The translations under genes were made by a program, and so were the position numbers. Positions 1 through 64,000 of a stretch of 64,000 bases of DNA are shown here, piece by piece (position 1 is the stretch's first letter; every line of letters starts with the position of its first letter). This DNA is from Cyanobium sp. N.Huapi 1H5 (GTDB taxonomy: Bacteria; Cyanobacteriota; Cyanobacteriia; PCC-6307; Cyanobiaceae). The notes beneath the pieces were generated by a model, which saw only the letters and a program-made list of their open reading frames with translations, was not told the origin of the DNA and did not search any database. The stretch is taken from assembly GCF_024345535.1 (NCBI RefSeq), contig NZ_JAGQBH010000002.1, positions 372,001 through 436,000 on the forward strand, read 5' to 3'.

Positions 1-28
1 CGATCGCCCTCGCCTGACCGGTTCCGCC

Positions 29-337
29 ATGGCCGCCCCCCCGCTGCTCGCGCTCGGACTCCTGCCGCTGCTGGCGATGCAGTCCCCGTGGTGGGAGAAC
101 TACGACATCCGCGAGCGGTTCCTCTGCGGTGACCGGTTCTCGGTGGTGCTGGAGCGCAACGCCTCCCAGGCGTCCCTGATCGCCGGGCGCACCCGCGCCA
201 CCCTGTTCCGGGAGGCCTCCGATGCCCCGGGCCTGCGCTATCAGAACGAGTCCCTGCGCGTGATCCTGCGGGGCGATGAACTCACGCTCGAGCAGCTGCC
301 CATCAAACGGGTCTGCGTGCGCAGCGAACAGGTATGA
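29..337 (+). CDS. Small secreted protein, possibly MliC-like lysozyme inhibitor
   Basis: A 102-residue protein with a hydrophobic N-terminus (about residues 4-17) that looks like a signal peptide or anchor, followed by a small beta-rich domain. The order F-C-G-D at about 32-35, a central G-x-x-Y-x-N around 75-80, a G-D-E-x-x-L stretch and a late Cys resembles the C-type lysozyme inhibitor (MliC) fold, which pairs two cysteines across a compact barrel. That resemblance is by eye only; the alternative is an unclassified small periplasmic protein. The stop overlaps the next start (ATGA at 334), so translational coupling with the next gene is likely. Confidence 0.6.
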   Translation: MAAPPLLALGLLPLLAMQSPWWENYDIRERFLCGDRFSVVLERNASQASLIAGRTRATLFREASDAPGLRYQNESLRVILRGDELTLEQLPIKRVCVRSEQV

Positions 338-513
338 AGCCCCTTTCCGATCGGGTCGTGATCGTGGCCCTGATCGCCGCGGTGGGCCTCTGCTTCGCCC
401 TGGCCTTCTGGACCGTGCGCCTGAACCCCTCCGGCGAGCCTCCGCTGCAGTGGCGTCAGGGGGGGCCCAGTGCCCTGCTGCCGGGTGCCCCGGCGCCGGC
501 CTTCCTTCCGTGA
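334..513 (+). CDS. Tiny single-pass membrane protein
   Basis: A 59-residue reading frame beginning with ATG that overlaps the preceding stop by four bases (ATGA) and itself ends in GTGA, the start of the following gene. Residues about 8-28 form one hydrophobic helix, and the remainder is Pro/Gly-rich. No family is recognised. The two coupled overlaps are the main argument that it is real, since they place it as the middle member of a three-gene unit of small envelope proteins. Confidence 0.5.
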   Translation: MKPLSDRVVIVALIAAVGLCFALAFWTVRLNPSGEPPLQWRQGGPSALLPGAPAPAFLP

Positions 514-866
514 GAGACCCCGCCGAGGAGCAGGACCAGCCGAAGCGCCAGCTCCATCCCCTGCCCAGGGGTCTGGTGGAGCTCTACGGGCTGCTGGCGG
601 TGCTGTTCGTGCTGGTGCCCGAGTGGATGGCCGGTGGGGCCCTGAAGGGCTTCCCGGAGGGACGGGAAGGCTCCGAGCTGCCCCTGCCGTCGATGGCCTG
701 GCAGCGGCTGCCGGAGCTGCAGCTGGCCTCCATGGGGCTGGCGGAGCTGCGGCTGCTGGCCCGTCGCGAGCACCTCCGGGGCTACACCACCATGGGCCGC
801 CAGCGGCTCACGAACCGCCTGATGCGACGGCTCTCCAGGCGGCGCGGCACCCCCAGGACGCTGTGA
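510..866 (+). CDS. Small membrane protein with a Rho-N/SAP-like C-terminal helix pair
   Basis: A 118-residue protein starting at GTG within the preceding stop (GTGA overlap). It has one hydrophobic segment (about residues 23-45). The basic C-terminus (about 75-118) has the pattern L-x-E-L-R-x-L-A-R-x-x-x-L-x-G-Y-x-x-M-x-x-x-x-L, which resembles the short two-helix Rho N-terminal/SAP fold that often binds nucleic acid or ribosomes. Function is unknown. The larger in-frame extension upstream to 276 is rejected because it runs through the two preceding genes. Confidence 0.6.
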   Translation: MRDPAEEQDQPKRQLHPLPRGLVELYGLLAVLFVLVPEWMAGGALKGFPEGREGSELPLPSMAWQRLPELQLASMGLAELRLLARREHLRGYTTMGRQRLTNRLMRRLSRRRGTPRTL

Positions 867-880
867 TAGCTTCATTCCGC

Positions 881-954
881 CGGGGCGTAGCGCAGCTTGG
901 TAGCGCACCACTTTGGGGTAGTGGGGGTCGTGGGTTCAAATCCCGCCGCTCCGA
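881..954 (+). tRNA. tRNA-Pro (anticodon GGG)
   Basis: A full cloverleaf can be drawn: the acceptor stem pairs 881-887 with 947-953 (one G-U), a D arm with GCGC/GCGC, an anticodon stem CCACT/AGTGG enclosing the loop TTGGGGT with GGG at positions 34-36, and a T arm GTGGG/CCCGC around TTCAAAT. The discriminator is A; CCA is not encoded. It reads CCC/CCU proline codons, CCC being common in this GC-rich DNA. A strong hairpin terminator follows at 1011-1039. Confidence 0.95.
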
Positions 955-1010
955 TTCAGCCGGTCCACCCAACGTTCGCCTCCCGCGAACACGGGTGCTT
1001 TTCCATCCCG

Positions 1011-1039
1011 TCAGCTGATCCCGTCAGCTGATTTTTTTT
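1011..1039 (+). terminator. Rho-independent terminator of tRNA-Pro
   Basis: Two copies of the self-complementary octamer TCAGCTGA (1011-1018 and 1024-1031) form an 8-bp stem with a 5-nt loop, immediately followed by eight T residues (1032-1039). It lies 57 bases after the tRNA and in the correct orientation. Confidence 0.85.
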
Positions 1040-1075
1040 GCCCATGTCCGGGGGCCGACCCGGGCTTCGTCCGCC

Positions 1076-1330
1076 TCAGCGCAGGCGGGTGAGCACGTTG
1101 AAGCGCACCAGCCAGCGGTTGACCCGCCGCCGCATCCGGGGGGGCACCTCCTGAACCAGCTGGAACAGCTCCTGGGAGGCCAACCGACGCAGGGCCCGCA
1201 CATCGACCCGCCAGAGGGCTTCCGCCTCCCGGATCAGCCGGGCCCAGGTGCGGGCCGTCTGCCAGCGGCGCACGCACTGCTGGGCGGGGTCAGCGCCTTC
1301 CACGGAGCCGATCGGCGGCCGGGTGACCAT
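1076..1330 (-). CDS. Small basic hypothetical protein
   Basis: An 84-residue Arg-rich, helical protein, unrecognised. The frame extends upstream to 1417, but the internal ATG at 1330 (M-V-T-R-P-P) is the more credible start, because the N-terminal extension is not conserved-looking and would crowd the exonuclease gene's terminus. It is convergent with tRNA-Pro and upstream of no obvious partner. Function unknown. Confidence 0.5.
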   Translation of the reverse strand: MVTRPPIGSVEGADPAQQCVRRWQTARTWARLIREAEALWRVDVRALRRLASQELFQLVQEVPPRMRRRVNRWLVRFNVLTRLR

Positions 1331-1451
1331 GACTCCGCCGCCGAAGAACACTCCAAGGGTGGGGAGCCTGGGCTGGAGCGCCCAGGATCCCCTGTTCTGC
1401 TTCAAGCATCGAAACAAAAACGGAAGATTCCCGGCCCAACGGCCACCCGCC

Positions 1452-2417
1452 TCAGGCGCTGTGGGCCAGCCCCTCGGCAGCGACCGGATCCGCCACCAGC
1501 TGGACGGGGAAGGGCAGCGCCTCCGCTTCGCGCCGGCTCAGCCGGCGGCTCCAGGCCCGCGGCACGGCCTCGTTCCAGCGGAAACCGGCTTCCCTGGCCC
1601 GGTGACGCTCGGCGTAGGGCAGTTCCGCCCGGTACAGGCTGCGGGGCTCCAGGGCGGCCAGCAGCAGCGCCTCCAGATCGGCGCAGCGCTCGAACACCTG
1701 GGCCAGGTAGATGCAGTCGGTGAGGGCCCGGTGGGCGGCCCAGACCGGCACCCCGTAGGCCAGGGCCAGATCACGGACCGAGGGGGCACTGCGCAGCTGG
1801 CGCTCGGCCGGCCAGCGGATGTCCTCCATCGAGCAGATCCAGGGGCGATCCAGCAGCGGCAGGGGCCCCAGGCCGAACCACTGGCGATCGAATGCGGCGT
1901 TGTGGGCCACCAGGGCATCACAGGTGGCCGCCATGGCCAGGAAACAGGCCAGGGCCTCCTGCCGGGGCTGCTCCAGCCGGGTCACGGCGGCGGGAATGCC
2001 GTTGATGGCCTCGGCGGCGTTGGCCGGGCAGGGCAGCAGGAACGACACCTGGGAGAGCACGGCCCTGTGGGGCACGTGGAACAGGATCGCCCCCACTTCG
2101 ATGCACTGCCCCTGGAGGGTGGAGAGGCCGGTGGTCTCCGTGTCCAGGATCAGCAGGGTCTCGGGTCCCCGCGGCAGGGCCCGCTGGGGACGGCCGGCGC
2201 AGGCGGGAAGGGAGATGGGCACCGGGCGCGGCGGTTCGATGGGGGTCTGGGGGGCCTGGGAAGCCGATGGCGCTGGCGGAGACGCGAGGGCCGGTGACGG
2301 GGCAGCCGCGGGCTCGAGGGCAGCCGCGGGCTCCTGGCCAGCCGCGGGCTCCGGGGCGGCCAGGCCCAGCAGGTCGTTCTGCTGCCAGAGACCGGGTTGC
2401 TCCTGCATCGACGTCAT
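1452..2417 (-). CDS. DEDDh-family 3'-5' exonuclease (DnaQ-like)
   Basis: A protein of about 321 residues with an exonuclease domain of the DNA polymerase III epsilon/RNase T superfamily: motif I L-D-T-E-T-T-G (Asp and Glu metal ligands), motif II N-A-A-F-D, and motif III A-H-R-A-L-T-D giving the catalytic His and last Asp. The N-terminal 60 or so residues are a Pro/Ala linker carrying three tandem 6-residue repeats. The C-terminal part (about 250-321) has a Trp/Arg-rich segment of unknown role. The start at 2417 (M-T-S-M) is preferred to 2465; the ATG at 2408 is equally possible. Function is DNA or RNA trimming; it is separate from the replicative subunit and its substrate cannot be deduced. 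Confidence 0.85.
   Translation of the reverse strand: MTSMQEQPGLWQQNDLLGLAAPEPAAGQEPAAALEPAAAPSPALASPPAPSASQAPQTPIEPPRPVPISLPACAGRPQRALPRGPETLLILDTETTGLSTLQGQCIEVGAILFHVPHRAVLSQVSFLLPCPANAAEAINGIPAAVTRLEQPRQEALACFLAMAATCDALVAHNAAFDRQWFGLGPLPLLDRPWICSMEDIRWPAERQLRSAPSVRDLALAYGVPVWAAHRALTDCIYLAQVFERCADLEALLLAALEPRSLYRAELPYAERHRAREAGFRWNEAVPRAWSRRLSRREAEALPFPVQLVADPVAAEGLAHSA
2303..2351. repeat. Three 18-bp tandem repeats within the exonuclease gene
   Basis: The 13-mer CAGCCGCGGGCTC occurs at 2303, 2321 and 2339, an exact 18-bp period. Being a multiple of three, it keeps frame and encodes a repeated E-P-A-A type hexapeptide linker. Confidence 0.8.
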
Positions 2418-2489
2418 GCGCTCGCTGGTCCATGGTCGCAAGCCGGGCAAGGTCCCATCGCCCACCCAGTGCCCCAGCCCCCCGGGCCC

Positions 2490-3017
2490 GTGACCGTCCT
2501 CGGCGGTGCCGGCTTCCTAGGGTTGGCGGATCCTGCCTCCGTCCCCCGCTCCGTGGCCCCAGCCCTCGCCCCCGGCGACACCGCCCCCCTGATCGCCCTC
2601 CCCGACCAGGACGGCAGCGAACGCCGCAGCGACCGGCTGGAGGGCAAGGCCCTGGTGCTGTTCTTCTATCCCAAGGACGAGACCCCCGGCTGCACCATGG
2701 AGGCCTGCGCCTTCCGCGACAGCTACGCCGACCTGCAGGCCCTCGGGGCCGAGGTCTGGGGCGTCAGCGGCGACGATGCCGCCAGCCACCGGCGCTTCGC
2801 CAACCGCCACCGGCTGCCCTTCCCGCTGCTGGTGGATGGGGGCAACCGGCTGCGCAAGGCCTTCGGTGTGCCCAGCGTGCTGGGGCTGCTGCCGGGCCGG
2901 GTCACCTACGTCATCGACGGGACGGGGGTGATCCGCCACGTGTTCAACAACCTGCTGGACGGACCGGCCCACCGGCGTGAGGCCCTCGACGCCCTGCGCA
3001 GCCTCCAGGCCTCCTGA
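2490..3017 (+). CDS. prxQ: Peroxiredoxin of the BCP/PrxQ class
   Basis: A thiol peroxidase of about 175 residues that reduces hydroperoxides, regenerated by thioredoxin. The motif F-Y-P-K-D-E-T-P-G-C-T-x-E-A-C places the peroxidatic Cys at about 68 and the resolving Cys five residues later at 73, diagnostic for the PrxQ/BCP type. A G-V-S-x-D motif and a terminal helix follow. The GTG at 2490 is the chosen start; an in-frame extension to 2397 overlaps the divergent exonuclease and is not needed. The N-terminal 20 residues are outside the family domain. Likely protects photosynthetic metabolism; cyanobacteria carry several such paralogues. Confidence 0.9.
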   Translation: MTVLGGAGFLGLADPASVPRSVAPALAPGDTAPLIALPDQDGSERRSDRLEGKALVLFFYPKDETPGCTMEACAFRDSYADLQALGAEVWGVSGDDAASHRRFANRHRLPFPLLVDGGNRLRKAFGVPSVLGLLPGRVTYVIDGTGVIRHVFNNLLDGPAHRREALDALRSLQAS

Positions 3018-3051
3018 GCCCGCTCGCGATCCAGCACAGGGGGAGAGGACG

Positions 3052-3798
3052 ATGACGGCGTGGCGACAGCAGGGGGAGCTCTGGCGGCTGGAACCCCCGG
3101 GGCGGCCCCGGGGGTTGATCGAATTCATCGGCGGCAGCTACCTGGCGGCCTCCCCCCAGCTGAGCTACCGGCGCTGTCTCGAGGCCCTGGCGGCCCGGGG
3201 CTGGCGCATCCACGCCTGGAGCTATGTGCCGGGCTTCGACCACCAGGCCCAGGCCAACGCCGCCTGGCGGCTGTTCCGCCAGCAGCGGGAGCTGGATCCG
3301 CTGGCCCCCCTGTCCCCCGGCGGGGCCGGCTCCCCCCTGATCCGGCTGGGCCACAGCCTCGGTTGCAAGCTGCATCTGCTCGCCCCCGACGGCGGCCGCC
3401 GCTGCGATGGCCTGGTGGCGCTCAGCTTCAACAACTTCTCGGCCGAGCGCTCGATCCCCTTCCTGGCGGAGCTGGGCCAGCAGTTCCGCTTCCGCAGCGA
3501 GTTCAGCCCCTCCCCGGAGGACACCCTGCGGCAGATCGGCAGCAGCTACAGCCAGCCCCGCAACCTGGTGGTGCGCTTCAGCCGCGACACCATCGACCAG
3601 AGCGGCCGCCTGATCGGCGTGCTGCAGGCCAGGGCCGGTGATGCCTCCACCCTGCTGGAGCTGCCGGGGGACCACCTCACCCCGGCCAGCGGCGGCCTGC
3701 GCAAGCAGTTCCTGGGGGAGTGGGCCGATGATCCGGCCCGCCAACGGTCCATGGAGCGGCTGGCGGAGCAGATCAGCGCCTGGTCCGGGACGGCCTGA
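3052..3798 (+). CDS. DUF1350 family alpha/beta-hydrolase-like protein
   Basis: A 248-residue member of the DUF1350 family common to cyanobacteria and plastids. The sequence F-I-G-G-S-Y-L-A near the N-terminus and G-H-S-L-G-C-K at about 100-106 resemble an alpha/beta-hydrolase core with a nucleophile elbow (Ser in G-H-S-L-G), and a G-D-H-L-T-P segment near the end would fit the His position. The ATG at 3052 follows a purine-rich GGGGAGAGG and is preferred over the longer frame from 2977 that overlaps prxQ. Substrate unknown. Confidence 0.85.
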   Translation: MTAWRQQGELWRLEPPGRPRGLIEFIGGSYLAASPQLSYRRCLEALAARGWRIHAWSYVPGFDHQAQANAAWRLFRQQRELDPLAPLSPGGAGSPLIRLGHSLGCKLHLLAPDGGRRCDGLVALSFNNFSAERSIPFLAELGQQFRFRSEFSPSPEDTLRQIGSSYSQPRNLVVRFSRDTIDQSGRLIGVLQARAGDASTLLELPGDHLTPASGGLRKQFLGEWADDPARQRSMERLAEQISAWSGTA

Positions 3799-3822
3799 GG
3801 CCACCCGGCCAGGCCAGCGCCC

Positions 3823-5796
3823 TCACACCCTCAGGGCATCGAGCACCGAACGGTCCTCCAGGGTGGAGGTGTCGCCGCTGACGTCCTCCCCCGCCGCCAG
3901 GGACCGCAGAATCCGACGCATGATCTTGCCGCTGCGGGTCTTGGGCAGGGCATCGGTGAAGCGGATCACGTCCGGCCGGGCGATCGGACCGATCTCCAGC
4001 CCCACGTGGCGGCGCAGCTCGGCCTCCAGGGCCGTATCGCCCTCGACGCCCACATCGAGGGTGACGAAGGCGACGATCCCCTCCCCCTTGAGCTCGTCGG
4101 GCCGGCCCACCACGGCCGCCTCCGCCACGGACGGGTGGCTCACCAGGGCCGATTCGATCTCCATCGTGCCCAGCCGGTGCCCCGAGACGTTGATCACGTC
4201 ATCAACCCGGCCCATCACCCAGAAGTAGCCGTCGGCGTCGCGGCGGGCGCCGTCACCGGCGAAGTACAGCCAGCTGCCGTCGGCGGGACGGATGTGCTCC
4301 CAGTAGCTGCGGCGGAAGCGCTCCGGGTCGCCATGGACGGTGCGCATCATGCCGGGCCAGGGGCGCCGCACCGCCAGGTAGCCCCCCTGTCCCGTCGGCA
4401 CGCTGTTGCCCTCGAGATCCACCACGTCGGCGGCAATGCCGGGCAGGGGCAGGGTGGCCGATCCCGGCTTGGTGGGGGTGGCCCCGGGCAGGGGGCTGAT
4501 CATCACCCCACCGGTCTCCGTCTGCCACCAGGTGTCCACCACGGGGCAGCGGTCGCCGCCGATCACATCCCGGTACCACATCCAGGCTTCGGGATTGATC
4601 GGCTCACCGACGGTGCCGAGGATCCGCAGGCTGGACATGTCGGACTGGTCGGGCACCGCGCGGCCGCTCTTCATGAAGGCGCGGATGGCGGTGGGGGCGG
4701 TGTAGAAGATCGTCACCCGGTGCTTCTCGATCACTTCCCAGAAGGCCCCCGGCCGGGAGGGGCGCGGCGCGCCCTCGTACATCAGGGTCGTGGCACCGTT
4801 GGACAGTGGCCCGTAGACGATGTAGCTGTGGCCGGTGATCCAGCCCACATCGGCGGTGCACCAGTGGATGTCGTCCTCGCGGATGTCGAAGATCCACTGG
4901 AAGGTGAGGTGGGCCCAGAGGTTGTAGCCGGCGGTGGTGTGCACCACCCCCTTGGGCTTGCCGGTGGAGCCGGAGGTGTAGAGCACGAACAGCCGGTCCT
5001 CGCTGGCCATGGGCTCGGCCGGGCAGTCGGCGCTCTGGCCGTCCACCAGCTCGTGCCACCAGACATCGCGACCGGCCTCGAAGCCGGTGGGCTCGCCGGT
5101 GCGCCGCACCACCAGCACGTGCTCGACGCTGGGGCACCCCTCCGCCAGGGCCTGGTCCACGGCGGGCTTGAGCGCCACCGCCTTGTCCTTGCGGAAGCCA
5201 CCGTCGGCGGTGACCACCAGCTTCACCTGGCCGTCGATCAGGCGGTCGCGCAGGGCCTCGGCCGAGAAACCGCCGAACACCACCGAGTGGGGGGCGCCGA
5301 TGCGGGCACAGGCCAGCATGGCGATGGCCGCCTCCGGCACCATCGGCATGTAAAGGGCCACCAGATCGCCCTTGCCGACGCCGAGGGACTTGAGGGCGTT
5401 GGCGGCGCGGCAGACCTCGGCGTGCAGCTCGCGGTAGGTGAAGGAGCGGCCGTCGCCCGGCTCCCCCTCCCAGATCAGGGCCGTCTTGTCGGCGCGGGGG
5501 CCGGCCAGATGGCGATCGAGGCAGTTGTAGGAAAGATTCGTTGTGCCCCCCTCGAACCAGCGGGCGAACGGGGGGTTGCTCCAGTCCAGCACCGTGTCGA
5601 AGGGCTCGAACCAGTGCAGTTCCTTCCGGGCGGCCTCGCCCCAGAAGCTGTCCGGATCGGCCGCGGCTTGGGCCGCCAGGGCCTGGTAGGCCGCCATCGA
5701 ACCGATGCGGGCCTCGGCGGCCAGCGCCGGCGGCGGGGCGAACTGCCGCTGTTCCTGGAGCACCGACTCGATGGTGGGCGAGGAGTCCTGGGTCAT
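3823..5796 (-). CDS. acsA: Acetyl-CoA synthetase
   Basis: A 657-residue AMP-forming acetate:CoA ligase, full length for the family (about 650). It converts acetate, ATP and CoA to acetyl-CoA through an acetyl-adenylate. Visible: the ATP-binding P-loop-like [11 protein letters not shown] from about residue 273, the G-H-R-L-G-T-M-E-I hinge region and the C-terminal [11 protein letters not shown], whose Lys (about 624) is the acetylation-sensitive adenylation residue. The start at 5796 (M-T-Q-D-S) is chosen because the upstream 12 residues to 5832 are not family-like. Cytoplasmic; acetate scavenging or recycling. Confidence 0.96.
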
Positions 5797-5875
5797 GGCA
5801 AGGCCTGCCGGGCAGGCTGGGGCATGGTGCATTCAACCGCAGCCGGGCCACGCTGGAGACCACCGCCCCCCTCCC

Positions 5876-6328
5876 ATGCCCGCCTGGTTGACGATCCTGC
5901 TGGTGATGGGCCTGGTGATCGCCGTCCTCACCCCGAGCCGCCAGCAGTTCGCCTGGTTCCTGCGGCTGCGGCGCCCCCGCTGGCTCACCTTCGAGCGCTG
6001 GATCCCGCTGATCTGGTCGCTGATCTACGTGTGCTTCTACGCCTCGGCCCTGCTCCGCTGGCGGGCCGGTGGGGCGGCGGCGCCGCTGGCCATGGCCGCC
6101 TACCTGGTGCTGCTCGTCCTGGTGCAGGGCTACACGCTGCTGATCTGCCGCACGCGCCGAGTGGCCTGGGGAACGGCGGCGGGCCTGGCCGGCTGGATCT
6201 GGGGCCTGGCCCTGGCCCTGGCGACGCTGGCCGTTTCGCCGACTGCCGCGCTGCTGCTGGTTCCGTTCCTGCTCTGGAGCCCGATCGGCACGTTCGTCAC
6301 CTGGCGGATGCAGCGACTGAACCGCTGA
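5876..6328 (+). CDS. TspO/MBR-family membrane protein (copy 1)
   Basis: A 150-residue protein with about five predicted membrane helices. The family signature is visible: R-W-I-P-L-I-W-S-L-I-Y (Trp-Pro-x-x-W with Tyr) at about 41-51, and a terminal L-W-S-P-I-G-T-F-V segment. TspO proteins bind porphyrins/tetrapyrroles and affect stress responses; in cyanobacteria a link to chlorophyll or bilin turnover and light/salt stress has been proposed. It is divergent from acsA with a short shared promoter region. A second, more distant TspO-like gene lies at 20870. Confidence 0.75.
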   Translation: MPAWLTILLVMGLVIAVLTPSRQQFAWFLRLRRPRWLTFERWIPLIWSLIYVCFYASALLRWRAGGAAAPLAMAAYLVLLVLVQGYTLLICRTRRVAWGTAAGLAGWIWGLALALATLAVSPTAALLLVPFLLWSPIGTFVTWRMQRLNR

Positions 6329-6437
6329 ACGCGGGGCGTTCAGGAGCGCCCGGCCGGGCGATCAGGGCTGCTCATCCCTGCTTGGCAAGATCGGCCGGCG
6401 GCGTTAGCCAGGGAACGACCCCACGGGACTGGAGCGG

Positions 6438-6755
6438 ATGGCCATGGAGGAGCAGCCGATCACGCCCCACGCCGGCCCGACGCTCGACGCCGACGGCAAC
6501 CTCACCTACGTGGGGGACGACGGTCGCCGCTACGTGGTCGGGCTGCCGCCGGACATCGATGAGGACAACGTCGAGAAGGTGATGACCCTGCTGCGGGGCG
6601 GCACGGCCCTGTTCCAGCAGATCGAGGGGCTCTGCCAGCGCTGGATCAGCGAGGTGAGCGGCAGCGAACTGGATGAGCGGGCCGCCCTGGTGCTGCTGCT
6701 CACCACCCTGGAGACCGCCCTGGAGGATCGCTACCCCGAGAACGATCCGTCCTGA
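6438..6755 (+). CDS. Conserved-looking small acidic protein
   Basis: A 105-residue acidic, soluble protein with no signal peptide. It begins with a short region resembling D-A-D-G-N-L-T-Y-V followed by an alpha-helical segment. No family recognised. The stop overlaps the next start by one base (TGATG at 6753-6757), suggesting co-translation with the HAD phosphatase. The ATG at 6444 is an alternative start. Confidence 0.7.
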   Translation: MAMEEQPITPHAGPTLDADGNLTYVGDDGRRYVVGLPPDIDEDNVEKVMTLLRGGTALFQQIEGLCQRWISEVSGSELDERAALVLLLTTLETALEDRYPENDPS

Positions 6756-7429
6756 TGCAGGCTGGTGGGATGCCCCAGCGACCCGCCGCCTGCCTGTTCG
6801 ATCTCGACGGTCTGCTGCTGGACACCGAGCCCGCCCATGCCCAGGCCTGGCAGGCGGCGGCCAGCCGCTTCGGCCGGCCCCTCGATGACGCCGAGCTGCT
6901 CAGCCTGCGCGGCCGCCGGCGACACGACTGCGCCGGCCAGGTGCGCCAGTGGATCGCTGCCGCGGGCGGGCCCCGCCTGAGCGAGGCGGAGCTGCTGGCG
7001 GTGCGCCAGCCCATCGCCGAGGCCCTGCTGGCCTCCGCCCCAGCCATGCCCGGTGCCGAGGCCCTGGTGCGGCGCTGCCGGGCCCTGGGCATCCCGATGG
7101 CGCTGGCCACCAGCAGTGCCCGCCCGGCGGTGGCGATCAAGGTGAGCCCCCACCCCTGGATGGCCCTAATCGAGGAAAGGGTCCATGGCGACGATCCGGA
7201 GCTGGGCGACGGCAAGCCCGCCCCGGATGCCTTCCTGCTGGCGGCCCGGCGCCTTGGGGTGCCACCGGCCGCCTGCTGGGCGTTCGAGGATTCCAGCGCC
7301 GGTGTCACCGCAGCCCTCGGCGCGGGCTGCCGGGTGCACGTGCTGCTGCCGCCGGGGGTGAGCTGCCGGGCCTACCCCGAGGGGGTGGTCTGCCTGAACT
7401 CACTGGAGGAGGTGCGGCTGGATCCCTAG
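6755..7429 (+). CDS. HAD-superfamily hydrolase, beta-phosphoglucomutase-like
   Basis: A 224-residue haloacid dehalogenase-type phosphatase or mutase. Motif I is L-F-D-L-D-G-L-L-L-D-T-E (nucleophile Asp at about 17 and general acid Asp at 19), motif II is L-A-T-S-S-A-R, motif III Lys lies in G-K-P-A-P-D, and motif IV is F-E-D-S-S-A-G. The four-helix cap between motifs I and II matches the subclass that includes beta-phosphoglucomutase and sugar-phosphate phosphatases. Substrate is undetermined. The region between motifs II and III is slightly short relative to typical members. Confidence 0.85.
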   Translation: MQAGGMPQRPAACLFDLDGLLLDTEPAHAQAWQAAASRFGRPLDDAELLSLRGRRRHDCAGQVRQWIAAAGGPRLSEAELLAVRQPIAEALLASAPAMPGAEALVRRCRALGIPMALATSSARPAVAIKVSPHPWMALIEERVHGDDPELGDGKPAPDAFLLAARRLGVPPAACWAFEDSSAGVTAALGAGCRVHVLLPPGVSCRAYPEGVVCLNSLEEVRLDP

Positions 7430-7436
7430 GGCCGGA

Positions 7437-8408
7437 TCAGTAGAGGCGGCTGAGAACGAATTCCGGCAGGGCCCGCAGGGCGCTGCGGGGCTCGGAGGGG
7501 GGCAGCCAATCGATCGCCTCATGGGCCTCGCGGGCGAAGCCTTCGGCCAGGGCCCGGGAACGGCCGATGGCCTCGCAGCCGCGCACCATCGCCAGGGCCT
7601 GGTCGAGGTCGCCGGCCTCGCAGAACTCGCGCTCGATCAGCCCCGCCAGGGCGGGCCGCTCCTCCAGGGCATAGAGCACCGGGGCGGTGAGGTAGCCGGA
7701 GGCCAGGTCGCTGGCGGCGGGCTTGCCGAGCTGCTGGTCGCTGGCGGTGAAATCAAGGATGTCGTCCACCACCTGGAAAGCCAGGCCCAGCTGGCGCCCG
7801 AAGCGGTAGAGGCCATCGAGGCGCGGCTCGCTGAGGCCGGTGAGCACCCCGGCGGCCCGGGCGCTGTTGGCGATCAGGGAGGCGGTCTTGCAGTAGCTCT
7901 TCTCGAGGTAGGTCTCGAAGCTCTGGCCCGTGTCGTAGCGGAACAGGCCCTGGCGCACCTCGCCATCGGCGAGATCCATGATCACGCGCGAGAGCAGCTT
8001 GACGACATCGAGGTCGTCGAGGTTGGCGAGGTGCCAGCTGGCCTGGGCGAAGAGGAAATCGCCGGCCAGCACCGCCACGCGGTGGTTGAAGCGGCTGTGC
8101 ACCGTGGCCACCCCCCGGCGGGTGGCGGCCCCGTCGACCACGTCGTCGTGGACGAGGGAGGCGGTGTGGATCATCTCGGTGATCTCCGCCAGCCGCCGGT
8201 GGCGGGGGCTGAGGCCACCGTCGGGAGCGATGGCCCGCGACAGCAGCAGCACGATGCCAGGCCGCAGCCGCTTGCCGCCGGCCGCGAACAGGTGCTCGGC
8301 GGCCGCCTGCAGAATCGGATGGCCGGCGCCGATCAGGCTGCGCAGGTCGGCCAGCAGGGCATCGAGGTCGGACTCCACCGGCTGGAGCAACTCTGCAACC
8401 GTCGCCAC
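7437..8408 (-). CDS. sds: All-trans prenyl (solanesyl) diphosphate synthase
   Basis: A 323-residue long-chain isoprenyl diphosphate synthase, which extends FPP/GGPP with IPP to make the C45 tail of plastoquinone-9. The first Asp-rich motif L-V-H-D-D-V-V-D, the G-K-R-L-R-P substrate motif and the second Asp motif Q-V-V-D-D-I-L-D are all present. The real start is the GTG at 8408, preceded by a strong GGAGGTGA; the longer frame to 8684 overlaps murI and is noncoding. Convergent with the HAD gene. Confidence 0.93.
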   Translation of the reverse strand: MATVAELLQPVESDLDALLADLRSLIGAGHPILQAAAEHLFAAGGKRLRPGIVLLLSRAIAPDGGLSPRHRRLAEITEMIHTASLVHDDVVDGAATRRGVATVHSRFNHRVAVLAGDFLFAQASWHLANLDDLDVVKLLSRVIMDLADGEVRQGLFRYDTGQSFETYLEKSYCKTASLIANSARAAGVLTGLSEPRLDGLYRFGRQLGLAFQVVDDILDFTASDQQLGKPAASDLASGYLTAPVLYALEERPALAGLIEREFCEAGDLDQALAMVRGCEAIGRSRALAEGFAREAHEAIDWLPPSEPRSALRALPEFVLSRLY

Positions 8409-8445
8409 GTCACCTCCACGATGAAGGGATCCTAGGGGCCGTGCC

Positions 8446-9270
8446 TCAATAGGCGCGGGTGGGCGACTGCAGGCTGACGCTCCGCACCGCTGGCCGGCTG
8501 CCCAGCCAGGCGGCGGCCGCGCTGGCGAAGGCCTCGGCGGGGCCGGTGACACAGAAGCGGGTGCGCTGCAGGGGCGGCCGCACCGACTCCCCCGCCTGAT
8601 CCACCTCGGGGGAATCCCCCAGGCTGGCCAGCAGCGGTCCGAGACGCTGGGCGGCGGCGAGGGCCGGGTCCACCAGCTGCACATCGGGGGGAAGCAGCTC
8701 GGCCAGCAGGGCCCGCAGCAACGGGTAGTGGGTGCAGCCCAGCACGATCGTGTCCACGTTCGCCGCCAGCAGCGGGGCCAGATAGCCGGCGGCGGCGGCC
8801 CGCAGCTCCGGAGCCTGCAGATCGCCCGCCTCGATCAGGGGCACGAAGGCGGGGCAGCCCACCTCCAGCACCCGGGCCGAGGGGCGGCAGGCCTGGATCG
8901 AGCGCCGGTAGGCGCCGCTGGCGGCGGTGGCCGGGGTGGCCAGCACCCCGACGTGATCGCTGGTCAGCTCGCTGGCCAGGCTGTCGATCAGCCCCACCAC
9001 CGGCACGCCCGCTTCCGCCACCGCCACGTCGAGGGCCAGGGCATTGGAGGTGTTGCAGGCCATCACCAGCACCCCCACCCCCTGGAGCCGCAGCCAGTGC
9101 ACCACCTCCGAGGCGATCGCGCGGATCTCCTCCTTCGAGCGCTGGCCATAAGGGACCCGGGCCGTGTCGCCCAGGTAGAGGCAGGGGGAGTGGGGATAGA
9201 GGGCATGGACCTGGCGCAGCACGGTCAGGCCCCCCAGGCCGCTGTCGAACAGGCCGACGAGGAGGCTCAA
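8446..9270 (-). CDS. murI: Glutamate racemase
   Basis: A 274-residue enzyme making D-glutamate for peptidoglycan. Both catalytic cysteines are seen, in V-M-A-C-N-T-S-N-A (about residue 70) and L-G-C-T-H-Y-P-L (about 182), with the N-terminal G-L-F-D-S-G-L-G-G-L-T motif. The start overlaps the end of the upstream amidase gene by four bases (ATGA), so two cell-wall genes are translationally coupled. Confidence 0.96.
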   Translation of the reverse strand: MSLLVGLFDSGLGGLTVLRQVHALYPHSPCLYLGDTARVPYGQRSKEEIRAIASEVVHWLRLQGVGVLVMACNTSNALALDVAVAEAGVPVVGLIDSLASELTSDHVGVLATPATAASGAYRRSIQACRPSARVLEVGCPAFVPLIEAGDLQAPELRAAAAGYLAPLLAANVDTIVLGCTHYPLLRALLAELLPPDVQLVDPALAAAQRLGPLLASLGDSPEVDQAGESVRPPLQRTRFCVTGPAEAFASAAAAWLGSRPAVRSVSLQSPTRAY

Positions 9271-10373
9271 GAGGCCCCCTGGAGAAAGTCGAGGATGCCG
9301 GCGGAGATCGCCACGGCCATCCGGCGCCGGAAATTGGGGTCGGCCAGGCGCGGGGCGTCGATGCGTCCGGTGACGAAGCCCATCTCGGCGAGGGCCGCCG
9401 GCATCACCGTGCGGCGGATCACGAAGAACCGTCCCGGGCGGGCGCCACGGTCGGGCGTGCCGGGCGAGATCGCCATGATCCGCGACTGGATCGCCTGGGC
9501 CAGCCGCTGGGAGCTGCCCGACTGGAAATAGAACGTCTCGACGCCGTTCACGTCGGGGCGGGCCATGCTCAGGGCGTTGGCATGGATGCTGACGAAGACG
9601 TCGGCGTTGCTGCTGTTGGCCAGGGACACCCGCGGCGGCAGGTCGACGTCCACCTCCGAGGTGCGGGTCATCAGCACCTGCACCCCCCGGGCCTGGAGCA
9701 ACTGGGCCACCTGCAGGCTCACGTCCAGCACCACATCGGTCTCCCGCAGCCCGCCAATCCCCACGGCCCCCGGATCGGGGCCGCCGTGGCCGGGGTCGAT
9801 CACCACCCGGAAGCGGCCCCGGGGCACCACGGGCAACCCGTCAGCGGAGATGGGGCGGCCGGAGGTGGCCCGGCCGCTGCTGCCGAAGCCGGTGGGGCGG
9901 GAGGCGGTCCAGCTGGAGGTGGGCGCGTCCATGTCCCCCTCGCCGACGTTGCGGGTGAAGCCGCTCAGGGGCAGGCCGGTGAGGGAGAGGCGCCAGCGGT
10001 CGCGGGCCGTGCCCACCAGGCGCAGCTGCCGGGGATCGAGGCGGGTGCCGGGCCTGAATTCGAGCACCAGCCGGGTGGTGCCGGGATCGGGCCGGCCGAT
10101 GCGCACCTCCCGCACCAGGCCGCCGACGGGAACTGAGCGGCTGCGCTGGGGAGCACCCGGCAGATCCACCCACACCCGGGGCCCGGTGACGCCGGAGCCC
10201 TCCTCGTAGAAGGCCTGCAGCCGCACCCCCGGGGAGGTGCGCAGTTCCAGCACCCCCTCCCGGCTCAGGCGCCAGGCCGACAGGGCACTCGCCGCCCTGG
10301 CCGGAAGGGCCCCGAGCACCAGGGGCAGGGTCAGCAACCAGGCGAATCGCGCCGCACGCACTCCCATCACCAC
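9267..10373 (-). CDS. N-acetylmuramoyl-L-alanine amidase with AMIN domain
   Basis: A 368-residue periplasmic amidase cleaving the muramic acid-peptide bond during septal splitting. It has a signal peptide (about 1-27, ending A-R-A-A-S), an AMIN targeting domain (about 30-130), a Ser/Thr-rich linker, and a zinc amidase_3 domain from about 185: D-P-G-H-G-G (Zn His), R-E-T-D-V (Zn Glu) and S-I-H-A-N (Zn His), with a late catalytic-type Glu in A-E-M-G-F. It precedes murI in the same transcription unit. AmiC-like, but the exact subgroup is uncertain. Confidence 0.92.
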   Translation of the reverse strand: MVMGVRAARFAWLLTLPLVLGALPARAASALSAWRLSREGVLELRTSPGVRLQAFYEEGSGVTGPRVWVDLPGAPQRSRSVPVGGLVREVRIGRPDPGTTRLVLEFRPGTRLDPRQLRLVGTARDRWRLSLTGLPLSGFTRNVGEGDMDAPTSSWTASRPTGFGSSGRATSGRPISADGLPVVPRGRFRVVIDPGHGGPDPGAVGIGGLRETDVVLDVSLQVAQLLQARGVQVLMTRTSEVDVDLPPRVSLANSSNADVFVSIHANALSMARPDVNGVETFYFQSGSSQRLAQAIQSRIMAISPGTPDRGARPGRFFVIRRTVMPAALAEMGFVTGRIDAPRLADPNFRRRMAVAISAGILDFLQGAS

Positions 10374-11192
10374 TCAGAACAACGCCGGATGGCGGTGCTG
10401 AAGGCTCGGCATCTGGGTACGGACCCTGGCCTCGTGGGCCATGTCGACCGGGGCCATCGCCAGGCCCGGCTCCACGCCCGCATCCGCCATCACGGTGCCC
10501 CAGGGGTCAATCACCAGGGCATGGCCGTGGGTCTGGCGGCGACCGTAGTGGAGGCCCGTCTGGGCGGGGGCCAGCACGTAGGCGGTGTTCTCGATGGCCC
10601 GGGCCTGGAGCAGCACCTGCCAGTGGTCCTTGCCGGTGTAGGCGGTGAAGGCCGCCGGGATCATCAGCAGCTGGGCCCCGGAACCGGCCAGCTGGCGGTA
10701 GAGCTCGGGGAAGCGCACGTCGTAACAGATCGACAGGCCGACCCGGCACAGGCCCGGCACATCGACCACCGGCGGCGGCTCGTGGCCGGGCTGCACCGTG
10801 GCCGACTCCCGGTAGGTGATCCCGTCCGGCAGGTCCACATCAAAGAGGTGGATCTTGTCGTAGCGGGCCAGGAGCTGGCCTTCCCGGCCCACCAGTTCGG
10901 CGCGGTTGAAGGTCTGGCCCTCGCCGGCCGGCACCGGGAAGCCGCCCCCCAGCAGGGTGACCTGGTAGCGGCGCGCCATCGTGACCAGGAAGCGGCTGCA
11001 GCGCTCGGCCAGGATCGGTGCCAGCTCCAGCCGGCGGGCGTCATCGCCCATGAAGGCGAAGTTCTCCGGCAGGCCGACCAGGTCGGCGCCGCGGCGGGCG
11101 GCCAGCTCGATCAGCTCCTCGGCCGCCGAGAAATTGGCGTCCGGGTCCGGCGTGCTGGTGAGTTGCAGGGCCGCCGCCAGAAAACTGCTCAC
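10374..11192 (-). CDS. Nitrilase-superfamily carbon-nitrogen hydrolase (Nit-like)
   Basis: A 272-residue cytoplasmic amidase. The Glu-Lys-Cys catalytic triad is seen as E43 (L-P-E-N-F), K113 (Y-D-K-I-H-L-F) and C156 (S-I-C-Y-D-V-R-F-P-E). The F-D-V-D-L-P sequence after the Lys and the R-F-P-E-L-Y after the Cys are typical of the Nit1/Nit2 branch, whose members hydrolyse deaminated glutathione or omega-amides. This substrate is an inference from the family. It ends only a base before the amidase start, so co-transcription is likely. Confidence 0.88.
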   Translation of the reverse strand: MSSFLAAALQLTSTPDPDANFSAAEELIELAARRGADLVGLPENFAFMGDDARRLELAPILAERCSRFLVTMARRYQVTLLGGGFPVPAGEGQTFNRAELVGREGQLLARYDKIHLFDVDLPDGITYRESATVQPGHEPPPVVDVPGLCRVGLSICYDVRFPELYRQLAGSGAQLLMIPAAFTAYTGKDHWQVLLQARAIENTAYVLAPAQTGLHYGRRQTHGHALVIDPWGTVMADAGVEPGLAMAPVDMAHEARVRTQMPSLQHRHPALF

Positions 11193-11253
11193 CGCCGGAC
11201 CGCTCCAAGACCGGCGAATCGTAAGGGAGCCGCCAAGGGGGGCAAGGAGGGGC

Positions 11254-12009
11254 TCAACTGGCCCTCAGCACCCCGGGTTCGGCCTGGATCGGCACGATCT
11301 CGAGACTGTCGACCGCGGCGCAGCAGGCGAAGTCGGCGTCATGGTTGCCCAGCCCGATCAGCCGCTGGCCATGGCTGGCGCTGCGCAGGCAGGTCTCGGT
11401 GTCATGGCGCCACTGCTGCCAGAGGGCGAGGGCCGCCAGCATCTCGTCGTTGGCACAGCGGACCCCCATGTGGGGCGCCACCGCCTGCTCGATGGCCGCC
11501 GAGGCCACCGCCCCCGCCGCCAGGCTGTCCTCGAGGGAGTAATCCCCCTCCCAGCCGCTGCCGACGATCCAGACCCGCAGGGCCTGGCGCTCGATCAGCC
11601 GCCGGGCCACGGCGGTGCGGTTGGGCAGGCAGGCGGTCAGCAGCAGGGGCACGTCCCGGACCCGGTCGAGGGAACGGGTGCCGTTGGTGGTGCTCAGGAA
11701 GATGCGCTTGCTCTCCACCCGCTCCCGGGTCACCGCCAGGGGGGAGTTGCCCAGGTCGTAGCCCTCCACGCGCTTGCCGCCGCGCTCGCCGGCCCGCAGC
11801 CGCCGGGCGGCCGGCCAGCCGGCGGCGGCGTCCTCCAGGCTGCCGAGGTCGGCGAAGGCCTGGATCGCCTCAGCCCCGTTCTCCAGGGCCCAGGCGATCG
11901 TGGTGGTGGCCCGCAGCACGTCGATGACCACGGCGGCGTCCGGGCCGTCCTCTTCGGGGGGCAGCAGGGGAGGAACCGCTTCGGAGGTGTGGAAATAAGA
12001 GAGCAGCAC
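11254..12009 (-). CDS. comB: ComB/2-phosphosulfolactate phosphatase family protein
   Basis: A 251-residue member of the ComB family (Mg-dependent phosphatase), named for the archaeal coenzyme M pathway. Typical features are [12 protein letters not shown] near the N-terminus, a G-Y-D-L-G-N-S-P motif, S-T-T-N-G-T-R and a C-terminal N-H-D-A-D-F-A segment. Cyanobacteria do not make coenzyme M, so the physiological substrate here is unknown and the gene name only reflects family membership. Confidence 0.85.
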
Positions 12010-12069
12010 GGAACGCGATCGTCACGGGGGTGCGTCACAGTAGGCAGCAGCTCGACGGCGCAGGACGAC

Positions 12070-13650
12070 GTGGCGGGGGTGGTGGCAGACGGGATCGGCA
12101 AAGCCCTGGGGCGGCAGCGCAATCTGCGCGATTTCATGGGCCTGCTCGAGAGGCGCGGCCAGCTGCGGCGCATCACGGCGCCGGTGGATCCGGACCTGGA
12201 ACTGGCGGCGATCGCCGACCGGGTGCTGGCCATGGGTGGGCCGGCCCTGCTGTTCGAGAACGTCATCGGCTCCCCCATGCCGGTGGCGGTGAACCTGATG
12301 GGCACCGTGGAACGGGTGCTCTGGAGCATGGGCATGGAGCGGCCCGAGGAGCTCGAGGCCCTCGGGGAGAAGCTGGCCCTGCTGCAGCAGCCCCGGCCCC
12401 CGAAGGGTCTCAAGGAGGTGATGAAGTTCGGCGGCGTGTTCTGGGACCTGGTGCGGGCCCGGCCCGACCTCGACCTCACCCCCCCCTGCCACCAGCAGGT
12501 GCTGCGGGACGAGCAGGTGAATCTGGAGCGTCTGCCCCTGCTGCGCCCCTGGCCGGGGGATGCGGGCGGGGTGATCACCCTGGGGCTGGTGATCACCAAG
12601 GACCCGGAGACCGGGGTCCCGAACGTCGGCGTCTACCGGCTGCAGCGCCAGTCGATCAACACGGCCACCGTCCACTGGCTGAGCGTGCGGGGCGGGGCCC
12701 GGCACCTGCGCAAGGCGGCGGCCCTGGGCCGCAAGCTGGAGGTGGCGGTGGCCATCGGCGTCCATCCGCTGCTGGTGATGGCGGCGGCCACGCCGATCCC
12801 TGTGCAGCTGAGCGAATGGCTGTTCGCCGGCCTCTACGCCGGAGAGGGGGTGCGGCTGGCCCGCTGCAAGACCCTGGATCTGGAGGTGCCCTCCCACAGC
12901 GAGGTGGTGCTGGAGGGCACGATCACGCCCGGCGAAGTGCTCCCGGACGGCCCCTGCGGCGACCACATGGGCTTCTACGGCGGCGAGGAGGACTCGCCCC
13001 TGGTGCGCTTCCACTGCGTCACCCAGCGCCGTGACCCCATCTTCCTGACCACCTTCAGCGGCCGTCCGCCGAAGGAGGAGGCGATGCTGGCGATCGCCCT
13101 GAACCGCATCTACACGCCGATCCTGCGCCAGCAGATTCCGGAGATCGTCGATTTCTTCCTGCCCATGGAGGGCCTCAGCTACAAGCTGGCGGTCATCGCC
13201 ATCGACAAGGCCTACCCGGGGCAGGCCAAGCGGGCGGCCATGGCCTTCTGGAGCGCCCTGCCCCAGTTCACCTACACCAAGTTCGTGGTGGTGGTCGACA
13301 AGTCGATCGCGATCCGCGACCCCCGCCAGGTGATCTGGGCGATCAGCGCCCAGGTGGATCCCCAGCGGGATCTGTTCGTGCTGGAGGACACCCCGTTCGA
13401 CTCGCTCGACTTCGCCAGCGAGCGGCTGGGGCTCGGCGGCCGGCTTGCCATCGACGCCACCACCAAGATCGGCCCGGAGAAACGGCACGACTGGGGCCAG
13501 GCCCTGGGCCGGGATGCCGCCCTCGAGGCCCGGGTGGACGGCCGCTGGAGCGAGCTGGGCCTCGACGATCTGGGCCGCGGCGAGCCCGATCCCGCCCTGT
13601 TCGGCTACACCCTGGAGCACGTGCTGGAGCGCCTCGCGGCCGGCCGCTGA
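12070..13650 (+). CDS. ubiD: UbiD-family decarboxylase
   Basis: A prenylated-FMN dependent aromatic acid decarboxylase of about 526 residues. Visible: L-R-D-F near the N-terminus, R-G-Q-L-R-R-I, the cofactor/catalytic-region sequence from P-C-G-D-H-M-G-F-Y and the Y-K-L-A-V-I-A-I-D-K-A-Y-P-G stretch. In cyanobacteria UbiD acts on the 4-hydroxybenzoate ring on the way to plastoquinone. The start is uncertain: GTG at 12070 or 12082, or ATG at 12136. The upstream in-frame extension to 10981 crosses two antisense genes and is rejected. Its stop overlaps the Rrf2 gene start (TGATG). Confidence 0.9.
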   Translation: MAGVVADGIGKALGRQRNLRDFMGLLERRGQLRRITAPVDPDLELAAIADRVLAMGGPALLFENVIGSPMPVAVNLMGTVERVLWSMGMERPEELEALGEKLALLQQPRPPKGLKEVMKFGGVFWDLVRARPDLDLTPPCHQQVLRDEQVNLERLPLLRPWPGDAGGVITLGLVITKDPETGVPNVGVYRLQRQSINTATVHWLSVRGGARHLRKAAALGRKLEVAVAIGVHPLLVMAAATPIPVQLSEWLFAGLYAGEGVRLARCKTLDLEVPSHSEVVLEGTITPGEVLPDGPCGDHMGFYGGEEDSPLVRFHCVTQRRDPIFLTTFSGRPPKEEAMLAIALNRIYTPILRQQIPEIVDFFLPMEGLSYKLAVIAIDKAYPGQAKRAAMAFWSALPQFTYTKFVVVVDKSIAIRDPRQVIWAISAQVDPQRDLFVLEDTPFDSLDFASERLGLGGRLAIDATTKIGPEKRHDWGQALGRDAALEARVDGRWSELGLDDLGRGEPDPALFGYTLEHVLERLAAGR

Positions 13651-14096
13651 TGCTGCGCCGCAGCGGCATCTACGCCCTCAAGGCCCTCCTGGAGCTGGCC
13701 CTCGACCCGCCACGCTGGCAGTCGGTGAGCGCCCTGGCCGAAGCCCAGGACCTGCCCGGCCCGATGCTGGAGCAGCTGATGCTCAAGCTCCGCCGGGCCG
13801 CCCTTGTGGAGGCCCGCCGGGGCCGGCAAGGGGGCTACCGGCTGCGGCGCCCGCCCGCCGAGGTGCCCCTGGCGGCGATCCTGGCGGCGGTGGAGACCCC
13901 GGCCGGCAGCCTGATCGCCCTGGGAGATGGCGAGGAGGACCCCCGGCCCAGCGACCGGGTGACCCGGGTGCTGAACCGCCGGCTGGTGCAGGCCCTGGAG
14001 CGGGAACTGGACCAGCTGACCCTGGAGGACCTGCTGTTCGACCTGCGCAGCGCCCGGGCCGCCTTCAGCGAATCGGGGGGCCTGCTGCTGGGCTGA
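13650..14096 (+). CDS. Rrf2-family transcriptional regulator
   Basis: A 148-residue DNA-binding protein with the Rrf2 winged-helix start (R-x-x-x-Y-A-L-x-A-L-L-E-L-A), the helix-turn-helix region L-A-E-A-Q-D-L-P-x-x-x-L-E-Q-L-M, and the wing R-G-R-x-G-G-Y-R-L-x-R-P. There is no cysteine at all, so it cannot carry the IscR-type iron-sulfur cluster and must sense something else, if anything. One-base overlap with ubiD suggests co-transcription. Targets cannot be deduced. The 3' end overlaps the convergent methyltransferase gene by about 32 bases. Confidence 0.85.
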   Translation: MLRRSGIYALKALLELALDPPRWQSVSALAEAQDLPGPMLEQLMLKLRRAALVEARRGRQGGYRLRRPPAEVPLAAILAAVETPAGSLIALGDGEEDPRPSDRVTRVLNRRLVQALERELDQLTLEDLLFDLRSARAAFSESGGLLLG

Positions 14097-14850
14097 GGCC
14101 GGCCACACCGATGAACATGACCGCCAGGTCGTGGTCGAAGCCGACCTGGAAACCGCCGGTTCGGCGGTAGTGGATCAGCCGGCCGAGGGTGCGCAGCGGA
14201 CCCCGGCCGAACAGGTCCATGCCCCGCACCGTGATGGCACCGAAGCCGCTGGCCTCCAGCCAGCGACGCAGTTCCGCCGGGGGCACGAACCGCCGCCAGT
14301 CGTGGACGCCGGCGGGGATCAGCCGCAGCAGTGTCTCCAGCAGCCAGATCATCGTCAGCCGCGAGCGGAAGGTGCGGTTGATGGTGTCGAAACAGAACGT
14401 TCCTCCGGGGGCGAGCACCCTGGCGATCTCGGCGATCACGGCCTCGGGACGATCGACATGCTCCAGCACATCGACGCAGACGACCACATCGAAACTGCCG
14501 GCGGCGAAGGGAAGCGCCTCCGCCCTGCCGACGCGATACTCGATCGCCAGGCCCGAGGCGGACGCGTGGCTGCGGGCCGCCGCGATGCACGGGGAGGAGC
14601 GGTCGATGCCGGTGACCAGGGCGCCGCGACGGGCCAGGAATTCGCAGGTGTAACCGCCGCCGCAACCCACATCCAGCACCCTCAGATTCCGCCAGTCGGA
14701 AATGAACCGATCAAAAAACAGAAAGCGAAGCGGATTGAGTTGGCTGAGGGGAAAGATCGTCGCCGACTCTTCCCACCAGGAGGCCGCCTGCTGATCGTAG
14801 AATGCAAGATTGTTGCGCAGCAAGGTGACGGCAAGGTCGGTCTCGATCAT
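14065..14850 (-). CDS. UbiG-like SAM-dependent O-methyltransferase
   Basis: A 261-residue class I methyltransferase. SAM motif I is V-L-D-V-G-C-G-G-G-Y, preceded by the UbiG-type leader N-N-L-A-F-Y-D and W-W, and followed by G-I-D-R-S, D-V-V-V-C-V-D-V-L-E-H-V and the F-x-F-D-T-I-N-R-T segment. In proteobacteria UbiG methylates ubiquinone precursors; cyanobacteria lack ubiquinone, so the substrate here is more likely another quinol or lipid. The ATG at 14850 (M-I-E-T-D) is preferred to 14889. It is convergent with the Rrf2 gene and its start overlaps the divergent glycosyltransferase. Confidence 0.85.
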   Translation of the reverse strand: MIETDLAVTLLRNNLAFYDQQAASWWEESATIFPLSQLNPLRFLFFDRFISDWRNLRVLDVGCGGGYTCEFLARRGALVTGIDRSSPCIAAARSHASASGLAIEYRVGRAEALPFAAGSFDVVVCVDVLEHVDRPEAVIAEIARVLAPGGTFCFDTINRTFRSRLTMIWLLETLLRLIPAGVHDWRRFVPPAELRRWLEASGFGAITVRGMDLFGRGPLRTLGRLIHYRRTGGFQVGFDHDLAVMFIGVAGLSPAAGPPIR

Positions 14851-15568
14851 TATCCCGACCCTCAACGAAGCCGGCCATCTTGGGCGCACCCTTCAGCAGC
14901 TGGAGATCCTCGATCCGGCGGCCGTTGAGGTGATCGTGGTGGATGGCGGCAGCACCGATGCCACCCTGGCCATCGCCCACGTGCACGGTTGCCGTGTGAT
15001 CCGTTCGCCGCGGCCGGGGCGGGCGGTGCAGATGAACCGGGGGGCGGCGGCGGCCCGCGGCGAGATCCTCTGCTTCCTCCATGCCGACACCCTGGTGCCC
15101 TCGGATCTGGTGCAGCTGGTGAGCGCCACCCTGGCCGACCCGTCCATCAGCGGCGGCGGCTTCCTCGCCCTGATGCGGGGCGCCGAGCGCACCCGCTGGG
15201 GGGTGAGCCTGCACAACGCCCTCAAGACCCACTACGCGGCCCTGCTGTTCCGGCCCCACCGCTACCTGCTGAACGGCTTCCGGGTGCTGTTCGGTGACCA
15301 GGCGATGTTCTGCCGCCGCAGCGACTTCATGCGCTGCGGCGGCTTCGATGAGGGCCTGCCGATCATGGAGGACGCCGATCTCTGCACCCGGCTGGGCCGG
15401 CTGGGCCGCATCCGGCAGCTCAACCGGGTGGTGGAGACCTCCGACCGCCGGGTGGCGCGCTGGGGCTCCTGGAAGGCCACCGGCATCTACCTGGCGATCG
15501 GGCTGCTCTGGGGCCTGGGGGTGCCGGCGGCGCGGCTGAAACGCTTCTACGGCGAGATCAGGGATTGA
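14825..15568 (+). CDS. Family 2 glycosyltransferase (TIGR04283-like)
   Basis: A protein of about 247 residues with the GT-A fold: I-I-I-P-T-L-N-E at the N-terminus, V-V-D-G-G-S-T-D and the metal-binding H-A-D-T (DXD-like) motif. The R-G-A-A-A-A-R-G-E-I-L-C-F-L-H-A-D-T pattern matches TIGR04283, a group found with arsenosugar or other small-molecule sugar enzymes, though the acceptor is unknown. GTG at 14825 is chosen; TTG at 14810 is an alternative. Either way its 5' end overlaps the divergent methyltransferase start. Confidence 0.85.
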   Translation: MTARSVSIIIPTLNEAGHLGRTLQQLEILDPAAVEVIVVDGGSTDATLAIAHVHGCRVIRSPRPGRAVQMNRGAAAARGEILCFLHADTLVPSDLVQLVSATLADPSISGGGFLALMRGAERTRWGVSLHNALKTHYAALLFRPHRYLLNGFRVLFGDQAMFCRRSDFMRCGGFDEGLPIMEDADLCTRLGRLGRIRQLNRVVETSDRRVARWGSWKATGIYLAIGLLWGLGVPAARLKRFYGEIRD

Positions 15569-15599
15569 CGCCAGGCCTCTGGTGCTCGGTAACAGGCGC

Positions 15600-16286
15600 T
15601 CAGCCGTTGAGGGCCCAGTCATAGGGGAGCCAGGCGATGCGGACGTCGGTCGGCAGATCCAGGTCCGGCCGGTGGCGACCCACGTAGGCGGCGATCGAGG
15701 GGGCCACCGCCAGGAAGTCCCGGCGGTACCACTGGAGGATGCGGCTGCAGTGCAGGGTGCGGCGGGCCGGATCGAAGCGCAGCTTCAGGGGGTTCCGCAG
15801 GAACCGGCTCGCGTCCTCCTCCAGCTGCGCCGCGATCCGCTCAGGGTGGTAGGCCTCCGGCCGCAGCAGGGGGCAGCCCCTGGCGGCGCAGACCAGGGCG
15901 AAATGGATCCGGGGGTCGCCGAAGCGGGGCCGCAGCAGGCCGTGCTCAATCCGATCGAGGCTGAGGGGCTGGCCCTGCAGGCTGATCACCGGCCGGGAGA
16001 AGAAAGCCAGGAACGCCGGCCAGTTGGGCACCCCGGCGAGGCTGGGCCGGATCGAGGCCAGCGGCAAGCGGGCCAGCACCTGGCGGATGACCAGGGCGTT
16101 GTAGAGGTTGATCCAGAGAGCCAGCGCCTCGGGTCCCGTGCCGGGATCCGGATCGAAGGGGCGCTGCGCCGCCAGCCAGCCCTCCAGCTCCTCCGCGCCC
16201 TGCCGTTGCCAGGCGGTGTAGTCCACCCGGCCCTCCCCATCGACATGGCGGCGGAGCAGGCCGTCCCAGACGGCGACGTCGATCAT
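15600..16286 (-). CDS. DUF547-containing protein
   Basis: A 228-residue protein of the DUF547 family, seen widely in cyanobacteria and plants. Features are L-W-I-N-L-Y-N-A-L-V-I near 100-110, the R-I-H-F-A-L-V-C-A-A-R-G-C-P motif and a late W-Y-R-R-D-F segment. The conserved Cys and His suggest a cysteine-peptidase-like fold, but activity is unproven. There is no signal peptide. Transcribed away from the next gene. Confidence 0.88.
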   Translation of the reverse strand: MIDVAVWDGLLRRHVDGEGRVDYTAWQRQGAEELEGWLAAQRPFDPDPGTGPEALALWINLYNALVIRQVLARLPLASIRPSLAGVPNWPAFLAFFSRPVISLQGQPLSLDRIEHGLLRPRFGDPRIHFALVCAARGCPLLRPEAYHPERIAAQLEEDASRFLRNPLKLRFDPARRTLHCSRILQWYRRDFLAVAPSIAAYVGRHRPDLDLPTDVRIAWLPYDWALNG

Positions 16287-16383
16287 GGGGCGATCCTTAC
16301 GGGCCCCATCGTTCCACGGCCTTCCCCCGGGGGCTGGTGATCCGTACCCGAATGGCCCGGGAGCGGATTCCTAGGCTGCAGAG

Positions 16384-16713
16384 ATGGTTCCCGCCCCCTC
16401 CCTGCCCGATCCCACCGGCCCCCTGCTGGAGGAGATCCTGGTGCCGCTGCTGCAGGACTACGCCGAGTCCTTCGATCGCGGCCTGCTGCTGCTTGACCAC
16501 TGCCCGGAGACGGTGCTGTCCCTGGCCGACCAGCACCAGCTGCGGGTACGGCTCGACGAAGCACGCCGGTCCCTGGCGGCGGCGCGGGCCCTGCGGGCCG
16601 CCGCCCCCACCCCCATGGGCCTGGCCATGGAGACGATCACCCCCTGGCACCGGCTTGTGGTGGAGGTCTGGAGCCTGTCAGCCAGGTTGCGGGCCGTCGG
16701 CATCCGGCCCTGA
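16384..16713 (+). CDS. Small helical protein, DUF2605-like
   Basis: A 109-residue mostly alpha-helical acidic protein. The layout L-L-E-E-I-L-x-P-L-L-x-D-Y, followed by a long amphipathic helix, resembles DUF2605, a family confined to cyanobacteria with no known role. Family assignment is from pattern only. Confidence 0.65.
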   Translation: MVPAPSLPDPTGPLLEEILVPLLQDYAESFDRGLLLLDHCPETVLSLADQHQLRVRLDEARRSLAAARALRAAAPTPMGLAMETITPWHRLVVEVWSLSARLRAVGIRP

Positions 16714-16780
16714 CTGGGGGCCCTGGCCTTGGGCCCTGAACGGCCGCTCCATAGGATCGCCCCAGTTGGCGCCCTAGCCG

Positions 16781-18124
16781 TTGTCCTCCCCCGCGAGCGT
16801 CGATGTCAGCGCGGCCGCCCTGGCGCAGCTGCTGCTGCCGGCCGGCGGCAGCCTGCGGGGCCGCGTGACGGTGCCCGGCGACAAGTCGATCTCCCACCGC
16901 TCGCTCCTGTTCGGGGCCATCGCCGAGGGCACCACCCGCATCGAGGGGCTGCTGCCCGCCGAGGACCCCCTGAGCACCGCCGCCTGCCTGCGGGCCATGG
17001 GCGTCACGGTCTCGCCGATCGCTGACGGCCAGGTGGTGACCGTCGAAGGGGTGGGCCTCGACGGGCTGCGGGAGCCTGCCGACGTGCTCGACTGCGGCAA
17101 TTCCGGCACCACCATGCGGCTGATGCTGGGGTTGCTGGCCGGCCGGGCGGGGCGCCACTTCGTGCTCACAGGCGATGCCTCCCTGCGCTCGCGGCCGATG
17201 CGTCGGGTGGGGGCCCCCCTGGCCCAGATGGGCGCCCGCATCCAGGGGCGCGAAGACGGCAACCTGGCCCCCCTGGCGGTGCAGGGGCAGACCCTGCACG
17301 GCAGCGTCATCGGCACGCCGGTGGCCTCGGCCCAGGTCAAGAGCGCCCTGCTGCTGGCCGCCCTGACGGCGAACGGGCCCACCACCGTGATCGAACCGGC
17401 CCCCACCCGCGACCACAGCGAGCGGATGCTGCGGGCCTTCGGTGCCGACCTGGAGGTGGATGGCGACGGGGGCCGGTTCATCACCGTGCGGCCCGGACCC
17501 GCCCTCCGGGGCCAGACCGTGGTGGTGCCCGGCGACATCAGCTCCGCCGCGTTCTGGCTGGTGGCGGCGGCGATCACCCCGGGGGCCGAGCTCACGGTCG
17601 AGAACGTGGGGCTCAACCCCAGCCGCACCGGCATCCTCGATGTGCTGGCCGAGATGGGCGCCCGGATCACGGTGCTCAACAGCCGGGATGTGGCCGGCGA
17701 GCCGGTGGGGGATCTCCGCGTCCAGCACGGCCCGCTGCGGGCCTTCCGCATCGAGGAGCCGATGATCCCCCGCCTGGTTGACGAGATCCCCGTGCTGGCG
17801 GTGGCGGCCTGCTGCGCCGAAGGGCTGAGCCGCATCAGCGGCGCGGCGGAGCTGCGGGTCAAGGAGACCGACCGCCTGGCGGTGATGGCCCGCCAGCTGA
17901 CGGCGATGGGGGCCCGGCTCGAGGAGCACGCCGATGGCCTCAGCATCGAAGGCCCCACCCCGCTGCATGGGGCGGAGGTGGACAGCGAGACGGATCACCG
18001 GGTGGCAATGAGCCTGGCGGTGGCCTCCCTGGTGGCCCGGGGCGACACCCGCCTGAGCCGGCCGGAGGCGGCCGCCGTCTCCTACCCCGGCTTCTGGGAT
18101 GACCTGGCCCGCCTGCGGCACTGA
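16781..18124 (+). CDS. aroA: 3-phosphoshikimate 1-carboxyvinyltransferase (EPSP synthase)
   Basis: A 447-residue shikimate-pathway enzyme condensing PEP with shikimate-3-phosphate. Visible: [10 protein letters not shown] (substrate-binding Lys-Ser), [18 protein letters not shown] and the late E-L-R-V-K-E-T-D-R. The start appears to be TTG at 16781; no ATG/GTG lies at the expected place. The last 26 bases overlap the next gene. Confidence 0.95.
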
Positions 18125-19049
18125 GACGGATCGGGGTTCGCCCGGGGCGGAACCGGCACCGGAAGCGCTGCCGGAGCTGCTGCCCAGGCGGGGGCGCGAC
18201 GGCAGCTTCACCCTCTACAGCAGCGCCTGCGACGAGGGCTTCCACAGTGCCGCCGGCGCCCTGCGGGAGGCGAACGAAAAGTTCGTGGTCCCGGCGGCGC
18301 TGGAGCGCTTCGCCCCGGGCCGGGAGCTGGTGGTGGCGGAGGTGGCCGTCGGCACCGGCACCAACACCGCCGCCCTGCTCGCCGCCGCCACCACCGCCGG
18401 CCTGGACCTGGACTGGTGGGGCCTGGAGCTGGACCACCGGCCCCTGGCCCTGGCCCTGGCGGATACCGGCTTCCGGGCCCAGTGGCCCGCCGCGGTGGTC
18501 GGCCGGCTGGAGGAGCTCAGCGGCGGCGATCGGCTGCGGCTTGGCGATGCCCGCCGCCGGCTGCCGGAGCTGCTGGACACGCTGGCGGGCCGCTGCGACC
18601 TGGTGCTGCTGGATGCCTTCTCCCCCCAGCGCTGCCCCCAGCTCTGGAGCCTGGAATTCCTTGAGGAGCTGGTGCGGCTGCTGCGGCCCGACGGCCGGCT
18701 GCTCACCTACAGCTCCGCGGCGGCGGTGCGCCGCTGCCTGCAGGATCTGGGCCTGGAGCTGCGGGCGATTCGGCCGCCTGCCGACGAACCGGAGCGCTGG
18801 AGCGCCGGGACGGCGGCCAGTTTCACCCCCGTGGCCCCCCATCCATCCCTGCGCCCCCTGGAGCCGTTCGAGCGCGTGCACCTGGCCAGCCGCGCCGCGG
18901 TGCCCTACCGGGACCCCACCGGAACCGCCACGGCGGCCGAGATCCTGGCCTGGCGCCAGCGGGAGCAGGAGCAGAGCAAGGCCCCGCCGGCCCGGCTGCC
19001 GCAGCGCCGGGGCCCCGCCGGACTGGGCCGCTCCGGAGGGCACCGGTAG
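18099..19049 (+). CDS. MnmC/MnmD-family tRNA methyltransferase-like protein
   Basis: A 316-residue Rossmann-fold protein of the DUF752/MnmC methyltransferase type. The order [13 protein letters not shown] near the N-terminus, a G-T-G-T-N-T cofactor loop and L-V-L-L-D-A-F-S-P (catalytic-type Asp-Ala-Phe-Ser-Pro) match enzymes that methylate the aminomethyl group of wobble uridine. Only the methyltransferase domain is present, so it is the stand-alone MnmD form without the FAD oxidase part. It overlaps aroA by 26 bases. Confidence 0.85.
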
Positions 19050-19078
19050 ATTCCGGCCCAGTCGCCCCACCCCCGCCG

Positions 19079-20455
19079 ATGCTCGCCGTTGCCGTCCTGG
19101 CCGCCGGGAAAGGGACCCGCATGAAGAGTGCCCTGCCGAAGGTGCTCCAGCCCCTGGCCGGCGCGACCCTGGTGGAACGGGTGCTGGGCAGCTGCCACCG
19201 GCTCGCCCCCGACCGCCAGCTGCTGGTGGTGGGCCACCAGGCTGACCGGGTGGAGCGCACCCTCGCCGCCGTCGAGGGCCTGGAGTTCGTGCTGCAGCAG
19301 CCCCAGAACGGCACCGGCCATGCGGTGCAGCAGCTGCTCGGGCCGCTGGAGGGCTTCGAGGGCGAGCTGCTGGTGCTCAACGGCGACGTGCCCCTGCTGC
19401 GGCCGGAGACCCTGGAATCCCTGCTTTCCACCCATCGGACCAGTGGTGCCGCCGTGACCCTGCTCACCGCCCGGCTGGCTGACCCGACCGGCTACGGCCG
19501 GGTCTTCGCCGACGGGGCTGGCCAGGTGAGCGGCATCGTGGAGCACCGCGACTGCAATCCAGAGCAGCTCGCCAACACCCTCACCAATGCGGGGATCTAC
19601 TGCTTCGACTGGGCCCGGCTGGCCACCGTGCTGCCCAGCCTGAGCACCGACAACGACCAGGGCGAGCTCTATCTCACGGACACCGTGGCCTTGCTGCGGC
19701 CAGCCATGCACATGGAGGTGGGTGACCCGGACGAGGTGGCCGGCATCAACGACCGCCAGCAGCTGGCCCACTGCGAGGCGGTGCTGCAGGACCGGCTGCG
19801 CCGCCACTGGATGGCGGAGGGGGTGAGCTTCACCGATCCGGCCAGCTGCACCCTGTCCGAGCACACCCGCTTCGGCCGCGACGTGCTGGTGGAGCCCCAG
19901 TGCCATTTCCGCGGGGTGAGCAGCATCGGCGACGGCTGCCGCATCGGCCCCGGCTGCCTGATCGAGAACAGCCAGCTGGGCGCCGATGTGGAGGTGGTCC
20001 ATTCGGTGCTGCGCGACAGCCACGTGGAACCCGGCTGCGCCATCGGTCCCTTCGCCCAGCTGCGGGCCGGCACCCACCTGGCCGCCGGCTGCCGCATCGG
20101 CAACTTCGTCGAGGTGAAGAACAGCCGGCTGGGGGCGGGCTGCAAGGCCAACCACCTCAGCTACCTGGGCGATGCCGACCTGGGCGCCGAGGTGAACATC
20201 GGGGCCGGCACAATCACCGCCAACTTCGACGGGGTGCGCAAGCACCGCACCGTGATCGGCGGCGGCAGCAAGACCGGGGCCAATTCGGTGCTGGTGGCGC
20301 CGATCACCCTCGGGGAGGGGGTGACGGTGGGGGCTGGCTCCACCCTCACCAAGGACGTGCCGGCCGGCTCCCTCGCCCTGGGCCGGGCCCGCCAGCTGGT
20401 GAAGGAGAACTGGACCCCGCTGGCGCCGCGCCAGCAGCAGGGGGTGGCGGGCTGA
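19079..20455 (+). CDS. glmU: Bifunctional UDP-GlcNAc pyrophosphorylase/GlcN-1-P acetyltransferase
   Basis: A 458-residue enzyme that acetylates GlcN-1-P and then couples it to UTP, supplying UDP-GlcNAc for peptidoglycan and polysaccharide. The N-terminal nucleotidyltransferase has [10 protein letters not shown] and a N-G-D-V-P-L metal site; the C-terminal left-handed beta-helix carries hexapeptide repeats from about 250 and the K-N-S[16 protein letters not shown] acetyltransferase signature. Length and both halves are complete. Confidence 0.97.
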
Positions 20456-20501
20456 ATCCAGGATTCCTGGCCTAATCTCAACCCAGGACATTGCTGGACC
20501 C

Positions 20502-20873
20502 ATGGCCATCAATCCCGTCATCTGGTTCGAGCTCTACGTCGACGACATGGCCCGGGCCCGGGCCTTCTACGAGACCGTGTTCCAGCTGACGCTGGAGCCC
20601 CTGCCCGATGCGGGCATGGAGTACCTCACCTTCCCGATGGATGACGGCAAGGTGGGGGCCGGCGGGGCCCTTGCCAAGATGGAGGGCATGGCACCGGGCA
20701 GTGGCGGCACCCTGATCTATTTCCACTGCGACGACTGCGCCGTGGAGGAAAGCCGGGTGGCTGGCGCCGGCGGCACCGTGATCAAGCCGAAGATGTCGAT
20801 CGGTGCCTACGGCTTCATGAGCCTGGTGCTCGACACCGAAGGCAACACCATCGGGCTCCACTCCCAGGCGTGA
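20502..20873 (+). CDS. VOC-superfamily (glyoxalase/bleomycin-resistance-like) protein
   Basis: A 123-residue two-module VOC-fold protein: W-F-E-L-Y-V-D-D-M near the start and D-T-E-G-N-T-I-G-L at the end, spacing typical of the glyoxalase family. The usual first metal ligand is replaced by Glu at the F-E-L position, and the terminal Glu/Asp region is present. Substrate unknown. Its stop overlaps the next start (GTGA). Confidence 0.85.
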   Translation: MAINPVIWFELYVDDMARARAFYETVFQLTLEPLPDAGMEYLTFPMDDGKVGAGGALAKMEGMAPGSGGTLIYFHCDDCAVEESRVAGAGGTVIKPKMSIGAYGFMSLVLDTEGNTIGLHSQA

Positions 20874-21433
20874 GCGCCACGGCCCCGGCACGGCGCTTCC
20901 GCTGGTGGCATGGCGCCGCGATCCTGGCGGCCGCCAATGCCGTCAGCTTCTGGCCGGCGGGGGTGCTGGGCGACGCCGCCTTCTACACAGCCTTCCGCCT
21001 GCCCCCCTACGCCCCGCCGGACTGGCTGTTCGCCCCCCTGTGGCTGGTGCTGAACATCACCTCCCTGGTGGCCCTGGCGCGGGTGGCCAACCTGGAGGTG
21101 GCGAACGCTGCCGGAGAGGATGGTGCCGGCCGCCGCCGGGCCCTGGTGCTGGTCTCGGAAGGGGTGGGCTGGCTGCTGTTCGCTGTATTCACCACGTTTT
21201 TCTTTTGGCTGCACAGCCCGGTGCTCGCGGCGGCGGACACGGTGGCGGGCCTGCTGGTGGCGGTGGTGAGCGTGGCGGCGGCGGCCGCCCTCGATCAGCC
21301 CGCCGCCGGCCTGATCGGCCTGCGGTTGCTGTGGCTGCTGCTGGCCAGTGCCGTGGCGGTGAGCGTGGCCCTGCACAACCCCGACCCGTTCCTAGCCGCC
21401 GCCCCGGCGCCAGGTGTGGAAGCGCTCCAGTAG
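20870..21433 (+). CDS. TspO/MBR-family membrane protein (copy 2)
   Basis: A 187-residue protein with about five membrane helices and the TspO-type motif P-P-Y-A-P-P-D-W-L-F-A-P-L-W-L-V-L-N, where the Pro-x-W spacing resembles the ligand loop. It is larger and more divergent than copy 1. It starts at GTG inside the VOC gene's stop codon, so the two are coupled. The 3' end overlaps the convergent oxidoreductase by 42 bases. Tetrapyrrole or stress roles are possible but unproven. Confidence 0.7.
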   Translation: MSATAPARRFRWWHGAAILAAANAVSFWPAGVLGDAAFYTAFRLPPYAPPDWLFAPLWLVLNITSLVALARVANLEVANAAGEDGAGRRRALVLVSEGVGWLLFAVFTTFFFWLHSPVLAAADTVAGLLVAVVSVAAAAALDQPAAGLIGLRLLWLLLASAVAVSVALHNPDPFLAAAPAPGVEALQ

Positions 21434-23587
21434 GGCGAGGGTGCGCTGGGGAGCGTGGGCCTTCTTCCAGCTCCCGGCGACGTACTTGTTCGCTTCGGCC
21501 AGGGTGGGATAGGCGTGCATCGTGCCCAGCACCTTGCCCAGGCCCAGGTTCCAGCGCATCGCCAGCACGAACTCGGCCAGCAGCTCCCCGGCCTGCTCCG
21601 CCACGATCGTCACCCCCAGGATCCGGTCCCTGCCGGGCACGGTGAGCACCGTCACGAAGCCGGTCTCGGCCGATTCGACGATGGCCCGATCCAGCTCCGC
21701 CAGGGGGAAACGGGTGACCTCGAAGGCCACGCCCTGGGCCGTGGCCTGGGTCTCGTTCAGCCCCACCCGGGCCACCTCCGGGTCGGTGAAGGTGGTGCGC
21801 GGGATGACGCGGCCGTCGACGGCGAAGCGCACCGGATCGAACAGCCCGTTCACGGCCGCATACCAGGCCTGATGGGCCGCCGTGTGGGTGAACTGCCAGG
21901 GGCCGGCGGCGTCGCCGGCGGCGTAGATGTTGGGGTAGAGGGTCTGGAGGTGGGGATCGGTGTTGATGGTGCGGCCGGTGGGGATGCCCAGGTCCTCGAG
22001 GCCGTGGCCCTCCAGCCGGGCCTGGCGCCCCACGGCGCAGAGCAGCTCGTCCACCTCGAGCAGCAGGGAGGCGCCGCCCACCGACACCTGCACCTGAACG
22101 CCACCGGAGGCAGCCGGCCCCACCCGCTCCACCCGGCACCCGGTGTGGACCCGCACGCCGTCACGCTCCAGGACCTCGCGCAGCAGCGCCCCCACCTCGG
22201 GGTCCTCCCGGGGCAGCAGACGGTCGTTGCGCTGCAGCAGGGTCACCGGCAGGCCCAGCTGGGCCAGGGCCTGGGCCAGTTCGCAGCCCACAGGACCGCC
22301 CCCCAGCACCACCAGGCTGGGTTTCGGGGAGGGGTGATCGGCCAGGGCATCCCAGAGGGTCTCGCTGGTGAGCACCCGCACCGTGTCGATGCCGGGCAGG
22401 GCCGGGATCACCGGCGCGGCGCCGGTGGCCAGCACGATGGCGCGGGCCGTGAGCACGGTCTCACTGCCATCGGCGGCGGTGATCGCCACCGCCCAGGGGC
22501 TGATCAGGCGGGCCTGGCCAAGGCGCACATCCACCCCGAGGGCGGTGTAGCGCTCGACGCTGTCGTGGGGGGCGACGGCCGCCACCTTCTGGCGCACCCG
22601 CTCCAGCACCCTGCGCAGCTCCACCCGGGGCTCCTGGGGGGTCAGGCCGTAGCGGTCGGCATGGCGCAGGCGAGCGGCGAGGCGGGCCGTGCTGATCAGG
22701 GCCTTGCTGGGCACACAGCCGGTGTTGAGGCAGTCCCCGCCCATGCGGTCCCGCTCCACCAGGGTGACCTTCGCCCGCACGGTGGCGGCGATGTAGGCCG
22801 TGACCAGGCCCGCTGCCCCGGCGCCGATGACGAGCAGATTGCGATCGAACCGGCGGGGACGGGGCCAGGGGCGGTAGAGGCGCCAGAGCCGCCAGCGGCC
22901 CAGCAGCAGCTTCACGATCCAGGGCAGCAGTCCCAGCAGGGCGAAGGAGGCCAGCAGGGCCGGCGAGAGGAGCCCCGACAGGCCGGTGAGCTGGCCCAGC
23001 TGGGTGCCCGCATTCACGTACACGAGGGTGGCCGGCAGCATGCCCAGCTGGGAGACGAGCGCGAAGGGCAGCAGGGGCATGGGGGTGAGGCCCATCAGCA
23101 GATTGACGAGCACAAAGGGCACCACCGGCACCAGCCGCAGGCTGAGCAGGTAGGCGGTGCCGTCGCGGCGGACGCCCTCCTCGATGGGCCCCAGGCGCTG
23201 GCCGAACCGGCGCCGCACCGGCTCCCGCAGCAGGGTGCGGGCCAGCAGGCAGGCCGCCGTGGCCCCCAGGGTGGAGCCGATCGACACCAGCACCGTGCCC
23301 TGGAGCAGGCCGAAGATGGCGCCCCCCGCCAGGGTGAGCACGGTGGCACCGGGCAGGGAGAGCCCCGTCACCAGCACGTAGGCGGCCACGAAGGCGGCAG
23401 CACTGGCCAAAGGAGCGGCCTGCCGCCAGGCCAGCAGCTGCTCGCGGGAGGCCTGCAGGGCGGCGAGATCCAGACGGTGCTGCCAGCCCTGGCTGAAGAA
23501 GAAGCCCACCCCAGCCAGCAACAGGGCGATCGCCAGGAGGCGCCCTATGGGTGCGCCGGTGGGCTTCTCCTTGGCCGGTGAGCTCAT
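21392..23587 (-). CDS. VTT/TVP38-type membrane domain fused to FAD-dependent disulfide oxidoreductase
   Basis: A 731-residue fusion. Residues about 18-225 are a membrane domain of the TVP38/TMEM64 (VTT, DedA-like) family with several helices and the G-x-x-x-G-x-x-x-A-x-x-L-A-R-x-x-x-R-x-x-V segment. From about 245 follows a mercuric-reductase/dihydrolipoamide-dehydrogenase-like module: FAD motif G-A-G-A-A-G-L-V, redox disulfide C-L-N-T-G-C-V-P-S-K, NAD motif G-G-G-P-V-G-C-E, and the A-G-D-A-A-G FAD site. There is no C-terminal His-x-x-x-x-E-x pair like true mercuric reductase. It probably performs membrane-associated thiol or quinone redox chemistry. The start at 23587 matches M-S-S-P; upstream extension rejected. 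ATGA overlap with the next gene upstream. Confidence 0.9.
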   Translation of the reverse strand: MSSPAKEKPTGAPIGRLLAIALLLAGVGFFFSQGWQHRLDLAALQASREQLLAWRQAAPLASAAAFVAAYVLVTGLSLPGATVLTLAGGAIFGLLQGTVLVSIGSTLGATAACLLARTLLREPVRRRFGQRLGPIEEGVRRDGTAYLLSLRLVPVVPFVLVNLLMGLTPMPLLPFALVSQLGMLPATLVYVNAGTQLGQLTGLSGLLSPALLASFALLGLLPWIVKLLLGRWRLWRLYRPWPRPRRFDRNLLVIGAGAAGLVTAYIAATVRAKVTLVERDRMGGDCLNTGCVPSKALISTARLAARLRHADRYGLTPQEPRVELRRVLERVRQKVAAVAPHDSVERYTALGVDVRLGQARLISPWAVAITAADGSETVLTARAIVLATGAAPVIPALPGIDTVRVLTSETLWDALADHPSPKPSLVVLGGGPVGCELAQALAQLGLPVTLLQRNDRLLPREDPEVGALLREVLERDGVRVHTGCRVERVGPAASGGVQVQVSVGGASLLLEVDELLCAVGRQARLEGHGLEDLGIPTGRTINTDPHLQTLYPNIYAAGDAAGPWQFTHTAAHQAWYAAVNGLFDPVRFAVDGRVIPRTTFTDPEVARVGLNETQATAQGVAFEVTRFPLAELDRAIVESAETGFVTVLTVPGRDRILGVTIVAEQAGELLAEFVLAMRWNLGLGKVLGTMHAYPTLAEANKYVAGSWKKAHAPQRTLALLERFHTWRRGGG

Positions 23588-24834
23588 GGCTGGCCCTCTT
23601 GGGGCTGTAACGGCGGTGGGCGCTGGATCACCGGCGCCGCGGCGGCCAGGATCGCGGCCCGATCGCCGTTCAGGGGGGGATAGATGCGCTGGCCATTGAT
23701 CAGCCGCTTGGTGCGCTTGGCCGCCTCCCCGGTGGCGACGACCCGGCGGTCCCAGCCTTCGGTGTAGAGGGCCCCCCATGGACCCAGATCGAGGATGGTG
23801 GTGTACCAGTCGATCCGCAGCGGCAGCAGCGGCAGCCCCAGCAGATCGCAGACCGCGTTGTGGCCGGCGAACCGGCCCATGGGGCGGCCGTGCTGGCAGG
23901 ACATGACCGTGGGGTGGCCGTCCTCCAGGGTGAGGCGAGCACTGTCACCGGCGGCGAACACACCGCTCAGCCCCTCGACCCGCAGGTCGGCATCGACCGG
24001 CAGGCGGCCGAGGGGATCGGTGGGCACGCCGCAGCCGGCGGCCAGCGGACTGGCGCGCATGCCGGCACACCAGAGCACCGTCTGGGTGGCGATGACCTCG
24101 CCGGAATCGAAGCGAATCTCGCTGCCGTCCAGGGACACCACCCGCACACCGAGGCGGCACTCCACCCCCAAGGCCGCCAGGGCCGCCTCGATCACCGGCC
24201 GCGCCGACTCCCCCATATCGGAGCCCACCCGGGGGTTGTGGTCCACCAGCAGCACCCGCCCCGGCCCCGCTAGACCGGCACGCTCTCGGACGGCCTGGAG
24301 CCGGGCCGGCAGCTCACAGGCGGCTTCGATTCCGGTCAGGCCGGCCCCCACCACCACGGCCGTGAAGCGTCCGGGGCCGTCGGAGTGCTCCGCCAGGGCC
24401 TCCAGGTGCTCCGCCAGCCGGGAAGCGCCGCCGTAGGTGTCGACATCGAAGCCATGGGCGGCCAGGCCGGGGACCTGGGGCCGCCGCAGCTCACTGCCCA
24501 GGGCAATGACCAGCCGGTCGTAGCTCAGTTCCTGCGCGCCGGCCGGGGTGTGCGCGGCGACCGTCCGGGCCGTCGGATCGATGCCGCCGACCTCGCCCAC
24601 CAGCCAGCGGACACCGGCGGGCGCGAGCACCGTCTCCAGGGGCACCCTCAGCGGCGTCAGGTCGGGTTCGTAGTTGCGCACGCGGATGCCATGGAAGGCA
24701 TCGCGGTTGACGAGCAGCACCTCGACGGCGTCGGAGCCGAGGCCGAGCTGATCCAGCTGGCGAGCGGCGGCCAGGGCACTCCAGAGCCCGGCAAAGCCAC
24801 CGCCGAGCACCAGGATCCGCTGGGCTGCCATCAC
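23584..24834 (-). CDS. NADH dehydrogenase type 2-like FAD oxidoreductase
   Basis: A 416-residue pyridine nucleotide oxidoreductase with two Rossmann folds: I-L-V-L-G-G-G-F-A-G-L near residue 6 and V-V-V-G-A-G-L-T-G-I-E-A in the middle, plus the FAD-binding F-A-A-G-D-S-A-R. The C-terminal region resembles the membrane-facing part of NDH-2. Such enzymes oxidise NAD(P)H and reduce plastoquinone without proton pumping. It precedes the VTT fusion with a four-base overlap, so the two probably work together at the membrane. Confidence 0.88.
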   Translation of the reverse strand: MMAAQRILVLGGGFAGLWSALAAARQLDQLGLGSDAVEVLLVNRDAFHGIRVRNYEPDLTPLRVPLETVLAPAGVRWLVGEVGGIDPTARTVAAHTPAGAQELSYDRLVIALGSELRRPQVPGLAAHGFDVDTYGGASRLAEHLEALAEHSDGPGRFTAVVVGAGLTGIEAACELPARLQAVRERAGLAGPGRVLLVDHNPRVGSDMGESARPVIEAALAALGVECRLGVRVVSLDGSEIRFDSGEVIATQTVLWCAGMRASPLAAGCGVPTDPLGRLPVDADLRVEGLSGVFAAGDSARLTLEDGHPTVMSCQHGRPMGRFAGHNAVCDLLGLPLLPLRIDWYTTILDLGPWGALYTEGWDRRVVATGEAAKRTKRLINGQRIYPPLNGDRAAILAAAAPVIQRPPPLQPQEGQP

Positions 24835-25180
24835 GTCGTTCCGGCAAGGGGCGCAGGCGTCACCAGGAGCGGATCAACCGGAGCTCAGGCTATCGAGGGC
24901 CCGGGCCTGAAGGCGGGAGCGGCAAGCGGCGTCTTCCCGGGCGACCTGCCTCTGGTTGTGGCCCCGGCCGGAGGGTTACCGCCCGGGTACCTGGACGGCC
25001 GGGGTCGGCCGCTCCGTGGAGCCGGGGAAAGGAGGAGCTGGAAAGAGATGGAAATGAAGTCCCTAATCCTGGGGGGAAGAAGGTAGCGCTCCTGCAGAGA
25101 ATGTCAGGGGATTGTTTCCGCCTCTATCGAATCATTTCAGACGCTTAGGCTGAGGAGGCTCAAACGAGAAGGACAGGACA
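24835..25180. other. Intergenic region upstream of the DUF3122 gene
   Basis: A 346-bp stretch between the NDH-2-like gene (transcribed away) and the DUF3122 gene. It holds only very short open frames with no support and must contain the two divergent promoters. The last 40 bases are AT-richer and include AGGAGG-like and AAGGA purine tracts ahead of the TTG start. No clear operator or terminator is seen. Confidence 0.5.
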
Positions 25181-25717
25181 TTGAAGACACACTTTATCGT
25201 CACGGTGCAGAGTTTACGTCGCCATCTGCATCACTTTCTCAGTATCGGAACGGCATGGATCGTTGCGGCCGGGCTTCTTTTTCTCGCCCCCGTCTTCAAC
25301 CCAGCCTCCGCCCTGGCCGATGACACGGGCAACTGGTATCTGGATGACGGCTCGGGGCACCAGCTGGGGGCCGTGCTGTTCGAGCGCTCGGACATCAACA
25401 CACCCTCCGGTCTGCGGCTGCGGCTGAACGCAGAAACGGCCGGGCTGAAGCTGGATCACGTCCGTCCCATGGTGATGAGCGACGGCGGCCAACAGGCCTG
25501 GAGCCTCGACAACCGCAGCCAGGAGCTTCTGGGCGCCGCCAACGGGGCCCTCCCGGTGGGCTCCTCCCAGTACGACGCCGGCTGCCTCAGGCCGATCCCC
25601 GCGGATGGCATGGCGATGCGGATCACCGTGCCGAGCTCCGCCGGTGACCTGACCTTCGCCCTGGCCCCCGGCCAGGTTCAGACCATCCACTCCCTGTCGG
25701 AAGCCTGCGCCAACTAG
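25181..25717 (+). CDS. DUF3122-family secreted protein
   Basis: A 178-residue exported protein with a long signal peptide (hydrophobic about 22-42, ending A-S-A-L-A-D). The mature part has the DUF3122 arrangement: G-x-x-L-G-A-V-L-F-E-R, L-R-L-R-L-N, D-H-V-R-P-M-V-M and two cysteines near the end that may pair. The family is restricted to cyanobacteria, with no known role. The start is TTG at 25181, the only good one in frame. Confidence 0.75.
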   Translation: MKTHFIVTVQSLRRHLHHFLSIGTAWIVAAGLLFLAPVFNPASALADDTGNWYLDDGSGHQLGAVLFERSDINTPSGLRLRLNAETAGLKLDHVRPMVMSDGGQQAWSLDNRSQELLGAANGALPVGSSQYDAGCLRPIPADGMAMRITVPSSAGDLTFALAPGQVQTIHSLSEACAN

Positions 25718-25743
25718 GTCCCCAGCGGTCCCGCGGTCCTCTG

Positions 25744-25773
25744 CCCCGGTTCCCCTGCAAGGGGAAGCCGGGG
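25744..25773. terminator. Strong GC hairpin between convergent genes
   Basis: CCCCGG and TTCCCCT (25744-25756) pair with AGGGGAA and CCGGGG (25760-25773), with a 3-nt loop and a single bulged base. It sits between two convergent stop codons, the usual place for a bidirectional terminator. There is no clean T-run, so confidence is moderate. Confidence 0.4.
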
Positions 25774-25783
25774 TACGGCCTGT

Positions 25784-26971
25784 TCAGGACTTGAGGGCGA
25801 CGCGGCAGATGCGGTGCGCCGCTTCCCGCCCCCCGAACAGGTTTCGGGCCGCGGGTCCCAGCTGCAGCGCCGACAGTCCCCCCATGACGTGCACCCGGGT
25901 ACCGGGCCAGCGCAGGTCGCCGCTGAGCACGGGCCAGTCCTCGACCAGCGCCAGGGGACGCTGTTGTTGCAGCTGGCGCAGCAACGGGTGGTGGCTCACC
26001 CCCAGGCTGTGGCCGGTGGCCAGCCAGAGGCGGTCGGCCCGGTGGCGTCGGCCATCGCGGCAGTGCAGTTGCCACTGGCCCTCACGCCAGAGGGCCGAGG
26101 CGATCTGACAGCCCTCGTTCAGCTGCAGCGCTCCGGCGGCCTGCGCCTGCTGCAGCCGGCTGGCCAGCTCTGGGGTGATCGAGCCGCCGTCACGGGCCGC
26201 CAGAACCTGCTGACGGCGGCGGTGCCAGCAGGGTTCCGCCCGGAAGTCCTTGAGATACCGGGGCCCCAGCCAGCCCGGGTCGGCATCGAAGGGCTTGCGG
26301 CGCAGCGTCCGCCGGCAGAACAGGCTGACCTGGGCGCCCCGCCGGATGGCCCCCAGGGCCAGATGGGCGCTGGTCAGGCCGCCGCCGACGATCACCAGAT
26401 GCTGCCCCGCCAGACCCCGGCAGGCGCCAAGGTCGAGGCTCTGGCTGTGCTGCAGGGCGTCGGCCGGATAGGGGGCCTCGATGGCCCGGACCCAGTCCGG
26501 CAGCACCGGCGCCTCGACCCCTGTGGCGATGACCAGCCGCCGGGGGGCCAGAACCGAACCATCGCTCAGATCCAGCTCCAGGGCGTCGTCCCCGGGGGGA
26601 GCGAGCCGGATCCGCTCGACCGCCACGGCCTGCACCCGGTCGGCCAGCTGGAAGTCGGCCACGACGCTGCGGCAGAAATCGGCGAACAGCTGCGTGTGGG
26701 GAAGGCCGTAGGGACCCTCAAGCTCAGCCCCGCGCTGGCGCTCCTGGGCGAAACGGCGCAGGGCGTGGGGATTGGGATGGGGATGGTGGGGGGAGGGGGA
26801 GCGCAGCCAAGGAATCTCGTAGCGACGCATCTGGGTGTTCCAGCGCTCCAGCCAGGTGCCACTGGGGTCGAGCACCCGCAACCGCCGGCGCCACTGGGGG
26901 CGCTTCTGCAGCAGCAGGCAGCAGAGGGTGAGGGCCTGGGGGCCGGACCCGACGACCACCAACTCAGCCAC
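25784..26971 (-). CDS. Flavin-dependent monooxygenase-like FAD/NAD(P)-binding protein
   Basis: A 395-residue protein with an N-terminal FAD motif V-V-V-G-S-G-P-Q-A-L and a second nucleotide motif V-I-V-G-G-G-L-T-S-A in the middle, followed by A-T-G-H-S-L-G near the end. This resembles the FAD-NAD(P)-binding group related to siderophore N-hydroxylases, and the early loop S-P-S-P-H-H-P-H-P-N is unusual, being His/Pro-rich. Substrate unknown. A Fur-like box lies about 90 bp upstream. It is divergent from the formamidase. Confidence 0.75.
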   Translation of the reverse strand: MAELVVVGSGPQALTLCCLLLQKRPQWRRRLRVLDPSGTWLERWNTQMRRYEIPWLRSPSPHHPHPNPHALRRFAQERQRGAELEGPYGLPHTQLFADFCRSVVADFQLADRVQAVAVERIRLAPPGDDALELDLSDGSVLAPRRLVIATGVEAPVLPDWVRAIEAPYPADALQHSQSLDLGACRGLAGQHLVIVGGGLTSAHLALGAIRRGAQVSLFCRRTLRRKPFDADPGWLGPRYLKDFRAEPCWHRRRQQVLAARDGGSITPELASRLQQAQAAGALQLNEGCQIASALWREGQWQLHCRDGRRHRADRLWLATGHSLGVSHHPLLRQLQQQRPLALVEDWPVLSGDLRWPGTRVHVMGGLSALQLGPAARNLFGGREAAHRICRVALKS

Positions 26972-27058
26972 GGCGGTCGCGGGCGGCCCGCGGAAGCGGA
27001 GACAGGGGCCCGGGCGGGGAGGTCAGGCGGTGACGGGAAATGGTGGGATGGCACGGAA

Positions 27059-27073
27059 TGACAACCATTCTCA
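27059..27073 (-). promoter_or_regulatory. Candidate Fur-type box
   Basis: Read on the minus strand the 15-mer TGAGAATGGTTGTCA matches the 7-1-7 Fur consensus TGATAAT-N-ATTATCA at 11 of 14 positions. It lies between the divergent flavin oxidoreductase and formamidase genes, about 90 bp before the former. No computational score was calculated. Confidence 0.4.
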
Positions 27074-27170
27074 CACCCTTTGCTCCCCGTGACGCGCCGG
27101 GCGGCGCGCCAGCCAGGGCCACAGGCGCGAATTCGGTGGCCGAGGCGACAGTTTCGGCTGGGATGCAGTG

Positions 27171-27199
27171 TCAAGAATGAAAATGACTTTCATTCTTGA
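27171..27199. promoter_or_regulatory. Perfect 12-bp inverted repeat before the formamidase start
   Basis: TCAAGAATGAAA (27171-27182) and TTTCATTCTTGA (27188-27199) are exact reverse complements separated by 5 bases, ending 4 bases before the ATG at 27204. It occupies the place of the ribosome-binding site and could be an operator for a dimeric repressor (the core AATGAAA-N5-TTTCATT recalls Fur/Zur-type sites) or an RNA hairpin that controls translation. Confidence 0.65.
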
Positions 27200-27203
27200 T
27201 TTC

Positions 27204-28226
27204 ATGGGAAGCACCGGCAGCGTCAGCGCCTGGGAGGAAGCCCTCCTCGTGGCGATGATCCAGTACCCCGTCCCCGTGATCAAAGGCCCCGCGGACATCC
27301 AGACCCAGGTGGATCAGATCTGCAAGGCGGTCGCTTCCACCAAGGCCGGCTACCCCGATCTCGACCTGGTCGTGTTCCCGGAGTACTCCACCCAGGGACT
27401 GAACACCGCCATCTGGACCTACGACGAGATGCTGCTGCGCATCGACTCCCCCGAAATCGACCGCTTCCGCGAGGCCTGCCGGGATAACGACGTCTGGGGG
27501 GTCTTCTCGCTGATGGAGCAGAACGACGACCCCAGCCTGCCGCCGTTCAACACGGCCATCATCATCAATTCCCAGGGTGAGATTGCCCTGCACTACCGCA
27601 AACTGCAGCCCTGGGTGCCGATCGAACCCTGGTCGCCGGGCAACTACGGCATGCCCGTCTGCGAGGGCCCCAAGGGTTCCAGGCTGGCAGTCTGCATCTG
27701 CCATGACGGCATGTTCCCCGAACTGGCCCGGGAGGCCGCCTACAAGGGGGCCAATGTCTACATCCGCATCTCCGGCTATTCCACCCAGGTCAACGACCAG
27801 TGGATCTGGACCAACCGCACCAACGCCTGGCAGAACCTGATGTACACCATCTCGGTCAACCTGGCCGGGTATGACGGCGTCTTCTACTACTTCGGAGAAG
27901 GCACCGTCTGCAATTACGACGGCAACGTGTTGCAGCAGGGCCACAGAAACCCCTGGGAGATCGTCACCGCCGAGCTGTTCCCCCGCCTGGTGGACAAGGC
28001 GCGGGAGAACTGGGCTCTGGAGAACAACATCTTCAACCTGGGCTGCCGCGCCTATGTGGGCAAACCCGGTGGGGAGAAGGAGAACTACCTCACCTGGGTC
28101 AGGGATCTGGCCAACGGCTGCTACAAGCTCCCCTGGGACGAGAAGATCAGGATCCGGGACGGCTGGAAGTACTACCCGGAGGGCGTCAAGCTGGGGCCAA
28201 TCAGCCAGGCCGGCCTGCCCGGCTGA
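27204..28226 (+). CDS. amiF: Formamidase (AmiF-type)
   Basis: A 340-residue nitrilase-superfamily amidase that hydrolyses formamide to formate and ammonia. It matches the Helicobacter AmiF pattern almost position for position as recalled: E60, K133 and C166 form the triad ([19 protein letters not shown]), and the N-terminus M-G-S-T-G-S aligns with M-G-S-I-G-S, which fixes the start at 27204 rather than the GTG at 27168. It would supply ammonium nitrogen. A perfect palindrome lies directly upstream. Codon use appears slightly less GC-rich than its neighbours. Confidence 0.95.
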
Positions 28227-28256
28227 CGCGGCCCCGGTAGGCCGGGCGGGGGAGCC

Positions 28257-30371
28257 TCAGCCCCCTGCCGCCACCAGCCCCGAGTGCCGGATCAGGGCCT
28301 CCGGGCTGGGGGGCCGGCCCCGGAAGGTCTCGAACACCTCGCCGGGATGGCGGCTGCCGCCGAGGCTGAGCACCGTCTCACGGAAGCGGCGGCCGGTGGC
28401 CTGGATCGCCGCTTCGTTCTCCAGCCCCACCTCCTCGAAGGCGCTGAAGGCATCGGAGCTGAGCACCTCGGCCCACTTGTAGGAGTAGTAGCCGGCGGAA
28501 TAGCCGCCGGCGAAGATGTGGCCGAAGGAGCAGAGGAAGGCGTCCTCCTCGATCGGCTCCAGCACCGTGGTGGTGACGGCGATCTCCCGGCGCAGCTGCT
28601 CCGGTGTCTTGCCGCACTCCGGCGTCCACTGGCTGTGGAGCCGCAGGTCGGTGAGGGCGAAGTGCACCTGGCGCAGGGTGGCGGCACCCCCCATGAAGGT
28701 GCGGGCGGCCCGGAGCTTGGCGAACTCCGCCTCCGGCAGCGGTTCGCCGCTCTGCCAGTGGCGGGCCATCCCCATCAGGGTGGCGTGGTCGTAGCACCAG
28801 TTCTCCATGAACTGGCTGGGCAGTTCCACCGCATCCCACTCCACGTTGTTGATGCCGGCCGCCTGGGGACGGTCCACCGTGGTGAGCATGTGCTGGAGGC
28901 CATGGCCGAACTCGTGGAAGAGGGTCTCCACCTCCTCGAAGGTCATCAGGCTGGGGGTGTCTCCAACCGGAGGGCTCTGGTTGCAGACCAGATAGGCAAC
29001 GGGCAGCACCGGCGCTCCGGCTTCGTCCACCGAGCGCACCAGGCATTCATCCATCCAGGCGCCGCCGCGCTTGCTGCCAGGGCGGCTGTAGGGATCCAGG
29101 TAGAAGGCCGCCAGGGGCTCGCCGCTGGCGGCGTCATCGACGCGGAAGAAACGCACATCCGGATGCCAGACGGGCGCCTCGCCATCGGCCGGGCGGATGC
29201 GGATGCCGAACAGGCGGTCGCAGAGGCCGAACAGCCCATCGAGCACCCGGGGCAGGGGGAACCAGGGGCGCAGGGCCTCGCTGTCGAGATCGAAGGCCTC
29301 CTGGCGCCGCACCTCCGCCCAGAAACTCACATCCCAGGGCTTGAGGTCCGCCGCCTCGGCCGCCCCCTCGCGGGCCGCACAGGCGCGCAACGCCTCCAGT
29401 TCCTGAAGGGCCACCGGATAGGCGGCGGAGCGCAGGTCCTCCAGCAGGGCCTCCACGTCCGCCACCGAACCGGCCATCTTCGCGGCCAGGCTCACCTCGG
29501 CCCAGGACCCATAGCCCAGGCGCTGGGCCTGCTCCCGCCGCAGGGTGAGAATCCGCTCGATCGCCGGCCAGTTGCCGTCGGTCTTGCCCGAAGCCCGGCT
29601 CACGTGGGCCTTGTAGGCGATCTCCCGCAGATCGCGGCGATGGCTGTACTTCAGGAAGGGGCCGAAGCGGGGCATGTCGAGCCCCAGCAGCCAGGGGCCC
29701 CCGGCCGCCGTGGCCTCGCCATCGCCGGCGTCACGGGCGGCCTGGGCCAGCTGCTCCTTGAGGCTCTCGGGCAACCCCTCCACCTCGGCCGGATCGCTGA
29801 GCCGCAGGGTCCAGGCGTTGGTGGCATCGAGCACCCGGTTGCCGAACGCGGTGGCCAGCTCCGCCAGCTCCTGGCTGGCGGCGTTGAAGGCCTCCTGCAC
29901 CTCGCCCTCCAGGCCCACGCCCCGCAGCTCCATGTCGCGCAGTTCCGCCGTCAGGATCCGCTCCTGGGTGGCATCGAGTCCGCCCTGGGCCTGGAGGCTG
30001 CGCAGCGCCTCGAACAGCACCCGGCTCTGGCCGGCCCGGTTGCCGAAGGCCACCACGGCCGCCTGCTGGCTGGCGTGGGCCTCGCGCAGTTCCGGGCTGT
30101 TGCAGACACCGTTGAGATGGCTGACCACCCCCCAGCTCCAGCGCAGCCGCTCCCCCAGCCGGTGCAAGGGATCCATCACCTCCGCCCAGGCCAGGTTCCG
30201 GCCCTCCGCCGCCGCCGCCGCCAGATCCGCTTCCAGCCGATCGAGCTCCGCCTGGAGGGTGCTCAGCAGCGCGGGGATGTGGGCCACCACCTGGTCGGGA
30301 GTGATGGCCTCGAAGCGGGGCAGGCCCTCGCCGGCCAGCAGGGCGGGGGGGCTCTGGAGGGTGGTGGTCAT
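28257..30371 (-). CDS. M3-family metallopeptidase (oligopeptidase A-like)
   Basis: A 704-residue zinc oligopeptidase, the usual length for the family. The zinc motif T-L-F-H-E-F-G-H-G-L-Q-H lies at about residue 480, with the third ligand Glu in the following N-N-V-E-W-D-A-V-E segment. The N-terminal two thirds is the helical substrate-gating part. Cytoplasmic; degrades short peptides, including cleaved signal peptides in related bacteria. The start at 30371 (M-T-T-T-L) is clear. Confidence 0.94.
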   Translation of the reverse strand: MTTTLQSPPALLAGEGLPRFEAITPDQVVAHIPALLSTLQAELDRLEADLAAAAAEGRNLAWAEVMDPLHRLGERLRWSWGVVSHLNGVCNSPELREAHASQQAAVVAFGNRAGQSRVLFEALRSLQAQGGLDATQERILTAELRDMELRGVGLEGEVQEAFNAASQELAELATAFGNRVLDATNAWTLRLSDPAEVEGLPESLKEQLAQAARDAGDGEATAAGGPWLLGLDMPRFGPFLKYSHRRDLREIAYKAHVSRASGKTDGNWPAIERILTLRREQAQRLGYGSWAEVSLAAKMAGSVADVEALLEDLRSAAYPVALQELEALRACAAREGAAEAADLKPWDVSFWAEVRRQEAFDLDSEALRPWFPLPRVLDGLFGLCDRLFGIRIRPADGEAPVWHPDVRFFRVDDAASGEPLAAFYLDPYSRPGSKRGGAWMDECLVRSVDEAGAPVLPVAYLVCNQSPPVGDTPSLMTFEEVETLFHEFGHGLQHMLTTVDRPQAAGINNVEWDAVELPSQFMENWCYDHATLMGMARHWQSGEPLPEAEFAKLRAARTFMGGAATLRQVHFALTDLRLHSQWTPECGKTPEQLRREIAVTTTVLEPIEEDAFLCSFGHIFAGGYSAGYYSYKWAEVLSSDAFSAFEEVGLENEAAIQATGRRFRETVLSLGGSRHPGEVFETFRGRPPSPEALIRHSGLVAAGG

Positions 30372-30432
30372 CGCCGGGCTGCCGCTTCGATGGAAGACCC
30401 CATTTCAGCCCACCCGGGCGCCGGGCGGGGTG

Positions 30433-32028
30433 TCAGCCGAGGGCGGCCATCCGTCCCATGGCCACGGCGCCGGTGCTGGCCAGCTCGGCGGCCAGGCCGT
30501 TGGTGCTGGCTTCGTAGAGATCGATCGCCACCCGCGGCCAGAAGCCGATCACCAGGGTGGGCACCAGCAGGGTGAGGCCGATCAGCAGCTCCCGGGGCTT
30601 CATGTCACCCACCACCGCCAGCGCCGGGATCCGGGGACCGAAGAAGACCCGGCGGCAGAGGGAGAGCAGGTAGACCGGGGTGAGCACCAGGCCGATGGCC
30701 GCCAGCACGATCGTGATCACCCGGAAGCCGACCGTGAAGCCGTCGTAGGAGGTGACCCCGAGGAACACGGTGATCTCGCTGATGAAGCCGCTCATCCCCG
30801 GCAGGGCCAGGGAGGCCAGGGAGCTGGCCAGGAAGAAGGCGAAGGTGATCGGCAGCACCTTGGCCAGACCGCCCATGTTGGGGATCGAGAGGGTCTCGGT
30901 GCGTTCGTAGAAGACGCCGGTGACGAAGAACATCGCCGCGGCGATCAGCCCGTGGCTGATCATCTGCAGCATGGCTCCGCTCATCCCCAGGGCATCGACC
31001 GCGCCGATGCCCAGCAGCACGAAGCCCATGTGGCTGACGGAACTGCAGGCGATGCGGCGCTTGACGTTGTCCTGGGCGAAGGCGTTGAGGGCCCCGTAGA
31101 CGATGTTGATGATGCCCAGAACGATCAGGGCAGGAGCGAGCCGCAGGTGCACCTCCGGCAGCATCTGGACGTTGAAGCGCAGCAGGGCGTAGCCCCCCAT
31201 CTTCAGCAGCACCCCCGCCAGCAGCATCGACACCGGCGCATTGGCTTCACCGTGGGCATCGGGCAGCCAGGTGTGCAGCGGGAACATCGGCAGCTTCACC
31301 CCGAAACCGACCAGGAAGCCCAGGTAACAGAGCAGGCCGAAGGTGCCGCCGGGGGAGCGGGCCGCCAGTTCGCTGAGGTTGAGGGTGAAGGTGTCGCCGG
31401 AGAGGGCCAGGGCCAGGCCGCTGATCAGGATCAGCAGCGAGGCGGTGGCTGTGTAGAGGATGAACTTGGTGGCGGCATACTGGCGCTGCTTGCCGCCCCA
31501 GATGGCGATCAGCAGATAGACGGGCACCAGCTCCAGTTCCCAGGCCAGGAAGAACAGCAGGAAGTCCTGGGAGAGAAACACCAGGCTCTGGGCCGTGGCC
31601 TGAACCAGCAGCAGGGCGAAGTAGAGGCGGGTCTTGAGGCGGATGTTCCAGCTGGCCGCCACCGACAGCAGGGTGACCAGGCCGCTGAGCACCACCAGGG
31701 GGGCGGAGAGACCATCGGCGGCGAGGGACCATTCCAGGCCGAGGGCCGGCACCCAGGCCACGCGCTCCACCAGCTGCAGGCCGCCGAGGCTGGCGTCGAA
31801 ATGGCGGGCGAAGACCCAGAGGATCAGGGCCAGATCCACACCGAGCACCCCCAGGGCCAGGGTGCGGGGCAGGCGGGGGTCGCTGCCGTCACCGGGCAGC
31901 AGGGGCATCACCAGGGCGGCGGTGGCGGGCAGCAGCACGATCAGGCTGAGCCACGGAAAACCCGCCTCGGTGAGTCCGGAAGGTAGGGAAGAGGACGCGA
32001 GCGAAAGGGGCAGGCTGGCGTCCATCAC
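30433..32028 (-). CDS. ndhD: NAD(P)H-quinone oxidoreductase subunit 4 (NdhD)
   Basis: A 531-residue proton-pumping NDH-1 subunit with about 14 membrane helices. Key residues typical of the antiporter-like subunits are visible: Glu in [10 protein letters not shown] and Lys in [19 protein letters not shown]. It participates in cyclic electron flow and respiration in the thylakoid membrane. Cyanobacteria have several NdhD paralogues (D1/D2 respiratory, D3/D4 for CO2 uptake); the sequence is most like the D1/D2 type, but this cannot be settled by eye. Confidence 0.93.
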
Positions 32029-32109
32029 TGTGGGGTGCTCCAGGCAGGAAGTATGACGGGAGACGCTCCCGCGCCGGGACGATGTCCCCGGGCGGCAGAG
32101 CCTATCAAC

Positions 32110-32125
32110 TGAGTAGTTCTACTCA
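32110..32125. repeat. Short perfect inverted repeat at the end of thrB
   Basis: TGAGTAG-TT-CTACTCA, 7 bp on each side, overlapping the thrB stop codon. The loop is too short for a good RNA hairpin and no T-run follows; a protein site is possible. Confidence 0.3.
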
Positions 32126-33093
32126 CCGAGAACGGCCTGTGGGTGGCTTCCCTCGGGCAGGGGGGCCCAGCTGCTGCCGCCCTCCTGGAGTCCCAGCACG
32201 GCGCTGTGGCTGCTCACCCCCTCCCCCAGCCAGGCGTGGGTCATGGCCTCCCCCACCGCCGCCGCCCGGTCCTCGGGGGCCAGGGCCAGCAGGCTGGGCC
32301 CGGCGCCGCTGATCACGCAGCCCCAGGCCCCGGCCTCCATGGCGGCCTCCCGCACCGCCCTCCCCCCCTGGATCAGTCCCCAGCGGTAGGGCTCATGGAT
32401 GCGGTCATGCATGCCATCGGCGATCAGATCGCCGTTGCCTGTGCGCAGCCCCTGCAGCAAAAGAGTGAGGGCCCCCAGATTCATCACGGCGTCGCTGATC
32501 GGGATGCTGCGGGGCATGGCGCGGCGCGCCTCGCTCGTGCTCAGCCGGATGGTGGGGATGGCCACCACGGCCTTCACGGCCGGGTTCCACTCGCAGCGCA
32601 CCACCCGCCAGCGATGGGAAGCGGCCCGCGCCGTCAGGCACAGACCCCCGAGCAGGGAGGGCACCACGTTGTCGGGATGGCCCTCGATGTCGATCGCCAG
32701 CTCCAGCAGCTTCTCGCGGCTGAGGGGCTCCCCCACCAGGGCATTGGCGCCGATCAGGCCCGCCACGATGGCGGTGGCGCTGCTGCCCAGACCGCGGGCC
32801 GGGGGCACCGCCAGCTGCACCCGCGCCTCCAGGGCCACCGCCTCCACCCCCACCTCGCGCCAGACCCGTTGGGCCGAGCGGTAGACCAGGTTGTCGGGGC
32901 CGCCGCGCAGGTGGGCCCCCTCGGGGCCCTCGATGATCAGCTCGAACCGCTCACCGCCCCCCTCGATCACCCGCAGCTCGAAGCGGTTGCCGAGATCCAG
33001 GGCAGCGCCGAGGCAATCGAAACCCGGGCCGATGTTGGCGGTGGTGGCGGGTACCGCCACCACCACCCCCTGGCCGATCTGGGGCCGGACCAT
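32119..33093 (-). CDS. thrB: Homoserine kinase
   Basis: A 324-residue GHMP-family kinase phosphorylating homoserine in threonine synthesis. Visible: P-A-T-T-A-N-I-G-P-G-F-D near the start, the ATP loop P-P-A-R-G-L-G-S-S-A-T-A and the C-terminal V-I-S-G-A-G-P-S-L-L. It lies in a minus-strand run thrS-glk-thrB-ndhD. Confidence 0.95.
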   Translation of the reverse strand: MVRPQIGQGVVVAVPATTANIGPGFDCLGAALDLGNRFELRVIEGGGERFELIIEGPEGAHLRGGPDNLVYRSAQRVWREVGVEAVALEARVQLAVPPARGLGSSATAIVAGLIGANALVGEPLSREKLLELAIDIEGHPDNVVPSLLGGLCLTARAASHRWRVVRCEWNPAVKAVVAIPTIRLSTSEARRAMPRSIPISDAVMNLGALTLLLQGLRTGNGDLIADGMHDRIHEPYRWGLIQGGRAVREAAMEAGAWGCVISGAGPSLLALAPEDRAAAVGEAMTHAWLGEGVSSHSAVLGLQEGGSSWAPLPEGSHPQAVLGE

Positions 33094-33129
33094 AAATGAC
33101 CTGTCGTTGGGCTCAGTGTTGCAGCCGAC

Positions 33130-34161
33130 TCAGCCCAGCAGCATCCGGGCCCGGCAGGCGGCGCTGAAGGTGCCGACCCCCGGATCCACCACGGCGGTGA
33201 TGGGCATCGGCTCCAGGGTGGAGCGCAGCCGGCCCTTGTTCAGAAACGGGCCCAGGAAGGATTCCGAGCGCAGGCCGTCCAGCAGCTTGGCGGCCGTGCC
33301 CCCCGCCAGCCAGAGTCCGCCGCGGCTCAGGCCGGCCAGGGCCAGGTCGCCGCAGACACTGCCGTAGGCCCCGAGCCAGAGCTCCAGGGCGTCAGCCGCC
33401 AGGGGATCCCCGGCGGCGGCGGCCAGGGCCACCGCGGCCGGCAGGTCGGAACGGTCGGGCCCATCACCGGCCTCGCTCCAGAGCCTGGCCGGGCCGCTGA
33501 GGGGATGGTCGCCGCCGGGGTGGCGCCGTTCCAGCAGCCAGCGGGCCACATGGCCCAGGCCGGTGCCGCTCACCACCCGCTCGATCGAGATCCGCTCCAC
33601 GGCCAGATCGGCCCTGAGCCACTGCTTGAGGTCCCATTCGGCCGCCGAACGGGGGGCGAACTCCCCGTGGGCCGCCTCGCTGGGGAGGGCCCGCAGGCCC
33701 GCGTCCGTGGGCAGCCCCATGGCCACCCCCAGGCCGGTGCCCGCCCCCAGCACCAGCAGTGGCGCCTGCGGATCCCTTTGGCCCTCCCGCACCGGGGCCG
33801 TCTGGGCCGCATCGAGATGGGGCAGGCCGTAGATGAGCACGGCGAAATCGTTGACCAGCTCCACCAGCGGCAGTCCGCAGCTGCGGGCCAGGTCGGCGGT
33901 GTCGAGCACCCAGGGCAAGTTGGTGAGCCGGGCCCGGCCCCCCTCCACCGGACCGGCCACCGCGAAGCAGGCGGCGGCAGGAACACCTCCGGCCACCGGC
34001 CCGGCGACGGCCAGGAAGTGGCGCACCATCGGCGCCAGGTCCTGCCAGTCCGCCGAGGCGAACCGCTCCTCCAGCACCGGCTCGGGCCGCTCCCCGCCCG
34101 GCCGCCAGAGGCTGAGGAGCGTCTTGGTGCCGCCGATGTCGCCCGCCAGCAGGAGGCTCAT
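33130..34161 (-). CDS. glk: Glucokinase (ROK-unrelated, Glk type)
   Basis: A 343-residue glucokinase. The phosphate 1 motif L-A-G-D-I-G-G-T-K-T at the N-terminus, L-V-N-D-F-A and G-A-G-T-G-L-G (phosphate 2 region), and G-G-T-A-A-K near the end match the bacterial Glk family. It phosphorylates glucose, probably from glycogen or sucrose breakdown. The start overlaps the thrS stop by four bases (ATGA). Confidence 0.92.
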   Translation of the reverse strand: MSLLLAGDIGGTKTLLSLWRPGGERPEPVLEERFASADWQDLAPMVRHFLAVAGPVAGGVPAAACFAVAGPVEGGRARLTNLPWVLDTADLARSCGLPLVELVNDFAVLIYGLPHLDAAQTAPVREGQRDPQAPLLVLGAGTGLGVAMGLPTDAGLRALPSEAAHGEFAPRSAAEWDLKQWLRADLAVERISIERVVSGTGLGHVARWLLERRHPGGDHPLSGPARLWSEAGDGPDRSDLPAAVALAAAAGDPLAADALELWLGAYGSVCGDLALAGLSRGGLWLAGGTAAKLLDGLRSESFLGPFLNKGRLRSTLEPMPITAVVDPGVGTFSAACRARMLLG

Positions 34162-36005
34162 GCCAGCGCCAGGGTGGCCAGCCGGCCGGCGTTGGCCGTG
34201 GCGGCGGCGGCCAGCAGGGTGTCGGCCGCCACGCTGCCCAGATCGCCCTGGCGGCGGCTGCGCAGGCTCACCGTGCGGGTTTCGGCCTCCCGGGCTCCGA
34301 TCACCCCCAGCACCGGGATCTTCATCTGCTCGCCGTTGCGGATCAGCTTGCCGAGCCGATCCCCGCTGTGGTCGATGCCGGCGCGGATGCCGGCGGCCGC
34401 CAGCAGGCCCCGCAGTTCTTCGGCCCAGGGGAGGGCGTCATCGGTGACAGGCAGCAGCCGCACCTGCTCGGGGGCGAGCCAGAAGGGGAAATCGCCGGCG
34501 TGGTTCTCCACCATCACGCCGAAGAAGCGCTCCAGGGAGCCGAAAATGGCGCGGTGGATCATGATCGGCCGGCAGCGGCTGCCGTCGGCGGCCACGTAGT
34601 TCAGGTCGAAGCGTTCCGGCAGGTTGAAATCGAGCTGGATCGTGGAGCACTGCCACAGCCGGCCGATCGCATCCTCGATCTTGAGATCGATCTTCGGCCC
34701 GTAGAAGGCGCCGCCCCCCTCGTCCACCTTGTAGGCCCAGCCCTTGCGATCGAGGGCCTCCACCAGGCCGGCGGTGGCCAGCTCCCACACCGCGTCCTCG
34801 CCGATCGACTTCTCGGGGCGGGTGGAGAGATGGATCTCGTAGCTGCGGAAATCGAAGGTGGAAAGGATGTGCTCGGTGAGGTTCAGCACCCGCAGGATCT
34901 CATCGGAGATCTGGTCCGGCAGGCAGAACACGTGGGCGTCGTCCTGGGTGAAGCCGCGCACCCGCATCAGCCCGTGCATCACCCCGGGCCGCTCGTAGCG
35001 GTACACGGTGCCGAGCTCGGCCCAGCGGATCGGCAGCTCCCGGTAGGAGCGCAGCCGGCTGGCGTAGGTGAGCACGTGGAACGGGCAGTTCATCGGCTTG
35101 AGCTGGTACTGCCGCTCGTCCACCGCCATCGGCCCGAACATGCTCTCGCTGTAGAAGTCGAGGTGGCCCGAGGTCTTCCAGAGGCTCAGGTCGGCCACGT
35201 GGGGGGTGTAGAGGAGCTCGTAGCCGTCCTCGAAGTGGGCCGAGCGCCAGAAGTCCTCGATCAGCAGGCGCATGCGGGCGCCGCGGGGATGCCAGAACAC
35301 CAGGCCGGCGCCGGCCTCCTCTTCGATCGAGAAGAGGTCCAGGTCGGTGCCCAGCCGGCGGTGGTCGCGGCGCAGGGCCTCTTCCTTGCGCCGCCTGTGC
35401 TCCGCCAGCTGCTCGGGTGTCTCCCAGGCGGTGCCGTAGATGCGCTGCAGCTGGGCGCGCTTCTCATCACCCCGCCAGTAGGCCCCGGCCACGCTTTCGA
35501 GGGCGAAGGCCTTGGGGTTGAGCTCGCCGGTGTTGGCCACGTGGGGACCGGCGCAGAGGTCCCACCACTGGTCGCCCAGGGTGTAAAGGGTGATCGGCTC
35601 GTTGAGCCCCTCCAGGATCTCCAGCTTGTAGGGCTCGTTCTGGGCCCGGATCCGCCGCTCCGCCTCCTCGCGGCTCACCTCGATGCGCTCCAGGGGCAGC
35701 TTGCGGGCAATGATCTTGCCCATCTCCTTCTGGATGGCCTTGAGATCGGCGTCGGTGAAGGGTTCGGGGTTGTCGAAGTCGTAGTAGAAGCCGCTCTCGG
35801 TCCAGGGACCGATGGTGACCTGCGCCCGGGGGAAGAGCTTCTGCACCGCCATGGCCAGCACGTGGCTCATCGAATGGCGGATGCGCAGCAGCTGGGGGCT
35901 CTCGCTCGTCTTCGGCAGCACGATGGCGGCCGCCTCGGAGGGGGCGTCGCCGGCGGCGGCGGGGCTGGAGGCCGGTGGCACCGGCGAAGGGGGCGCGGAC
36001 GTCAT
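34158..36005 (-). CDS. thrS: Threonyl-tRNA synthetase lacking the TGS domain
   Basis: A 615-residue class II aminoacyl-tRNA synthetase. The sequence begins, after about 40 low-complexity Ala/Pro/Ser residues, directly with the editing domain (H-S-M-S-H, then D-L-C-A-G-P-H-V with its Cys), followed by the catalytic core (M-R-V-R-G-F-T-Q-D-D-A-H, K-P-M-N-C-P) and the anticodon-binding domain. The N-terminal TGS domain of about 60 residues found in E. coli ThrS is absent. The start at 36005 (M-T-S-A-P) is preferred over 36140. Confidence 0.95.
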   Translation of the reverse strand: MTSAPPSPVPPASSPAAAGDAPSEAAAIVLPKTSESPQLLRIRHSMSHVLAMAVQKLFPRAQVTIGPWTESGFYYDFDNPEPFTDADLKAIQKEMGKIIARKLPLERIEVSREEAERRIRAQNEPYKLEILEGLNEPITLYTLGDQWWDLCAGPHVANTGELNPKAFALESVAGAYWRGDEKRAQLQRIYGTAWETPEQLAEHRRRKEEALRRDHRRLGTDLDLFSIEEEAGAGLVFWHPRGARMRLLIEDFWRSAHFEDGYELLYTPHVADLSLWKTSGHLDFYSESMFGPMAVDERQYQLKPMNCPFHVLTYASRLRSYRELPIRWAELGTVYRYERPGVMHGLMRVRGFTQDDAHVFCLPDQISDEILRVLNLTEHILSTFDFRSYEIHLSTRPEKSIGEDAVWELATAGLVEALDRKGWAYKVDEGGGAFYGPKIDLKIEDAIGRLWQCSTIQLDFNLPERFDLNYVAADGSRCRPIMIHRAIFGSLERFFGVMVENHAGDFPFWLAPEQVRLLPVTDDALPWAEELRGLLAAAGIRAGIDHSGDRLGKLIRNGEQMKIPVLGVIGAREAETRTVSLRSRRQGDLGSVAADTLLAAAATANAGRLATLALA

Positions 36006-36123
36006 GGAGGCAACCTGTTGCAGGCATGGTATCCAGGCCCACCGATGGCCCCCCGGCCAGCGCCGGTACCGGAGGCCGGAGGGACCGGCGATCGGCCCTA
36101 AGTTGGGGGCGTTGAGCACTGCG

Positions 36124-36657
36124 ATGGCCGCCCGACCCACGCCAGGACCCGTCCAGAGCGCAGTGCAGCGGCCAGCCCCCGGCGGCCCGGAGGGGTCAGG
36201 GCCGGGCCGGGCCGCCGAGCGCCGCAGCGTCGCCCTCAGCTACCTGCTGTGGTGCACCTGCCTGGTGGGGCTGTGCGGCCTGCCGCGCTTCTACAACCGC
36301 AAGCCCCTGAGCGGCACCCTCTGGCTGCTCACCTTCGGGCTCTGTGGCATCGGCCAGCTGCTGGATCTGGTGCTGCTGCCCGACATGGTGCGCCAGGCCA
36401 ACCAGTCCCTGCTGCTGGAGGAGGCCCTGGCGGGCCGTGAAACGGCGGCCTACCCGCCCATCGAACGTCAGCTGCTCCAGCTCGCCCGCCGGACCGGCAA
36501 AGGCGGCTTCACCCTCAACGACGCCCTGCTGGAGCTCCAGCTGCCCCCCCAGGCCAACAGCAGTGTGGTCAGCGCCGAGATTGAGCGGCTGCTGCTCAAC
36601 CACCTGCTGGACGTGGGCAACGACGAACGGGGCCGGGTGGTCTACCGGGAACCGTGA
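36124..36657 (+). CDS. TM2-domain membrane protein
   Basis: A 177-residue protein. After a basic Pro-rich lead, residues about 40-80 form the two-helix TM2 domain (C-G-L-P-R-F-Y-N turn and L-L-T-F-G-L-C-G-I-G-Q-L-L-D). The remaining C-terminal part is cytosolic and helical, with no recognised motif. It diverges from thrS with about 120 bases between the start codons. Function unknown; the ATG at 36124 is selected, and the longer frame is a shadow of thrS. Confidence 0.75.
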   Translation: MAARPTPGPVQSAVQRPAPGGPEGSGPGRAAERRSVALSYLLWCTCLVGLCGLPRFYNRKPLSGTLWLLTFGLCGIGQLLDLVLLPDMVRQANQSLLLEEALAGRETAAYPPIERQLLQLARRTGKGGFTLNDALLELQLPPQANSSVVSAEIERLLLNHLLDVGNDERGRVVYREP

Positions 36658-36663
36658 GGCCGA

Positions 36664-37320
36664 TCAGGCGCTGGTGAGGCGCCGCTGCCGCTCCAGTTCC
36701 CGGTCGTAGAAGCGCTGCAGCTCGGTGCGGCACTTCACCGGCTGGCCGTAATGGCTGTCGCCCGCCAAGGTCGGCAGGGAGGCCCATTCCGGTGCCAGCC
36801 GTGCCAGCACCTCGGGCGTCAGGCCGTGGCGGTCGAAGCTCCCCAGGGCGCCGCGCTGCTGGATCAGATGCAGGGCGGCCTGGTCCTGGCTGGCGGGGCC
36901 GAAGTCCCGGAGCCCGAGGCGTTCAGCCGCCCGATCCCAGGTGGTGGGCAGGAACTGGTAAGCACCGGCGGCGGCACTGGCATAGCCGCGGCGCACCACG
37001 GTGTCGGGGTGACGGCTGAGGTCGCCGAAGCGGTCCCCGCCATAGAGCACCCGGTAGCCGTCGTCGCTGCCGCCCAGCCAGGTGCCCTCGGCATAGCGGA
37101 TCGTGTTCAGCAGGGCCCGCCGCTCGGGGGTGATCCCGTAGGGGCCGGGGGCGCTCGCCACCACCGGCCGTGCGGCGGGCTGGGGGGTGGGACGGACCAC
37201 CTGTGGGGGGACGGGGGCGGCCGGGCGTTGCACCATCGGCAGCATCAGGAGCAGCACCAGGGTGAGGGGGCCACGCTGGAGCGGCTTCGGCGGCGGCGGG
37301 AGGGGGCGACGCAAGGGCAA
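36664..37320 (-). CDS. Secreted GH104-type muramidase/lytic glycosidase
   Basis: A 218-residue exported protein with a hydrophobic N-terminal segment (about 19-33) and a Pro-rich linker. The catalytic domain has the Glu in R-Y-A-E-G-T-W-L, followed by G-Y-R-V-L-Y-G-G and A-S-A-A-A-G-A-Y-Q-F-L-P-T-T-W, typical of glycoside hydrolase family 104 and phage lambda-type endolysins. It cuts peptidoglycan glycan strands. Phage origin is possible for the fold, but no other phage genes are near. Confidence 0.85.
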   Translation of the reverse strand: MPLRRPLPPPPKPLQRGPLTLVLLLMLPMVQRPAAPVPPQVVRPTPQPAARPVVASAPGPYGITPERRALLNTIRYAEGTWLGGSDDGYRVLYGGDRFGDLSRHPDTVVRRGYASAAAGAYQFLPTTWDRAAERLGLRDFGPASQDQAALHLIQQRGALGSFDRHGLTPEVLARLAPEWASLPTLAGDSHYGQPVKCRTELQRFYDRELERQRRLTSA

Positions 37321-37552
37321 GCGGTCGTCAGGGATCCATGACCCTGCTCAGGCCCGGGCCCTGGACGCGACACCCCGCCACCCGTACTGGACAGACCGGG
37401 GCCCGGTGTGCTTACGAACCCCCTCCAGAGGGCGGGCTTTCAGGAAATATTCAGTCGGGAGCGGGGAGGCGCAGGAAACCTGCGGCCGCTGGCCGCCCCC
37501 ACCGGGCAACCGACTGGCGCCGATACACCCACAGCGAACGATCAGCTGTCGT

Positions 37553-37574
37553 AATCAATACATAACGATTGATT
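37553..37574. repeat. AT-rich inverted repeat between muramidase and trpS
   Basis: AATCAAT (37553-37559) and ATTGATT (37568-37574) are exact reverse complements with an 8-nt spacer. They stand out in AT content from the rest of the 297-bp gap (37321-37617), which otherwise shows no credible gene. It may be part of a promoter for the muramidase gene or an operator. Confidence 0.3.
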
Positions 37575-37617
37575 CACGCTTTTCCCGGGCCCCTTGCCGC
37601 CGGAACCGCGCCCCGGT

Positions 37618-38655
37618 TCAATCCTGAGCCAGGAAGCCGAGGGCACTGCGGACCCGCTGCAAGGTCGCGGCGGCCACGGCCGAAGCCCGCTCCCGCCCGT
37701 CCCTGAGCACCGCCTCGAGGTGGCCAGGGTCGCTGCGCAGCTCCGCATAGCGCTGCTGCAGGGGCCGCAGGGCCTCCACCGCGGCGTCCGCCAGCAGGGG
37801 TTTGAAGGCCCCCCAGCCCATGGCGGCGCAGTCCGCCGCTGCCCGCTCGCGGCCCACCCCGGAGAGCAGGGCGTAGAGACCGAGCAGGTTGTCGGCCTCC
37901 GGCCGCTCCGGGTTGCCGAACTCCAGGCCCATGACCGGGTCGGTCTTGGCCCGCTTGATCTTGCGGGTGATGAGCTCGGGCGGGTCCAGCAGGGTGATGC
38001 GGGAGCCCTCGTTGGGGTCGCTCTTGCTCATCTTGCTGCTGCCGTCGGTGAGGCTCATCACCCGGGCCCCCTCCTTCAGGATCAGGGGCTCGGGCACCTT
38101 GAGGACGGGGTGCTCCGGATCCGGCGCGTAGCGGGCGTTGATGCGCTGCTGGGCGATGTCGCGGGCCAGCTCCAGGTGCTGCTTCTGGTCTTCCCCCACC
38201 GGCACCCGATCAGCGTCATAGAGAAGGATGTCCGCGGCCATCAGCACCGGGTAATCCAGCAGCCCGGCGGAGACGTTGTCGCCCTGCTTGAGCGCCTTCT
38301 CCTTGAACTGGATCATCCGCTCCAGCCAGTTGAGCGGCGTGACGCAGTTGAGCAGCCAGCAGAGCTCGCTGTGCTCGCTGACGTGGCTCTGCACGAACAC
38401 CGTCGAGCGCTGCGGGTCGATGCCGCACGCCAGGTAGAGGGCGGCGGTGCTGAGGGTGTCCTCCGCGAGCCGCTTCGGATCGTGGGGCACGGTGATCGCG
38501 TGCAGGTCGACCACGCAGAAGAAGGTCTCGTGGCTGTCCTGCAGGTCGACCCAGTTGCGGATCGCACCCAGCCAGTTGCCCAGGTGCAGGGCCCCGGTGG
38601 GCTGCACGCCGGACAGCACCCGGGGCCGCGCCGTCCTGGCGCCGGTATCGCTCAC
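37618..38655 (-). CDS. trpS: Tryptophanyl-tRNA synthetase
   Basis: A 345-residue class I synthetase with the HIGH-type motif G-A-L-H-L-G-N-W-L-G near residue 18 and the KMSKS motif S-K-M-S-K-S-D-P-N at about 210. Length is normal for the bacterial enzyme. The start overlaps the stop of the gene upstream by four bases. Confidence 0.96.
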   Translation of the reverse strand: MSDTGARTARPRVLSGVQPTGALHLGNWLGAIRNWVDLQDSHETFFCVVDLHAITVPHDPKRLAEDTLSTAALYLACGIDPQRSTVFVQSHVSEHSELCWLLNCVTPLNWLERMIQFKEKALKQGDNVSAGLLDYPVLMAADILLYDADRVPVGEDQKQHLELARDIAQQRINARYAPDPEHPVLKVPEPLILKEGARVMSLTDGSSKMSKSDPNEGSRITLLDPPELITRKIKRAKTDPVMGLEFGNPERPEADNLLGLYALLSGVGRERAAADCAAMGWGAFKPLLADAAVEALRPLQQRYAELRSDPGHLEAVLRDGRERASAVAAATLQRVRSALGFLAQD

Positions 38656-39206
38656 GCTTCCGGAGTGGCGTCGCCCTCGGTATCGGCGGAGGCCATCGCC
38701 CCCTCGGCCGCCTCAACGGCGGCGTCCGCAGCCGCCACGGCTTCGGTGGCGTCGGCTTCGGCCTCCGGAGCTTCCGCCGGGGCTTCGGCTTCGATCACCG
38801 CCACCGGAGCCGCGGGGCGGCTGGGCCGGGCGAAGGGGTCGATCCGGGGGCCACCGCCGCCACGGCCCACCTGGCGGGGCTGGCCATCGCCACCGCCCCG
38901 GCGGGGCTCACCCCCCCGGGGAGCGGGGGCGCGGGAGCCCGCCTGGGCCCGGTGCTCGGCCACCAGGGCCTCGAGCTGACCCTTCTCCAGCTGGTCGGCG
39001 AGGGTGCGCAGGGAAAAACCCAGCACCGCGACGGTGGAGCGCAGGCCGAAGGCCTCCTGCAGGGCACGGGCGGCCTGCATCTCGTTGTCGCTGAGGCGGA
39101 TGCGGAAGCCGCCCGGCTCCCGGTTCGGCCCCGAACGGCCGCCGCGCTCGGGGGCCTCCCCGCGGCCGGAGCCCACGGGAAGAGGGGTGTTGGTGTCGTC
39201 CGCCAT
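38652..39206 (-). CDS. Low-complexity protein with a short conserved core
   Basis: A 184-residue protein. Residues about 33-75 form an ordered region (F-R-I-R-L-S-D-N-E-M-Q-A-A-R-A-L), with the rest Gly/Arg-rich then Ala/Glu-rich and probably disordered. The ATG at 39206 (M-A-D-D-T) is preferred. The Gly-Arg-rich middle could bind RNA. No family recognised; the overlap with trpS suggests a common transcript. Confidence 0.65.
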   Translation of the reverse strand: MADDTNTPLPVGSGRGEAPERGGRSGPNREPGGFRIRLSDNEMQAARALQEAFGLRSTVAVLGFSLRTLADQLEKGQLEALVAEHRAQAGSRAPAPRGGEPRRGGGDGQPRQVGRGGGGPRIDPFARPSRPAAPVAVIEAEAPAEAPEAEADATEAVAAADAAVEAAEGAMASADTEGDATPEA

Positions 39207-39221
39207 GGCCGCAGCCCGCAA

Positions 39222-39836
39222 TCAGGGGCAAGTGTCGCGCATCGAGGTCCGGCCGGCGGCGACGTCAGGACCCAGCCACAGCAGCCGGTGCCTGCCCCGA
39301 GGGGCACGGCCGTCCCGCCGGGCCAGCACCAGCAGCGGCACGGGCCGGGGGCCGCCGGCGGCGAAGCGCAGCCGGTACTGCTGAAGGAGGTCGAGGTAGG
39401 TCTCGAGCGTCCAGCCCTGGGTGCCCCGCTCCTGGGCGGCCCAGAACTTCCGCAGCGCCTCCCGGCAGGCCTCCGCCCCGAAGTCCTCCCAGCAGAGCCG
39501 CTCGGCCTCCCAGGCCGGGCGACCGGCGGCCACCAGCTCCCGGTAGCGCCGCAGCTCGGGGGCCTCCTGGCTGCAGTCCGGGGGCAGGCGGTTGGCCAGG
39601 TGTTCCACCGGGACCCGGCTCAGGCGCAGCCAGCAACGCTCCAGCAAAAGCACCGGCAGGCCGCCGTGCCAGTGGTCGCTGCCCTCCAGCTCCTCAAGGG
39701 CGCGACGCAGTTCTTCCAGGTGGGGCTCCAGGAGGAACAGGCCGTCCTGGGTCACCACCTGGCCGGGCGTCGCAGCGTTGCCGTGACGGGCATCGGAAGA
39801 CGGCACGGAGGGGAGCCGGACGACAGCTTGAATCAT
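39222..39836 (-). CDS. Hypothetical protein upstream of the low-complexity gene
   Basis: A 204-residue soluble protein rich in Leu, Glu and Trp. No signal peptide or membrane helix and no family recognised. The frame uses GC-rich third positions like its neighbours and stops 15 bases before the next gene start, which supports coding. Function unknown. Confidence 0.65.
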   Translation of the reverse strand: MIQAVVRLPSVPSSDARHGNAATPGQVVTQDGLFLLEPHLEELRRALEELEGSDHWHGGLPVLLLERCWLRLSRVPVEHLANRLPPDCSQEAPELRRYRELVAAGRPAWEAERLCWEDFGAEACREALRKFWAAQERGTQGWTLETYLDLLQQYRLRFAAGGPRPVPLLVLARRDGRAPRGRHRLLWLGPDVAAGRTSMRDTCP

Positions 39837-39944
39837 GCTGCGTCCGGCCGGGTTCTGCAGGGACGGTGTCTTAAGGGAGGTGGACGCGGGGGTGTGAGCC
39901 CCATCACTTCTGAGCTAGAGAGGCATCGCCGCCGGTACCCACCC

Positions 39945-41360
39945 GTGACGCCCCAGGACCCCCTGCGCCCCGCCGCCCTGGCCTCCCTGCTGTCCGCCGG
40001 CTGGGGCAGGCAGGCCCTGCTGCTGGCCGGGGGAGTGATCGGGGGCGAACTGCTGCTGCGGGCGTTGCCCGGCGAAGGACTGGGTCTGGTGGGGATCGCC
40101 GGGGTGGCGGCGGGCTGGTGGTGGCTGGGCCGGCGGCCCGCCCGCCTGGCGCCGCCCCGGTTGCCCGCCAGCTTCGACGCCTGGGTGCGGCGCTGCGAGG
40201 GGCTGCTGCTCCAGTTCGAGCAGCTGGAGGGGGAGGTGGGCGAGGGCGAGCCGGGCGAGGGCCAGACCCAGCGCCGCATCGGCCTCGCCGCCCTGCGGCA
40301 AGAGGGGGCCCGCACCGGTCTCCAGCTCGCCCTGGTGGGCTCCGTCGCCCCCGACGCCTCCTGGGCCCCCCAGCTGCAGCAGGCCCTGCGCGGCCGGCTG
40401 GCCCTGAGCCTGCGCTGGGGTGAGGCCCTGCCGGCGGTGAGCCGGGAGCGCCAGTGGCCCGAAGGCTTCGCCGCCGCCGACGCGGTGCTGTTCCACCTGG
40501 TGACCCCCCTGCGGGCCGCCGATCTGCGCTGGCTGGAGGCGGTGCCCCCGGGCCAGCCCCTCTGGCTGCTGGTGCAACCGGAGGCCCCCTGCGATCCGGC
40601 CGACCTGGCGGCCGAACTGGCCTCCCAGTGGCCCGGCGCCACCGCCGAGCGACTGCTGCCGTGGGACGGCCGCCCCGAAGCCCTGACCGCCAGCCTGCAG
40701 CCCCTGGCCCGCTGGCTGGTGGCCGAGGGGGCCTCCCTGCGCCGGGCCACACCGCTGCGGCGCATCGAGGCCCTGCACCGGTGCTGGCAGGCCGACCTGG
40801 AACGGCTGCGGCGGCAACGGCTGGTCCAGCTGCAGCAGCGCACCCAGTGGATCGTGGCGGCCGGCGTGTTCGCCGCGCCCCTGCCCTCCCTCGATCTGGT
40901 GGTGCTGGCGGCGGCCAACGGCCTGATGCTGCAGGAGATGGCCCGTCTCTGGGGCTGCCCCTGGAGCGCGGAGCAGCTCAAGGCCGCCGCCGTGGAACTG
41001 GGCAAGGCCTCCCTGCTGCTGGGGGTGGTGGAGTGGAGCAGTCAGGCCCTGGCCGCCGCCGTGCGCCTCCATGGGGCCACCTGGCTGGTGGGCGGGGCGC
41101 TCCAGGCCCTGAGCGCGGCCTACCTGACCCGGGTGGTGAGCCATGCCATGGCCGATGTGCTGGCCCTCTCCGCCGGTGTCGAGGCCCCGGACCTCGAGCG
41201 CATCAAGCGGGAGGCCCCCCTGCTGGTGGCGCGGGCGGCCGAGGCGGAGAAGCTCGACTGGTCCGGCTTCCTGCAGCAGGGCCGGACCTGGATCAGCCAG
41301 CAGCTGTCCGCACCAACCCAGCCATCCCTGGCCGCGCCCTCCCTGCCGCCCGCTGTGTGA
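39945..41360 (+). CDS. DUF697/YcjF-like membrane protein
   Basis: A 471-residue protein with membrane segments near residues 22-50 and in the C-terminal third (about 303-330, 365-410). The C-terminal region with W-I-V-A-A-G, D-L-V-V-L-A-A-A-N and A-V-E-L-G-K resembles DUF697, often paired with GTPase domains. In the middle there is a degraded G-domain-like region without a clear P-loop. GTG at 39945 is chosen; the in-frame extension back to 38952 is antisense to other genes. Confidence 0.75.
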   Translation: MTPQDPLRPAALASLLSAGWGRQALLLAGGVIGGELLLRALPGEGLGLVGIAGVAAGWWWLGRRPARLAPPRLPASFDAWVRRCEGLLLQFEQLEGEVGEGEPGEGQTQRRIGLAALRQEGARTGLQLALVGSVAPDASWAPQLQQALRGRLALSLRWGEALPAVSRERQWPEGFAAADAVLFHLVTPLRAADLRWLEAVPPGQPLWLLVQPEAPCDPADLAAELASQWPGATAERLLPWDGRPEALTASLQPLARWLVAEGASLRRATPLRRIEALHRCWQADLERLRRQRLVQLQQRTQWIVAAGVFAAPLPSLDLVVLAAANGLMLQEMARLWGCPWSAEQLKAAAVELGKASLLLGVVEWSSQALAAAVRLHGATWLVGGALQALSAAYLTRVVSHAMADVLALSAGVEAPDLERIKREAPLLVARAAEAEKLDWSGFLQQGRTWISQQLSAPTQPSLAAPSLPPAV

Positions 41361-41367
41361 CGTTGTT

Positions 41368-41395
41368 TTCATGAAGTCTCTTCATGAATATTCAT
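41368..41395. promoter_or_regulatory. Cluster of palindromic sites upstream of psbA
   Basis: TTCATGAA, itself a perfect palindrome, occurs at 41368-41375 and 41381-41388 (13-bp spacing), and the second overlaps the 12-bp palindrome ATGAATATTCAT at 41384-41395. The cluster lies about 125-150 bp before the psbA ATG and directly after the DUF697 stop, in otherwise AT-poor DNA. It is a candidate light- or redox-responsive operator; the HLR1 (RpaB) direct repeat was not found. Confidence 0.45.
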
Positions 41396-41470
41396 TGCGT
41401 ACCGGACCGATTGCCTGAAGGATCGTTGCGCTCCGGAGCCGGTTCCTTCGGGGTTACTTAATGTGAATGG

Positions 41471-41487
41471 ACCTCCCTTGTGGAGGT
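41471..41487 (+). promoter_or_regulatory. psbA leader hairpin containing GGAGG
   Basis: ACCTCC (41471-41476) pairs exactly with GGAGGT (41482-41487) around a 5-nt loop. The GGAGG would be hidden in the stem. It is about 31 bases before the psbA start, too far for a normal ribosome-binding site, so it may be a translation or stability element. Confidence 0.45.
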
Positions 41488-41517
41488 ATCACTGCGTCTT
41501 CCTATCGTCTTACTTCC

Positions 41518-42594
41518 ATGACCACTGCCATTCGCAGCGGCCGCTCGGAAAGCTGGGAAAGCTTCTGCGCCTGGGTCACCTCCACCAACAACCGCATCTA
41601 CGTCGGTTGGTTCGGTGTGCTGATGATCCCTTGCCTGCTGGCCGCCACCATCTGCTACGTCGTCGCCTTCATCGCGGCCCCCGCCGTCGACATCGACGGC
41701 ATCCGTGAGCCGGTCGCCGGCTCCCTGATGTACGGCAACAACATCATCTCCGGCGCCGTTGTTCCTTCCAGCAACGCCATCGGTCTGCACTTCTACCCCA
41801 TCTGGGAAGCCGCCAGCCTCGACGAGTGGCTGTACAACGGCGGCCCTTACCAGCTGGTGGTCTTCCACTTCCTGGTGGGCATCTCCGCCTACATGGGCCG
41901 CCAGTGGGAGCTCTCCTACCGGCTGGGCATGCGCCCCTGGATCTGCGTCGCCTACTCCGCCCCCCTCTCGGCGGCCTTCGCGGTGTTCCTGATCTATCCC
42001 CTGGGCCAGGGCTCCTTCTCCGACGGCATGCCCCTCGGCATCAGCGGCACCTTCAACTTCATGCTGGTGTTCCAGGCCGAGCACAACATCCTGATGCACC
42101 CCTTCCACATGCTGGGTGTGGCGGGCGTGTTCGGTGGCTCCCTGTTCTCCGCCATGCACGGTTCTCTGGTCACCAGCTCCCTGGTGCGTGAGACCACCGA
42201 GAGCGAGTCCCAGAACTACGGCTACAAGTTCGGCCAGGAAGAGGAGACCTACAACATCGTGGCCGCCCACGGCTACTTCGGTCGCCTGATCTTCCAGTAC
42301 GCCTCCTTCAACAACAGCCGCAGCCTCCACTTCTTCCTGGCCGCCTGGCCCGTGGTCGGCATCTGGTTCACGTCCCTGGGCATCAGCACCATGGCGTTCA
42401 ACCTGAACGGCTTCAACTTCAACCAGTCCGTGCTCGACAGCCAGGGCCGGGTGGTGAACACCTGGGCCGACGTGCTCAACCGCGCCAACCTCGGCTTCGA
42501 GGTGATGCACGAGCGCAACGCCCACAACTTCCCCCTCGATCTGGCCACCGTGCAGTCCGTTCCCGTGGCCCTGCAGGCCCCGGCGATCGGCTGA
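41518..42594 (+). CDS. psbA: Photosystem II D1 protein
   Basis: A 358-residue core protein of the photosystem II reaction centre in the thylakoid, carrying ligands for the Mn4CaO5 cluster, the special-pair chlorophylls and QB. Five membrane helices and the signature L-Y-N-G-G-P-Y-Q-L are present. M-G-R-Q-W places Gln at the position called 130 in the usual numbering (129 here), the low-light D1:1 form. The short C-terminal extension after D-L-A would be removed by CtpA. The ATG at 41518 matches the picocyanobacterial N-terminus; the upstream ATG at 41467 is in the leader. Confidence 0.98.
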
Positions 42595-42662
42595 TTCCCT
42601 CGGCACCCGCGATCGGCTGCGTCCCGCGGGGCGCTCGCCGATCCACCCCCTGCCCCCCCCCT

Positions 42663-42700
42663 GCCCCCTCTGTCCCCTGCGGACGCCGAGGGGGCTTTTT
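42663..42700 (+). terminator. Rho-independent terminator of psbA
   Basis: GCCCCCTC (42663-42670) pairs with GAGGGGGC (42688-42695), with an inner GTCC/GGAC pairing, and is followed by five T residues. It lies 69 bases after the psbA stop. Confidence 0.75.
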
Positions 42701-42781
42701 CCTGGCGGCCATCCGGCCATGGCAGGGCCGCGGCGGCGGCCAGAATGTTCACTCCAAGCTTTCTGTTCGCCAGCGGCCGCC

Positions 42782-43804
42782 ATGCCCCAGCACCGCCGTG
42801 ACGGCCAGGGCCACCCCGAAGGCCCCCGGTTCCACCTCAAGCAGACCCTGGTGGCCGCCGCCCTGGCGGTCCCCCTGCTGGTCGGCGGCTGCGCCCCCAG
42901 GCCCGAGGGGGGCGGCACGGCCCCCACCCCCTCGGTGAGCGGAGCGGCCCCCGGGGCCAGCGACGCGGCCGGGGCGAAGGACGAGCGTCCCCTGGTGCTC
43001 ACGACCTTCACGATCCTGGCGGACATGGCCCGCCAGGTGGCCGGCGAGCGGGTGCGGGTGGAATCGATCACCCGCCTGGGGGCCGAGATCCACGGCTACG
43101 AGCCCACCCCCAGCGATCTGAAGCGGGCCTCGGGGGCCCAGATGGTGCTGGAAAACGGCTTCGGGCTGGAGCGCTGGGCCCAGCGCTTCTACGCCGGCCT
43201 CCCCGACGTGCCCCACGTGACCCTCACCGAGGGCATCACGCCCCTGCCGATCGCCGGCGACGCCTACCAGGGCAAGCCCAACCCCCACGCCTGGATGTCG
43301 CCCCGGCTGGCCAAGGTCTATGTGGAGAACATCCGCCGCGCCCTCACCCGGCTCGACCCGGCCGGGGCCGCCACCTTCCAGCGCAACGCCGAGCGCTACA
43401 GCGCCGAGCTGGACGCCCTCGACCGGGAGCTGCGGACCTCCCTGGCCCGGATCCCCCCCGGCCAGCGGGTGCTGGCCACCTGTGAGGGAGCCTTCTCCTA
43501 CCTCGCCCGCGACTACGGCCTCACCGAGGCCTACCTGTGGCCGGTGAACGCCGAATCCCAGGTCACGCCCCAGCGCATGGCCCGCCTGATCGCCCTGGTG
43601 AAGGAACGCCAGGTGCCGGCGGTGTTCTGTGAGAGCACGGTCAGCGCCGAGCCCCAGAAGCAGGTGGCGAAGCAGTCGGGGGCCCGCTTCGGCGGCGTGT
43701 TCCACGTGGATTCGCTCTCCCTGCCGGACGGCCCGGCCCCCAATCTCCTGGAGCTGCAGCGTCATAACGTGGAGACCCTGCAAGCGGGTCTGGCGGGGAG
43801 CTGA
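42782..43804 (+). CDS. mntC: Manganese-type ABC transporter substrate-binding lipoprotein
   Basis: A 340-residue cluster A-I metal-binding lipoprotein. The lipobox L-V-G-G-C lies at about 33-37. The four metal ligands expected for Mn/Fe-type proteins are visible: His in E-I-H-G-Y-E, His in N-P-H-A-W-M, Glu in C-E-G-A-F-S-Y and Asp in H-V-D-S-L. The third ligand is Glu rather than His, and there is no His-rich loop, arguing for manganese and against zinc. The gene starts the mntCAB operon, directly downstream of psbA. Confidence 0.88.
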   Translation: MPQHRRDGQGHPEGPRFHLKQTLVAAALAVPLLVGGCAPRPEGGGTAPTPSVSGAAPGASDAAGAKDERPLVLTTFTILADMARQVAGERVRVESITRLGAEIHGYEPTPSDLKRASGAQMVLENGFGLERWAQRFYAGLPDVPHVTLTEGITPLPIAGDAYQGKPNPHAWMSPRLAKVYVENIRRALTRLDPAGAATFQRNAERYSAELDALDRELRTSLARIPPGQRVLATCEGAFSYLARDYGLTEAYLWPVNAESQVTPQRMARLIALVKERQVPAVFCESTVSAEPQKQVAKQSGARFGGVFHVDSLSLPDGPAPNLLELQRHNVETLQAGLAGS

Positions 43805-43808
43805 ACCG

Positions 43809-44606
43809 ATGCCCTCTCGCCCCACCCCCTTCGCCGGCAGCGAGCGGATCGCCGTCCGCAACCTCTGCGTCGATTACCACGGGGTGGTGGCCGTCCATGA
43901 GGCCTCCCTCCATCTCGATGCCGGCACCATCTGCGCCCTGGTGGGGATGAACGGGGCCGGCAAATCCACCCTGTTCAAGGCCCTGATGGGCTTCGTGCGC
44001 CCCTCGGCCGGCAGCATCGCCATCAATGGCCTGCCCCTGCGGCAGGCGCGCCGGGCCCGGGCCGTGGCCTACGTCCCCCAGACCGAGAGCGTCGACTGGA
44101 ACTTCCCGGTCAACGTCCATGAGGTGGTGATGATGGGCCGCTACGGGGCCATGAATCTGCTGCGCATCCCCCGTCCGATCGACCGGGAGGCGGTGCGGGA
44201 GGCCCTCGAGCGGGTGGACCTGTGGCCGCTGCGCCACCGCCAGATCGGCGCCCTCTCCGGCGGCCAGCGCAAGCGGGCCTTCCTGGCGCGGGCCCTGGCC
44301 CAGGGCGCCTCGGTGATGCTGCTGGATGAGCCCTTCAACGGCGTCGACATCCGCACCGAGAAACTGATGATCGAGCTGTTCGAGCAGTTCCGGCGCGAGG
44401 GGCGCACCCTGATGATCTCCACCCACGACCTGGCCCACGTCACCAGCTTCTGCGACCAGGTGGTGCTGATCAACAAGACCGTGCTCGCCTACGGCGAGAC
44501 CTCCTCGGTGTTCACCAGCGAGAACCTGGCCCTCACCTTCGGTGGTCTGCGGCTGGAGGGTGAACCCACCCCGGCCGTCGAGCCTGAGCCGCCGCAGGCG
44601 CCATGA
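43809..44606 (+). CDS. mntA: Manganese-type ABC transporter ATP-binding protein
   Basis: A 265-residue ATPase. Walker A G-M-N-G-A-G-K-S-T, the Q-loop Q-T-E-S-V-D-W, the signature L-S-G-G-Q-R-K-R, Walker B V-M-L-L-D-E-P and the H-loop S-T-H-D are all intact. It lies 4 bases after mntC and its stop overlaps the mntB start (ATGA). Energises import of the metal bound by MntC. Confidence 0.92.
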   Translation: MPSRPTPFAGSERIAVRNLCVDYHGVVAVHEASLHLDAGTICALVGMNGAGKSTLFKALMGFVRPSAGSIAINGLPLRQARRARAVAYVPQTESVDWNFPVNVHEVVMMGRYGAMNLLRIPRPIDREAVREALERVDLWPLRHRQIGALSGGQRKRAFLARALAQGASVMLLDEPFNGVDIRTEKLMIELFEQFRREGRTLMISTHDLAHVTSFCDQVVLINKTVLAYGETSSVFTSENLALTFGGLRLEGEPTPAVEPEPPQAP

Positions 44607-45475
44607 CGGCCGTGCTCACCTGGCTGATCGAACCGCTCCAGCAGGAGTTCATGGTGCGGGCCCTGCTGGTCAGCATGCTCGTGTCGTGTGTCTGCGGCCT
44701 GCTCTCCTGCTACATGACCCTCAAGGGCTGGGCCCTGATGGGGGATGCCGTCTCCCATGCGGTGATGCCCGGCGTGGTGATCGCCTACGCCCTCAATCTT
44801 CCCTTCGCGGTGGGGGCGTTCGTGTTCGGCGTCGGCTCGGTGGCCCTGATCGGCTACATCAAGCAGATGACCCGGATCAAGGAGGACACGGTGATCGGCC
44901 TGGTGTTCACCGGCTTCTTCGCCCTCGGTCTGACGCTGATCTCCAAGGTGCGCAGCAGCATCGACCTCTCCCACATCCTGTTCGGCAATGTGCTGGGCAT
45001 CAGCTCCTCCGACATCCTGCAGACGGTGGTGATCAGCGTGCTGGTGCTCTCCGTGCTGCTGGTGCTGCGCAAGGACTTTCTGCTGTTCTGCTTCGATCCC
45101 ACCCACGCCCGCTCCATCGGCCTCCACACCGGCGTGCTGCACTATCTGCTGCTGTCGATGCTGTCCCTGGCGGCGGTGGCGGGCCTGCAGACGGTGGGGA
45201 TCATCCTGGTGGTGGCGATGCTGGTCACCCCGGGGGCCACCGCCTACCTGCTCACCGATCGCTTCGACCGCATGGTGTGGCTCTCGATCCTCTCGGCGGT
45301 GATCTCCAGCGTGGCGGGGATCTACTGGAGTTACTGGATGGATGCCTCCACCGCCGGCTGCATCGTGCTGGTGCAGACGCTGCTGTTCCTGCTGTGCTTC
45401 CTGCTGGCGCCGCGCCATGGCCTGCTGGCCCAGCGGCGCCGCTCGCCGCGGGCCTCCCGCTTCCCGTCCGCGTGA
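44603..45475 (+). CDS. mntB: Manganese-type ABC transporter permease
   Basis: A 290-residue ABC-3 family membrane protein with about eight helices and the family sequence G-D-A-V-S-H-A-V-M-P-G. The last of three overlapping transport genes; its own stop overlaps the DUF4336 gene start (GTGA). Confidence 0.92.
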   Translation: MTAVLTWLIEPLQQEFMVRALLVSMLVSCVCGLLSCYMTLKGWALMGDAVSHAVMPGVVIAYALNLPFAVGAFVFGVGSVALIGYIKQMTRIKEDTVIGLVFTGFFALGLTLISKVRSSIDLSHILFGNVLGISSSDILQTVVISVLVLSVLLVLRKDFLLFCFDPTHARSIGLHTGVLHYLLLSMLSLAAVAGLQTVGIILVVAMLVTPGATAYLLTDRFDRMVWLSILSAVISSVAGIYWSYWMDASTAGCIVLVQTLLFLLCFLLAPRHGLLAQRRRSPRASRFPSA

Positions 45476-46662
45476 GCGCGTCCGCCAGCGGCACCGCCCC
45501 GGTCTCGCCCGCGGACCAGCGCTGGCCCTGGTGGCCCCTGCTGCCCCTCTACCCCTACGGCCGGCGACGCACCCTGGTGCGGGAGCTGGTCGCCGGGAGG
45601 CTGTGGAGCTTCGAGCAGCTGCAGGGGGTCTGGTACGTGGCGGTGCCGATCCGCATGCTGGTGCTGCGGGTGCGGGAGGGGCTGCTGCTCTATGCCCCGG
45701 TGGCCCCCACCGCCGAGGTGCGCTCCCGCCTGAGGGAGCTGGAGGAACGCCACGGCCCGGTGTGCAGCATCGTGCTGCCCACCACGTCGGGGTTGGAGCA
45801 CAAGCTGCCGGTGCCGGCCATGGCCCGGGCCTTCCCCGACGCCCAGGTGTGGGTGTCGCCGAAGCAGTGGAGTTTTCCCCTGCCGCTGCCCCCCGCCTGG
45901 CTGGGGTTCCCCACCCCCCGCACCCGGGTGCTGCTCAGCGACGGGGTGCCCCACGGCGACCAGCTCGACTGGCTGCCCCTGGGCCCCCTGGACCTGGGGC
46001 TGGGCACCTTCCTGGAGATCGCCTGCTTCGATCGGGCCAGCGGCAGCCTGCTGCTCACCGATGCCCTGGTGGCGATTCCGCCGGAGCCGCCGACGGTGTT
46101 CGACCTGGATCCCACGCCGCTGCTGTTCCATGCCCGCGAGCGGGGGGATGAACCGCTGCAGGACGATCCCGAGCGGCGGCGCCGGGGCTGGTGGCGACTG
46201 GTGCTGTTCGCCACCTACCTGCGTCCCCGGCCCCTGGAGGTGCCGCCCCTGGGGGAGGTGCTGCGCCGCTGCCTGGCACCGGGGTGCCGCGACGCCCGCG
46301 CCCACTTCGGCTTCTACCCGTTCCGCTGGCTGCCCGGCTGGCAGGACGACTTCGAAGCCCTGGTGCCGGAGGGCCACAGCACCCTGCAGGTGGCGGCCGT
46401 GCTGGAGCGGCTGGTGTTCCCCCGCCAGCGGGCCGCCCTGGTGGCCTGGATCCGTGTGCTGGCAGGGCTGAAGGACCTGCGCTGGGTGGTTCCGGCCCAC
46501 CATGACGCCCCCGTGGCCAGTTCGCCCCAGGAACTGGCGGCCTTGGCCGACCGGATCGAAACGGAGGACTGGGCCCCCGACCAGGGAGCCTGGGAAACCC
46601 TGGCCGGCATCGACAGCACCCTGGTGCGGCTGGGGCTGGTGCCGGGGGAAGGGGAGCCCTGA
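45472..46662 (+). CDS. DUF4336-family protein
   Basis: A 396-residue soluble protein of the DUF4336 family of cyanobacteria and plastids. Typical stretches: Y-V-A-V-P-I-R-M-L-V-L, L-L-Y-A-P-V-A-P-T, L-P-T-T-S-G-L-E-H-K-L and Q-W-S-F-P-L. These resemble a metallo-beta-lactamase-like scaffold, but the HxHxDH site is not clear. GTG start chosen by overlap with mntB. Co-transcription with a Mn transporter hints at metal or photosystem maintenance, which is unproven. Confidence 0.8.
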   Translation: MSASASGTAPVSPADQRWPWWPLLPLYPYGRRRTLVRELVAGRLWSFEQLQGVWYVAVPIRMLVLRVREGLLLYAPVAPTAEVRSRLRELEERHGPVCSIVLPTTSGLEHKLPVPAMARAFPDAQVWVSPKQWSFPLPLPPAWLGFPTPRTRVLLSDGVPHGDQLDWLPLGPLDLGLGTFLEIACFDRASGSLLLTDALVAIPPEPPTVFDLDPTPLLFHARERGDEPLQDDPERRRRGWWRLVLFATYLRPRPLEVPPLGEVLRRCLAPGCRDARAHFGFYPFRWLPGWQDDFEALVPEGHSTLQVAAVLERLVFPRQRAALVAWIRVLAGLKDLRWVVPAHHDAPVASSPQELAALADRIETEDWAPDQGAWETLAGIDSTLVRLGLVPGEGEP

Positions 46663-46681
46663 GGCCTGGAAGGAGCTGGGG

Positions 46682-47041
46682 CTAGAGCTCGAGTTCGCCG
46701 GGGTCCGCGTCGAGGCCCCCCTCGAAGCCACCGCTACCGAGCATGGCCGACTCCAGCTCCATGCGCTGCTCCATCTGGCGCAGGAAGTAGCCGGTCATCA
46801 TGGCCGAGGCCAGCAGACCGGCGAGGTTGTCGCGGCTGGCCTGGATCTTCACCTCGAACTGCTCACCGGGGAGCATGCCCAGCAGGCCCTGGACGTTGTG
46901 GCGGATGATGTCCTGGATGTCGCCGGTGGCCGAGCGCGCCACCCTCTGGAGCACATCCGGGGACTGTTCCTGCAGGTACTGGATCAGCGAATTGTCGCTG
47001 ATCGCCTCGTTGTCGGCGGTCAGGAACTCCGGGTTGAACAT
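46682..47041 (-). CDS. DUF760-family protein
   Basis: A 119-residue cyanobacterial/plastid protein: N-S-L-I-Q-Y-L-Q-E-Q-S-P-D-V-L-Q-R-V near the start and G-L-L-A-S-A-M-M-T-G-Y-F-L-R-Q-M-E-Q-R near the end are hallmarks of DUF760. No transmembrane helix is obvious. Function unknown; plastid members have been linked to regulated proteolysis. Confidence 0.88.
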   Translation of the reverse strand: MFNPEFLTADNEAISDNSLIQYLQEQSPDVLQRVARSATGDIQDIIRHNVQGLLGMLPGEQFEVKIQASRDNLAGLLASAMMTGYFLRQMEQRMELESAMLGSGGFEGGLDADPGELEL

Positions 47042-47090
47042 GTGCCCTCCGGTGTGCGCTGTAACACGACGTGCACCCTAACGCAGTCTT

Positions 47091-47708
47091 TCAGGCGGCT
47101 TCCCCAGCGTGGGGAGTGGAGAACCCAACCGGTCCGAACCGGTCCAGGGGCCAGTAGCGCCAGATGGCGGTGCCGATCAGGTCGCTCTCCGGCAGGGGGC
47201 CCCAGAGGTGGGAATCCAGGCTGGCATTGCGGTTGTCCCCCAGCACCAGCACCTGCCCAGGCGGAACCTCGAAGGGCTCCAGGGCGTAGTCCATCGGCTC
47301 CAGGGCCCAGTCCGGCTCGGCGGGGATGCCATTGCGCCAGAGACGGCCGCCCTTGACCTCCACCCGATCGCCGGCCACCGCCACCACCCGCTTGATCAGG
47401 GCCGCGCCGGGGTCGTAGCCAGCCTGCTGCAGGGCGGCGGGCGGATGGAAGACGACGATGCGGCCGGTCCGCACCCCCGACCCGAAGCGGGGGCTGAGCT
47501 TCTCCACCAGGACCCGGTCCTGGAGCTGCAGGGTGGGCAGCATCGAACCCGACGGGATCCAGCGGGGCTCCACCACCGTCCAGCGCAGCAGCAGGGCCAC
47601 CAGCACCCACAGCAGCAGCCGGGCCAGTTGCTGCAGCAGTCCGCTGGGCCTGCCCGGGGGGACGGAGGGCGGTGCCGGGGGCGTGGCGATGGCGGGGCCG
47701 CTGCCCAT
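47091..47708 (-). CDS. lepB: Signal peptidase I
   Basis: A 205-residue membrane protease. One N-terminal helix (about 26-44) precedes the catalytic Ser in P-S-G-S-M-L-P-T-L; the general-base Lys is in L-I-K-R-V-V-A-V-A-G-D, and the final conserved box is V-L-G-D-N-R-N-A-S-L-D-S. It removes signal peptides from exported proteins. Divergent from menD. Confidence 0.93.
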   Translation of the reverse strand: MGSGPAIATPPAPPSVPPGRPSGLLQQLARLLLWVLVALLLRWTVVEPRWIPSGSMLPTLQLQDRVLVEKLSPRFGSGVRTGRIVVFHPPAALQQAGYDPGAALIKRVVAVAGDRVEVKGGRLWRNGIPAEPDWALEPMDYALEPFEVPPGQVLVLGDNRNASLDSHLWGPLPESDLIGTAIWRYWPLDRFGPVGFSTPHAGEAA

Positions 47709-47762
47709 GGGGAAACCGTCCGTGAGGATGATTCCCCCATCCTGAACACCGGAGCGTCCCCC

Positions 47763-49598
47763 TTGGCCGGGTCCGCCACATCACTGGCCAATGTGCGGGC
47801 GGCTGTGGCGCTCCTCGCGGCACTGCGCCGGGGCGGCCTGGCCCATGGGGTGCTCTGCCCCGGCAGCCGTTCGGCGCCCCTGGCGGTGGCGGCCGCCCTG
47901 CTGGAGCCCGGGGGCCTGCGGCTGCACACCGCCATCGACGAGCGCTCCGCCGCCTTCTTCGCCCTGGGGCTGGGCCGGGCCAGCGGCCAGCCGGCGGCCG
48001 TGATCACCACCTCGGGCAGCGCCGTGGCCAACCTGCTGCCCGCCGCCGTGGAGGCCGACTTCGGCTCGATCCCCCTGCTGCTGCTCACGGCCGATCGCCC
48101 GGCACGGCTCAAGGGCTGCGGGGCCAACCAGAGCGTCAACCAGGAGCTGTTCCTGGTGGGCAGCTGCCGCTGGCTGGGGGAGGGCGACCCGCAGGGGCTG
48201 GCCGCCATGGCCCCCGCGGAGCTGGAGGCCCTGGCCCGCCAGGCCCTGGCCGCCGCCCGGGGCGACGGGGCCGGCCGCTCCGCCGGCCCGGTGCACCTCA
48301 ACCTGCCATTCGACGAACCCCTGCATGCGGACGGTGAGGATCTGAGCCGGCTGGCCGCCGCGCTCGCCGCTGGGCCGCCTCCGTCCCCGGCGGCTGGCGG
48401 CGCACACACCGCAGGTGAGCCAGCGGCCCCGGTGACTTCGGCCCCCACAGGCACCGCCCTGGACCCGGACCAGCCCGGCGTGGTGGTGGCCGGCCCCTGG
48501 CGCGGGGCTCCGGCGGCCTGGCCGGCCCACGTGGAGGCCCTGCGGCGCTGGCAGCGGCGCAGCGGCTGGCCGGTGCTGGCCGATGCCCTCTCGGGCCTGC
48601 GGGGCCTGCCGGATCTGGACACGGTGACGGCCTACGACCTGATCCTCTCGGAGGGCTCCGGCGGCGAGGTGGCGACGCCGGTGGGTGCGCTGCAGGTGCT
48701 GCGCCTGGGCCCCCTGCCGGCCAGCCGGCGCCTGCAGCGCTGGCTGGCGGCCCAGGGGGGCCCCCAGGTGCTGGTGAGTGAAGGGGACGGACGCCGGCTC
48801 GATCCCCTCGGGGTGGTGCGGCGCCAGGCGAGCGCCGGCCTGGCGGCCTGGCTGGCGGCGCAGACGCCGCCGATCGGGGCGGGCGATCCATCGGAAGCAT
48901 CCCTGGCGCTGGCGGGCCGCTGGCGGCGGGCGGAGGCGGCGGTGCAGGACCTGCTGGAGGGCGAGCTGGCCAGGGAGGGGGGGGAGCCGGCCCTGGCCCG
49001 GCGGCTGAGCCGGCTGCTGCCGGCGGGGCTGCCCGTGCTGCTGGCCAACAGCAGCCCGGTGCGGGACTGGGAGAGCTTCGCCGACCCGGCCGCCCCGTCC
49101 CGGCCGATGCATGGCTTCCGGGGGGCCTCCGGCATCGACGGCACCCTCTCGAGCGCCTGCGGCCTGGCCGAAGCCCTCGGCGAGCTGGTGCTGGTGAGCG
49201 GCGATCTGGCCCTGCTGCACGATGCCAACGGCTGGCTGTGGCGCCCGCAGCTGGGCGGGCGGCTCACCGTCGTGCTGATCGACAACGGCGGCGGCGGCAT
49301 CTTCGAACAGTTGCCCATCCGCACCCAACCGGCGGCGGCGATGGATTTCGAGCGCCTGTTCGCCATGCCCCAGCCGGTGGACCCGCTGGCCTTGGCGGCG
49401 GTGCACGGGGTGCCCGGCCGGCGGCTGGAGAGCCTGGACGCCCTTGAGGACGCCCTGGCCTGGGCCCTGGCCCAGCCGCTGGCGTTGCTGGTGCTGACCA
49501 CCGACCGGCGACGGGATGCGGCCCTGCGGCAGCGGCTGCGCACAATGGCCGCAGATCTGGCCGACCCCCTGGCCACCGGGCCGATCCCCTCCCCATGA
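47763..49598 (+). CDS. menD: SEPHCHC synthase (MenD)
   Basis: A thiamine diphosphate enzyme of about 611 residues joining isochorismate and 2-oxoglutarate in phylloquinone synthesis. Visible: [11 protein letters not shown] near the start, [10 protein letters not shown] with the ThDP Glu, and the C-terminal ThDP-Mg motif G-D-L-A-L-L-H-D-x-N. TTG at 47763 is the most likely start; the frame runs back to 47109 but is antisense to lepB there. Stop overlaps menB start (ATGA). Confidence 0.92.
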
Positions 49599-50449
49599 CC
49601 CCCGTTCCCCCCGCCCCGCCCCACTGGACCAGCGCCGGCACCTACAGCGACATCCGCTTCGAGACCAGCGGCGACGGGATCGCCCGGATCAGCATCAACC
49701 GGCCCGAGAAGCGAAACGCCTTCCGCCCCCTCACGGTGCAGGAGCTCTGCGATGCCTTCAACCGGGTGCGGGATGACCCCTCCATCGGTGTGGTGCTGTT
49801 CACCGGCGAGGGGCCGGCCGCCGACGGCGTCTGGGCCTTCTGCGCCGGAGGCGACCAGAGCGTGCGCGGCGACGGCGGCTACCTCGACGACTCGGGCCTG
49901 CCGCGGCTCAACGTGCTCGACCTGCAGCGGATCATCCGCAGCCTGCCCAAGGTGGTGATCGCCCTGGTGGCGGGCTACGCCATCGGCGGCGGCCAGGTGC
50001 TGCACCTGCTCTGCGATCTGAGCCTGGCGGCCGAGAACGCCGTCTTCGGCCAGACCGGGCCGCGGGTGGGCAGCTTCGACGGCGGCTTCGGCGCCGGCTA
50101 CCTGGCCCGGGTGGTGGGCCAGCGCAAGGCCCGGGAGATCTGGTTCCTCTGCCGCCGCTACGACGCCGGCCAGGCCCTGGCCATGGGGCTGGTGAACGCG
50201 GTGGTGCCCCTGGAGGACCTGGAGCGCCAGGGGGTGGCCTGGGCGCGGGAGGTGCTGCAGCACAGCCCCACGGCGATCCGCTGCCTGAAGGCGGCCTTCA
50301 ACGCTGAGACCGACGGCCTGGCGGGGATCCAGGAGCTGGCGGGCCAGGCCACCCACCTCTTCTATCGGACCAGCGAAGGGCAGGAGGGGCGCAATGCCTT
50401 CCTGGAGAAACGGGACCCGGACTTTTCCGAGGCGCCCTGGCTGCCCTGA
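49595..50449 (+). CDS. menB: 1,4-dihydroxy-2-naphthoyl-CoA synthase
   Basis: A 284-residue crotonase-fold enzyme that closes the naphthoquinone ring after MenE. Oxyanion-hole Gly residues lie in F-C-A-G-G-D-Q and A-I-G-G-G-Q, and the active-site G-S-F-D-G-G-F-G motif typical of MenB is present. Coupled to menD by a four-base overlap. Supplies the photosystem I quinone A1 in cyanobacteria. Confidence 0.96.
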
Positions 50450-50509
50450 GGGGCCCCGGCCGTCCTGGGGGGGGCCGTTCCATACTTCCTTTCCACGCAG
50501 CGACGACCG

Positions 50510-51478
50510 TTGTCCGCCTATCCGATCCCGGACAACGAAGCCGAACGACAGGCAGCGCTGGACGATCAGTACATCCTCGACACCGAGCCCGGTGAGGACT
50601 TCAACCGCATCACCCGCCTGGCCAGCCAGTTGCTGGGAGTTCCGATCGCCCTGATCTCCCTGGTGGACCGCCAGCGTCAGTGGTTTCTCTCCCGGGTGGG
50701 CCTGGAGGCAAAGGAAACGCCACGGGAGCTGGCCTTCTGTGCCCACACCATCTGCTCCGATGACGTCATGGTCGTGAGTGACGCGACCACCGATGACCGC
50801 TTCAGGGACAATCCCCTGGTGACGGGGGACCCCCACATCCGCTTCTATGCCGGCGTTCCGCTGCAGACCAGCGCCGGCTTCAACCTGGGGACCCTGTGCG
50901 TGATCAGCCCCCAGCCGAGGCAGCTTGCCGGCACCGAACAGCAGCTGCTGCAGGATCTGGCCGGCATGGTGACCCAGTATCTGGAATCGCGGCGCAACAG
51001 CTACCTCTGTGCGCTCACGGGTCTCCAGAACCGACGCCCCTTCCAGGAGGCAGGCCAGAGGGAGTGCCAGCGGGCTCGCCAGAACGGCGATGCGCTCACC
51101 CTGCTGATCGTCGGACTCGATGATTTCCCCGGGTTCTGCGCCCGTTTCGGAGCTCCCCAGGGGGACCGGCTGCTCCAGGAGATGGCCGCCCGGCTGGGGG
51201 CCCAGGTGGGGGAGAATGCCCTCCTGGGGCGGGTGACCGCCGACGAATTCGCCGTGCTGCGCCCCGGCTTGGAGAGCGCGGAAGGACTGGCCCTGGCGGA
51301 GCAGATGCGGGCCGCCCTGGTCCTCGATGGCTGGCTGGTGGATGGTGTCCGCCATCCCCTGGCCATCAGCTGCGGTGTCGCCTCGCTGGGCGATGACGAC
51401 AGCGGCTTCAAGGATCTGTTCCGGAGGGCCGAGGCGGCCCTGAGCCAGGCCAGGCTGTCGGGGAGAACCCCGGCCTAG
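50510..51478 (+). CDS. GAF domain protein with degenerate GGDEF domain
   Basis: A 322-residue cytoplasmic protein. GAF domain about 25-160 (H79, C82 and R111 are suggestive but not a proven chromophore site). The C-terminal diguanylate-cyclase-like domain (165-315) is degenerate: the signature reads T-A-D-E-F at 243-247, the first metal Asp is Gly (202) and the guanine-contact Asn is Cys (210). It is therefore probably a non-catalytic sensor or GTP/c-di-GMP binder. Start TTG at 50510. First gene of the signalling island, following menB. Confidence 0.85.
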   Translation: MSAYPIPDNEAERQAALDDQYILDTEPGEDFNRITRLASQLLGVPIALISLVDRQRQWFLSRVGLEAKETPRELAFCAHTICSDDVMVVSDATTDDRFRDNPLVTGDPHIRFYAGVPLQTSAGFNLGTLCVISPQPRQLAGTEQQLLQDLAGMVTQYLESRRNSYLCALTGLQNRRPFQEAGQRECQRARQNGDALTLLIVGLDDFPGFCARFGAPQGDRLLQEMAARLGAQVGENALLGRVTADEFAVLRPGLESAEGLALAEQMRAALVLDGWLVDGVRHPLAISCGVASLGDDDSGFKDLFRRAEAALSQARLSGRTPA

Positions 51479-51493
51479 GGCCTGCCGACCGGA

Positions 51494-53386
<1,893 letters not shown>

Positions 53387-53405
53387 GGCCTCCACACCCT
53401 CCACA

Positions 53406-54197
53406 TTACGGCTTCGCAACCCGACGCCATTCCTGGAAGCGATCGAGGGCGGCACAGAGATCCACGAAACGCAGGGGCTTGGAGAGAAAGTCGTTCATTC
53501 CTGCGGCTTCACACTCCTGCCGATGGGAGCTGAAGGAATAGGCCGTCAAGGCGATGATGTACACGTCCGCATAACCCTCGCTACGTAGTTGTCGGGCCGC
53601 TGAGATGCCATCAAGCTGCGGCATCTCCACATCCATCACCACCAGATCAAAGGGCTCGCTTCGGACGCTCTGCAGGGCGGCGTCGCCGTCACCCACCAGC
53701 CGGGCCGACAGATTCAGCCTGGCCAGCATCAGCTCCAGCACGCGCTGGTTGACGCGGTTGTCATCGGCCACCAGGATCTTCAGGCCAGGATCAAAACCCT
53801 GCGGAGAGCCGCTCTGGACAGGCTTGTGCTGGCTCTTGGAAGCCACCGCGAAGCGCAGGCGAACGGAAAAACAGCTGCCCTTGCCGAGGCTGGATTCCAC
53901 CGAGATCTCACCGCCCATCAGTTGGCAGAGCCGGGAGCAGATGGCCAGGCCGAGCCCGGCACTCTGGCGGGTCTGCTCAGGGTCAGCGTGCCCGACGAAC
54001 TCCTCGAAGATGAACGGAAGGGCGGCGGCGGAGATACCGATGCCGGTATCGGAGACACGCAACAACAGGCCGACCGCATCCGACGCCGTCCGGGTCGCCT
54101 CGACGACGAGTCGTATCTCCCCGTGGTTGGTGTATTTGCAGGCATTCCCCAGCAGATTGAAGAGGATCTGACGCAGCTTGAGATCATCACCGATCAA
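53406..54197 (-). pseudogene. 3' part of interrupted hybrid kinase (HATPase-receiver)
   Basis: A 263-residue continuation in the same frame as the gene upstream, after a TAG at 54200-54198. It contains nearly all of the HATPase domain (N box N-L-L-G-N-A-C-K-Y, D-T-G-I-G-I, A-G-L-G-L-A-I-C) and a complete receiver (V-A-D-D-N, Asp 189 in V-V-M-D-V-E-M-P). TTG at 54197 could start independent translation, but no ribosome-binding site is evident. Either the kinase is a pseudogene, or it is read through, or it works as two chains. Confidence 0.75.
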
Positions 54198-55022
54198 CTA
54201 TTTCGGCACCTCCGCTGACAGGCTGAGCCGCAGATCAAGCTGCCGAATGGAAGCCTGATGCTGAAACAGGTTCAACACGTCATCGAGCAGATGATGGAGA
54301 TCAAAGGTTCTGGGGTTCAACGCCAGACGACCGGTCTCGATCTGGGAGATATCGAGAATGTCGTTGACCAGATTCAGCAGATAGTCACCGCTTTCATGGA
54401 TGGTCTGGATCATCTCCCTGTGGCGTGCGTCCATCGGACTGGCCAGCAGCAGGTCGCTCATCCCGATCACGGCGTTGAGCGGGGTACGGATCTCGTGGCT
54501 CATCGTGGCCAGAAAGCGTGTCTTCGACTGGCTGGCCGCCAGGGCTTCATCCCGGGCCTGGCGCAGCTCAAGGGTTCGCTGGGCCACCTGCTGCTCCAGC
54601 TGGTCCCGTGCATCGATCAGCCTGTCCTGGGCCTGGACGATCGCACTCTGATCCCGGAACGTGAAGACAAGGGAGGGCCTGCTCGGGACATTGACGGTGG
54701 CCCACGACACCTCGATGACCCGCCGGGGTGGGGCGCTGGCGAGCTCCCAGGTGGTGGTGCCCTGGGGAGCCTCCATCCAGAAGGGCTGGCCGGCCTGGGG
54801 CTCGGCCGTGGCCTGGGGCTGGCGGTCGGGAAGGATCCCGCTCAGGGAACGGCCCAGGCACTGAAGGCGTGGGAGGCCCACAAAGCGATCGAAGGAGGCA
54901 TTGGTCCACTCGACGATTCCATCGAGATCGGTGAAGGCGAGAGCTTCATCGACGGCCCCGAGGGCCGCCTCCAGCCGGCCGAGGGTGGTGCGCAGTTGGG
55001 CGACGAGCTCCAGATCGGCCAT
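54198..55022 (-). pseudogene. 5' part of interrupted hybrid kinase (PAS-HisKA), ends at in-frame TAG
   Basis: 274 codons: a PAS sensor (about 20-125), a coiled coil (about 125-165) and a HisKA dimerisation domain with phospho-acceptor H176 (S-H-E-I-R-T-P-L-N). It ends at TAG (codon 275) just before the HATPase N box, and the reading frame continues without shift into the next feature. The domain order across the stop is the normal one, so a single nonsense change (for example CAG to TAG) explains it. Start at 55022, seven bases after the PAS gene. Confidence 0.8.
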
Positions 55023-55029
55023 CCCGGAC

Positions 55030-55377
55030 TCAGGTGAGCGGACGCAGGGTCGCCGCAAAGACCCAGCCATCCCCTCGGCGTTCGGCGACGATGAAATGCT
55101 CTGAATTGATGGCCTGTTGATCCTTGCAGATCGTCATCAACTCCAGGGGATGGTTGAGAATCTGGGATTCTCCAACGATCTGAAAGCGTGAGAATCCCAG
55201 GTGGTGGGCATCCCGGAAAGAGTCGGGAAGAATCATGGAGAGGGACTGGCCCTTCAGATCCTCAAAGGTCCATCCATAGGTGGTTACAAACAGGTCGTTG
55301 ATCTCCACGATGCACCCGTCACGATCGGCGGCAACGAAGGGCAGGGATTTCTGGCGGAGCTCTTCAATCGTGACCAT
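55030..55377 (-). CDS. Stand-alone PAS domain protein
   Basis: A protein of about 115 residues that is a single PAS domain: V-A-A-D-R-D-G-C-I-V-E-I-N-D, then Y-G-W-T-F-E-D-L-K-G-Q-S and I-L-P. It lies seven bases before the interrupted kinase, suggesting it once supplied, or still supplies, a signal input to it. Start at 55377 or 55410. Confidence 0.75.
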   Translation of the reverse strand: MVTIEELRQKSLPFVAADRDGCIVEINDLFVTTYGWTFEDLKGQSLSMILPDSFRDAHHLGFSRFQIVGESQILNHPLELMTICKDQQAINSEHFIVAERRGDGWVFAATLRPLT

Positions 55378-55557
55378 GGCCTGCGCCGCACACATCACCG
55401 GGTGATTCACAGACCCTAGCGCCGCCTCCAGGAAGCCGCCCCGGCTCGATCAGGACCTGGACACGGCCACCTGCAGGCTGGACCAAACCGGGAGCCAGCC
55501 AGCCGCAACCCGCCCTGAGATGGGTCGTCCGATGGTGGAAGCCCCAATCCTGCAGGA

Positions 55558-55920
55558 ATGGTAAGATCAACAAGATTCGAGATTCCATGTGTGGATGATC
55601 TCTCCATCCTGAAGCCTTCCGGTTTGCTTGATGCCCAGAGTGGCGCCGACCTGCGATCATCCATCGGCTCGCTTCTGAATGAAACACCGGGAGACATCCT
55701 GATTGACTTTCAGGGCATTGACTTCATGGACAGCAGTGGATTCGGTGCCCTGGTCTCCGTGCTCAAGCGGGTCAGGGAACACGGAAAGCAATTGTATCTC
55801 TGCAGTCTCACCAGCCAGGTGCGGATCGTTCTGGAGCTCACCGGCACCGAGAAGGTCTTCACCATCTTCCCGGATCGGGAGGCCTGCGTCTCGGCCCTGT
55901 CACAGAAGCCAATCGCCTGA
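55558..55920 (+). CDS. STAS-domain anti-sigma factor antagonist-like protein
   Basis: A 120-residue single STAS domain. The central I-D-F-M-D-S-S-G-F-G-A-L matches the phosphorylatable loop of SpoIIAA/RsbV (Ser 59 next to Asp 58). Such proteins are controlled by a kinase and a PP2C phosphatase, and one of the latter lies convergent, 6 bases away. No anti-sigma kinase is in the window. Composition is less GC-rich than the neighbours. Confidence 0.88.
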   Translation: MVRSTRFEIPCVDDLSILKPSGLLDAQSGADLRSSIGSLLNETPGDILIDFQGIDFMDSSGFGALVSVLKRVREHGKQLYLCSLTSQVRIVLELTGTEKVFTIFPDREACVSALSQKPIA

Positions 55921-55925
55921 CGTGC

Positions 55926-57098
55926 TCAGGAAAGAATGGCTCGGATCGCCGAATAATCATCGGTGAACGGGGCATTGGCTGTGATGTCGTGGATCTGGGA
56001 AAGCAGCCGCTCGAGGCCATCGTCGTCCGACAGCAGGCCCCGGCACTGCTCCGCCAGTTGCATGAATTCCGGCAGCGTCCCCATCGCACCATCGGGCCGG
56101 GGGACTTCGTAGAGACCGTCGCTGTAGACGAGCAGACACCCCCCCTCGCCGACCTCCAGGCTTTCTGTGGCATAGGTGGACTCCTCGAACAGGCCCACCG
56201 CCATGCCCTGGCCCCTGAGCCAGCGGCTGGGGAAGGCTCCCGTGCGGCTCCAGAGCAGGGCAGGGGGGTGGCCGGCGCTGGCGTAGCGCAGGGTCCTGCT
56301 GGAGAGCTGGTAGACGCCGTACCAGATGGTGAGATAGCGGCCCTGGTGGCGCTCCATCTGGAAACCGCTGTTGAGGGCCTGCAGCACTGCGGCCGGATCC
56401 CGCAGATCAACGGGCAGCGAGCGTGAGCGCAGCTGGTTATGGACGGAGATGGAGGGGAACGCCGCCGCCAGGCCATGGCCGGAGGCATCGGCGAGATAGA
56501 GGATGAAATGGTCCGCATCCAGCCAGAAGAAATCGAAGGAATCGCCACCGAGCTCATGGGAGGGCTCGAAGCGGGCCTCCACGCGGACGGCGCCGGTGAG
56601 GGCCTCGGGAAACAGGGAGCGCACGTAGCTCGCCGCCTCCTCCAGCTCCTCATCCAGACGGGCCTTCTGCTGCCGCAGCTCCTCGGCCAGATCCTTGAGG
56701 CGTTCGTTGGCCTGGTGCAGGCGGATGCCGGAGCGGACCCGGGCCATCAGTTCGTCGGGGTCCACCGGCTTGCTGAGGAAGTCGTCGGCGCCGCAGTCCA
56801 GCCCGCGGACGCGATCCTCCACCCGGGAACGGGAGGTGAGCAGGATGAAATGGGCCGACTCCAGGGAAGGGTCGGCCTTGCAGGCCCGGCAGACCTCCAG
56901 CCCGTCCATGCCGTCCATCAGCCAGTCGCAGAGGATCAGGGTGGGAGGGCTGAGGCGCGCCTGCTCCAGGGCGGCCTCGCCGGACTCCACCATCACGACC
57001 CGGTAACCCTGGGCGCTCAGACGGGCCTGGAGCAGGCGGGAGTGGATGCGGTCGTCATCGACGAGGAGGATCGTGGTGGAGGCGCCGCTGCTGTCCAT
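55926..57098 (-). CDS. Response regulator-PP2C (RsbU/SpoIIE-type) phosphatase
   Basis: A 390-residue output protein. Receiver at 1-125 with D15/D16, phospho-acceptor Asp 58 (L-I-L-C-D-W-L) and Lys in S-K-P-V; a coiled-coil linker (about 130-165); and a PP2C-type Ser/Thr phosphatase with Mg-binding D186 (G-G-D-S-F-D), D204 (A-D-A-S-G-H-G) and a final D-D. It probably dephosphorylates the STAS protein when its receiver is phosphorylated. ATG at 57098 chosen. Nearly abuts the HNOBA kinase (12 bases). Confidence 0.93.
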   Translation of the reverse strand: MDSSGASTTILLVDDDRIHSRLLQARLSAQGYRVVMVESGEAALEQARLSPPTLILCDWLMDGMDGLEVCRACKADPSLESAHFILLTSRSRVEDRVRGLDCGADDFLSKPVDPDELMARVRSGIRLHQANERLKDLAEELRQQKARLDEELEEAASYVRSLFPEALTGAVRVEARFEPSHELGGDSFDFFWLDADHFILYLADASGHGLAAAFPSISVHNQLRSRSLPVDLRDPAAVLQALNSGFQMERHQGRYLTIWYGVYQLSSRTLRYASAGHPPALLWSRTGAFPSRWLRGQGMAVGLFEESTYATESLEVGEGGCLLVYSDGLYEVPRPDGAMGTLPEFMQLAEQCRGLLSDDDGLERLLSQIHDITANAPFTDDYSAIRAILS

Positions 57099-57109
57099 CG
57101 GGGGCCGGG

Positions 57110-59641
57110 TCAGGGGGCTGTGGGGCGTCGCTGCCGCAACGCCTCGGTGACGCGGCCAGCCTCGACGAGCAGCTGGTCGATTCTCTGCTGGGGCCAGGAC
57201 TCCGGGTCGGATCGCAGGGACTCCTCCACCGCTCCGCATAGGCCAGCCAGACCCAGCGCGCCGAGGCTGGCACTGGGGGAGCGCAGGGAATGGGCGGCGG
57301 CGATCATGGCCGGCGGGTCGTGGTACTGGTGAGCCATCACCACCGCCGACACCAGGCGCATCGCGTCCTCGAGAAACAGATCGATGAGCTCCTGGAGGAC
57401 GGCTTCGGAGCCATCGCCAAGGGACTGCTCCAGCTCCTCCCAGGCACCGGCGTCGATGGGGTCCTCCCCGCCCGCCCCTGCCGGGGCCTCGGGTTGGTCG
57501 CGGGGTGGGTAGTGCTCCAAGGCGTAGGTGAGCTGGGCGGGCACGATCGGCTTGGCCAGGAAGTCGTCCATGCCGGCCTCGAGGCAGGCCTGGCGATCCT
57601 CCGGACGGCCATGGGCGGTCATCGCGATGATCCAGGGTTGCACGAACGGGGCCGGAAGCCGGCGGATGGCCCTGGTGGTGGCGTAGCCGTCCAGCTCCGG
57701 CATCTGCACGTCCATGAAGACGACGTCGAAGGGGGAGGCCTGCAGGGCCGCGAGGGCCTCGGAGCTGGACGCCACGGCATCGGCCCGATAGCCCAGGCGC
57801 TGCAGCAACAGCAACGCCAGTTGTCGGTTCACGGGGACGTCATCGACGACGAGCAGCCGCAACGGCAGCCGATCGGCGAGTCGCTGGGGGCCAGCCTCCG
57901 GGGCAGGCGGGCGGGGCAGGGGTGGCGCGCTGGAGAGCCGCCGCGCCGCCGGGCTCTCCAGTTGCTGCAGCAGGGCCCCTCGAAGCTGGCCGAGTCGCAC
58001 GGGCTTGGTGAGCATCACCGGCGGCGTGTCAGGCAGCGAAGCCAGCTCAGCAACCTTGCAGCGATCGGCCAGGACGATCCACGGGCGCATGCGCAGCAGG
58101 GGATCCCGCAGAAAGGCTGGCGGGGAGGCATCCCCTTCGCAGCCGAGCAGACGCCCATCCAACACCACGGCACCAAGGCCGGCATCGGCGATCTCGGACT
58201 GGGCCACCCGCATGGGGAGCTGACAGAGGTCGGGGGCGATCACTGACAGCCCCATCCAGCCCAGCTGTTTCTGCAGCAGCCCGCGGAGGGTGGGATTGGC
58301 GATCAACAGCAGCACCGTGGCCGCTTCCGGCGCGGTGACCGCCAGGGCCTCGGGAGTGATGGAGGCTGGGGCGGAAGGATCGAGCGTCAGCAGGACGGTG
58401 AAGGTGAAGACACTGCCGACCCCTTCCTCGCTGGTCAGGCCGATCGTTCCCCCCATCAACTCGCACAGGCGACGGGTGATCGCCAGTCCAAGGCCGGTGC
58501 CGCCGTAGCGGCGGGCCGTGGAGGGATCGGCCTGGCGAAAGGGTTCAAACAGCTGGGGAATCAGGACCTCCGACACGCCGATGCCGGTGTCCCGGATCTG
58601 AAAGGTGAACAGGCAGGGGACTGGCTCGCTGGCCGCTGCGGCCTGGGGCTCCGCCGTCACCGTGACGACAATCTCCCCCTGGGTGGTGAATTTGACGGCA
58701 TTGCTCAGGAGATTCCAGAGGATCTGGCGGAGGCGGGTGAGATCGCCGATGACGGCCGTGGGCAAACCGGGTTCGACGTCCAGGATCAGTTCCACCTCCT
58801 TGTCCTGCAGGCGGGACACACTCAGATCCAGGGCTTCCTCGATGCAGATGCGCAGGTCGAAGCGTTGGGCATCCAGCTGCATGGCACCGGATTCGATCTT
58901 CGAGAAATCCAGGATGTCATTGATGATCGTGAGCAGGGAGTCGGTGCTGCTGTTGATGATCTCGACATATTCACGCTCCACAGGTTCCAGCTGGGAGTCC
59001 TGAAGAAGCCCTGCCATGCCGATGATCGCGTTCATCGGCGTTCTGATCTCATGGCTCATCGTGGCCAGAAACGTATCCTTGGCGGTATTGGCCGCTTCTG
59101 CAGCCTTCCGGGCGGCATCCAGCTCGGCGTTGAGCGCTGAGAGGCGCTGCGTCGATTCCCGCAACTCCGCTCGCTGGGCTGTCAGCACGTCGTTGAGCTG
59201 CTGGCTTTCAGAGAGCGCCACATTCCTGGCCTGCAGCAGGAAAAGAAAGTCAACCAGGGAGTCGTGCAGGGGAAAATCATTGATCTTCAGCCCGAGGGAC
59301 TTCAGATCCTCCAGTTGCAGCAAGCAGGGGGTGCCGACGAACAGCAGTTGCTCCACCGCATCAAGACCACAGATCTGGCCCTTCAGCTGCAAGGCAATCC
59401 GGTCGGACTTGAGAATCACATGCCGATCTGTGCAGTCACTGAGGCTGGGGAAATCCATGGGCACATCCGGCCTCAGAAGCTGGAAATGATCATCGAGCGG
59501 CTGCCCCAACAGATCCGGATCTGGAAGGATGCGACGGAGGACTGAGCCAGCCGAACGGATGGTCAGCTCACGGTCAACGACGAGGTGAAACGGGAACAGG
59601 GGATCAAGCAGATGGTCTGGTAACGGCACGGACATGACCAT
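57110..59641 (-). CDS. HNOBA-domain hybrid histidine kinase with Hpt
   Basis: An 843-residue soluble kinase. Residues about 5-150 are an HNOBA (haem-NO-binding-associated) domain, seen as F-P-F-H-L-V-V-D-R near 16-24, L-K-G-Q-I (86-90) and P-L-H-D (124-127), as in soluble guanylate cyclase. Then a coiled coil (145-190), HisKA with H197, HATPase (N box 310-319, G-T-G-L-G-L 381-386), a degenerate receiver (about 440-560; acidic pair replaced by A-N but D495 and K546 kept), a full receiver with D644 and Lys 697, and an Hpt domain with H784. It can complete a phosphorelay internally. Start among closely spaced ATGs at 59641 and 59635. Confidence 0.93.
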
Positions 59642-59657
59642 CAAAAGCGACGTATCG

Positions 59658-60251
59658 TCATTCGTGCTTCAAGCCGCTATCGAGAAGAGCAGGGGAGGAT
59701 GGCGAAGCAAGGCGAATATGGAACAGGTCCGTGGCATCACCCTGGTCACGGGAGGCGACCTGGTCGACCGCTAAAGGGCTACGGAAACGTTTGCCGAGGC
59801 CATGCAGCAGGCCGGTCACCATCGGGGCCAGGCCTTTCCGCTTGGAGCGGTACTCCAGTTGCATGGACGCATCGGCACGGTGCTCGCAACGGAAGGAGGG
59901 CGGCTGCAGTTCAGGAAAGGCCAGGGCGGCGCGGGCGTAGAGATTGTCGAGGTGATCCAGGAATTCCGGCAAGGTTTCGCCGGTGCTCTCAAGGAGCTGC
60001 TCGTAGCCTTCCGTAGCGGTATAGGTGATCCAGTACTCGCCGAAGGCCTGCATGATCTGTTCACTCGAGAGGCCAAGTTCCTCGGTGGCCGCCGCCACCA
60101 GCCGATGGGTCACATCATCGGTGTAGGCCGTGTAGCTGGAGAAGAAATCAAGATCCTGAAGATCGGCCCGCTCCTTGATGCGTAGCCAGATGTCCTCCCC
60201 ATGGTGGGTGGTGACCATCTGCTGGATCGCTCGGTTGACAAGCCCGTACAT
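59658..60251 (-). CDS. hnoX: H-NOX haem-sensor protein with Tyr at the proximal ligand position
   Basis: A 197-residue H-NOX (haem nitric oxide/oxygen binding) protein, full length for the family. M-Y-G-L-V-N starts at 60251. The haem-propionate motif Y-R-S-K-R (134-138) and P-S-F-R-C (118-122) are present. In the alignment to soluble guanylate cyclase (L-D-A-L-H), the position of the iron-binding His105 is L-D-N-L-Y: Tyr 105 (codon TAC at 59939-59937). H100 is the only nearby His. It lies just upstream of the HNOBA kinase, the usual partner, so signalling is expected but haem ligation is doubtful or different. Confidence 0.9.
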
Positions 60252-60304
60252 CGGCGACCAGCTAGATGCAGTCAATCTAGCCCGGTGGGGCTGGCGGTAT
60301 CCCT

Positions 60305-61408
60305 TCAGGCCTTGCGGGGTAACTGATCGAGGCACCACTGGAAATCACAGCGAACCTGCGCGCGGACAGGCTCATGGGCGAACAGGCGACCCCGGGTGGC
60401 AAGGATGGCCGGCAACATCGACGCCGGGTTCAGGCTGGCGAGATCACAACCGGGCAGTTCGAGCCGCCGGCAGAGGTCCCTGCCCTTGTTGGAATAGTGG
60501 AGATGGTAAGGAACCCGTCCAGCAGCCAGTGACAGAACGGCGGTGTGAAAGCGCACCGCAATCACGATGTCCACCAGGGAGAACAGGGCCATGGCGAGCT
60601 GCCAACTCGGCACGGCCGGATGGTCGACAAATGGATTGAGGATGGCTGTGTCGGGGGCGCGGGCCTGGATGGCGGCGGCCACATCAAGATCATTGTCTGA
60701 ACCGTAGGCGCCTGATTGGATCAGAATGACGGGCCTGAGGCCGGCACCGGAGAGTTGAAGACTGAGCTCGGCTATCCTGGTGACGAAAGCGTCATTGTCG
60801 TGGCCGTACATGGTGTCAAAGCCACGCACGGAGAGAACGGCGGCCTGGGCAGGATCAATGGCCATGCGCTCCAGGCACTGCCTGGCCGTAGCCTCGGCCA
60901 GAGGGGAACTCTCAAGGACGAAGGCAATGTCGTACGACAACCGCGCGGGCACCCCGGCGGCGCAGAGCCGCTGGTGACTTTCCGCATCCCTCACACAGAC
61001 AGCCGCCAGACGCTTGAAGTAGCGCTGCAACAGAAAGAAGCTGAGGCCGTGACAGGAGCGAGGAATCGACTGGCCGAACAGAAACGTGTGACGGGGGCTA
61101 TGCCTCAGTTCGGCCAGGTTCATGAGGAACGCCTTGGTGACGAACCATTCCCGAGAATTGTTGAAGATATCGCCCCCCACACTGATGTAGGCCTCACAAT
61201 TCCTGGGCCGTTCAGGCAAGAAGGTGACGCCCAGTGTGGAATCAGGCCGTTCATCCTGAACGCAGCCCACCAGGTCCACACCCGGCAAAAGCTTTCGAAA
61301 CGCGCTGTAAATGGCTGCATCCCCCAGATTCAGGGTGCTGTAGGCGTTGATCAGGCCAATGCGCACGGGAGGTGTCAGAAGAAAGAGACAGTTCTGGTAA
61401 CGCTGCAT
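60305..61408 (-). CDS. Polysaccharide pyruvyltransferase-family protein
   Basis: A 367-residue protein of the WcaK/CsaB-type family, adding ketal pyruvate to sugars. Visible: R-I-G-L-I-N-A-Y-S-T-L-N-L-G-D-A-A-I near the start, a V-G-G-D-I-F motif, and A-V-R-F-H-T-A-V-L-S-L-A towards the end (the R-F-H of the family). It is the first gene of the polysaccharide region and separated from the next by 236 bases. Confidence 0.85.
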   Translation of the reverse strand: MQRYQNCLFLLTPPVRIGLINAYSTLNLGDAAIYSAFRKLLPGVDLVGCVQDERPDSTLGVTFLPERPRNCEAYISVGGDIFNNSREWFVTKAFLMNLAELRHSPRHTFLFGQSIPRSCHGLSFFLLQRYFKRLAAVCVRDAESHQRLCAAGVPARLSYDIAFVLESSPLAEATARQCLERMAIDPAQAAVLSVRGFDTMYGHDNDAFVTRIAELSLQLSGAGLRPVILIQSGAYGSDNDLDVAAAIQARAPDTAILNPFVDHPAVPSWQLAMALFSLVDIVIAVRFHTAVLSLAAGRVPYHLHYSNKGRDLCRRLELPGCDLASLNPASMLPAILATRGRLFAHEPVRAQVRCDFQWCLDQLPRKA

Positions 61409-61430
61409 GAACGGCTGGCGCGTTGAGCAT

Positions 61431-61464
61431 GCTTCCAGAGCACTTCCAGAATGCTTCCAGAATG
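61431..61464. repeat. Short degenerate direct repeats (CTTCCAGA)
   Basis: CTTCCAGA occurs at 61432, 61443 and 61454, two or three bases apart, in the gap between the pyruvyltransferase and GT8 genes. Copies 2 and 3 extend to CTTCCAGAATG. The 11-base period could be a protein site or slippage product. Confidence 0.4.
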
Positions 61465-61644
61465 AAGCGTTAGCAAGAAAGGCTTTGCCATGGTATCAGC
61501 ACAGCACAGAGCCGGGTCCGCACAGACCGCCCTGCAAGGGATGGCTGGACAGGCGAAAGGATAGGGAAGGCTACAGATACGAGCGAATGGGAGAATGCTG
61601 GCCGCCAGGTTCATGGCGGTGAGGAGCCTGGACACACGGCAGAA

Positions 61645-62535
61645 TCATTGAGAACGCAAGAGTCGCCGCAGCTTGCCCTTCACCATCTCCAAGGTTGGTA
61701 TGGAACGGGCAAACTTACGATAGGCGGCTCCGATACCCATGAGCTTCACCGGACGCTGACCAGAGAACGCGGTCCGATCAAGGAGAGCAAACCATCGGTC
61801 TTGGAAGTTCGCAGCGTAATCAGCATGCCAGGGCTTGACTTTGCCTAAAAAATGGATGATTCCATCTGAAAAGCCGATATCCGCCTTGCCCTTCGATGTG
61901 TTCCACTTCGGATCAAGAACCAACCAGTCATCCGCCAGAACGATATTAAGGGCGTCTTGATCCATCTGATCCAGCAAGTCGTAGTTGTCTTGCGCAACCG
62001 CCAAAGCCTTCGATTGAATGTGACGATCACGCCAGGCGTCCAGATCCATGACGATCACCCCTGAGTTAAAGTATTGCTGAGGGTTTTCCAGCTTCAGCTT
62101 TTCGCGAAGGCGCTGTTGCTGCTGCGGAGTGTCGATACCACCGTCAATCACACATGCACTCGATTTCCCTTGCAGATCGAGCAGCTGCAAGCCATTCAGA
62201 TCCGAGCACACGATAAGATCCGTATCCAAGTAGATGCAGCGAGACACATCAGCCAGGTATTCGGGGATAAAGAAGCGTGCATAGGGGGATTTGCTCTTGA
62301 CGAGCAGCGTGGTTCGAAATGTATCGACCTGCGCGAGGTCGAAGTCTATAAACTCGATGACGCCAAGATTGGTGGTCTGCCAGGAGTCAAAGAGCTTCTG
62401 CTTATCTTCTGGTGATAGATCAACGCTGATGACGTAGACATTCAGCGTTGTGGTACAGGCTTCCAACGCGGACCGGACAGTAACTGCAGCGCCCCAAAGA
62501 TAGTTCGCGGTGGCAACAATCACAATATTGACCAT
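61645..62535 (-). CDS. Family 8 glycosyltransferase
   Basis: A 296-residue retaining glycosyltransferase of GT8 (LgtC/general stress type). The DXD metal motif is in Y-L-D-T-D-L-I-V (about 100-107), with an N-S-G-V-I-V-M-D and a late H-F-L-G-K-V-K-P-W-H (the family's His ligand and W-H). Its composition is clearly less GC-rich than the housekeeping genes, consistent with a transferred polysaccharide locus. Divergent from the export gene. Confidence 0.9.
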   Translation of the reverse strand: MVNIVIVATANYLWGAAVTVRSALEACTTTLNVYVISVDLSPEDKQKLFDSWQTTNLGVIEFIDFDLAQVDTFRTTLLVKSKSPYARFFIPEYLADVSRCIYLDTDLIVCSDLNGLQLLDLQGKSSACVIDGGIDTPQQQQRLREKLKLENPQQYFNSGVIVMDLDAWRDRHIQSKALAVAQDNYDLLDQMDQDALNIVLADDWLVLDPKWNTSKGKADIGFSDGIIHFLGKVKPWHADYAANFQDRWFALLDRTAFSGQRPVKLMGIGAAYRKFARSIPTLEMVKGKLRRLLRSQ

Positions 62536-62900
62536 TGTGCCTCAAGCGACCTTGCTGTTGAAGTTTAGCTCAGCACCCTGAATCACCCCCCTTGCCATGG
62601 CCAATTGGCCGTATGGCCTGACAAGACTCCAGGGATGGATCCGCAAGATGCCACCGGAACCTGCTGTTGCAGACGGTGGCGGCCAGATCCCCAACCCAGA
62701 TGAGGAGACAGAAGCACCACGAACCAGGACTGGGCGGATGCACATTCAGGTGGCCTTTCCTGCATGGGATGGGAATCATCAAGCGATGGAATGGAAGGCC
62801 ATCAATCCCGCGCAGCGAACAACCTGCTGGCTCGCCGACTAGGGATACGCTAGGGTTGATTGGACAAGCCAATCGGGGAAACTGTTCCGAATCGACACCA
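62536..62900. other. Low-GC intergenic region between divergent polysaccharide genes
   Basis: 365 bp with the presumed divergent promoters of the GT8 gene and the export gene. Open frames here (for example 62597-62842) are not gene-like. A 6-bp inverted repeat GATTGG-N5-CCAATC lies at 62858-62874, about 27 bp before the export gene start. Confidence 0.5.
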
Positions 62901-63944
62901 ATGTCGAAATTTGTATACTGGCTTCTTGGGCTGGCCTGCTGTATTGGCACAGCGGGTACCGCACAGGCTTTACCGATCTCACCCGGTGATCGGGTCAAGG
63001 TGACCATTCCGGAAGGTGAAGAATTCAGCGGAATCTTTGAAATCAATCTGAACGGAGAACTTGAACTTCCCTATCTCAAGGGAATCTCAGCCGTCGGCCT
63101 GGAACCTGAACAGCTGCAGAAGCGTGTCTCTCAAGCCCTTGTGCAACAGGGCTTCTTTCAACCATCCTTTCTCAGGGTCAGCCTGAGCGTCGTCCAGTGG
63201 GCACCGGTTCCCGTCTTCGTGATTGGATCCGCTTTTCAGCCTGGTCGCGTGTTGATCAACGAGTTGAGTGATGTGGAACAAACGCAGACACCTGTTCAAC
63301 TCTCTGGGCAGGCCCCGCTCAATCGTATGCTCACCACGGCTCTGCGTCGTGCGGGAGGCGTTACTCCCACCGCCGATGTCACCGCCGTGGAGTTGAAACG
63401 GGGATCACGGAAACAAGTGATTGACCTCACCGGCGCCTTCACGGGGGTGCCATTTAAGGACATCCCGCTGATTGCCGGTGATCAAGTGATGGTTCCCGAC
63501 ACGGGTAGCGTGAACCCACTGATCGTGCGCCCGTCGCACATCACACCCGCTGAGGTTGAAATCAACATCTCCAACCTCACTGTTCCTGCGGCGGGGAACT
63601 CTGTTGCCGGTATTGGCTCTCAGGCCAGGAACTTTCCCTATGGATCACGCCTGTCCCATGCCGTCATCTCGGCGAACTGCGCTGGTGGAACCATGGTCAC
63701 CAATGCGCGACGCAAAGCCATCCTGGTGCGAACAGAAAGAGCCTCGGGCAAGACGACGGTCTACGAACGGGGCGTGGAAGATCTTCTTCGTGCCTCGACG
63801 GACAACGCCAACAACCCCTACCTGATGGCAGACGATGGTGTGGCCTGTTATGACTCCAAGATGACAAACTTCCAGGCCGTCCTTAGTATCTTTACTCAGT
63901 TCCTGAATCCCGCCGTTTTGATATATGATCGAAGCATTCCCTAA
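62901..63944 (+). CDS. Polysaccharide export protein (Wza/OPX-like)
   Basis: A 347-residue exported protein. Signal peptide about 1-24 (G-T-A-Q-A-L). The N-terminal polysaccharide export domain shows I-S-P-G-D-R-V-K-V and F-S-G-I-F-E-I-N-L-N-G-E-L-E-L-P, followed by a SLBB-like region (about 105-190, V-F-V-I-G-S-A-F-Q-P-G and R-A-G-G-V-T-P-T-A). It forms the outer-membrane exit channel. The ATG at 62901 is chosen; a longer in-frame start at 62667 adds non-signal sequence. Confidence 0.88.
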   Translation: MSKFVYWLLGLACCIGTAGTAQALPISPGDRVKVTIPEGEEFSGIFEINLNGELELPYLKGISAVGLEPEQLQKRVSQALVQQGFFQPSFLRVSLSVVQWAPVPVFVIGSAFQPGRVLINELSDVEQTQTPVQLSGQAPLNRMLTTALRRAGGVTPTADVTAVELKRGSRKQVIDLTGAFTGVPFKDIPLIAGDQVMVPDTGSVNPLIVRPSHITPAEVEINISNLTVPAAGNSVAGIGSQARNFPYGSRLSHAVISANCAGGTMVTNARRKAILVRTERASGKTTVYERGVEDLLRASTDNANNPYLMADDGVACYDSKMTNFQAVLSIFTQFLNPAVLIYDRSIP

Positions 63945-63950
63945 GATAGA

Positions 63951-64000
63951 GTGAAAGAAGCTCCACCCATCATCAGACGCCTGAAGCCGAAGGTGCAGGC
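63951..64000 (+). CDS. Start of a further gene, truncated by the window end
   Basis: A GTG six bases after the export gene's stop opens an uninterrupted frame to the end of the window, beginning with a basic stretch (K-E-A-P-P-I-I-R-R-L-K-P-K). The position and basic N-terminus suit a chain-length/tyrosine-kinase type membrane protein, but 16 codons are too few to identify it. Confidence 0.35.
   Translation, partial: MKEAPPIIRRLKPKVQ

Follow-up and report, generated by a model that had tools for sequence, protein, structure and literature searches.

The window analysed here, a stretch of 64 000 nucleotides from Cyanobium sp. N.Huapi 1H5, carries a gene for a stand-alone H-NOX protein, hnoX, in which position 105, the place of the proximal haem His, is occupied by Tyr. 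In sensors of this kind NO binds the ferrous haem, the Fe–His105 bond breaks and the H-NOX domain changes its shape. The gene raises the question of what a protein with Tyr at this position can still do: whether it holds haem through a new ligand, works without haem, is a sensor on the way to being lost, or owes its Tyr to an error. Breakage of the Fe–His bond by NO is thought to trigger signalling in both guanylate cyclase and H-NOX proteins, as described in PMC9914232 and PMC12329717; an exception reported in the latter is Caulobacter, where the kinase is not inhibited by NO-bound H-NOX and is switched by oxidation of Cys.

The hnoX gene and its neighbours

The coordinates of the features discussed are reported in table 1. 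The hnoX open reading frame has exactly the coordinates of the initial annotation, which gave no strand, and lies on the minus strand. It is complete, starts with ATG and encodes a protein of 197 residues beginning with MYGLVN; over the same interval, frame 1 of the plus strand contains two stops. The product matches the Pfam family HNOB (E=3.9e-49), and a search of NCBIfam assigned it to no family. Its best solved relative is Alr2278 of Nostoc (E ~1e-70), with which residues 1–181 align without a gap. An AlphaFold2 model, built from an alignment of 26 sequences, has a mean pLDDT of 85, and its 11 best PDB matches in Foldseek are all Nostoc H-NOX entries (TM 0.89–0.90 by query length, rmsd 1.1–1.3).

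Table 1. Positions of hnoX, its haem-pocket sites and the neighbouring genes in the window.
Feature	Positions	Strand	Basis
hnoX, stand-alone H-NOX (HNOB) protein, 197 aa, Tyr105	59658..60251	minus	ORF, Pfam, alignment, model
Codon 105, TAC (Tyr), replacing the proximal haem His codon	59937..59939	minus	alignment, census
Y134-x-S136-x-R138 haem-propionate motif, intact	59838..59852	minus	sequence, alignment
Partner hybrid histidine kinase HNOBA-HisKA-HATPase-REC-Hpt, open frame	57110..59644	minus	domain search; directly downstream of hnoX
REC-SpoIIE (PP2C-type phosphatase) response regulator	55926..57239	minus	domain search, comparison
Second hybrid histidine kinase, same cluster, in-frame TAG at 54198-54200	53406..55070	minus	comparison with relatives
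Polysaccharide pyruvyl transferase-like gene, upstream of hnoX	60305-61408		

From its adjacency and from known systems, the HNOBA hybrid kinase is likely the target of the H-NOX protein. The true start of the REC-SpoIIE gene probably lies near position 57098, since the N-terminal part of the open frame runs into the kinase gene and shows poor conservation in the related genome G006. Of the 20 related regions fetched, 14 have hnoX (whole or as remains), kinase and SpoIIE lying together, and six carry a more distantly related H-NOX whose HNOBA partner is short. This distant type was seen in the same family at loci L035, L037, L052–L054 and L056 (genomes G008, G017, G176, G227, G185 and G234), where the H-NOX gene is followed by short HNOBA frames of 334–406 aa in place of the hybrid kinase. 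In G007, which belongs to the genus but gave no match to hnoX, locus L124 holds an open frame of 1185 aa that matches HNOBA. FIST proteins, which are NosP-like NO sensors, were considered as a replacement of H-NOX; they match in 40 of the 42 genomes of the genus, irrespective of hnoX, and are uninformative on this point.

Position 105 and the haem pocket

The initial annotation had read Tyr in the place of the proximal haem His and called for a comparison with other cyanobacterial H-NOX proteins. That reading is correct: Tyr105 pairs without a gap with the His of the LDNLH motif of Alr2278, and the codon is TAC, the relatives whose codon was printed having CAC or CAT. The comparison was made as a census of frames found by profile search (E 1e-5) over fetched loci. 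The samples comprised 26 contig loci, 42 genomes of the genus (12 matching), 400 of the family (22 with HNOB), 386 of the phylum (28 with HNOB) and 217 of one Nostoc-type family (99 matching; one fragment of 67 residues was left out), and identical sequences were merged because the samples overlap. Almost all the sequences are cyanobacterial, with one from a MAG labelled Bacteroidia. Among the 139 distinct full-length sequences (165 aa or more), position 105 is His in 137, Tyr in the window protein and Asp in one congener (G032). The 12 shorter sequences, which bring the total to 151, have His in eight cases and Thr in one broken piece, and three do not reach the site. Given these counts and the gap-free pairing, Tyr105 does not stem from misalignment and is not a variant that occurs commonly. 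The Asp105 sequence of G032 is identical to that of the MAG Kiruna bin-04642 (loci L008, L034 and L069).

Apart from this residue the pocket positions checked are preserved. The propionate-binding motif is intact, as first annotated, with Y134, S136 and R138 all present, and Trp74, Asp102 and Pro118, which we likewise take to line the haem pocket, are retained. Position 140 is Gly, and the distal Tyr of the oxygen-binding type is thus absent. At columns conserved in more than 95 per cent of sequences, the window protein departs once (H105Y), its sister in G006 never and the G032 protein four times. What is unusual here is Tyr within an otherwise intact haem pocket, H-NOX proteins without the proximal His being already known. 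A literature search among papers outside subscription access, on cyanobacterial H-NOX, guanylate cyclase H105Y and H-NOX tyrosinate, found no report of a Tyr-ligated H-NOX.

Of the marks of an H-NOX sensor, the protein thus has the HNOB sequence family, the fold and an adjacent signalling partner, and has Tyr for the proximal His ligand. On its sequence we class it as an H-NOX homologue and not as a haem–NO sensor.

Several other features of the protein were considered. His100, proposed at first as a stand-in ligand, is also present in relatives that have His105 (e.g. G006, G016 and G077); it thus did not arise as a substitute, and, lying five residues before position 105, it would not be expected on the haem-facing side. 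Sensing by Cys oxidation or by a zinc–Cys site was rejected, as Cys122 is the single Cys of the 197 residues. Loss of Pro44 is not tied to loss of the ligand, 17 full-length proteins with His105 being likewise without it. Thr44, Arg125 and Lys139 are common to the window protein and the Asp105 protein of G032; gene conversion between the two strains was rejected, since identity is not raised in windows of 30 codons.

Selection and lesions in hnoX across the genus

In trees of the neighbouring genes the window genome and G006 fall together (support 82 for the kinase, 81 for SpoIIE and 94 for the transferase), and G003 is next outside. G019 and G032 form a pair in the same three trees (support 100, 77 and 100) and are not paired in the tree of the second kinase. 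Branch models were fitted with our own codon likelihood program, with one rate across sites and p values uncorrected for the number of tests. The hnoX codon set has 12 taxa and excludes the gene of G242 and the broken ones of G003, G019 and G088; the SpoIIE set has 14 taxa, without G005, and the transferase set nine.

The omega of the window branch of hnoX is 0.14 on the gene tree and 0.16 on the kinase topology, with likelihood intervals of about 0.07–0.30 or 0.07–0.34 (interpolated from a grid), against a background of 0.074–0.075. This rise is not significant (p=0.10 on the gene tree and 0.06 on the kinase topology), and omega=1 is rejected (2dlnL 21.4 and 17.9; p=4e-6 and 2e-5), the branch average being blind to what followed the substitution. 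Purifying selection on the branch average implies that H105Y is recent or that the protein still matters; if hnoX evolved neutrally after H105Y, an arithmetic estimate would confine the change to approximately the final quarter of the branch. The initial impression that the remaining fold is constrained is borne out by these values and by H105Y being the sole departure at strongly conserved columns. Neither the neutral evolution nor the disrupted frame of a pseudogene is found in hnoX, but these measures would not reveal function that was lost very recently. The window branch is not raised in the kinase (omega 0.109) or in SpoIIE (0.044).

Of the 12 genomes of the genus that match H-NOX, two (G008 and G017) have the more distant type and ten, the window genome included, have the operon of hnoX, kinase and phosphatase. 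Six of the ten have His105 in an open frame (G004, G005, G006, G011, G015 and G016). The gene is altered or broken in the other four: Tyr in the window genome, Asp in G032, a one-base frameshift in G019 (locus L070) and a remnant in G003 (L071). In G088, from another genus, the match is limited to the first 81 residues of hnoX (L075). The broken copies each lie beside an HNOBA kinase, and the kinases of G003, G019, G032 and G088 align nearly from end to end. Kinase omega is 0.156 in G003 and 0.143 in G088, against about 0.147; these near-full-length kinases are not relaxed, and the kinase thus outlives the sensor. It is relaxed in G019 (0.34) and G032 (0.39); for G005 the branch length ran to its limit once the branch had an omega to itself, and that value is meaningless.

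The Asp105 case of G032 looks like decay, partly depending on the topology used. The omega of its hnoX is 0.16 on its own tree, where omega=1 is rejected, and 0.41 on the kinase topology, where it is not; the latter value, the relaxed kinase, a stop codon inside its REC-SpoIIE gene and the four departures at conserved columns are what suggest this reading.

The window genome has a further lesion in the cluster. The TAG codon of the second hybrid kinase is Trp in all 11 relatives with printed rows, and none of the eight relatives read from the likely start has a stop within the stretch covered. The window branch of this gene has an omega of 0.073, which is not raised, so that the stop looks recent; given this low value, it may be unrelated to the change in hnoX. 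This genomic context, with the broken hnoX copies of congeners and the stop in the second hybrid kinase, favours decay of the sensor.

Explanations of the change and known systems

The explanation that we prefer, and that we hold to have somewhat better than an even chance, is that ordinary NO sensing is disabled in a protein that is either free of haem or holds ferric haem through Tyr, and that the sensor is starting to be lost. The haem state, the loss of the NO response and the direction of evolution are what we infer. The ancestor would have been a cyanobacterial H-NOX of the Nostoc type with His105, and the switch to Tyr would most likely be recent. The ancestral protein would have controlled the adjacent HNOBA hybrid kinase and, through it, the flow of phosphate to the REC-SpoIIE phosphatase. 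Once Tyr stands at position 105, a normal five-coordinate ferrous haem held by His could not form; the protein would be poor in haem or, like haemoglobin M, would bind ferric haem through tyrosinate, and in both states NO would cease to gate the kinase in the usual manner. The kinase and the phosphatase stay under selection, presumably running by themselves or on other inputs.

That control by NO is being lost, and is at an early stage of loss, seems most likely because the sensor is being lost in related genomes while their kinases persist. The near-universal His105, the hnoX lesions in four of the ten operon genomes and in G088, the decay-like state of G032 and the stop in the second kinase all speak for decay, as does the finding in PMC9914232 that guanylate cyclase no longer binds haem once Phe or Cys replaces its His105. 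Against it stand the open frame of hnoX, the rejection of neutrality, the absence of change at any other strongly conserved residue, the retention of every other haem-pocket residue checked, and the unrelaxed kinase and SpoIIE genes. Moreover, other proteins are proven to use Tyr as a haem ligand, and Tyr, unlike Phe, is able to ligate ferric iron.

A working Tyr-ligated H-NOX, in which a natural switch of one axial ligand has made a redox or haem sensor, still in control of the kinase, out of an NO sensor, is in our judgement unlikely. Tyrosinate would hold ferric haem, and reduction, NO or loss of haem would break the Fe–Tyr bond, mimicking the rupture of Fe–His; we know of no other H-NOX that has an oxygen-donor ligand, and this one, if real, would be the first. 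The branch-average purifying selection agrees with such a function, as do the other strongly conserved residues, all kept here, among them the propionate motif that is lost in the plasmid homologues with Pro or Arg described below. Chemical precedents are the Tyr-ligated haem of Sfh5, with a low potential of -330 mV as reported in PMC7462610, and haemoglobin M, in which Tyr for the proximal or distal His stabilises ferric iron according to PMC11368142. However, the occurrence is single and isolated, the sister G006 having His, residues 65–124 carry along the sequence no lineage-specific change besides that at 105, and both congeners and the second kinase show decay.

We consider it quite improbable that the kinase retains a haem-free H-NOX as its structural or constitutive partner, possibly still responding to free protoporphyrin. 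Precedents would be the Paracoccus group and the alpha subunit of guanylate cyclase, the latter with an H-NOX domain that we take to be an old haem-less one, diverged much further than the Tyr105 protein. Homologues without the proximal His are numerous in nature according to PMC8738867, and guanylate cyclase in which His105 is replaced by Phe or Cys is described in PMC9914232 as unable to bind haem while keeping its basal activity and its stimulation by protoporphyrin IX. Among 12 plasmid-borne homologues from outside the cyanobacteria (21–28% identity to the query, at which the alignment is less sure), the ligand site is His in six, Pro in five and Arg in one. The six with Pro or Arg (25–28% identity) have also lost Y-x-S-x-R, which is intact in the Tyr105 protein and argues against the analogy; Trp74 is missing from His and non-His homologues alike and does not discriminate. 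Some congeners without most of hnoX keep the kinase, and a structural role is thus not essential there. The Pro and Arg homologues (L240–L244 and L250) lie on plasmids of Rhodobacterales, and the two annotated ones precede GGDEF proteins.

We give the least credence to an error of sequencing or assembly, or a mutation acquired in culture by this one isolate. It would take a single transition in one genome, one genome per species having been sampled, and at a distance of about 5.7 kb there is another lesion that one transition would explain. The initial annotation had tied this reading to His in all close relatives, which holds for ten of the 11 in the hnoX codon set, the other having Asp. Against an error, the genome is 99.92% complete and 0.16% contaminated in 12 contigs, and a comparison of the 64-kb window with G006 flagged 8 of 34 filtered G006 open reading frames in the window genome and 8 of 38 in the reverse direction. 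Four of the former eight were flagged by stops, of which the three inspected were judged to be shadow frames or to have the stop upstream of the likely start; the second kinase is the one gene judged really interrupted, and the other four frames were flagged by small indels only. Within this comparison, an error-laden assembly is not supported.

If hnoX is decaying, the locus is a snapshot of a gas-sensing operon that loses its sensor before its kinase, and ligand change, frameshift, remnant and truncation would be stages of that decay across related genomes. If the protein is functional, the Fe–His bond, regarded as central to signalling by H-NOX and guanylate cyclase, would be replaceable by Fe–Tyr in nature. 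Either way, the protein is a His-to-Tyr variant made ready by nature in the well-studied scaffold of the Nostoc type.

Among known systems, the redox-sensing H-NOX proteins of the Vibrio cholerae and Caulobacter type have a zinc-binding Cys cluster, whereas the window protein has one Cys. As given in PMC8738867, four H-NOX clusters have the proximal His without exception, and fewer than 10 per cent of the fifth, the Paracoccus denitrificans-type ‘Group 5’, have it, Pro mostly taking its place. The window protein likewise lacks this His but differs from that type, marked by Pro and a lost propionate motif, in having Tyr, the intact motif and an HNOBA kinase as neighbour. The His105 mutants of guanylate cyclase beta1 (PMC9914232) resemble it as an H-NOX fold without the iron-ligating His, but were made in the laboratory. 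Haemoglobin M, as described in PMC11368142, is a natural His-to-Tyr change at a haem-ligating position; the analogy is a chemical one, the fold being unrelated and the protein an oxygen carrier in a disease-associated form rather than a sensor. The closest counterpart is Alr2278 of Nostoc sp. PCC 7120 (PDB 2O09 and 4IAE, among others), which has the same fold, with 56% identity in the Foldseek alignment, and shares the propionate motif, Trp74 and Gly140; at position 105, Alr2278 has His and the window protein Tyr.
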